DNA of 31,736 nt from a virus, in the IMG/VR virus record IMGVR_UViG_3300045417_000161, positions 1 through 31,736 of that record. One strand, 5' to 3'. Shown in pieces: positions 1-31,736 of the stretch (positions are counted from its first letter, which is position 1; each line of letters opens with the position of its first letter). The position numbers and the translations under genes are program-made. Under the pieces are notes generated by a model. It was not told where the DNA came from. It made no database searches and was given only the letters and a program-made list of their open reading frames with translations.

Positions 1-46
1 AGTTAATATGGGACCCAAAAAAATAGATACCCCCCCCTTTCCTTTT

Positions 47-83
47 TCATGGGTCCCCTCCATAGGATTCCCAGCTATAAATA
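47..83 (+). repeat. Late-promoter module, left copy of an inverted pair
   Basis: A C-rich stretch beginning TCATGGGTCCCC and containing TAGGAT(T/C)CCC leads into the late promoter at 76-83. A closely similar stretch occurs in reverse orientation at 1790-1827, again leading into a TATAAATA box. The two copies therefore form imperfect inverted repeats around a 1.7-kb segment. The similarity is read by eye. Its role (recombination site, upstream promoter element or simple duplication) is inference. Confidence 0.6.
76..83 (+). promoter_or_regulatory. T4-type late promoter
   Basis: Exact TATAAATA, the box recognised by the T4 late sigma factor gp55. It lies 6 nt upstream of the ATG at 90. T4 late transcripts start about 6 nt downstream of the box, so the transcript would begin at or next to the start codon, and no ribosome binding site fits in between. 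Confidence 0.8.
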
Positions 84-89
84 GACTGT

Positions 90-413
90 ATGCTATCATT
101 TAAAAAATTCCTATTCGAAAATCAGTATGAAGGTCTTATACCAACCGAAATGGTTCCTGGGGACAATACTTATATTCATCATGGACCACTCATGATTGGT
201 AATCAAAGACATCCTGCCATTGAGGAATTGTATATAAAATATGGTCCAACTGGTGTATATCACTATAGTAGTGGTGATAACATTCACGGCTTTGTATTAG
301 GACAGGAAGCAAAAAACATGCATGCTGCACAGCCAAAAGAAACAGACCCCACTGTTGGGGGTCTGGATCAATTCTCTAGTGCTGAAGAATATTTAGACCG
401 AGAAGGTCTTTAA
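90..413 (+). CDS. Hypothetical protein with capsid-targeting peptide
   Basis: A 107-aa protein of unknown function. The first ten residues, MLSFKKFLFE, match the pattern shared by several proteins in this window and resemble the T4 internal-protein capsid-targeting sequence (MKTYQEFIAE type). That sequence ends in the L/I-x-E motif cut by the prohead protease gp21. The inferred fate is incorporation into the prohead core, trimming after Glu10 and delivery with the DNA. The rest is acidic to neutral with no domain I recognise. The start is fixed by the late promoter 6 nt upstream, and there is no Shine-Dalgarno sequence. The coding call is firm because of the tag and promoter; the function is unknown. 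Confidence 0.8.
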   Translation: MLSFKKFLFENQYEGLIPTEMVPGDNTYIHHGPLMIGNQRHPAIEELYIKYGPTGVYHYSSGDNIHGFVLGQEAKNMHAAQPKETDPTVGGLDQFSSAEEYLDREGL

Positions 414-516
414 ATATTTTAGCTTCTTCTAAGGCAGCTAAAGGAACCTCATTAATTTCATTAAGTTGCTGGTAAGTCCTTGCAACAGATTTTAACCAAT
501 TACTATTGTTAATACT
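376..516 (-). pseudogene. Antisense open stretch without a start codon
   Basis: On the minus strand a frame stays open for about 47 codons and ends at a TAG inside the 3' end of the gene at 90-413. The peptide contains NWLKSVARTYQQLNEI and LAALEEAKIFKDLLG and reads like natural amphipathic protein sequence. No ATG, GTG or TTG lies in frame, and a stop codon sits just upstream. It may be the tail of a decayed gene. It could equally be chance. Confidence 0.3.
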
Positions 517-534
517 CTATGTATTATTAGAGTA
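513..534. other. Inverted repeat in the 414-601 intergenic gap
   Basis: TACTCTA and TAGAGTA form a 7-bp stem with an 8-nt loop, lying between the convergent genes at 90-413 (+) and 602-799 (-). There is no clear U tract, so it is at best a weak terminator. The rest of the gap holds only a small TACAC/GTGTA hairpin near 570 and nothing else I can name. Confidence 0.35.
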
Positions 535-601
535 TAATAGAAAAACAAAATTTCTTGTTGATCGCCTACACAGCGAAGTGTATCGAAGGTCTTGAGTTTT
601 G

Positions 602-799
602 TCAATTAAAATTATATGCAGGAACATTCAGACCCATTTGGTTCAAACGGGACTGTCTCCAGTTTCGAATCCAGATCTCTTTTTCTTCTTCAGTCTGTCC
701 CTGAAGCCCTGCACTAAATGCTTCTTCTTCTTTTTGGATTTTGTTCAAAAAGTCTTGTTTCGAAAATTGTTCTTTCAAAAAATTATGAAAGGAAAGCAT
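602..799 (-). CDS. Small protein with capsid-targeting peptide
   Basis: A 65-aa protein starting MLSFHNFLKE, the ten-residue cargo tag with L-x-E at positions 8-10. After the predicted cut the mature part is about 55 residues, highly charged and probably helical (a Glu/Lys/Gln-rich middle). No family is recognised. A plus-strand frame over the same bases (599-811) is a low-complexity Phe-rich shadow. Unlike its neighbours it has no TATAAATA box directly upstream. It may be read through from the endonuclease VII-like gene at 846-1265, on the same strand 46 bp upstream. Confidence 0.65.
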   Translation of the reverse strand: MLSFHNFLKEQFSKQDFLNKIQKEEEAFSAGLQGQTEEEKEIWIRNWRQSRLNQMGLNVPAYNFN

Positions 800-845
800 T
801 TGTTTTATTGATTCTTAAATTTTATTAAAGTAAAGTTTTTGTTAT

Positions 846-1265
846 TTAAATACTACGATCTTTTAAATATTTGATTGCTTTTTCTAATGATTCTATATTA
901 TCTTTAAAATGACCAAGACCTCTATTGCAATGATTACATAACATATCTCTAAATTTTCCAGTTTCGTGATTATGATCCATTACTAAAGAGTATATTACAC
1001 CTATATGTTTATTATTTCTTGATCCAGAATATTCGTTTCCACCACAAATATCACATTTATCTTGTTTTTTTAATTTTTTAACTTCATCATCTGTAAGTTG
1101 GCCTCTAAATTTTCCTCTATTTATTTCACTTCTATAAGAAGCTCTACACTGTCTGCACCAACTATCCAGTCCATCTAATTTTTTATTGTGAGGTGGGAAA
1201 CTAACTTTATCTTTTGATTTTTCCTGTTTGCATTTCGTACAAATTTTTGTTTCGATAAATTTCAT
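846..1265 (-). CDS. HNH endonuclease, recombination endonuclease VII family
   Basis: 139 aa. N-terminal Cys pairs C9/C12 and C37/C40 form a likely zinc ribbon. A second set, C71/C74 and C110/C113, surrounds the DHNH motif (97-100), followed by TGKFRDMLCNHCN and GLG. This is the beta-beta-alpha-metal layout of T4 gp49-type endonuclease VII. gp49 itself resolves branched DNA during packaging, but many phage members of the family are free-standing homing-type nucleases. It has no capsid-targeting tag. A CATAAATA box lies 18 nt upstream, and the start codon directly follows AAAAGGG. The family call is firm. Whether it is the resolvase or a homing-type nuclease is open; its place among late cargo genes does not settle this. 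Confidence 0.85.
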   Translation of the reverse strand: MKFIETKICTKCKQEKSKDKVSFPPHNKKLDGLDSWCRQCRASYRSEINRGKFRGQLTDDEVKKLKKQDKCDICGGNEYSGSRNNKHIGVIYSLVMDHNHETGKFRDMLCNHCNRGLGHFKDNIESLEKAIKYLKDRSI

Positions 1266-1283
1266 CCCTTTTCATTACAAAAG

Positions 1284-1291
1284 TATTTATG
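1284..1291 (-). promoter_or_regulatory. Late-promoter-like box (CATAAATA)
   Basis: One mismatch to TATAAATA, 18 nt before the ATG of the endonuclease VII-like gene. Here the spacing would leave a leader of about 12 nt, unlike the other late genes. Confidence 0.45.
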
Positions 1292-1295
1292 AAAT

Positions 1296-1601
1296 TTAAC
1301 AGTTCCATTTTCTTAAACTCTTATTTACTCTGCTGTTTGGATCATTAGCTGTTTTTTTACTTGTTAATTTCTTTTTTAATCCGCGCATACGGCTACAGAA
1401 AGACTTTCTGCGCTTATCATCCTTAGAACCCTTTTTAATCTTGGATGGATCTTTTGTTACAGCAGTCTGTAGCTTCGAACCAGGATTCTCTCTACGGTAT
1501 GATTCAACACCCTTTTTGTTTAAACCACCTTCAGGATTTTTTCCCTCTTTGCGTTGCCATGCTGGAGATTTTTCAGTTAGGTATTGTTTGAAAGAAAGCA
1601 T
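1296..1601 (-). CDS. DUF6321-like basic protein with capsid-targeting peptide
   Basis: 101 aa from the ATG at 1601. The start is chosen because a TATAAATA box lies 5 nt upstream and because the protein then begins with the cargo tag MLSFKQYLTE. The upstream TTG at 1646 would place the promoter inside the gene. The mature part (KSPAWQRKEGKNPEGGLN, then FCSRMRGLKKKLTSKKTAN and a WNC C-terminus) matches what I recall of the DUF6321 family found in T4-like phages. It is very Lys/Arg-rich with two Cys, which suggests nucleic-acid binding (inference). It would be packaged with the DNA. Confidence 0.8.
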   Translation of the reverse strand: MLSFKQYLTEKSPAWQRKEGKNPEGGLNKKGVESYRRENPGSKLQTAVTKDPSKIKKGSKDDKRRKSFCSRMRGLKKKLTSKKTANDPNSRVNKSLRKWNC

Positions 1602-1606
1602 GTAGA

Positions 1607-1614
1607 TATTTATA
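1607..1614 (-). promoter_or_regulatory. T4-type late promoter
   Basis: Exact TATAAATA on the minus strand, 5 nt before the ATG at 1601. Standard late initiation would place +1 on the A of that ATG. Confidence 0.8.
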
Positions 1615-1673
1615 CTTTCTAGAAAACTTTTCAAATTTAATTCCAAAGATTGTTGGGAGATCCTTGAATAGCA

Positions 1674-1781
1674 CTAATCATATTTCCGATCCAAATGACT
1701 TAAAGACATATCACCACCCATCTCCATGGGTAGATCAATCATCATTGGTGATTCTAATATAAAGCTTCTAAAGGATTTCAT
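1674..1781 (-). pseudogene. Truncated duplicate of the acetyltransferase-like gene 5' end
   Basis: A 35-codon frame starting MKSFRSFILE, the same tag as the gene at 1860-2549. It continues with MEMGGDMSLSHL, then diverges at residue 31 and stops. At DNA level 1691-1781 matches 2459-2549 with about five substitutions and no gap. An intact TATAAATA (1790-1797) sits 8 nt upstream with AAAAAGGA in between. It could be a remnant of a longer paralogue, or a live micro-gene making little more than the tag. Confidence 0.65.
1691..1781. repeat. Direct repeat, copy 1 (tag cassette)
   Basis: 91-bp near-identical direct repeat of 2459-2549, offset exactly 768 bp, with about five mismatches and no gap. 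It covers the capsid-targeting codons and the next 20 residues. Recombination between copies would delete the body of the acetyltransferase-like gene. Confidence 0.85.
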
Positions 1782-1789
1782 TCCTTTTT

Positions 1790-1797
1790 TATTTATA
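1790..1797 (-). promoter_or_regulatory. T4-type late promoter
   Basis: Exact TATAAATA on the minus strand, 8 nt before the ATG of the truncated gene copy. Confidence 0.75.
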
Positions 1798-1827
1798 GCC
1801 GGGGGATCCTAAATGGGGGACCCATGA
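1790..1827 (-). repeat. Late-promoter module, right copy of an inverted pair
   Basis: On the minus strand this reads TCATGGGTCCCCC, then TAGGATCCCCC, then GGC and TATAAATA, matching 47-83 on the plus strand at most positions. Confidence 0.6.
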
Positions 1828-1859
1828 AATTATTTAGGGGGATCCTGTAGGGGGATCCA
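1801..1859. repeat. GGGGGATCC short repeats
   Basis: Three copies of GGGGGATCC and one GGGGGACCC lie in the gap between the acetyltransferase-like gene and the late promoter at 1790-1797. The GC-rich run is striking in an AT-rich genome. No hairpin with a U tract is evident. It may be an upstream element or left over from the duplication. Confidence 0.6.
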
Positions 1860-2549
1860 TCATTTTCCTCTGATGGAAAATCTTATTTTTTCTGCTGGCA
1901 AATATTCTCCACTTGGTAATCTAGCTCCAATCCAATATCTTGGATCTAATTTACCAGATTTTCTATCTTCTTCAGTTTTTGGTATTCCTCTACCAACAAA
2001 ATTATTAGATGGGTGTAGTATAGGATGAACTCTAAAATCTATGGCATCAGCATCAGAAGTTTTTGCTATACCAGACCAAGCTTTTTTAGCACCTTCGGAT
2101 TGTGCAGTATCCGAATACAAAACGTGTGGAGTTCTTGTAACAAAATGTTTTAACGCTCTTGCGTATAAATCTTGGCCTCTATGAGCTGGGTCGATTACTG
2201 CTGTGCTTATACCAATATGTTCTACCTTTTTTCCTTCATCATTTGTCTCTACGTTTATTCTTTCTCCTTTAACAGAACCAACAACATTACCATCCTTTGC
2301 TAAGAAAAAATAATGATTTGTTACAGGATCTCCAAATATTGGTCTATCCTGAATAGTTGCATGGTGAAAAGTATATTCGCCAATTTTACCTTTTGATTTT
2401 GGTTTTAATAATCTCGGAACTTGACCACCCATATGAACAAGATCTTTCAAAGATTTTCCCAAATGACTTAAAGACATATCACCACCCATCTCCATGGGTA
2501 AATAAATCATACTTGGTGATTCTAATATAAAGCTTCTAAAGGACTTCAT
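1860..2549 (-). CDS. GNAT-like acetyltransferase with capsid-targeting peptide
   Basis: 229 aa. Residues 1-10 (MKSFRSFILE) form the cargo tag. The region around residues 115-138, with VIDPAHRGQDLYARAL, resembles GNAT motif A, where acetyl-CoA is bound by an R/Q-x-x-G-x-A/G-type loop. The preceding strands (HYFFLAKDGNVVGSVKG) fit the usual GNAT sheet. GNAT enzymes move an acetyl group to amines on proteins, nucleotides or small molecules; the substrate here is unknown. A packaged acetyltransferase could act on a host target at the moment of injection (inference). The start lies 7 nt from an AATAAATA box, with AAAAGGA in the gap. Its 5' end is duplicated at 1674-1781. Confidence 0.65.
   Translation of the reverse strand: MKSFRSFILESPSMIYLPMEMGGDMSLSHLGKSLKDLVHMGGQVPRLLKPKSKGKIGEYTFHHATIQDRPIFGDPVTNHYFFLAKDGNVVGSVKGERINVETNDEGKKVEHIGISTAVIDPAHRGQDLYARALKHFVTRTPHVLYSDTAQSEGAKKAWSGIAKTSDADAIDFRVHPILHPSNNFVGRGIPKTEEDRKSGKLDPRYWIGARLPSGEYLPAEKIRFSIRGK
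2459..2549. repeat. Direct repeat, copy 2 (tag cassette)
   Basis: The matching copy of 1691-1781 at the 5' end of the intact acetyltransferase-like gene. Confidence 0.85.
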
Positions 2550-2556
2550 TCCTTTT

Positions 2557-2564
2557 TATTTATT
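2557..2564 (-). promoter_or_regulatory. Late-promoter-like box (AATAAATA)
   Basis: One mismatch to the late consensus, on the minus strand and 7 nt before the ATG at 2549. It abuts the plus-strand box at 2564-2571, so the two divergent genes are served from a 15-bp region. Confidence 0.55.
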
Positions 2565-2571
2565 ATAAATA
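2564..2571 (+). promoter_or_regulatory. T4-type late promoter
   Basis: Exact TATAAATA, 6 nt before the ATG at 2578, the same spacing as at 76-83 and 7880-7887. Confidence 0.8.
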
Positions 2572-2577
2572 CTGAGT

Positions 2578-3801
2578 ATGTTAAGTACTAAAGCTATTTT
2601 TATTCGATCTCTTTTAGAAGGATGGGATGGTAAAGTTTATACTCCAAACACTGATCCTGTTTCTTATTTTAAATTAAATGCAGCTATGAGAGAAGCTTCG
2701 GCTGAACTTCTTGATCCAGAAAAATCAAAAGCTGGTAGAGAACTATTTCAACAAATGTTCAGAAATAAAAGAACAATTGATGGAAGAATAATTAAGACTG
2801 GTAGAGTATTTTTAACTGATCAAGCAGCAAATCCAAAACTTGAAAAAAGCGGAATTAAATTTGGTAACTTTCATACAAAAGGTTTGACTCTTCTTCCTGC
2901 TAAAAAGTCTGGAAGAATCAATATGTGTCCTTGTGCTACTGTTGAATGTGAAGCTGCTTGCCTCAATATGAAGGGTCGAGGAGCAATGTCACAAGGAGCA
3001 AGAGGATATAGGGCAAATATTCTTTTGGATCAAACTAAAGAATTCATGCATGGTCTTGATGGAGCAATTGAACATCATGCAACTACTGCAACTCAAGCTG
3101 GCAAGCAACCAGTCATGCGTTTGAATGTAGTTTCTGATTTGGTCTGGGAACAAAATGCTCCTCATCTATTTGAGAAACACAAAGGAGTAAGATTCTACGA
3201 CTATACAAAAATTGCAAATAGAATGTTAAATCCAGATAAGACTCTGAAGAAACTTCCAGACAATTATCATTTAACGTTATCAAGTACAGGTATTGTCGGA
3301 GACAGTGAAAACTGGGAAGATGTACAACACGTTCTTCGTCAGGGAGGAAGCAGTGCAATGGTTTTTAGAACTCTTGCAGGAAGAGGAACACCAGGAAGAA
3401 GAAACTATAGAGCACCAGCACAATTACCAAAATATTTAAAGTGGACTCATGAAGGTGTACCACATGTTGCCATTATTGTAGATGGTGACGAACATGACTT
3501 GAGATTTAAAGACCAAGAAATTGCAAAACAGTCTGGAGCTTATGAACAGGCTCAAAAAGATCATCCAGGAGCAGTTATTGTTAAAGGAATTGTTGCCGGA
3601 TTGAGACTTAAGGGCGGAAAGAAAGATCTTGAAGAAGCAGGAGAATTTCCTGTTGATATGGGCAATGGTCATACAATTAATGTTGATGCAGTAAAAGCAG
3701 CAGAAAAGCAAAACAAAACAACAGTTCCTCTAACAATCGGTGGTCAGAAACTAAAAGAAATTTTTTTAAACTATGCTAGAGAAATGTTTTTAAGAGGTTA
3801 A
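2578..3801 (+). CDS. Cys-motif protein, GP88/DUF7227-like, possible cargo
   Basis: 407 aa. A compact Cys cluster C117-P-C119-A-x3-C124-x3-C128 is followed by L-N-M-K-G-R-G. After it come strand-like segments (RLNVVSDLVW, GVRFYDYTK, YHLTLSS, AMVFR) and VAIIVDGDEHDLRFKD, then VKGIVAGLRLKG. This layout recalls the phage GP88 (gene product 88)/DUF7227 family, which has a barrel-like fold and a metal or Fe-S type Cys cluster; its biochemical role is not known to me. The N-terminus, MLSTKAIFIRSLLEG, is a longer variant of the cargo tag ending in L-L-E. It is leaderless or nearly so from the promoter at 2564-2571. The gene at 3803 follows after 1 nt. Confidence 0.6.
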   Translation: MLSTKAIFIRSLLEGWDGKVYTPNTDPVSYFKLNAAMREASAELLDPEKSKAGRELFQQMFRNKRTIDGRIIKTGRVFLTDQAANPKLEKSGIKFGNFHTKGLTLLPAKKSGRINMCPCATVECEAACLNMKGRGAMSQGARGYRANILLDQTKEFMHGLDGAIEHHATTATQAGKQPVMRLNVVSDLVWEQNAPHLFEKHKGVRFYDYTKIANRMLNPDKTLKKLPDNYHLTLSSTGIVGDSENWEDVQHVLRQGGSSAMVFRTLAGRGTPGRRNYRAPAQLPKYLKWTHEGVPHVAIIVDGDEHDLRFKDQEIAKQSGAYEQAQKDHPGAVIVKGIVAGLRLKGGKKDLEEAGEFPVDMGNGHTINVDAVKAAEKQNKTTVPLTIGGQKLKEIFLNYAREMFLRG

Positions 3802-3802
3802 T

Positions 3803-4249
3803 ATGAATTCACCAAATAAATTTGGCCATGTAACAACTACGGGAATTCTTACTCCAGAAGCAAAGAAGATGATGGAGAAACAAGGATTTCAATTTGTCGC
3901 GTCAGAAAAATCAGAAGCTGGTGTAATGATTCACCACTTTATGACACCAAAAGTAATATCAATGGCAAAGCAAGAAATACTTCAAGGTGGATTTGGAGAT
4001 TCATGTGGAACCATGGGAAGAATGACTGATATTGAAAATCCAACAAGTAGCACAGATGTTGTTGGAAAAATTAAAAATGTTTTGCAACAAATGGCAACAA
4101 AAGAAAGTCAGAAAGAAAGATTCAAGAAGACATTCTCTCTAAGACCAAATATGTTTTCTGGTACAGCCAGAGACTTCATGCAGTTTGGTATTGATCCGCA
4201 GACTCCTGGTGCAGTCAGTGCAAGATTCAAAGAGATCGAAGAAGATTAA
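3803..4249 (+). CDS. Hypothetical protein coupled to the GP88-like gene
   Basis: 148 aa, unknown function. It follows the GP88-like gene directly, with AAGAGG about 6 nt before its ATG, so translation is probably coupled and the two may work together. It has no cargo tag. It is rich in Met, Lys and Gln, with a conserved-looking centre (GGFGDSCGTMGRMTD). Its TAA overlaps the TAA of the minus-strand gene at 4246 within the sequence TTAA, with no terminator between them. Confidence 0.75.
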   Translation: MNSPNKFGHVTTTGILTPEAKKMMEKQGFQFVASEKSEAGVMIHHFMTPKVISMAKQEILQGGFGDSCGTMGRMTDIENPTSSTDVVGKIKNVLQQMATKESQKERFKKTFSLRPNMFSGTARDFMQFGIDPQTPGAVSARFKEIEED

Positions 4250-6483
4250 GGATTGTATCCCGCAACAGCATATTGCGGAACTCCTTGAGTAAATCTTCTT
4301 ATCCAAACTCCTCTTCTAATTCCTTCATCTGAAGTTGAATTTATTGTTATAGTTTCTGGTAAATCAGAATCGTTATTTTGTCTAAAAAGAGTACAAATAT
4401 TATTTACAAAATGTTTTGGAGCAACGGATATTCTCCAAATATATTCATTAGGATTATTTAATAATCTTCCACCACTTATTAACACATTTTCAAAAGCTTC
4501 ATAAAGTAATACTCTATCCACTAAACTATCAACAGAACCAGTAGAATTTGAACATGGTTGTGCTCTTGAATTTCCACTTATATGTCTCCATTCATCTAAA
4601 ATATTATGAATTCTGCTGACTTGAATCGGTTCGTATGTTGGAGAAAATATTTGGAAAATTCTTGCTCCATGAACAAGTATATGTCTTAATAATTCATTAT
4701 AATAACCCACATCTCCTGCTCCCCATCTTGAATCAATATAAGAAGAATATGCTATCCAAGGAGCAAATTTTTCCCAATGTGTAGGATCACTTCTTAAATG
4801 ATGTCTTGTCATTTTAATTAAATTAACTAATTGTTTAAAATTATATTCTTTTTCCCATTCTGTCACTAGATTTTCGTCCCTTACGCCGTTTATATAAGGA
4901 TACACTTCTGGATATCTAACTAGTTCTTCTTCTCCAGCAGGACCTTTATAATCATCAACTAAATACCCACAAAAGTTATAGTTTTCAGTATCGTCTTGTG
5001 GATTTAAAACGTATCCACTTCTAATAGAATTTGTATTGACCCATTGATTCTCGTAAAGAATACCAGTTGGTAAATTATAACTAGGATAAACAATATTATA
5101 ATAACCAGCAAAATATTTACTCATTCCACTAAAAGAATTTAAAAGCGGTTTTTGATAATGCACTTCTAAATTACTTCCTTGATAAAATCTTGCTTCTATT
5201 TCATTAACAGGATCGACATTATACTCCATGTGTATAACATGCTCAAACCCACTTACTCCTTGTGGAACATCTCTAAATTTTTTCAAATAAACATTATAGT
5301 GCCATGAGTCAGCAGTTGCTCTCCATGCAGGAGCAACATGAAAATATAAATTATATCCTTCTGGATGCGTCAATCCACCAATTGTTTTTCCATCAGGTTC
5401 GCATCCATCATCACATCCATATGCTTGCCAATATGTTGATGTTGAAATATAATTAGTAATACCAGTAACACCAAGAAAAGGAGCTAAAATTGCTGTGATT
5501 CCTCTTGCATCAGCAGTATATCCTGGTGTTTGTGTTCTAATAGCCTGATAATTCTCCATGAATTCTTCGGCAAAAGTTTTATTTGTTGTAGGATTTACAT
5601 ATAAATCAAAACTATCGTCAGCAACAATTGCAGATATTCTTCTTGCATCTGCTTGAGCATTTGCTTGAGGAGTTGCGGGAACTCCAGCATAATCAAAAGA
5701 ATTTCTTCCATCAATCCAATAATTATCTTGTGCTTCTTGATCATTCATTATATAATCAAAAGTAAAACCAGCAGTTCTGCATTTAATTAAAAAAGCTTCA
5801 AAAGACGCAGCGCAATCATCTGAATTTTGATCTAACCAGCATGTCAATACTCTTTGATTTAAGTATGTTGTTCCATCTGGAACTTTATAATATGCATGAT
5901 GACGATTTGTGTAACATCCAACATCTGGCAACCAATACCAAGCTTTCATAGCTCTTCTACCAGCAGGAATAAGATTAAATTTATATTTAAATTCGTCTAT
6001 GTAATCTGGTGGTATACTATTAGCCGTTATATCTTCTGGTGGTCTATATCCATTATAATCATTTCCTTGTATATCTACTGATGAAACTACGGAATGGTAA
6101 CTATAAGATGGATTTCCAAATTTTTTTGTAACATCAGAGGGATACTCGAACATTTCTATCCAAGTAGTAGACCAAACTTCATAATCTAAAGCAGATGTAA
6201 TTGAAGCTGGCATACCAGTATAGTCCGCAACGCCAACAATTGCACTTGCTACAGATGCTGATCTTTTTTTACCTCCACCGGAATCGTCAGCAGCATCCCC
6301 AACACCTTCTTGCTCACTTAATACCGCATCTTGCAACATGGCTTCATTTAGAATCCTACCGTTGCTTTTCCATTTTTTTATGGTAGGATCATAGGTATAC
6401 TTTGTGCCAAGATAATCGACATATTCCATTATGCCGTTTTCGTTCTTTTTAAGATTACCGAAACCACGCAGAAAGTTGTTCAT
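4246..6483 (-). CDS. Large virion-type protein of unknown function
   Basis: 745 aa. Rich in Tyr, Trp, Asn and Asp with scattered Cys, a composition typical of extracellular or virion surface proteins. There is no signal peptide or repeat. The N-terminus (MNNFLRGFGN) is followed by a Gly/Ser/acidic linker near residues 55-75, then a long globular region. No known domain is recognised. It is divergent from the transglycosylase-like gene and shares with it a palindromic AATATATATT, 6 nt from each start codon. It could be a tail, fibre or capsid-decoration protein; late expression and neighbours support virion location only in general terms. Confidence 0.7.
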   Translation of the reverse strand: MNNFLRGFGNLKKNENGIMEYVDYLGTKYTYDPTIKKWKSNGRILNEAMLQDAVLSEQEGVGDAADDSGGGKKRSASVASAIVGVADYTGMPASITSALDYEVWSTTWIEMFEYPSDVTKKFGNPSYSYHSVVSSVDIQGNDYNGYRPPEDITANSIPPDYIDEFKYKFNLIPAGRRAMKAWYWLPDVGCYTNRHHAYYKVPDGTTYLNQRVLTCWLDQNSDDCAASFEAFLIKCRTAGFTFDYIMNDQEAQDNYWIDGRNSFDYAGVPATPQANAQADARRISAIVADDSFDLYVNPTTNKTFAEEFMENYQAIRTQTPGYTADARGITAILAPFLGVTGITNYISTSTYWQAYGCDDGCEPDGKTIGGLTHPEGYNLYFHVAPAWRATADSWHYNVYLKKFRDVPQGVSGFEHVIHMEYNVDPVNEIEARFYQGSNLEVHYQKPLLNSFSGMSKYFAGYYNIVYPSYNLPTGILYENQWVNTNSIRSGYVLNPQDDTENYNFCGYLVDDYKGPAGEEELVRYPEVYPYINGVRDENLVTEWEKEYNFKQLVNLIKMTRHHLRSDPTHWEKFAPWIAYSSYIDSRWGAGDVGYYNELLRHILVHGARIFQIFSPTYEPIQVSRIHNILDEWRHISGNSRAQPCSNSTGSVDSLVDRVLLYEAFENVLISGGRLLNNPNEYIWRISVAPKHFVNNICTLFRQNNDSDLPETITINSTSDEGIRRGVWIRRFTQGVPQYAVAGYNP

Positions 6484-6487
6484 ATAG

Positions 6488-6497
6488 AATATATATT
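6488..6497. promoter_or_regulatory. Possible bidirectional late promoter (AATATATATT)
   Basis: A perfect 10-bp palindrome between divergent genes. Read either way it gives AATATATA followed by exactly 6 nt and an ATG (6502 on plus, 6483 on minus). That is the spacing of the exact TATAAATA boxes elsewhere, although the box has two mismatches to the consensus. Confidence 0.45.
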
Positions 6498-6501
6498 GAG
6501 T

Positions 6502-7263
6502 ATGGCTAAAGCTAAAGTTGATAAAAAATTCTTAGCAACCATGCTTGGCATGGCTGGTCTTGGTGCTCTTGCATTTGGTCATGGAGCATATAAAAGATTT
6601 GGTCAATTTACCAGAAAAACAGCTCCACAAGCTCAGGTCCAACAGCAAAGGACACAGCAGCCACAAAGACCTCAGATACAACCAAATACAGCTCCAGTGG
6701 TCGCTGCCCCACAAAAACCCGTAGCAGCAACGCCACAGGCTCAATCATACGAATTTTCTCACCCCACAATTGAAAGATTTCTTGGTGGCATTGCCAAGGC
6801 AGAGCATCGTGCTCTTGGCGATATAGATCACAAAGAATATGATCCAAGATTGATGATTCGCACTGGTGGAGGTGGTGGATCATCAAGCGCATATGGTCCT
6901 TATCAAATTACAAGAAATCTAGCAAGAGGGCTTGTAAAAAATCATCCAACACTTTTTGCTCCAATCAAAGACTTTGCAAATGATTTTATTGCTCAAGGAT
7001 TCAAGTTTCTTAAGTCAGGAAACAAAGATAAAACTTATGGTCTTAAAAGTAAAGGCGATCTTCATGGACCTGAGTACCATGGCTATCACATGCAGTTAGG
7101 CGATCTTGCAATTCGGGCATTAGCAAAAGAAAAGAAGATCAACTATAAAGATGGCCTTACTCCAATAGAGCTAAATACTATGATTCAAACATGGAGAGGT
7201 GCTTCTGAAAGAGAAGACCCAGAATATTATAGAATTGTTCGTGGTCATTATTTTAGTGAATAA
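6502..7263 (+). CDS. Membrane-anchored lytic-transglycosylase-like protein
   Basis: 254 aa from the ATG at 6502; the TTG at 6496 lies inside the promoter spacing. Residues 10-27 are a hydrophobic, Gly/Ala-rich segment, and residues 38-82 a Pro/Gln/Ala linker. From about 88 follows a lysozyme-like domain with a candidate catalytic Glu at 101 (KAEHRAL) and the SSAYGPYQIT motif at 128-137, which matches the S-x-A-x-G-x-x-Q pattern of SLT-type transglycosylases. Enzymes of this kind cut peptidoglycan glycan strands. In a late virion region this is most likely a virion-associated lysin used for DNA entry, rather than the lysis enzyme (inference). Confidence 0.7.
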   Translation: MAKAKVDKKFLATMLGMAGLGALAFGHGAYKRFGQFTRKTAPQAQVQQQRTQQPQRPQIQPNTAPVVAAPQKPVAATPQAQSYEFSHPTIERFLGGIAKAEHRALGDIDHKEYDPRLMIRTGGGGGSSSAYGPYQITRNLARGLVKNHPTLFAPIKDFANDFIAQGFKFLKSGNKDKTYGLKSKGDLHGPEYHGYHMQLGDLAIRALAKEKKINYKDGLTPIELNTMIQTWRGASEREDPEYYRIVRGHYFSE

Positions 7264-7289
7264 ATGTGATTAAATTAAACGAGGGTGAA

Positions 7290-7901
7290 ATGTTAGCAGA
7301 TAAATTTTGGTTAAATCCAGATAGCAAAATGATCTGGGTTGCGGAAAATCATATTAAAACTATTGTCGAAAATCCTGTTCTTTTTGAATATGATGGCAAA
7401 GAAGAACTAGAAAAAGAATTTTATTCCAATATAAAATTTTTAAATGAAACTGAAATACCAGATATTTCACTAACAGATTTTTATTATGAAGTATCAGATG
7501 ATTTATTGCAAAAAAGAATAAAAAAATTTGAAAGCTCTATCTATGATAGAGGATTTGTTTGGTGTGAATATGATGATAAAAATAAAATATTATCATTAAG
7601 ATCTTCTTCTAAAAACTTCTTAAGAGAAGGTGTTGACGATGTAAAAGAGCACATCGATCAATTTGAAGAAATTAATTTAATTCTTGTATTGAATACAGGA
7701 TTAGTTATTAAATATAGATTAGTAGGAAAAGAAGAAATAAAATTATTTTTAGATGAAATGATTATAGGAAGAAAACCATCTTACGTTAATAAGGAAAATA
7801 CACCAAAAAAATCACATAAAAGTTTTTCTAATAAAAAGAATACTAAAAAGCCAAAATTTATAGAAAAAATTAAAAAAATTATAAATAAACTATATGCTTA
7901 A
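7290..7901 (+). CDS. Hypothetical protein with Lys-rich tail
   Basis: 203 aa from the ATG at 7290, chosen for the strong GAGGGTG just upstream. A GTG at 7266 in frame would add eight residues. The N-terminus MLADKFWLNPDSKMIWVAE recalls short phage proteins with FW-x-N-P openings, but I cannot name the family. The C-terminal third (about 160-203) is almost entirely Lys, Asn, Ser and Ile, likely disordered and nucleic-acid binding. The last codons contain the late promoter for the next gene, and the genes overlap by 8 bp. Confidence 0.75.
   Translation: MLADKFWLNPDSKMIWVAENHIKTIVENPVLFEYDGKEELEKEFYSNIKFLNETEIPDISLTDFYYEVSDDLLQKRIKKFESSIYDRGFVWCEYDDKNKILSLRSSSKNFLREGVDDVKEHIDQFEEINLILVLNTGLVIKYRLVGKEEIKLFLDEMIIGRKPSYVNKENTPKKSHKSFSNKKNTKKPKFIEKIKKIINKLYA
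7880..7887 (+). promoter_or_regulatory. T4-type late promoter inside an upstream gene
   Basis: Exact TATAAATA within the last codons of the gene at 7290-7901, 6 nt before the ATG at 7894. The identical spacing argues against a chance match in AT-rich coding sequence. Confidence 0.7.
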
Positions 7902-8640
7902 GAGACAAAATCCAACTATATCTCCAAAGAGATTTACCTCTAACGGTTTAAAATCTTTATTAGAAGCTGCTTCTGGTAAAAGAGAAGACGATGGGACTGA
8001 AGAACCAACTAAACCACAATCTCCTAATTCAGCATCAGGTGGTGGATTTTCGGGTTCTGGGATGCCAGAAAAAGGTTATGGTGGAAAAAAAGGTGGCAAT
8101 TTAGAACCGTTATCTTTAGAGGGGGCAAAATATGCAGTTGGCCTTCCTATGGCTGCTTTGAGAGTTGGACTTGGATTGCAACAGGCAGATTTTTTACTTT
8201 CTAAGATGCCTCTTGGTCTTGGTCAATACACAGGAATGGGTGCTTTATCATTTGCAGCTCCTCAGCTTCTAAGATTTGCTGGAGAAGAAGGTTCTGCATC
8301 AGAAGCAGAAAGAAATATTTCTCCTTATGAATCAAAGGATTTAGATCCAGATGAACTTGATGTGTTTGGCACACTATCATTTTCTGAAAAACCAGATAAA
8401 GAACCAGATAAAGAACCAGATAAAGAAACAAAGACACTGCAAACAAAAACTATAAAATATGGAGATAATGAAATAAGTGTTAATCCAGATTCTTTACTGT
8501 ATAAATTAAACGATCCATATGGAGTAAGTCCATTTGTTGATTTTGCAAATAAAACGAAACGAGCACAAGATAGACAAAAACAATTTGAAAAAGATATGTT
8601 AGACTTGGGCAAGCAAAGAATGCCTACTGGTAAATTCTAA
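7894..8640 (+). CDS. Hypothetical virion-region protein
   Basis: 248 aa, unknown function. Residues 1-29 contain LKSLLEAASGK, whose L-L-E-A resembles a prohead-protease cut site, so it may be a variant cargo or core protein (weak). Residues about 38-75 are Gly/Ser/Pro-rich and probably disordered. About 85-130 is moderately hydrophobic (VGLPMAALRVGLGL, GMGALSFAAPQLL) and could contact a membrane. Then follows a DKEP tandem repeat and a charged C-terminus. The gene starts 6 nt after a late promoter. Its TAA overlaps the next ATG as TAATG, so translation is coupled. Confidence 0.7.
   Translation: MLKRQNPTISPKRFTSNGLKSLLEAASGKREDDGTEEPTKPQSPNSASGGGFSGSGMPEKGYGGKKGGNLEPLSLEGAKYAVGLPMAALRVGLGLQQADFLLSKMPLGLGQYTGMGALSFAAPQLLRFAGEEGSASEAERNISPYESKDLDPDELDVFGTLSFSEKPDKEPDKEPDKETKTLQTKTIKYGDNEISVNPDSLLYKLNDPYGVSPFVDFANKTKRAQDRQKQFEKDMLDLGKQRMPTGKF
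8392..8427 (+). repeat. 12-bp tandem repeat, three copies
   Basis: CCAGATAAAGAA three times in a row, encoding PDKE repeats within the protein at 7894-8640. Confidence 0.9.
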
Positions 8641-9125
8641 TGAAGAGAATAAAAACTGCATTACAAAATGCAGTAAATAATCAACCTCCATTACCAGAGG
8701 TAAAAGGTCTTTCTTCTGAAATAAATTTAGATGGTCTTGAGAGATATTTAATAGAAAAATCTCCAAAAAGAGAAGAACCGACCGAACCACAAAAAGTCAA
8801 AGAATTAAAAACAAATCAAATATCATATGAAAGAGCTGGATTAAAGGTTGTTGAACCAAAAAACTTATCAGAAATTGTGGAATTATTAAGCCAACATATT
8901 TGTGACGTTGAATTTACAAGATCTACATTTCCTAGAGGAACAAGAGTGATTAGGTGTACTTTAAATGAAAAATTTTTAGGAAGAAGATTTGTCGGTATGG
9001 GTCCAATAGGAGATTTAATAAAAATATGGGATATCGATCAGCAGGGATGGAAAAGTTTTTATGCAAAAAGTGTAAGAAAAATTAGTTACGATGCTAATCC
9101 ATATGAGCCAGGATCAAATACATAG
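8640..9125 (+). CDS. Hypothetical protein
   Basis: 161 aa, unknown function. An N-terminal charged helix and linker (to about residue 80) are followed by a compact C-terminal part with beta-rich sequence (TRVIRCTLNEKFLGRRFVG, then LIKIWDIDQQGW). It may be a small virion or assembly protein. It is translationally coupled to the upstream gene through TAATG and followed closely by a 57-codon frame. Confidence 0.7.
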   Translation: MKRIKTALQNAVNNQPPLPEVKGLSSEINLDGLERYLIEKSPKREEPTEPQKVKELKTNQISYERAGLKVVEPKNLSEIVELLSQHICDVEFTRSTFPRGTRVIRCTLNEKFLGRRFVGMGPIGDLIKIWDIDQQGWKSFYAKSVRKISYDANPYEPGSNT

Positions 9126-9128
9126 AAT

Positions 9129-9302
9129 GTGGCAAAGACAGACTACGATCTTGATGTTTTAATTCACGAAGCAAAAAAAGCTGTCGATTGCTACGAAAAG
9201 TATTTGCTGGATGTTTCTGATTGGAAAAATCTAGCAAAAATAATGAAAACATTAATGGAAACTATTGAAGCGATAGAAAAAAAGAGGAAACATGGGAAGT
9301 AG
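9129..9302 (+). CDS. Small helical protein, GTG start
   Basis: A 57-aa frame starting GTG and overlapping the next gene by 11 bp. The peptide (MAKTDYDLDVLIHEAKKAV at the start, KKRKHGK at the end) is strongly helical, acidic then basic, with heptad-like Leu/Ile/Met spacing. It fills the gap between the 161-aa and 866-aa genes on the same strand, as expected in a tightly packed phage operon. No good ribosome binding site is visible, so coupling to the upstream stop is likely. Function unknown. Confidence 0.6.
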   Translation: MAKTDYDLDVLIHEAKKAVDCYEKYLLDVSDWKNLAKIMKTLMETIEAIEKKRKHGK

Positions 9303-11892
9303 AAGATGCTGTTCGTGTGGAGTTTTAAAACCAGAGAGATGTAAAGAGTGCTGTTCAAATTGTATTTCCGCACATAAAATTGAATATAAACCAGGTGTTC
9401 ACACATTTGCGAATCAAAATATTCGTGATGTTTTTACTCTTCATCATGGTGCTGGTGTAGATACTGGTGGAAAATGCACAGATAGTGGACGTGTAACAGA
9501 AGATGCTATTATAAAGATAGAGTATATAAACACAGGAAGCTATTGGACTTGGTGGCATCCTGCATTCATGATAAATTTTGATCCATCATTTCCTCCATGC
9601 ACAAACATGACTAATAGAGATGCAGGAACAAGTTCTTATCCTGCTTTAGCACCAGTTGGAGCTGACTTTGATTTATTAGGATATAATCGTATATTTTGGA
9701 ATTTAGGATTAAAATATCAGCGAGATAGAGTGTTACCTGATGCATTAACAGCTAATGGATTTTATAAATTACACGCTCCAGATTCGGCAGTTCTTACAGA
9801 CTTCCCTAGATTTAATAGAATTTTTGGACTAAGTGATCCGTATGAATGCAGAAATACTGTTGATTGTCCGGGAGATTATTTTGGATGTGCAGCGAGTATG
9901 AATGTTTATATTAATAATCCTCCATTAGTTCCAAATAATATTAATGGTGGTCCAGTTTCATTTAGATTTGGATATCCCTGCTCAACAGATTCTGAAGATA
10001 TTTGCTGTGGCTATGGTGGCTGGTGGAATCATGGAGGAGGAGTACCCGGATCCGGATCTGGGAGCTTAAATGGATTTGAAGTTGATAAATTCAGTCCATA
10101 TAATGAAACTCCTTGGGGAGGAAAACCATCAAATGCTGTAAGATCTTGTAATTTCTTAGGACTGAGTAAATATCAAAGAAGAATGTTTAGAACATATTTT
10201 CCGTGGGCGTGGCAAATATTTTCATATTCTTTTGACCACTTAATTCCTTTTGGTAATGCTTTCCACGATTGGGCAGAAATTCAAGATCCAGAAACAAATG
10301 AAATAGAAAGAAAATTGATTAAATATGGAGCATTGACTCCTATAAAAACTGGATATCCAGAAAATATTTTTGAACCAACTGGATTTATTTACTACCCAAT
10401 GTCACCTAGCTCAAAAACATATTGGGGTGATGGACCTGGAGTTATAACTCCAACCACTCCTGTTCCGTGTGCAGGTGATAATACATACGCATTTACTCAG
10501 CAAAGAGCTTCTTCTTTAAGACATCAATTTTTAGGTTTTGCTTTTTGTGAACATCAATATGATAAGGAATGTGGAAGACAAGAAGTACTTGGTGACCCAG
10601 ACATTCAAATACCTTTAGCAACTGTAGTTCCAGTCAGATTCACATTTGCTTGTTCTGGTATTCCTATGTTTGAATTTGATCTTTTGGAAGCAGTAAAAGA
10701 TGAAATATTACAACCGGAGCAAGCTCAAAGAATGATTGCTTGCTGGAAAGCATTTACCATGTGGTTCGAAAATCCAAATAATGATAGCACGAACGCAACA
10801 TTTCTTGATCGTGAAATTCCAATATATTCTTTGGCAATGCCACAAGTAAGACATACTCCAAGTCAAGAAGAAGCACAAGAAGGTCAATTTTTGATGGATA
10901 TTCTATCTGCTAGAAATTATAGCGGATTAATGGTTAAAGATTGGAGAGATGAAGCATACGACGAAATAATAGAAGCAAATAGAATCTATAGAGAATGTAT
11001 AAGAGATACTTATATTTTAAGAAATTATACAGATACAACTAAGACAGCGCAAGAAATTAAACAATATGCTGAAGATTACGCAGAATCTATTTTTGATTTG
11101 GGAGTTATACTAGGATTTGGCTCTATAGCCAACATGCAAACTAATAAAAATACTCTACTTCCTATAGTATTTCCTTCTCAGCTAGGACCTATTAGAAAAA
11201 GATGCCGTCAAAATAATCCAGCATTTAGAACAGAGGGTGAAGCAGAATGGGCTGGTTCATCACAGTTAGTAACAAGGAATTCATATTTTGGGTTAAATGT
11301 TTTAACTCCTATGAATATTTTCCCAAGAGCTGATGATCAAAGATCAATTTCTTTTGGTGGAGTTGATAGGTATAATGAACTTGGAAATAGAAGAGTTGAT
11401 GATAGCGATTTATCAATAGGTATAGATACTCCTTGGAAATATCAATCTTTATATTATGCAGATATTTCTAAACCTCTCTTCAAAGAAGATGAGTATATGC
11501 CAAATAAAAATGCATTAATACAGCCATCAGAATCATCTGTAGGAACACAAAACGGAAAATGGAATACAGATGTTTATGGACTAAGATACAGTGAATTTGA
11601 TGTGCATTGTGATATGGTAAATAGAATATCTCATCTATGTTATACCTATTTCTTTGCACAACCATCTGGTTGGGATTTTACTGGGCGTGGACCATTTCCA
11701 AATTACCGTTCAGAATATAACTGGTGGGCTAGAAGGTTCGGCAGAATCGAAGAACGATTTGATGACATTGTAACATACTTTGGAACATATAGAAAACACT
11801 CGTCAATAACTGGTTGCGGAGTAAGCAATATAGGAAATTTTGAATATTCTTGGAATCCAAGTAGAAATAATCTTATACCACCTTGTGGTTAA
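9292..11892 (+). CDS. Large Cys-rich virion-type protein
   Basis: 866 aa. The N-terminus has a dense Cys cluster (RRCCSCGVL, then CKECCSNC, residues 6-25), suited to metal binding. The rest is rich in Trp, Tyr, Asn, Pro and Cys, which suits a folded surface or tail protein. Strong AAAGAGG precedes the ATG. It lies directly upstream of the giant 3251-aa gene, and both carry Cys-pair motifs, so the products may sit together in one structure. No known domain is recognised; fibre, baseplate or head decoration are all possible. Confidence 0.7.
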   Translation: MGSRRCCSCGVLKPERCKECCSNCISAHKIEYKPGVHTFANQNIRDVFTLHHGAGVDTGGKCTDSGRVTEDAIIKIEYINTGSYWTWWHPAFMINFDPSFPPCTNMTNRDAGTSSYPALAPVGADFDLLGYNRIFWNLGLKYQRDRVLPDALTANGFYKLHAPDSAVLTDFPRFNRIFGLSDPYECRNTVDCPGDYFGCAASMNVYINNPPLVPNNINGGPVSFRFGYPCSTDSEDICCGYGGWWNHGGGVPGSGSGSLNGFEVDKFSPYNETPWGGKPSNAVRSCNFLGLSKYQRRMFRTYFPWAWQIFSYSFDHLIPFGNAFHDWAEIQDPETNEIERKLIKYGALTPIKTGYPENIFEPTGFIYYPMSPSSKTYWGDGPGVITPTTPVPCAGDNTYAFTQQRASSLRHQFLGFAFCEHQYDKECGRQEVLGDPDIQIPLATVVPVRFTFACSGIPMFEFDLLEAVKDEILQPEQAQRMIACWKAFTMWFENPNNDSTNATFLDREIPIYSLAMPQVRHTPSQEEAQEGQFLMDILSARNYSGLMVKDWRDEAYDEIIEANRIYRECIRDTYILRNYTDTTKTAQEIKQYAEDYAESIFDLGVILGFGSIANMQTNKNTLLPIVFPSQLGPIRKRCRQNNPAFRTEGEAEWAGSSQLVTRNSYFGLNVLTPMNIFPRADDQRSISFGGVDRYNELGNRRVDDSDLSIGIDTPWKYQSLYYADISKPLFKEDEYMPNKNALIQPSESSVGTQNGKWNTDVYGLRYSEFDVHCDMVNRISHLCYTYFFAQPSGWDFTGRGPFPNYRSEYNWWARRFGRIEERFDDIVTYFGTYRKHSSITGCGVSNIGNFEYSWNPSRNNLIPPCG

Positions 11893-11898
11893 TAAATA
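11891..11898 (+). promoter_or_regulatory. Weak late-promoter-like box (AATAAATA)
   Basis: One mismatch to the consensus, overlapping the stop of the 866-aa gene and 9 nt before the ATG of the giant gene. No good ribosome binding site lies between them. Confidence 0.35.
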
Positions 11899-11907
11899 AT
11901 GTAAACT

Positions 11908-14900
11908 ATGTCATGTAATTGTATTGGAAATTTTTATACGGATTCTAATGGTAATCAGCAACCGCTTACCGAGTTTATGTGCTTTGAAATTATTGCACAA
12001 AATTCATTCTGCTGCGATACATTTGATAAATCATGTCTCAATACAATTTATTTTGACTCTACGGCAGAAAATTATGTTGGATGTTACGGATGTCCGTCAG
12101 ATAATACTAATTGTTGTTATTTAATTCAAATAGAAGCAAATAGATTAAATCCTGAAGAAAACTCTCAGTGCTGTGAAAATTTTGATTCATATTGCGTTGA
12201 GGCATATGAAACATTAAAAAATACTAAAGGAAATTTTTGTTCTGATACATCTTCTCTGAAGGATTATTATGTAAATACTTACAGTACAGATTACAGACCA
12301 TGTAACTTTAGTGATGAACAAGCAGATAGATGCATAACTGAATTAAATTGTTCTCAAATTAATTCTGAACAATGTTTAAATTCTCTTTATAGTAAATTAA
12401 CAGATTTTTCTAGTGTATGTCAATGTACTTGTTTTAAGCAAGCAAGATATCTTAGTACATGCATGCTTAATGTAATTCATAGAGATCCAACATGTTGCCA
12501 TTCTTGGACAGCAGAATGCGAAGCAATTAAAGAACAATTACAGATAAATCCAGGAGATCCTTGTTCTTTAGTTGCCAGTGAAGGTGATGGATCATTAGCT
12601 GGTCTAGATCCACCAGGCACTCTCAGTTGTGGATGTACCATAAAGGGTCTTCCAACATTTGATGATGTTCCATGTTGTTTTAAGAGATATTGTCAAGACT
12701 TGCAAAATTCGTATGAGCTTGGAGTTTTGCAAGATGGACCATATAACTGTAATGATCTTGGTGTATTTTTAAATAAATTTTTAACTTCTACTGATTTGCT
12801 TATACCAGATTGCCAACCAACTGATTATCCATTAGCTGGCGGTCCTCCTTGCCCAAATACTTTATGCAATGGCTGTGATTATTTTATTCCATCTGGTAAC
12901 GATGGATGGTTATCTGGTTATGATAATATTTGTCCGGGTGAACAGTGTCCAAAATGGCCATGGGGAGCAATTGAAGGATGTAATGTAAAAGGAGCAGACG
13001 CAACAGATTCATCGTTAGGCACTCCTCCAAGAAACCCTCCAACAACTGGTGCAATTTATCCTGTATCTCATAATCATAATGATTGTGCATATGCAATGGC
13101 TCTTCCGATTTATTCATATGGTTGTTCAGAAATATTTTCTAATGTAGAAGAAATGCAAGATTTTATATTAAATCTTGCAAAAAGATTTGCAAATCCAGAA
13201 CAAGAAATAGAAATTCAGGCAACAAATTGCTCAGAGTGCTGCTCAATATGCAGATTTTTTGGAAAAGAATCTTTGGAATGTTCTGGATGTGTAGATACAT
13301 TTAATTTTGCAACAGAAACTCCCGCTATAAACAATGATAATTATCTTGTTTACGAAGGACAGGGTATAACATTTATAGCATCACCTGTGAGAACCCAATA
13401 TCTTTACTATCAATTAGTTTCTGCTTTAGGATTACCAGTAATTGATAAAAATGATATAGATGCTAGTGGAAATGGCATTAACGGAAAACCTTTGGGAATG
13501 ACTGGATTGCTTGGAGCAGTGGGAGATATAGTTAAATTTAATTTGAAGATGAAAAGCGATGGTTCTTTTGAAGGACCAGAATATTTTAGAGTAAAATTAA
13601 TAGAACAATCAGATCTAAATGGCTGTGCACATGGAACATTTCTTTCTAATGCAATTACAGTAAAAGAACCTCCAACATTTACTTTATCTGGAGTTCCCTC
13701 TAATTGTCAGGTAAATGAAGGAACAAATCTTTCTCTAACAATAACTACCACAAATTTCCCAGTAGGAACTATTTATTATAGAATTATTTCTATAATAGGA
13801 GCATCATCTGAAGATTTTGGTATTTCTATGAGTGGATCACTGTCTATAGTAAATAGCAGTGCAACTCTTAATATTCCTATACTTGCAGATCAAATTACAG
13901 AAGGTTCAGGAGAAAAATTTAAAGTAGAGTTTAGTATTACTAGTAGTTTTGATTCTATTGTTGCAACAACAAATAATTCTTGTCCCAACGGCATACAAAT
14001 AAACGATACTTCTGTTACTCCTTTGAATGTAACTATAACAGCTTCTCCGACAAATCCGAATGAAGGAACCATTGTTACATTCCAAATTCAAGCTAATCAA
14101 GCAGGAACTTACTACTATACAATAAATTCTAATGGTAGTCCTTTTGTACCAGGAAATGATTTTATTGCTAATACAGATCCTTTAGCTGATGTAAATAGTA
14201 GTGGTTCTTTTAATATAACTGTACCTAATGGCACTGCAACAATCTATAAAAGAATAAATCCAGATTCTTTAACAGAATCAACTCCAGAATCTTTCTTCAT
14301 GGAGATTAGAAAAGATTCTACTAGCGGAAGTATATTAACAAGTTCATCGATTATTACCATTATTGATAGTTCTGGAACTCCAAGTTATAATATATCTGGA
14401 CCATTAACAGTAGTAGAAGGTAACGATTACACATATAATGTTGTTACTACAAACTCTGCATTTTCTACATTACACTATAGAATTGTTGCAGTAAACAATT
14501 CAACTATTACTACAGCAGATTTTGGTATTCCTCTTACTGGTTCATTTACGCTATCTCCTTCTGGAACATATAATTTGCTATTACCAGTTTTAGAAGGAGA
14601 ATTAGAAGCACCAGAAGAATCATTTAAGATAGAATTGTGGTCTAATGGTTCTTATATAGGCAGTGCTTTAGCAAGCACCCAAACCATAAAAATATTAGAT
14701 ACAACACAAAATGTTTCTATTAGTCAAACTTCTACTTTAATTACAGAAGAACAAAGTGTTACATTTACAGTAACTACAATAAACATAGACGAAGAAATAT
14801 TAACATATAAAATTGTTTCTACTTCTGGAAATATAGTCGCTGGAGATTTTACTCCACCATCTTTAACTGAAAATTTTAATCTAACTGGTTCTACTACAAA

Positions 14901-17900
14901 AACAGGAAATTTTACACTAACATTAGCTAATAATTCCCAATATGAAGGACAAGAAAAATTTAAAGTAGAAATTTATAAACCTTTAGATACGACTCCAATA
15001 ATAACTTCCAATGAAATAACAGTAGTTGATGCAGATTCTACTTTAAGTGTTTCTACATCTGCGATATCTGTAGTTGAAGGAAATTCCTTTAACATTACAG
15101 TAAATTATACTAATTATCCAAATCCAAATGTTTACTATAGATTAGAAACTGCATATGGAGCAGCCATTGATCCATTAGATTTTTCTGGGGGGTTAAATGG
15201 TGCTATTCCAGTATCAGCTTCTAGTACAAGTGTAACACACACTATTCAAACTTTAGAAAGAGACATTTATAGTGGAATTAGAGGATTTTATGTAGTTGTA
15301 TCAAATATTTCTGAAGGCGATGGAGAATCTACAGGAATTATTCAACTTATTGATGCTAATCCAGATTATACAGAAATACAAGTTCCTGTATCGGTTATAG
15401 AAGGAAATTCGTTTAACTTCACAGTAAATGGAACGAACATTCCTAATGGAACGATTCTTTATTACCAAATAATAGGTCTTTCTTCGTCCGATATTGTTGG
15501 CGGAAGTTTAACTGGTAATTTTAATGTAGTAAATAATACAGCAACAGTAACAATAGGAACAGTAAATAATACTGCATTTGAAGGACCAGAAACATTTACT
15601 ATTAAAATTTTTACTAATTCCGCACTTACTATTGAAGTATTAGAGTCTACTCAAATAACTCTGTTTGACGGTACAAAGGTATATGGTCCTCTATCTCCAA
15701 ATTCAGGCAATATAGTAGAAGGAACATCACAAAGTTTTTCTTTTGCAACAGAAAATATAGCTACAGGGACTACAGTATATTATAAAATAATATCAGTTAG
15801 TGGACCCGTAACTGCCGATGATTTTTCTCCAGCAACTTTGACTGGTTCTTTCAATATTGGAAGTTCATTTAATATAACGCTAGCAAACAATATAGCTTCT
15901 GAATTAAATGATGTATTTAAAATACAAATATATTCCGATTCTTCTTTTCAACAATTAAAATATACTAGTGGTAATTTTACTATTAAAGATGCTGCTCCAA
16001 AATATTTTATAGTAGCAGATAAAAATACTGTTGATGAAGGTGGAACGGTATCCTTTGATGTAACTACAGAAAATGTTCCAAATGGAACTAATTTAATTTA
16101 TTATATTACTGGTGATACAAATCAATTTGATTTTGTTCCTGTTGGAATCACGGGCGCAGTAACTATTAATAACAATTTTTATAATTTCAGTCTTGGAATT
16201 TCTGCTGATCTTTCTACAGAAACGGGAGGCGAACAGTTCCAGGTAGTTATTAAGCAAAATGATGCTGGACCAGATTTAAGTGAACCAACTAGTCCTATTA
16301 CAATAAGTGACACATCTGTTTCCTATTATACAATTACTCCAACATCTGGATCTATAGTAGAAGGAAACGCACAAACTTTTACTGTTACAGGAGTTGGTTC
16401 TGGTACTGATGGCACTTTCTATTATGGTATAACTGGAATAAAGGGAGGACAGGAGCTACAAGAAACAGATTTTGTTGATGGTTTTGTTGATAGTTTTAAT
16501 ATTTCTTCTGGAAGTGGATCATTTACTATTACAACAGTACAGAATGATTCTCTGAATAGACAATTTACTGTTAAAGTCGGATCAACAAATGATCCTTATA
16601 ATTCAGTATTAGTAGAAACTGGTATTTTTAATATAACAGATTTAAATGCTGATTATACTGTTACTCCATCTACCTTTTTTATTATAGAAGGACAGGGAAT
16701 AACATTTAATATAACTGCTTTAAATGTTCCAAATGGCACAGTTTTACAATATGCCATAACTAGTACCAATGGAGTAAATTCTTCAGATTTTGTTGGTGGT
16801 TTGAATGGAACAGTTACGATACAAAATCAGTCTGCTATACTGTTCAAACAAACAGTTTTTAATCCTGTTTTTGAAGGTCAACAATCTTTTAGTGTAAAGT
16901 TTTACATAACAGATCCTAATAATCCAGAGATTATTTCACAGGAAATAAATCTTGTAGACGCTTTACCAGAAATAACTCAAATTAGTCCAAATGGATGTAT
17001 TACCTGTGGATGTCCAGAAGGTCAGGTACAAGAGGGGGAAACAGTATCATATACTGTTAATGGAACAAATATTCAAAATGGATCTCAATATAATGCAATC
17101 CTTCAACTTTATCCTGGACAAAATGGATTTATTTCATCTGATGTGTCTCCCGCATCACAAACAATAACATTTAATAATAATACAGCTTCTTTTAATGTAA
17201 ATATTTCAACTACTGGTATAAATCAACTTTACGAGGGAACGGACGAATATATTGTAAGAATTAGACAAGGTACAACTGTAAAGAAAGAGTCTGGTTGCTT
17301 CACTATAATTGATGCACCACCGTCAGCAACCATAACACCATCAGTTTCTTCACTGCAAGAAGGACAAGAAATAACATTTAATGTTTCTGTACAGAATGTT
17401 CCAAATAATTCTTTAATTCAATATAAAATTATTGGATTGTCTGAAGATGATTTAGTAGATGGTCAGCTATCCGGAAACATAACCGTAATTGAATCCGGTA
17501 ACGACTATGTTGGATCAGTTACTAAGAGAATTTCTACAGATTCTGTTTTTGGTGAAGTTGAAAGTTTAGTTTTTGTGATTTATTATAATGATATTGAATT
17601 GGATAGAACTTCCGAAATTCCAATCGTTGATACTACTCCCCCAACTGTACCAACATATACTCTTACCATTTCTGATAGAAGCGTAGGTCCAGGACAATCT
17701 TTTACCATTACTTTAACTACTACAAATGTTCCAAATGGTACAGAATTTGAATTCCGTACAGAAGGATTATTTGGATATGTTCCTAATCCGGATGATTTTA
17801 TTCCAAAACAAATAGTAAGAACTGGTATTCTTCCTAAAAATAATAAAATAATTTTAGATTATGAAATTTTTGAAGACGTAGAAGAAAATTTCTCTTTTAA

Positions 17901-20900
17901 TATACATGTTTATAGAGTAATTACAGGTCTCGTTGATGATTATGAATTAGTTGCTATAAGCGAACAAATTAGATCAACAATTTTAGATAGTGGATGTCAG
18001 AATGGTCCTATTTCTGGAACTTACGGAGAAGATCTTAGTCTATGTTCTGTTTGTGATAACGCATGTGGTTATGTTTCTTTCTGGGGAACGGCGGATGCAT
18101 TTGTTGGTTATAGATCAGAACCACTAAGACAAGCGACAAGTACAGCTATTTGTGATACTTTACCCCCCGGTCAGTGTCCTACTGAAAATTGCCCAAACTA
18201 CGGCTCTCCGTGTGAATATTGCGAAGGGAGTGAATCGTTCGATTGTGCGTGTAAAACAGCACAACTAAATTCTGTTTCTTATGCAAGATTTACTAATAAA
18301 CAATTTATAACTGTTTTGGAGAATGGTGTTTATAAAAATAGAAAAATTGAAGAACCAGAATTAATTGCATATAGAAATTCTGAAATAACCGTACCCGTGT
18401 ATACAATACAAGGACATGATAATTTATGCCCACCACCACCAACGGTATGTGGTAAACCTTATGATTCTGGCGCGGGAATGAATGTTAGTTGTGTTGCTGG
18501 TTATGGAGGAGGCTATAATAGCTGCTATCAATATCAAAATGATAGTTCCTGGAATGGTCTTTTACCAGATACTCAAACATTTTTTGAAACTGGTCCAATG
18601 TGGACTACTACATTCTCATCTGGAATAAATGCTATAAGAAAATCTTATGGTGATGCTCCTTTGTTTGGGAATAGTGATATTGGTTGTGTGAACTCTGTAA
18701 TTTTACCTGCTGTAGTTCCAATAGGATCTGAAATAGATGATGATTTATTTGCCAATTATAGATGTGCAAATCAAAATTATCTTCTTGGAGCACCAAATCC
18801 ACCGGAAGGAATAACTGCTGCGTTTATTGCAGATCATTTAAATGAATCTTTTACAGAAGAACTTTGCAATTTAATTCATAGTTGTTCAAGAGCAGGTGAA
18901 GGAGATATTTGTCAAACTTATTTCTTAGCCAACTGCAAAGAGCAAATGGATTCTCCGTGTTTAACTAGAGCAGAAAGATATGCAATTATAAATGGTTGCA
19001 CTGGAGCATATGGCTTTACTCTGAATAATAATTTTGTTTATAGTTCTAACAGAGATGATTTTGTTTGGTTTTTCCAAGGAATAAGAGCTGGAAATTATAC
19101 TACAACCAGTCCAGGTAATATGGTCAGAGAAGAATATCCAATAATAGAAGGAACAACTGATATAAGAGAAGTAAATCAATGCTTCACATATTATCCAGTA
19201 AATATTGATCCAAATGAAAATTGTTTAATTGCAGATTTTTTTGCTGATCCAATTTATTATTTTGGAACCTTCGAAACAGATCTACAACCTTATATACCTG
19301 ATCTAACAGATTCATGTGATGCAACAATAGTAGATAGAAATGTCGTACTAGTACCCCCACAGCACACTGGTTGTTGCTACAAAAAGAATGAAAATGATTC
19401 ATCAGTAAATTCTACTAAACAATTTAGAACTATAAGTTATTTTTCCAAAGATAGTTTCTTAAAACCTAAAGTTTTAGAGTATTTAAATTCATTAAATGCA
19501 AATTTTAGAACTATTTCAGCAGTAGGTTCTCTTAGTGCATCTGATTTTTATAATGATGCTCTTTGTGAATTTTTTATGCCTAGACACCCGTACTTCGAAG
19601 GACCACCAGAAGGTGCTGCCGCTGGTTCATATGAGAGTGGTGCTCTTGAATATGCTTATGGTTACAAACCAGCTTATGGAGCAGAAGGTAAATTCTATGG
19701 AATAAACACATGTCGAAAATATGATTTATATTATAAAGCAAATGAAATAAAACGAGATGATTTAGGGAATACAACAGTTTTAATAACAGGATATCCAAAT
19801 ACTTACTTTTCTCTTGAAGGAGAATTGCTAGAATGCCAAGATGTAGGTGGTGGTGGTGGTGTAGGTTCTAGTATTGTTAGTGGTGTAGGATTCTTGGGCG
19901 ACGATACAACAGAGTCACCAACAGCACTTTGTTTGATTGATCGTGGAATTAAAAATCCATTAACACCTTGGCCAGCAACTGAAGAAGCAAGAGATGGTAG
20001 AATCCATACAAGCAATGCATATGTTGTACAGATTATAGGGCATGATGGAGGTTTAAATAATCCTAAACTTCCAAACAACAATGCTCCAAAAGTATTTAAT
20101 GCTTGCTTCCCATGCAGAGGATTTATTGATCTACCGATGCAAGGTGATAATCCAATAGATGATGCAGTATTTGCCGAATATGCAGGTATAGGTGATGGGA
20201 TTCAAAGACTAATAATCAAATCTTATACAAAAGAAGGAAATTATAGTGGGCATAGTGTAGGAAGTATTCTTGCACGAATGACATTAAAAGATCAAATAAA
20301 ACAAGAAAATATTTACTATAAAGATATTGCTGAATATTCTTTGATTCTTATTGGATCTGGAATAGAAATTCTTCATACAAGAGAAGTTTCAAAAAAAGAA
20401 TTTTATGAAGTATTAAATTGGAATTCAAATCCGACAGGAATTACTTCATCCAGTAATTCAAGAGCAGAAAAATTAGCACTCGTATATTATACTGGTGTAC
20501 CTTTAGAATCTGCTTTTAATGTAAATAATATTCAATATTATAAAGTTTACTGGCCATTTGGAAGTTTACTAGAATGGTCTGTAGGTGAAAATCGTGCATT
20601 TAAAGATACTGGAGGATATATTGGTCAACAGGGACAAAATGTTTCAGCTTATGTTGGTAGGCGTGATGATCAGCCACCACCAAAATTTGCAGACAGAGTT
20701 AATGCCAACACAGTTCATGGAATTTTTGAAAATGGATTGGGACAAGCAACAAGATTTATAACAAATAGCGATAGAAACGCAAAAGTAAATAATAATATTG
20801 GAATTCTAAGAGTACACAAAGAATACGATATGGGTGGAGGTCATAAGATTCCAAATTGCAGAGAAAAGTTCGAAACACTCAATAGAGATTTGACTAATTG

Positions 20901-21663
20901 TGATCTACCAAACAATCTTGTAATGAATGGTATGTGCTGGATAACAACAGTTCTTCAAAAAGATATCTGGGAACATAGCCATATGCAAGACTGGGTTACG
21001 GTTAGAGAACTTCAAGATCCAGATAATACAAAGTTAAATCTAACAACTTTTGAAGATTGGATCACCACAACAAGATTGACTATTACTTTTGATGAATTTA
21101 TTATTCCTCTTAATCATGTTATTTCAGTATTGAAAGCCGATCAACCAAGTGTTTATATTGGAACTGGTGCATTAAATAGCATTCCAACACCAATCACAGA
21201 AGAATTATACTCTATGCGTAGAGGTAATGAATATGTTTATAATATGAACGATTTGAAGCAAGCTGCAATAAAATCAAAAAATAATAGTTATTCTTGCTTC
21301 GATCCAGATGGACAAAGCGGCGGATATAATTGCTCAGATTACTTCTGTGACTTCTTCTGTCCGTCTTCATTAGAAGCAACAGAAGATAATCTAATTAATG
21401 CATTTAGGCAATGTGATGATGATATATGCGATCCAAATGATCCTTCAATCACATCAAATGGTAAATTTATTAGCGTTCCATCAACTCTATGCTTACAAGC
21501 AATGGTCGCAGAATTAGAGAATACATATTTCTGTTCAGGTACAACTAAACCATTTACTGTTGCTAATATTAAAGAGGTTATTGAAATAATTCTAGAAAAT
21601 AGATCAAATCCTTGCGTATTCCAGTATAATAATAAAGTTTATAGGATAATGAAAGAAGCATGA
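11908..21663 (+). CDS. Giant virion protein with Calx-beta-like repeats, probable fibre/adhesin
   Basis: 3251 aa, the largest gene here. Residues 1 to about 470 are Cys-rich, with a recurring CC-x3-(F/W)-x3-C motif (CC at 35-36, 88-89 and 196-197), resembling Cys repeats in large secreted proteins of planctomycetes and myxobacteria. From about 471 to 2030 there are roughly 14 repeats of about 110 residues. Each opens with V-x-E-G-x-x-x-x-F-x-V, then N-x-P-N-G-T and a YY-x-I strand, and closes with E-x-F-x-V and an I-x-D-(A/T) strand, like Calx-beta/cadherin-type beta-sandwich domains. From about 2030 to the end is a second Cys-rich region with a Gly-rich hinge near 2650. The likely role is a long surface fibre or host-binding protein (inference). 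Confidence 0.75.
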   Translation: MSCNCIGNFYTDSNGNQQPLTEFMCFEIIAQNSFCCDTFDKSCLNTIYFDSTAENYVGCYGCPSDNTNCCYLIQIEANRLNPEENSQCCENFDSYCVEAYETLKNTKGNFCSDTSSLKDYYVNTYSTDYRPCNFSDEQADRCITELNCSQINSEQCLNSLYSKLTDFSSVCQCTCFKQARYLSTCMLNVIHRDPTCCHSWTAECEAIKEQLQINPGDPCSLVASEGDGSLAGLDPPGTLSCGCTIKGLPTFDDVPCCFKRYCQDLQNSYELGVLQDGPYNCNDLGVFLNKFLTSTDLLIPDCQPTDYPLAGGPPCPNTLCNGCDYFIPSGNDGWLSGYDNICPGEQCPKWPWGAIEGCNVKGADATDSSLGTPPRNPPTTGAIYPVSHNHNDCAYAMALPIYSYGCSEIFSNVEEMQDFILNLAKRFANPEQEIEIQATNCSECCSICRFFGKESLECSGCVDTFNFATETPAINNDNYLVYEGQGITFIASPVRTQYLYYQLVSALGLPVIDKNDIDASGNGINGKPLGMTGLLGAVGDIVKFNLKMKSDGSFEGPEYFRVKLIEQSDLNGCAHGTFLSNAITVKEPPTFTLSGVPSNCQVNEGTNLSLTITTTNFPVGTIYYRIISIIGASSEDFGISMSGSLSIVNSSATLNIPILADQITEGSGEKFKVEFSITSSFDSIVATTNNSCPNGIQINDTSVTPLNVTITASPTNPNEGTIVTFQIQANQAGTYYYTINSNGSPFVPGNDFIANTDPLADVNSSGSFNITVPNGTATIYKRINPDSLTESTPESFFMEIRKDSTSGSILTSSSIITIIDSSGTPSYNISGPLTVVEGNDYTYNVVTTNSAFSTLHYRIVAVNNSTITTADFGIPLTGSFTLSPSGTYNLLLPVLEGELEAPEESFKIELWSNGSYIGSALASTQTIKILDTTQNVSISQTSTLITEEQSVTFTVTTINIDEEILTYKIVSTSGNIVAGDFTPPSLTENFNLTGSTTKTGNFTLTLANNSQYEGQEKFKVEIYKPLDTTPIITSNEITVVDADSTLSVSTSAISVVEGNSFNITVNYTNYPNPNVYYRLETAYGAAIDPLDFSGGLNGAIPVSASSTSVTHTIQTLERDIYSGIRGFYVVVSNISEGDGESTGIIQLIDANPDYTEIQVPVSVIEGNSFNFTVNGTNIPNGTILYYQIIGLSSSDIVGGSLTGNFNVVNNTATVTIGTVNNTAFEGPETFTIKIFTNSALTIEVLESTQITLFDGTKVYGPLSPNSGNIVEGTSQSFSFATENIATGTTVYYKIISVSGPVTADDFSPATLTGSFNIGSSFNITLANNIASELNDVFKIQIYSDSSFQQLKYTSGNFTIKDAAPKYFIVADKNTVDEGGTVSFDVTTENVPNGTNLIYYITGDTNQFDFVPVGITGAVTINNNFYNFSLGISADLSTETGGEQFQVVIKQNDAGPDLSEPTSPITISDTSVSYYTITPTSGSIVEGNAQTFTVTGVGSGTDGTFYYGITGIKGGQELQETDFVDGFVDSFNISSGSGSFTITTVQNDSLNRQFTVKVGSTNDPYNSVLVETGIFNITDLNADYTVTPSTFFIIEGQGITFNITALNVPNGTVLQYAITSTNGVNSSDFVGGLNGTVTIQNQSAILFKQTVFNPVFEGQQSFSVKFYITDPNNPEIISQEINLVDALPEITQISPNGCITCGCPEGQVQEGETVSYTVNGTNIQNGSQYNAILQLYPGQNGFISSDVSPASQTITFNNNTASFNVNISTTGINQLYEGTDEYIVRIRQGTTVKKESGCFTIIDAPPSATITPSVSSLQEGQEITFNVSVQNVPNNSLIQYKIIGLSEDDLVDGQLSGNITVIESGNDYVGSVTKRISTDSVFGEVESLVFVIYYNDIELDRTSEIPIVDTTPPTVPTYTLTISDRSVGPGQSFTITLTTTNVPNGTEFEFRTEGLFGYVPNPDDFIPKQIVRTGILPKNNKIILDYEIFEDVEENFSFNIHVYRVITGLVDDYELVAISEQIRSTILDSGCQNGPISGTYGEDLSLCSVCDNACGYVSFWGTADAFVGYRSEPLRQATSTAICDTLPPGQCPTENCPNYGSPCEYCEGSESFDCACKTAQLNSVSYARFTNKQFITVLENGVYKNRKIEEPELIAYRNSEITVPVYTIQGHDNLCPPPPTVCGKPYDSGAGMNVSCVAGYGGGYNSCYQYQNDSSWNGLLPDTQTFFETGPMWTTTFSSGINAIRKSYGDAPLFGNSDIGCVNSVILPAVVPIGSEIDDDLFANYRCANQNYLLGAPNPPEGITAAFIADHLNESFTEELCNLIHSCSRAGEGDICQTYFLANCKEQMDSPCLTRAERYAIINGCTGAYGFTLNNNFVYSSNRDDFVWFFQGIRAGNYTTTSPGNMVREEYPIIEGTTDIREVNQCFTYYPVNIDPNENCLIADFFADPIYYFGTFETDLQPYIPDLTDSCDATIVDRNVVLVPPQHTGCCYKKNENDSSVNSTKQFRTISYFSKDSFLKPKVLEYLNSLNANFRTISAVGSLSASDFYNDALCEFFMPRHPYFEGPPEGAAAGSYESGALEYAYGYKPAYGAEGKFYGINTCRKYDLYYKANEIKRDDLGNTTVLITGYPNTYFSLEGELLECQDVGGGGGVGSSIVSGVGFLGDDTTESPTALCLIDRGIKNPLTPWPATEEARDGRIHTSNAYVVQIIGHDGGLNNPKLPNNNAPKVFNACFPCRGFIDLPMQGDNPIDDAVFAEYAGIGDGIQRLIIKSYTKEGNYSGHSVGSILARMTLKDQIKQENIYYKDIAEYSLILIGSGIEILHTREVSKKEFYEVLNWNSNPTGITSSSNSRAEKLALVYYTGVPLESAFNVNNIQYYKVYWPFGSLLEWSVGENRAFKDTGGYIGQQGQNVSAYVGRRDDQPPPKFADRVNANTVHGIFENGLGQATRFITNSDRNAKVNNNIGILRVHKEYDMGGGHKIPNCREKFETLNRDLTNCDLPNNLVMNGMCWITTVLQKDIWEHSHMQDWVTVRELQDPDNTKLNLTTFEDWITTTRLTITFDEFIIPLNHVISVLKADQPSVYIGTGALNSIPTPITEELYSMRRGNEYVYNMNDLKQAAIKSKNNSYSCFDPDGQSGGYNCSDYFCDFFCPSSLEATEDNLINAFRQCDDDICDPNDPSITSNGKFISVPSTLCLQAMVAELENTYFCSGTTKPFTVANIKEVIEIILENRSNPCVFQYNNKVYRIMKEA

Positions 21664-22100
21664 AAAAATATAATGATGTGTCCGATATGGATAGTGTGAA
21701 AATTCACGAAGAATGGGAAAAAAGTGTATTTGGTGAAGTAGAAACACCAAAATTAACTTTTTGGCAATCTTTTGTTAGTTATATAAAATTTGAAATATCT
21801 TCTATTTTTAATGGAAATGTTTCAACAAAAGTTTTTGAAAAACGAAAAAATATCTGCTTATCTTGTGATGGAAGAATAAAACATTCTTTTGATCCTATTG
21901 GGTTTTGTAATAAATGTGGCTGCGGTAAAAATCCAAGATCTAGACTGTCTGTAAAGTTGACGGTTGCTGGAGCAGAATGCCCATTAGGAAAATGGAAAAA
22001 AGAAAAGGGCAGAATAGCATTTAAGAATATTCCCAAAGTTGCTATTGGAATTTGCGTGACAGTATGGTACAATGTTTCCAGACTATGGAAACGCAACTAG
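21660..22100 (+). CDS. Zinc-ribbon-like protein
   Basis: 146 aa. Cys residues 66/69, 83/86/88 and 107 (ICLSC, FCNKCGC, ECPLGKW) form a likely zinc-binding site. The ending C-P-(L/I)-G-K-W is familiar from small T4-like phage proteins of unknown role. The first 60 residues contain a Trp/Phe-rich amphipathic part (FWQSFVSYIKF). The C-terminus is basic with a hydrophobic stretch (VAIGICVTVWY). Its ATGA overlaps the stop of the giant gene. Its 3' end contains the probable promoter and start of guaC, a 16-bp overlap. Confidence 0.7.
   Translation: MKKYNDVSDMDSVKIHEEWEKSVFGEVETPKLTFWQSFVSYIKFEISSIFNGNVSTKVFEKRKNICLSCDGRIKHSFDPIGFCNKCGCGKNPRSRLSVKLTVAGAECPLGKWKKEKGRIAFKNIPKVAIGICVTVWYNVSRLWKRN
22045..22073 (+). 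promoter_or_regulatory. Sigma70-like promoter for guaC
   Basis: TTGGAA, 17 nt, TACAAT, with TGG directly before the -10. It lies in the 3' end of the preceding gene and would start RNA about 5 nt before the guaC ATG. It falls where codon use shifts to a host-like pattern. Confidence 0.45.
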
Positions 22101-23104
22101 ATTACTCGGACATCCTAATCGTACCTCGTCATTCAAGTGTCAACTCTCGGTCAGAAGTTAATCTGATGCGAGTAAATATCGGACGCATCCCTTGGTCTGG
22201 TGTTCCTATTTTGGCCGCTAATATGGCAACAATCGGAACTCTTGAGATGGCAGAAGCCCTAGCTAAGAGCATGTGGCTTACTTGCTTACACAAGCACTAC
22301 ACGGCAGCAGAGATTCTTTCTCTATCGAAGGATGGGCAGTACTTCTCTGCTCCAACTATTGGATTGGATAGCAATAGTCGTGAAACTTTCCGACAGGTGA
22401 TGGAACAACCAAATGAATTTAAGTTTGTTTGCATCGATGTTGCCAACGGTTACATCGATAACTTCAGTGAATTAGTGTACAATATTCGTCGTGAATATGG
22501 AGATCGGGTAAATATCATTGCGGGTAATGTTGTTACCCCAGAAGGAGTAAGGCTACTATGCAAGGCAGGCGCGGACTTTATCAAGGTTGGAATCGGCCCC
22601 GGAAGTGCATGCACGACACGCAAGATGACCGGAGTAGGGTTTCCACAGTTCTCAGCAGTCCAGATATGTGTAAAAGAAGCACGACAAATCCCAGGACTGT
22701 CGGGAATAGTCGCGGATGGTGGGTGCGTACATCCCGGTGATGTCTCCAAGGCATTTGCCGCAGGAGCACAGATGGTCATGCTCGGAGGAATGCTAGCAGG
22801 CCACGATGAAGCTGGTGGATGGGTGTTCGATTACACCACAAATACAATGATTCCTACATTTTACGGCATGGCATCAGAGCATGCGATGCAGACACACTAC
22901 AACCAACGGAATCATTATCGTGCAGCAGAAGGCAAGCGAGTTGTTATTGAACCAAAGGGTCCAGTAGAAAATACTGTGCGAGAAATCATGGGCGGTGTTC
23001 GTTCGGCATGTACTTATGTTGGCGCAAAGAATCTTGATGAACTTTCTAAGAATTCAGGTTTCATCAAGGTAAATCGCCAGTACAATACTGCCTTCGGAGA
23101 CTAA
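22085..23104 (+). CDS. guaC: GMP reductase
   Basis: 339 aa, about the usual length. GMP reductase converts GMP to IMP with NADPH and releases ammonia. Visible landmarks are the N-terminal YSDILIVPRHSSVNSRSEV, AANMATIGT, CIDVANGY, the catalytic loop GIGPGSACTTRKMTGVGFPQ with Cys176, ADGGC, MLGGMLAGH, FYGMASEHAM, and the closing GPVENTVREIMGG with RSACTYVGA. The PQFSAV and YGMASE signatures fit GMP reductase rather than IMP dehydrogenase, and there is no CBS domain. The ATG at 22085 gives the family N-terminus; earlier TTG and ATG codons would add unrelated residues. There is no clear Shine-Dalgarno. Codon use is more host-like (CGT, ATC) than in the late genes. It may shift guanine nucleotides toward adenine for an AT-rich genome (inference). 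Confidence 0.93.
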   Translation: METQLDYSDILIVPRHSSVNSRSEVNLMRVNIGRIPWSGVPILAANMATIGTLEMAEALAKSMWLTCLHKHYTAAEILSLSKDGQYFSAPTIGLDSNSRETFRQVMEQPNEFKFVCIDVANGYIDNFSELVYNIRREYGDRVNIIAGNVVTPEGVRLLCKAGADFIKVGIGPGSACTTRKMTGVGFPQFSAVQICVKEARQIPGLSGIVADGGCVHPGDVSKAFAAGAQMVMLGGMLAGHDEAGGWVFDYTTNTMIPTFYGMASEHAMQTHYNQRNHYRAAEGKRVVIEPKGPVENTVREIMGGVRSACTYVGAKNLDELSKNSGFIKVNRQYNTAFGD

Positions 23105-23105
23105 T

Positions 23106-23630
23106 ATGAACATTTTCGTACTACATCGTGATGCACTAGTTGCTGCTAGTCATATGTGTGATGCTCATGTGATTAAGATGATTCTTGAAAGCGCACAAAT
23201 GCTTTCAACTGTTCATCACCTATACGATAATCCATACAACCTCCCACTCTACAAGAAGTGTTTTGTCAATCACCCATGTACTCTTTGGGTTGCCGATAGC
23301 AGCCAAAACTACAACTGGTTGGCGGAGCATGCGTATGCGCTTTGTAACATCTATCGCAACCGTTACGGTAAGACTCATAAGAGCACTGATCTCATCTTCA
23401 AGATGATATTTCAATATCCAGAACTACCGAATCGTGGTCTGACAAATTTTGCACAGGCCATGCCCGATAAATACAAAGTCTTTGGCGATCCAGTACTTGC
23501 ATATCGTAAGTACTATGTTGGTGAAAAGAGTAGGTTTGCAAAATGGACTTGCAATCCTACTCCAGAATGGTATATTACAATGCTAAAGGAGAATGAACAT
23601 GAGCGAAGTGAAGATTTTGCGACTAACTAG
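23106..23630 (+). CDS. Conserved phage protein of unknown function
   Basis: 174 aa. The sequence has the look of a family common in phages: MNIFVLHRDALVAASHMCDAH at the start (broken here after the histidine pair), VIKMILESAQMLSTVHH, NHPCTLWV, NYNWL, RYGKTHK, FAQAMPDKY and KYYVGEKSRFAKW-type segments. Conserved His, Lys, Trp and Tyr residues suggest an enzyme or nucleic-acid-binding role, but I do not know a tested function. GGAG 7 nt upstream sets the start. Its 3' end overlaps the next gene by 32 bp. Confidence 0.8.
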   Translation: MNIFVLHRDALVAASHMCDAHVIKMILESAQMLSTVHHLYDNPYNLPLYKKCFVNHPCTLWVADSSQNYNWLAEHAYALCNIYRNRYGKTHKSTDLIFKMIFQYPELPNRGLTNFAQAMPDKYKVFGDPVLAYRKYYVGEKSRFAKWTCNPTPEWYITMLKENEHERSEDFATN

Positions 23631-23913
23631 CGGCGAAGAACTGATTGGTAAGGTTACTCAATCGGATTATTCTTATAACATCAAGAAGGCTTACATTTTA
23701 ATTCCTATGGGCCAAGGTCAGATTGGCTTTGCGCCATACATGCCATACACCAAGGCTGAAGATGGAATTGATATTCCTGACATTCATGTAATGTTTGCCT
23801 TGCACCCAATGATTGAGATGGAGAATCAATACACTTCTGCTATCAGCGGTCTAGTTACTGCTCCAGCAGGAATGAATAAGATTCTTGGTGCAGGGCTGAA
23901 GCTTTCTGAGTAA
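23599..23913 (+). CDS. Sm-like domain protein
   Basis: 104 aa from the ATG at 23599, which is 7 nt after AAGGAG; an in-frame ATG at 23593 is too close to that site. The opening MSEVKILRLTSGEELIGKV is followed by a short beta strand, an IPMGQGQIGFAPYMPY segment and VMFALHPMIEMENQY. It matches small phage proteins annotated as Sm-like, in which a five-strand fold could bind RNA; no activity has been shown that I know of. It sits immediately upstream of the tRNA group. Confidence 0.7.
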   Translation: MSEVKILRLTSGEELIGKVTQSDYSYNIKKAYILIPMGQGQIGFAPYMPYTKAEDGIDIPDIHVMFALHPMIEMENQYTSAISGLVTAPAGMNKILGAGLKLSE

Positions 23914-23919
23914 AGTTAT

Positions 23920-23993
23920 GTTCCCGTAGCTCAATTGGATAGAGTTTGGCACTTCTAATGCTAAGGTTACAGGTTCGATCCCTGTCGGGAATG
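23920..23993 (+). tRNA. tRNA-Arg (UCU)
   Basis: 74 nt. Acceptor GTTCCCG pairs with CGGGAAT (one G-U). The D stem is GCTC/GAGT. The anticodon stem TGGCA/TGCTA has loop CTTCTAA, giving anticodon TCT. The T arm is ACAGG, TTCGATC, CCTGT. It reads AGA, the main Arg codon of the late genes here. Confidence 0.92.
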
Positions 23994-23995
23994 TT

Positions 23996-24108
23996 TATCC
24001 AGCGGCGTGGTAGGAACACGCGGTGTTGAGAAGACTCGCGCTAGTGTAAAACGGTTTACTTTAATTGACCGATAAAGCTAGGAAATGGGTGCAAATCCCA
24101 TATGGATT
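23996..24108 (+). other. Structured spacer with tRNA-like ends
   Basis: Between two tRNAs. ATCCA (23997) can pair with TGGAT (24103). GCGTG/CACGC makes a D-arm-like hairpin near 24005. ATGGG, TGCAAAT, CCCAT (24085-24101) makes a T-arm-like hairpin of canonical size. The 63 nt in between give no acceptable anticodon arm. It could be a decayed tRNA, an interrupted tRNA or another small RNA. Confidence 0.4.
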
Positions 24109-24110
24109 TT

Positions 24111-24181
24111 TGGAGATTGGTGTAACGGTAGCACAACTGACTCTGACTCAGTTTGTCCTAGTTCAAATCTAGGATCTCCAA
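24111..24181 (+). tRNA. tRNA-Gln (CUG)
   Basis: 71 nt. Acceptor TGGAGAT/ATCTCCA with U1-A72, typical of tRNA-Gln. The D arm GTGT/GCAC is followed by anticodon stem ACTGA/TCAGT with loop CTCTGAC, giving anticodon CTG. The T arm is CCTAG, TTCAAAT, CTAGG. Confidence 0.9.
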
Positions 24182-24182
24182 C

Positions 24183-24254
24183 GAGGATGTAACTCAATGG
24201 CAGAGTGTGACCCTTCCAAGGTCAATGTTGCGGGTTCAAGTCCCGTCATCCTCT
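24183..24254 (+). tRNA. tRNA-Gly (UCC)
   Basis: 72 nt. Acceptor GAGGATG/CATCCTC with discriminator T, D stem ACTC/GAGT, anticodon stem TGACC/GGTCA with loop CTTCCAA giving TCC, T arm GCGGG, TTCAAGT, CCCGT. It reads GGA, very common in the late genes. Confidence 0.92.
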
Positions 24255-24256
24255 TT

Positions 24257-24577
24257 ATGTCAACATTAGAAGAAGAAATTTATGCGTTGCAAAGGTGCAA
24301 AGAATTCATTTACAGTCTTCTTGACCCAAAACAAACACCAAAAGTACCAAAAGAAATTCGTGAAAAAGCACGAAATGTGGTAAAACATTATCCTTTGGTG
24401 GTTGATGTTTTCGTAGAGAAGTACTATAATGAGAAGATAGTCGGGTCAAAGGCGACTACTTATGATTATTCCCAAATTGAGCGCGAAATTAAACGATACT
24501 TTGATGCAGATGATGCCGATTTGCCTAGAGATGGAACGGCAGAAGAAGCATGTAAGTCTAATCTTCCACAAGAATAA
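24257..24577 (+). CDS. Hypothetical protein, possibly BPSL0761-like
   Basis: 106 aa from the ATG at 24257. Extending the frame upstream would run into the tRNA-Gly gene, so that longer start is rejected. Residues 8-50 (ALQRCKEFIYSLLD, VPKEIREKARNVVKHYP) follow a pattern of small helical proteins with a P-x-x-(I/V)-R-x-x-A and a closing H-Y-P, as in the BPSL0761 family; the match is from memory and weak. The acidic C-terminus overlaps the deaminase-like gene by 47 bp. The function is not known. Confidence 0.65.
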   Translation: MSTLEEEIYALQRCKEFIYSLLDPKQTPKVPKEIREKARNVVKHYPLVVDVFVEKYYNEKIVGSKATTYDYSQIEREIKRYFDADDADLPRDGTAEEACKSNLPQE

Positions 24578-24857
24578 GCTTGTTTCAATCGGAACTAACC
24601 AATTCAAGACCCATCCACTTGCTCGTAAGTACGGATATGTCATTGATTGTGTTCATTCTGAGCTAGATGCGTACAATAAGCTGTCAAAATCACTTAAAAG
24701 AGGCGAAAAGAGGTTGAAATTGATCAATTTTCGTATGAACAGGTTTCACCAACTAAGAAATTCCAAGCCGTGTAAGAAGTGTTTGTCGTGGTGTGTTGAC
24801 TTCTTTGAAGAGATTTGGTATACTGATGATGAAGGTTTTCAAGAATTGGAGATTTAA
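24531..24857 (+). CDS. Cytidine/dCMP deaminase-like protein
   Basis: 108 aa from the ATG at 24531, overlapping the gene before it. Zinc-site motifs of the deaminase superfamily are visible: H42-S-E44 (in place of the usual HAE/CAE) and P80-C81-x-x-C84. Members remove an amino group from cytidine or deoxycytidylate, and phage versions feed dUMP into dTMP synthesis. The protein is shorter than typical dCMP deaminases (about 150-190 aa) and the substrate is not evident. The N-terminal strands (HVSLIFHKNKLVSIGTNQ) fit the fold. A purine-to-pyrimidine supply role beside guaC is inference. Confidence 0.65.
   Translation: MERQKKHVSLIFHKNKLVSIGTNQFKTHPLARKYGYVIDCVHSELDAYNKLSKSLKRGEKRLKLINFRMNRFHQLRNSKPCKKCLSWCVDFFEEIWYTDDEGFQELEI
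24796..24824 (+). promoter_or_regulatory. Sigma70-like promoter
   Basis: TTGACT, 17 nt, TATACT, with TTTGG just before the -10. It lies in the end of the deaminase-like gene and points at the gene at 24858. The TTTGGTATACT core is the same as in the gp32 promoter. Confidence 0.6.
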
Positions 24858-25049
24858 ATGTATAAACATGGCGAAAAAATTGTAAATTCTGAGAATAGCC
24901 GTCCTTGCACTGTTGTTGGCTCACAAACCTCACGGGCAAAGGACAAGAAGGGTATGATTTACGAAGAAACTGAGTATTGTGTCCGCTATGAGGATGGCTC
25001 AACGGACTGGATTTCAGCAGAAAGCGCAAAGAAGCTTTTAATCGACTAA
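24858..25049 (+). CDS. Small hypothetical protein, SH3-like
   Basis: 63 aa. Short beta-strand sequence (VVGSQTSRAKDKKGMIYEE, YCVRYEDGSTDWISAE) suggests a small barrel such as SH3 or KOW types; the function is unknown. GGAG lies 6 nt before the ATG, and a sigma70-like promoter is 34 nt upstream. Its TAA overlaps the next ATG as TAATG. Confidence 0.7.
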   Translation: MYKHGEKIVNSENSRPCTVVGSQTSRAKDKKGMIYEETEYCVRYEDGSTDWISAESAKKLLID

Positions 25050-25315
25050 TGGCATACCGCATTCACATCGATATCCCCCTCGTAGTCTCCTGCCAAGAGG
25101 AGGCTGTAATCGCCACCAAAGCCATTATGCAGAGTCTAGCCTCCCCAGAGGCCCTACAGTCTGTAAAGGCTCACAGCGGCACACAGGTCAACTATCGCCT
25201 TGGGGACGATACTGACCGCCAGAAGAGCAATTATTTGGTTTTGACTCCTTCTGGGCATGTTACTAACCAAAAATGTAAAATTCTCTTGACAGAAGAGGAA
25301 CCATTAGTAGAATGA
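25049..25315 (+). CDS. Small hypothetical protein
   Basis: 88 aa, unknown. It opens MAYRIHIDIPLVVSCQEEAV, then an Ala-rich helix and a polar C-terminus. The first half has higher GC and host-like codons (ATC, CTA, GCC) than neighbouring late genes. Translation is coupled to the gene before by TAATG. Its last codons contain a sigma70-like promoter for the tRNA-Ile region. Confidence 0.7.
   Translation: MAYRIHIDIPLVVSCQEEAVIATKAIMQSLASPEALQSVKAHSGTQVNYRLGDDTDRQKSNYLVLTPSGHVTNQKCKILLTEEEPLVE
25286..25313 (+). promoter_or_regulatory. Sigma70-like promoter for the tRNA-Ile region
   Basis: TTGACA (perfect -35), 16 nt, TAGAAT. Transcription would begin near 25320, at the head of a structured stretch, and continue through tRNA-Ile to the terminator at 26000. 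Confidence 0.6.
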
Positions 25316-25319
25316 TGGT

Positions 25320-25424
25320 GTAACAGGGAACGACAAAGCACAAATCGTTCCGCCCTAACGGGAAAGCGAGTACTAGATCGCTGGCACATTTGGGAGGGAT
25401 CCCAGTTCCAAATGGTGCTAAAAT
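25320..25424 (+). ncRNA. Structured leader or small RNA upstream of tRNA-Ile
   Basis: About 105 nt without a gene that fold into a row of hairpins. GGAACGA pairs with TCGTTCC (7 bp). CCC pairs with GGG around TAAC. AGCGA pairs with TCGCT. ATTTGG pairs with CCAAAT, enclosing GGGATCCC, with flanking GCAC/GTGC extending the stem. No tRNA T arm is present. It begins where the sigma70-like promoter would start RNA. It may be a processed small RNA or a leader removed during tRNA maturation; no known RNA family is recognised. Confidence 0.5.
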
Positions 25425-25426
25425 TT

Positions 25427-25499
25427 GGGTAGGTAGTTCAATCGGCAGAACCTTCCGCTTATAACGGCAGATGTGTGGGTTCGATCCCCACCCTACTCA
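25427..25499 (+). tRNA. tRNA-Ile (UAU)
   Basis: 73 nt. Acceptor GGGTAGG/CCTACTC (one G-U) with discriminator A. The D stem is GTTC/GAAC. The anticodon stem TTCCG/CGGCA has one T-C mismatch, and loop CTTATAA gives anticodon TAT. The T arm is GTGGG, TTCGATC, CCCAC. It reads AUA without needing the lysidine modification used by the usual bacterial CAU isoacceptor. Confidence 0.85.
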
Positions 25500-25513
25500 T
25501 TGGAGACATAAGT

Positions 25514-25666
25514 ATGATTATGACTGAAGAAGATAGAAAAATTGTACTAACTCTCAAGGATGAGATTGAAAAGATCAAGGTCAATATGATTCTGGAGAAT
25601 AAAAAGATTGACCAAATTGTTTCAGTTTTAACTAAAATTATTCAAAAGGAGAATAATAATGCATAA
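25514..25666 (+). CDS. Small coiled-coil protein
   Basis: 50 aa from the ATG at 25514, with GGAG 8 nt upstream; an earlier in-frame TTG start would lie inside the tRNA. Regular Ile/Leu/Val spacing (KIVLTLKDEIEKIKVNMIL, then IDQIVSVLTKIIQ) indicates a helix that may pair as a coiled coil. It overlaps the membrane protein gene by 8 bp. Function unknown. Confidence 0.65.
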   Translation: MIMTEEDRKIVLTLKDEIEKIKVNMILENKKIDQIVSVLTKIIQKENNNA

Positions 25667-25973
25667 TTTTATGAATGTTTTTACTTACCGTTCGCTTGCT
25701 ATTTTTACCGGATTTGCTGCTTTGATTCTACACCTTGATAACGCAAAGGCTCCACTTGTTTGGGCATTTGTTAGCCTTACCGTTTTCCTGCTTATTGCAG
25801 AAATTCATCTGCTCTCAAAGAAAATCTGCGATCTTGAGCGTAGCCATGCTGACAGAACTACACAAGATCGTCTTGATGATATTCGTTGTAGTTTGCAGCA
25901 ACAGGCTTATGCCATTAATGAGCGTATTGACAATTGTTCAAACAGTGTTTGTAAGGCAAAGAATCGCCTCTGA
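25659..25973 (+). CDS. Small membrane protein with coiled-coil tail
   Basis: 104 aa. Two hydrophobic segments at about residues 8-26 and 32-49 form a membrane hairpin. The remainder is a charged helix with Cys (KKICDLERSHADRTTQDRL) facing the cytoplasm or periplasm. AAGGAG upstream is strong. It is the last gene before the terminator. It could be a lysis-timing, superinfection or host-envelope protein; nothing in the sequence decides which. Confidence 0.7.
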   Translation: MHNFMNVFTYRSLAIFTGFAALILHLDNAKAPLVWAFVSLTVFLLIAEIHLLSKKICDLERSHADRTTQDRLDDIRCSLQQQAYAINERIDNCSNSVCKAKNRL

Positions 25974-25999
25974 GCTAGTTAGTTAATTTATTTTTAAAA

Positions 26000-26027
26000 A
26001 CCCCCCGGCTCCAGCGGGGGGTTTTTT
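26000..26027 (+). terminator. Intrinsic terminator of the tRNA/metabolic block
   Basis: An 8-bp stem, ACCCCCCG/CGGGGGGT, with a 7-nt loop, followed by six T. It separates the early-type block from the late promoter 3 nt further on. Confidence 0.93.
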
Positions 26028-26029
26028 CG

Positions 26030-26037
26030 TATAAATA
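26030..26037 (+). promoter_or_regulatory. T4-type late promoter
   Basis: Exact TATAAATA right after the terminator and 5 nt before the ATG at 26043, again predicting a leaderless transcript. Confidence 0.85.
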
Positions 26038-26042
26038 GCTAC

Positions 26043-26300
26043 ATGGACACATTTCATTCAGCTAAAATAATTTCGTTAACTTCTGGTACTGGTATCAATA
26101 AAGAAACACTAGGGAACCATAAGGCAGTAACAATAAGTGCTCCAACATCAGCGATGGGGGTTACACTTGACTTTGTATCAAGTGATGGCACTCTAAATAC
26201 TGGTCACATAAGCATAGCAGCAAGCACTACCGTAGATCTACCAACAAGAGTTTATGGTTTAACAGCAAATCAGGCTGGATCTATTATTGTATATAACTGA
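26043..26300 (+). CDS. Small late protein, beta-rich
   Basis: 85 aa. Alternating polar and hydrophobic residues (AVTISAPTSAMGVTLDFVSS, then HISIAASTTVDLP) suggest a beta sandwich, as in small capsid-decoration or tail proteins. It has no cargo tag. It is expressed from the promoter 5 nt upstream, without a ribosome binding site. Its TGA overlaps the ATG of the nucleotidyltransferase gene (TGATG), so the two are made together. Confidence 0.7.
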   Translation: MDTFHSAKIISLTSGTGINKETLGNHKAVTISAPTSAMGVTLDFVSSDGTLNTGHISIAASTTVDLPTRVYGLTANQAGSIIVYN

Positions 26301-27010
26301 TGTTACATCTGTCTAAATTCTTGAGTGAGAGCCTTACTCTTCAGTATCACTCCGAACTTAATCCTAAGTTCTGGGTAAATATTTTTCTCAAGGATGAAGT
26401 CCGTAAACAGCTAATTGAAATTGCCAAAGAATGGCTAAAATTTGCTGAAGTACCGATCAGCGCAGTTGAGGATATAGTCCTTACCGGGGGAAATGCAAAT
26501 TTTAACTATACCGATGATTCTGATTTAGATGTTCATATAATTCTAAATCCAAAAAAAATTCCAAATTGCTCTGGTGAGGAATACTTCAAAGATAAGAAAT
26601 TGATCTGGTCTTTAACACACGATATCGAAATATATGATACAGAAGTTGAAGTATATGCCCAACTTGGACAAGTAAAAATTCCTGACAACCAGGGAGTCTA
26701 TTCCCTAAAGACTGGAAAATGGATCGTAAAACCAGAGAATCTAAAGCTTGATTTTGAGCATGACGATCTGCTCAAGAAAAAGATAGAAGATGCTATCTAT
26801 GAAATAGAGCATGCTCTCCAGAATACCACTGATAATAAAGCAGCAGAAAAGCTTTTGGAGAAGTTTCAGAAGATGAGAAAGCATGCCATCGAAAAAAGCG
26901 GAGAGTTTACTCAAGAAAATCTTGTATTCAAAGAACTCAGAAACCGTGGCTATATTGATAAAATTAGAGAATTTATTGTTAAATTGACTGATAGAAGATT
27001 GTCAATTTAA
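26300..27010 (+). CDS. Nucleotidyltransferase with capsid-targeting peptide
   Basis: 236 aa. Residues 1-10 (MLHLSKFLSE) are the cargo tag with a cut site after Glu10. The Pol-beta-type nucleotidyltransferase signature GG(63-64)-x9-SDLDVH(74-79) is intact, and a further acidic position lies in DTEVEVYAQ near residue 115. NQGVYSLKTGKWI and the C-terminal FKELRNRGYIDKI are features I associate with a family in T4-like marine phages. Such enzymes join a nucleotide to RNA, protein or small molecules; the target here is unknown. Packaging would let it act on host tRNA or proteins at once (inference). Its stop shares TTAA with the convergent gene. Confidence 0.85.
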   Translation: MLHLSKFLSESLTLQYHSELNPKFWVNIFLKDEVRKQLIEIAKEWLKFAEVPISAVEDIVLTGGNANFNYTDDSDLDVHIILNPKKIPNCSGEEYFKDKKLIWSLTHDIEIYDTEVEVYAQLGQVKIPDNQGVYSLKTGKWIVKPENLKLDFEHDDLLKKKIEDAIYEIEHALQNTTDNKAAEKLLEKFQKMRKHAIEKSGEFTQENLVFKELRNRGYIDKIREFIVKLTDRRLSI

Positions 27011-28284
27011 GACATCAATAAGGACGAAGAATTAGTAGTACTGTTCTGTACAACTAATCTAATAGTTCCACCCTTTCCAGGGGAATTTAAATTTTCATAG
27101 TAGAATACTACTGGTAAACTTAAATCTATTGTTAGTAACGTGAAAGCATTATCTCTTCCAGGAGTACCATTTGTAGAATAGTTTTCGGTTAGAAGATATT
27201 TTGATGTTACATTATTTTTTATTCTAGTAAAAACTAGTTGTGCTGGAGGACTAGTAGAGTTTGAATTATGCCCTTGATAGAAAAGATATGTTTTTCCTAT
27301 TATTAGGTTTAGCTGAGGTGCTAAGGAGTCGTTTAGTATAAAGCCAGAAGATCCATATTTAACTGAAAAAATATTATCATAAATAACGCTTGAACCAGCA
27401 CCAGTTTCAACCACAGAGACATTTGAACAATTTCCAGAATATCCCCATGTAGATGTTATTTCTGTATCAGAATATCCGAAACGTCTTAAATATCCTTGAA
27501 GTTCATTTTGATTTTCAAAACAATCTAGTATAATTCCATTTTTATCAAAAACGTTTGCAGATCCGTTCAAAGTTAAATCTGATGTTAATAATTCAGATGT
27601 TGCATTTCCTCTAGTATAAACGTTTATTGTAGTCCAAACACCAATTCTACTATCGTTAACTACAGGTTCTTTAACAAATATGAATTCTTCACCATCAGAA
27701 GATACTTCTACTTTTTCTACATTTAATCTGTCAACATTTGCTGTGTTTCCAGCATAGGATATTTCAACTAAATCGTCTTCATATAGACCAAGTTTAGTTA
27801 CTTCCCCTTCGTTAGTAACAGATTTAATTATGTAAGCAATATCTCCTGTAAATCCTGTGTTTAGATCTAGTTTTGGTGGATTTACAAAATATTCATTTTC
27901 GTATCTGTATTCTGCATTGTTTATACTCGTCGCAGAAACAACAGTTGTTAGAATTATATTATTTCCGGTAGTTCCGTCGAACTGATAAACGCCATTTATA
28001 TTTGATGTTATTCCATCTTGTTCTTTTACATAATAACCATTAGAAACAGAAAAAGTATTTCCATTTGTTATGCCTTGTAAAAAAATTTCTAGAAGATCTA
28101 AATCATCTGTGCTTACTGTTTGTGAATAATCAAATATTGCTTTACCAAAGCCATTATAATAATAAACTAGAGGGCTTGATGTTAGTTCTTTACCAATAAG
28201 ATCAAAATCCGAATAGGAATTTACAATATTGATACCATAAGAACTAAAAGTCTTGGTAAAAACAATGTTGCTATTTTTTGCCAT
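27007..28284 (-). CDS. Virion-type protein of unknown function
   Basis: 425 aa. Ser, Thr, Asn, Val and Tyr-rich, with many short beta strands and few charged runs, as in tail or decoration proteins. The C-terminal 100 residues (LIIGKTYLFYQGHNS, QLVFTRIKNNVTS, PVVFYYENLNSPG) look like a separate beta-sandwich. There is no tag and no named domain. It starts 1 nt after the stop of the 350-aa gene, so the two form an operon. AAGATAAG before the ATG is a weak ribosome site. Confidence 0.7.
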   Translation of the reverse strand: MAKNSNIVFTKTFSSYGINIVNSYSDFDLIGKELTSSPLVYYYNGFGKAIFDYSQTVSTDDLDLLEIFLQGITNGNTFSVSNGYYVKEQDGITSNINGVYQFDGTTGNNIILTTVVSATSINNAEYRYENEYFVNPPKLDLNTGFTGDIAYIIKSVTNEGEVTKLGLYEDDLVEISYAGNTANVDRLNVEKVEVSSDGEEFIFVKEPVVNDSRIGVWTTINVYTRGNATSELLTSDLTLNGSANVFDKNGIILDCFENQNELQGYLRRFGYSDTEITSTWGYSGNCSNVSVVETGAGSSVIYDNIFSVKYGSSGFILNDSLAPQLNLIIGKTYLFYQGHNSNSTSPPAQLVFTRIKNNVTSKYLLTENYSTNGTPGRDNAFTLLTIDLSLPVVFYYENLNSPGKGGTIRLVVQNSTTNSSSLLMS

Positions 28285-28285
28285 C

Positions 28286-29338
28286 TTATCTTGCTATAAA
28301 GTAAATATATTGACCTGTACTACCACCGCCACTCTTGGCAAAGAGTTTATTCATATTCGAAACTTCTAAGAATATTTCTTCTCCTGCATCAAGAGGGTAT
28401 CCGTAGGTACATCCAGATTCGCCAATAAACACATATTGGGTGTTTGTAGGATATGATTTTAGATTGACTCCCTTGGCACAAGTAAAGCCACCAGGATACA
28501 TGCCAGTAGCAGTTGTAGTGGCTGTAAACAGACCTGTAAGTAGTGTGCTAGGTAAAGTTTCTGAGTTTACGGTTACTTTGGCAGTACCAGCAGTTAGTAA
28601 AGTTTCTATTGCACCAATTCTAGAGGTGAATGTTGCACCAGAAATTCCAGAATTGTTAATTGTGGTAAGTAAAGATTCAAGAGTTACACCAGTAATACTA
28701 ACTGGTGTACCAGTAGATCCTTGAATATAAACTGGACCAGTTCCGGAGTTATAAATGGCAACTGCTGGGTTTACATTTGCAGTTAAGGTGATTGGTGCTC
28801 CAAGGACCTGAACCATTAGGGCTGGGCTACCACCTCCGTTGGAAACACCAGCAATCAAGTTGGTCGTAGGATCAAATAGACGTACATAAGCACCGCTGGT
28901 AGCCCCTGTAGGACCTACTCCAATTGTTTTAATTATGAAATCACCACTGGTTAGTTTACTATCCATATTCGCTGTGTCAGCAAGTATGTCAATTAGTAAA
29001 GTATTACCAGCTTGATCTTGAGTTAGAACTGCATTATTAAGACCTGAACCATTTACTTTTAGAGAAGTTCCAGTATAATTTACTACTGGTACGGATCCTC
29101 CAGTACCACCACCACTAATACTAGCATTTGTATTTAATGTTACACCAGTAGATGCTAAATAGGTAGGAAGTGGATTTGAAGTAGTTATTCTGTTTGCATC
29201 GCTGGTGTTTCCCCAGACTAGTTTAAAGAGCTGAACATGAGATGTAGCCCCGTAAGAATCAATAACGAAGTCTGTGGAAATGGTGGCAGTGGCTCCACCA
29301 GCAACATTGATCTGCAAATTTGCGTCATTTACGGGCAT
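28286..29338 (-). CDS. Virion-type protein, beta-rich
   Basis: 350 aa. Very rich in Thr, Ser, Gly, Ala and Val, low in charge and almost without Cys, typical of fibre, tip or head-decoration proteins. The centre has Gly-rich loops (ISGGGTGGSVP, GVGPTGATSGAY). The C-terminus (GCTYGYPLDAGEEIFLEVSN) resembles short binding domains that bind and display on the particle surface. GGAG lies 6 nt before the ATG. It is first of the two-gene minus-strand operon and divergent from gp33. Confidence 0.7.
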   Translation of the reverse strand: MPVNDANLQINVAGGATATISTDFVIDSYGATSHVQLFKLVWGNTSDANRITTSNPLPTYLASTGVTLNTNASISGGGTGGSVPVVNYTGTSLKVNGSGLNNAVLTQDQAGNTLLIDILADTANMDSKLTSGDFIIKTIGVGPTGATSGAYVRLFDPTTNLIAGVSNGGGSPALMVQVLGAPITLTANVNPAVAIYNSGTGPVYIQGSTGTPVSITGVTLESLLTTINNSGISGATFTSRIGAIETLLTAGTAKVTVNSETLPSTLLTGLFTATTTATGMYPGGFTCAKGVNLKSYPTNTQYVFIGESGCTYGYPLDAGEEIFLEVSNMNKLFAKSGGGSTGQYIYFIAR

Positions 29339-29377
29339 AATATCTCCAGTTTAATCTAACTATATAGGGTATTCTTT

Positions 29378-29602
29378 ATGCTTATCGAACCAACATTTAA
29401 AAACCAATTTTCTAAGTTAGTAATAGATTATGTTTCAAAACATAATTCTACTTATATGGACGCTATATTAAAACTCTCCGAAGACTATAATATGGAACCA
29501 CAAGGAGCATCTAAGCTTCTAACAAAACCAATAATCGAAAAACTAGTCGAAGAGGGAAGAGATATGCACCTTTTACCCAAAAAGGCCAAACTTCCCTTTT
29601 GA
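29378..29602 (+). CDS. 33: Late transcription co-activator, gp33-like
   Basis: 74 aa, shorter than T4 gp33 (112 aa) but in the range of the small versions I recall from T4-like cyanophages. Recognisable features are TYMDAILKLSEDYNMEPQG, a KLL-x-KP-x-x-EKL helix and the closing LLPKKAKLPF. It lies directly before gp32, the T4 order. gp33 binds RNA polymerase and the sliding clamp and, with the gp55 sigma factor, turns on late promoters such as the TATAAATA boxes in this window. The call rests on position plus partial sequence resemblance. Confidence 0.72.
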   Translation: MLIEPTFKNQFSKLVIDYVSKHNSTYMDAILKLSEDYNMEPQGASKLLTKPIIEKLVEEGRDMHLLPKKAKLPF

Positions 29603-29626
29603 CTAATCACCAGACTTTGGTATACT
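29599..29626 (+). promoter_or_regulatory. Sigma70-like promoter of gp32
   Basis: TTGACT, 16 nt, TATACT, with TTTGG before the -10. The start would fall near 29633, giving a leader of about 40 nt. It overlaps the last bases of gp33. Confidence 0.65.
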
Positions 29627-29636
29627 ACACCATCGG

Positions 29637-29653
29637 CCAAGGGAGTTCCTTGG
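29637..29653 (+). promoter_or_regulatory. Hairpin in the gp32 leader, possible self-regulation site
   Basis: CCAAGG, loop GAGTT, CCTTGG: a perfect 6-bp stem at the expected 5' end of the gp32 mRNA, followed by an AT-rich single-stranded stretch (AAAAATTTAA) and AAGGAG. T4 gp32 represses its own translation by binding a 5' leader pseudoknot and the unstructured RNA next to it. The layout is similar, but no pseudoknot partner is obvious. Confidence 0.5.
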
Positions 29654-29673
29654 GAAAAATTTAAGGAGACTAT

Positions 29674-30549
29674 ATGTCATTTAGCGATTTTAAGAAGCGT
29701 TCAAAGTCCAGCATTGAAGATCTTACCAAGAAGATCGAAGACCTAAATAAGACTGCCGATTACAAGGATGATCGGTTCTGGAGGCCAGAAGTTGACAAGG
29801 CGGGTAACGGCTATGCCGTCATTCGTTTTCTTCCAGCTTGCGAAGGTGAGGATATTCCTTGGGTCAAGGTTTACTCACACGGATTCCAAGGTAAGGGTGG
29901 CTGGTTGATCGATAATTGCCCAACCACGCTTGGGTTGAAGTGTCCTATATGCGAATCCAATAGCGAACTTTGGAACAGCGGTGTCGAAAAGGACAAGGAC
30001 ATTGCCCGTAACCGTAAGCGTAAGTTAACCTACACCAGTAACATTCTTGTTATCAGCGATCCTTCAAACCCCCAGAACGAAGGTAAGGTTTTCCTCTTCA
30101 AGTATGGCACAAAGATCTTCCAGAAGATCCAAGAAGCCATGCAGCCTCAGTTCAAGGACGAGGAAGCCATCAACCCGTTTGACTTTTGGAAGGGTGCTAA
30201 CTTCAAGCTGAAGATTCGTAAGGTGGCTGGTTACACCAACTACGACAAGTCAGAGTTTGATGGTGCTACTGAACTCTACAAGGGTGATGACGAAAAGCTT
30301 GAGAAGTTGTGGAAGACTCTATACAAGCTTCAGGACTTTGTTGCTCCTGCGGAGTTCAAGTCATATGACGAACTCAAGAAGAAGCTCAACGATGTTCTCG
30401 GTGGTGACATTCGCAGCGTTGCCCCTTCCGCAAAGAGAGCGGAGGACGAGGACGAAGTAGTTGAGGTGGTTCCTGCTCGGAAGGCTCCTAAGCCTGAAGA
30501 GAACGAAGATGCGCTTGAGTACTTCAAGCGACTAGCTAAAGAAGATTAA
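29674..30549 (+). CDS. 32: Single-stranded DNA-binding protein gp32
   Basis: 291 aa, close to T4 gp32 (301 aa). It coats single-stranded DNA in replication, recombination and repair, and organises the replisome. Features include AGNGYAVIRFLP at 43-54, matching T4 NAGNGQAVIRFLP. Zinc ligands are likely His69, Cys82, Cys90 and Cys93. NEGKVFLFKYGTKIF and WKGANFKLKIRKVAGYTNYDKS follow in the OB-fold core (the second broken by substitutions against T4). The acidic C-terminal tail binds partner proteins, ending EYFKRLAKED. The N-terminal basic helix supports cooperative binding. Codon use is strongly host-like: one AGA among twelve Arg codons. AAGGAG is 5 nt upstream, with a terminator 22 nt after the stop. 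Confidence 0.96.
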   Translation: MSFSDFKKRSKSSIEDLTKKIEDLNKTADYKDDRFWRPEVDKAGNGYAVIRFLPACEGEDIPWVKVYSHGFQGKGGWLIDNCPTTLGLKCPICESNSELWNSGVEKDKDIARNRKRKLTYTSNILVISDPSNPQNEGKVFLFKYGTKIFQKIQEAMQPQFKDEEAINPFDFWKGANFKLKIRKVAGYTNYDKSEFDGATELYKGDDEKLEKLWKTLYKLQDFVAPAEFKSYDELKKKLNDVLGGDIRSVAPSAKRAEDEDEVVEVVPARKAPKPEENEDALEYFKRLAKED

Positions 30550-30561
30550 AAAATTCAATAG

Positions 30562-31736
30562 TCAGTTTCTCATAGCCCTCCAAGTTGGAGGGCTATTTAC
30601 TTTATTAAAGAACTGATCAAGATCTTCTGAATATCCAGATTTTATATTTATTGGAGTATTTTTATTTTTTAATACTGATTGTGTTTTTTCTAATCTAACA
30701 CTTTGATTTCCAGAGACAAATTCTTTAAATTTATCAAGATTTGTCTGCAACATTTCAATTTTTTCATTTACTGAATTTTTTGATTTGTATAAAATTTTAT
30801 TACTTTCATTGATAAGTTCATCTGCTTGAGTAGGTGTTTCCACTGGTGGTAATAAATCTTTAGTTGTTAACTGTGGAGTTTCTTGATCTATATTTTCTGG
30901 CAATAAATCATTCGTTGTTGTTGACTCAGATTCTACTTTTTCATCTAGTGGAATTAAATCTTTAGTTGTTAACTGTGGAGTTTCTTGATCTATATTTTCT
31001 GGTAATAGATCGGAAGTGGAGATCTGTTCTACTTCTTTTGCATCTTCCTGTGGCAACAAATCAATAATAGAAACTTGTTCTGTTTGTTGATCTATATTTT
31101 CTGGTAATAGATCGGAAGTGGAGATCTGTTCTACTTCTTTTGTATCTTCCTGTGGCAACAAATCAATAATAGAAACTTGTTCTACTTCTTTTGTATCTTC
31201 CTGTGGCAACAAATCAATAATAGAAACTTGTTCTGTCTGTTGAGCTGTTTCTTCTGGTAATAGATCGGATGTAGAAATCTGCGTAGTTTCTTTTTCTGTT
31301 TCCTGTGGCAACAAATCAATAATAGAAACTTGTTCTACTTCTTTTGTATCTTCCTGTGGCAACAAATCAATAATAGAAACTTGTTCTGTCTGTTGAGCTG
31401 TTTCTTCTGGTAATAGATCGGAAGTGGAGATCTGTTCTACTTCCTGACTATCTTCTTGGGGTAACAAATCAATAATAGAAACTTGTTCTGTTTGTTGAGC
31501 TGTTTCTTCTGGTAATAGATCGGAAGTGGAGATCTGTTCTACTTCTTTTGTATCTTCCTGTGGCAACAAATCAATAATAGAAACTTGTTCTACTTCCTGA
31601 CTATCTTCTTGTGGAAGTAGATCTACTGTAGAAACTTGTTCTACTTCCTGACTATCTTCTTGTGGAAGTAGATCTACTGTAGAAACTTGTTCTACTTCCT
31701 GACTATCTTCTTGGGGTAACAAATCAATAATAGAAA
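30562..31736 (-). CDS. Tandem-repeat protein, 5' end outside the window
   Basis: About 390 codons are visible and the frame runs off the right edge, so the start is not seen. About 17-18 repeats of 17 residues, consensus (V/I)S(I/T)xDLLP(Q/E)E then acidic/polar and ExEQ, fill the N-terminal part. Two unit types, DLLPQED-KEVEQ and DLLPEETAQQTEQ, tend to alternate. The final 83 residues are non-repetitive, with a likely coiled coil (NESNKILYKSKNSVNEKIE) and the end SPPTWRAMRN. The repeats are acidic and probably extended. It could be a scaffold, a multivalent binding protein or a spacer. The last codons are encoded within the gp32 terminator hairpin. Confidence 0.8.
   Translation of the reverse strand, partial: SIIDLLPQEDSQEVEQVSTVDLLPQEDSQEVEQVSTVDLLPQEDSQEVEQVSIIDLLPQEDTKEVEQISTSDLLPEETAQQTEQVSIIDLLPQEDSQEVEQISTSDLLPEETAQQTEQVSIIDLLPQEDTKEVEQVSIIDLLPQETEKETTQISTSDLLPEETAQQTEQVSIIDLLPQEDTKEVEQVSIIDLLPQEDTKEVEQISTSDLLPENIDQQTEQVSIIDLLPQEDAKEVEQISTSDLLPENIDQETPQLTTKDLIPLDEKVESESTTTNDLLPENIDQETPQLTTKDLLPPVETPTQADELINESNKILYKSKNSVNEKIEMLQTNLDKFKEFVSGNQSVRLEKTQSVLKNKNTPINIKSGYSEDLDQFFNKVNSPPTWRAMRN
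30572..30596 (+). terminator. gp32 terminator, overlapping a convergent gene
   Basis: ATAGCCCTCC and GGAGGGCTAT form a perfect 10-bp stem with loop AAGTT, followed by TTACTTTATT. It lies 22 nt after the gp32 stop. On the other strand the same bases encode the final residues of the repeat protein. Confidence 0.75.
30814..31736 (-). repeat. 51-bp tandem repeat array inside a gene
   Basis: About 18 in-frame units of 51 bp continue to the window edge, the rightmost being the most alike. Less conserved units lie near the C-terminal end, a gradient usual for arrays that expand and contract by slippage or unequal exchange. Confidence 0.88.

Follow-up and report, generated by a model that had tools for sequence, protein, structure and literature searches.

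A structured 5´ leader of a phage tRNA-Ile unit as a candidate small RNA

In a 31.7-kb uncultivated virus record, the whole of which (31,736 nt) we call the window, a structured RNA is predicted between a promoter and a tRNA-Ile gene. We propose that this RNA, at 25320-25425, serves as 5´ leader to a phage tRNA-Ile unit and is released by RNase P as a small phage RNA with a trans-acting role, a reading to which we give about even chances. The proposal draws on sequence evidence: a promoter motif, a predicted structure, conservation, covariation in one hairpin (H4), and replacement or loss of the RNA among relatives. The unit appears to be ordered as promoter, RNA, tRNA-Ile, two small ORFs and terminator, and would be co-transcribed. 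Its features and the adjacent gene are as follows.

25049-25315, + strand: 88-aa ORF; no Pfam or PHROG match, homologues at 31 loci
25286-25313, + strand: sigma-70-type promoter motif TTGACA-16-TAGAAT; hexamer spacing kept in 22/22 contigs
25320-25425, + strand: module A RNA, candidate structured 5´ leader; start placed about 7 nt after the -10 hexamer
25325-25382, + strand: near-invariant 58-nt core (H1-H3)
25327-25333/25345-25351, + strand: hairpin H1, 7 bp GGAACGA/UCGUUCC with an 11-nt loop; stem invariant
25353-25355/25360-25362, + strand: hairpin H2, CCC-UAAC-GGG; invariant
25366-25369/25378-25381, + strand: hairpin H3, GCGA/UCGC; 5 bp GCGAG/CUCGC in some relatives
25382-25420, + strand: hairpin H4, with a covarying 6-bp base at 25382-25387/25415-25420
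25426-25500, + strand: tRNA-Ile(UAU), called by ARAGORN; Rfam tRNA score 54.8 bits
25514-25666, + strand: 50-aa ORF in the same transcription unit as tRNA-Ile; no Pfam match
25659-25973, + strand: 104-aa ORF in the same unit
25999-26030, + strand: strong intrinsic terminator from the terminator scan, ending the tRNA-Ile unit

The minimum-energy fold of 25316-25425 (110 nt) consists of four hairpins at -34.5 kcal/mol, with a z score of -2.6 (2 of 200 shuffles were equally low). The leaders of relatives gave z scores of -3.9, -4.2, -4.1 and -2.8, and in all three cases compared the + strand scored more negative than the - strand. The leader contains no ORF of at least 60 aa, and neither ARAGORN nor the Rfam tRNA model finds a cloverleaf in it, both placing a tRNA only downstream. 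The earlier note had described about 105 nt with four hairpins and no gene after a near-perfect sigma-70 promoter, and had held that this stretch was not itself a tRNA; the fold, the ORF list and the tRNA searches bear this out.

The promoter, too, is present as claimed, with an 11/12 match (-35 TTGACA at 25286-25291, a 16-nt spacer, and -10 TAGAAT at 25308-25313). As stand-alone proof the motif was rejected: three sites matching at least 11/12 occur on the + strand of the window, compared with a mean of 1.0 and a maximum of 3 in 40 dinucleotide shuffles, so such sites are expected by chance. Since the motif by itself is within chance, the weight of the promoter evidence comes from its conservation. 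All 22 IMG/VR viral contigs found with the tRNA-Ile pattern carry TTGACA and a second hexamer 16 nt on, ahead of the tRNA. The -10 hexamer is TAGAAT in 17 contigs, TATAAT in 4 and CAGAAT in 1, the last belonging to L042 (the same contig as L053), which has no RNA at this place. The promoter of the window lies inside the 3´ end of the 88-aa ORF, whose stop overlaps the -10 region. By eye, an inverted repeat, CCATCAT...ATGATGG, surrounds the -10 hexamer in L024 and several relatives, and the window has lost part of it; the repeat may represent an operator or merely a coincidence of coding.

The position of the RNA is that of a 5´ external transcribed spacer (ETS): it is contiguous with both promoter and tRNA, on the same strand, with no terminator-like site between. 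The terminator scan finds none between the leader and tRNA-Ile, and the sequence 3´ of H4 is AAAATTT or similar instead of a U run, with the H4 region abutting the tRNA. An ORF starts 14-20 nt after tRNA-Ile in 20/20 rows examined, and the downstream part of the unit, ORFs as well as terminator, persists whether the RNA is present or absent.

We examined conservation in an alignment of the 9 distinct module A sequences among 17 module A copies. Within the core, about five or six columns vary among the 9 sequences, none of them in a stem common to all; two of the changed positions fall in the loop of H1, three in the loop and closing position of H3 taken together, and one is the last base, which is also pair 1 of H4. 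Between the window and L040, its most diverged relative, the core is identical at 56/58 positions, compared with 170/237 nt in the adjacent 88-aa ORF (protein 67% identical), 133/189 in the next ORF upstream, 29/39 in the promoter and pre-core segment, and 67/73 in tRNA-Ile. For this pair, the core differs from the adjacent ORF (Fisher p 1e-5) and from the promoter and pre-core (p 3e-3) but not from the tRNA (p 0.30). By this measure, the core is conserved to a tRNA-like degree, unlike its flanks. The 9 distinct sequences form one clade in which only L040 and L041, with identical leaders, are well diverged, so the core may owe its conservation to having recently passed into one lineage.

The check for covarying stems that the earlier note had proposed was informative for H4. 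Pairs were counted with hand-set arms, since MAFFT misplaced H4 in the window, where this hairpin exceeds that of most relatives by 23 nt. Among the six pairs of the H4 base, three (1, 4 and 6) vary in both arms, two (2 and 5) vary in one arm, giving G-U on the + strand, and one never changes; across 7 classes, 42/42 cells are paired and none is broken. Because two of these changes are G-U on the + strand, this is the likely RNA strand. H1 and H2 never vary and therefore yield no covariation, their pairing resting on energy and conservation, and variation in H3 is confined to the loop and closing position. Covariation in H4, together with conservation of the core above its flanks, supports a structured RNA under selection.

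Module A occupies the interval between promoter and tRNA-Ile in 16 of the 22 contigs. In four others a different, unrelated set of hairpins, module B, stands at the same place, preceded by an additional hairpin in L030, and in two (L024 and L042) there is no RNA and the same promoter would drive the tRNA directly. The promoter and tRNA-Ile stay in place in all three states. The H1 pattern was found solely in the 16 module A contigs and a 27-mer of module B only in its four. With 2/22 contigs lacking module A altogether and 4/22 carrying another RNA, module A is dispensable. A tree of the flanks was built from 236 nt before the promoter and 165 nt after the tRNA in 20 rows, with L021-L023, copies of the window's leader, omitted. 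On this tree, the distribution of A, B and none takes three changes of state. The two RNA-less contigs share an unstarred branch (90/88) with L025, L026 and the window; module B appears in two places, L036, L038 and L039 lying among module A rows under a starred branch (99/99) and L030 apart, and the starred branches imply that module B alone accounts for two changes or more. Because "none" and module B are nested inside module A in this tree, the cassette appears to have been both swapped and lost. The presence of module A in the outlying L040 and L041 suggests, though not firmly given that these two outgroup leaders are identical, that module A is old here.

We take the following course of events to fit these observations. 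RNA polymerase would start near 25320 and carry the leader, the tRNA and the ORFs in one transcript. Maturation of a tRNA requires a cut by RNase P at its 5´ end, and this cut would set the leader free as a separate molecule, about 80-105 nt long; since the leader has no terminator of its own, its existence as a separate RNA would depend on that cut. H4, near the 3´ end of the released RNA, could serve as an interchangeable protective cap, a role that fits because H4 varies in sequence and length yet keeps its stem. The 58-nt core would be the working part, binding a protein or RNA of the host or phage; a binding surface fits because the core hardly changes in sequence, and this conservation suggests a specific partner. 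Transcription from the promoter, RNase P release, stability and the trans-acting role are the steps that we infer. The RNA would thereby be a cassette between a constant promoter and a constant tRNA, filled by module A, the unrelated module B, or nothing.

The chief rival is a leader that acts in cis, either by binding RNA polymerase as a put-like antitermination or antipausing element, or by stabilising the tRNA precursor or guiding its processing, a reading that we regard as possible though on the unlikely side. The RNA begins just after the promoter, its tandem hairpins and conserved stretch of about 60 nt are somewhat like putL of HK022, and module B likewise puts hairpins at this place, as though hairpins mattered. 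However, a terminator lies about 500 nt after tRNA-Ile in 20/20 rows, with or without the RNA, and there is therefore no long operon for read-through; the RNA-less contigs retain the rest of the unit; and the exactness of core conservation exceeds what a mere stabiliser would need. Nine more distant loci (L043-L051) also argue against it, since in them, as read by eye, a short leader or no leader at all separates the ORF from a tRNA-Ile-like gene. A TTGACA-16-TATAAT-type promoter is visible by eye in 8/9 of these loci, and ARAGORN calls the tRNA-Ile only in L043.

A broader version of the released-RNA proposal strikes us as unlikely: the promoter-tRNA-Ile interval would be an exchange site for small-RNA cassettes, in which non-homologous structured RNAs (A, B, B with the extra hairpin of L030, or none) are swapped under one promoter, their shared source of 3´ ends being RNase P cleavage at the tRNA. 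The RNAs would then be accessory effectors directed against the host, for example decoys or inhibitors of host defence, and the site would be the RNA counterpart of accessory-gene hot spots.

It is quite improbable that the hairpins are functionless palindromic inserts gained and lost by recombination between promoter and tRNA. Such turnover would account for the three alternatives seen at this place (A, B or nothing), for dispensability in two contigs and for the 23 extra nt in H4 of the window, but conservation and covariation already disfavour it: the core is far closer to that of L040 than the adjacent gene is (56/58 against 170/237), the changes in H4 are compensatory, and no other copy of the core or of module B was found in the contigs scanned. 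A mobile hairpin repeat was rejected on the same count, with a single strong copy per record. Least probable of all is a separate small-RNA gene that makes its own 3´ end and merely adjoins the tRNA, for which the promoter and self-contained fold would speak, since no terminator or U run separates the RNA from the tRNA it abuts and the same promoter would drive the tRNA directly in the two RNA-less contigs. The earlier note's suggestion of a phage small RNA is borne out in part: this is a structured and conserved phage RNA that belongs to no Rfam family and covaries in H4. It would be a small RNA in its own right only through processing, the RNA having no terminator of its own and forming the 5´ leader of a tRNA-Ile and two-ORF unit.

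Returning to the proposed released leader, we searched for homologues and partners. The Rfam search likewise proposed in the earlier note was run with Rfam 15, and the leader matches no family: the gathering score was reached only by four tRNAs across the whole window, only by the tRNA in 25200-25520 with hits taken down to E 10, and only by tRNAs in L036, L030, L040, L025 and L024. A covariance model, R1, built from the 9 distinct cores and run against 27 records, gave one strong match per record in 11/11 module A records and none above 22 bits elsewhere. Weak R1 matches (E < 0.01) in L009, L012 and L013, 16-mer bystanders whose scores are biased because they were preselected by that 16-mer, were set aside as chance; by eye their context is protein-coding-like and holds nothing else of the core. 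Two patterns searched in bacterial and archaeal genome contigs gave 0 matches, and no match to the RNA was found in plasmids. A blastn search of 25200-25520 against 50,697 phage records gave weak matches only (E >= 0.09 among the best 20 of 33), most of them over the tRNA part. A base-pairing scan of four segments against 27 start regions of the window gave no signal, the best segment being equalled or beaten by 8/100 shuffles and the other three by 85-99/100. In the literature searched, nothing was found on this RNA; the word tRNA is absent from the main text of a 2025 review of phage small RNAs (PMC12197685), and according to the portion consulted of a 2021 review, reports of a stable RNA from the 5´ external spacer of a bacterial tRNA were lacking (PMC8166272), which speaks against a stable released leader.

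Other features were noted in the window and its relatives. In the best 12 of 2538 matches, the terminase of L071, a related record of greater length, shares 55-57% identity with T4-like terminases of cyanophages, and the clade is taken as T4-like because these are the nearest among the matches listed. A tRNA-like cloverleaf at 23995-24110, between tRNA-Arg and tRNA-Gln, is called a tRNA by neither ARAGORN nor Rfam; it has an AUCCA/UGGAU acceptor, D-, anticodon- and T-like arms and a long variable arm. This element is 93% identical over 111 nt in L040, occurs also in L025 and L026, and is absent from L027, L033 and L036, where the Arg and Gln genes abut; a second non-coding RNA and a non-canonical tRNA are both possible readings. 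A tmRNA gene with the tag peptide ANTRAFAMAA is present in the distant related phage loci L045, L047, L049, L050 and L051. The window also carries a single ORF of 3251 aa at 11908-21663 and an IMP dehydrogenase/GMP reductase-like phage protein (Pfam PF00478) at 22052-23104.

If released and stable, the leader would be a phage small RNA excised by tRNA processing and, together with module B, would represent a small system that exchanges RNAs rather than genes at a fixed site. As the core is short and almost invariant, its partner would be open to direct pull-down once the host is known. We regard it as a phage non-coding RNA associated with a tRNA gene, here in the form of an exchangeable leader, and it belongs to no Rfam family.

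The nearest kind is the pair of stable T4 RNAs known as C and D (species 1 and 2), small structured non-tRNA RNAs of unclear function inside the T4 tRNA cluster. The likeness, one of description, is that of a small structured non-tRNA RNA beside tRNA genes in a T4-like phage, but RNAs C and D sit within the cluster whereas the present RNA would be a promoter-proximal leader. The put RNA of phage HK022 binds the zinc-binding domain of the beta-prime subunit of RNA polymerase and suppresses termination. Its putL site is about 70 nt long with two stem-loops and lies just downstream of PL, as given in the part of the source consulted (PMC9378689). Compared by description, place and length fit, with tandem hairpins right after a phage promoter, and the arrangement of stems differs: put has two long stems ahead of long early operons, and the present RNA has three or four small hairpins ahead of a tRNA and a short unit. 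In E. coli, 3´ETS-leuZ, a spacer cut from a tRNA precursor, acts as an sRNA sponge, according to the same portion of the 2021 review (PMC8166272); the likeness lies in an RNA cut from a tRNA precursor and acting by itself, a release that is presumed for the present RNA, but 3´ETS-leuZ is a host 3´ spacer and ours would be a phage 5´ leader. CfrI, described in the sections consulted of the 2025 review (PMC12197685) as a cyanophage antisense RNA, resembles the present RNA as a non-coding RNA, in its case from a cyanophage; the terminase of the present clade is nearest to cyanophage T4-like ones among the matches listed. CfrI is antisense to psbA, whereas the RNA described here lies downstream of its neighbouring genes and is not antisense to them.
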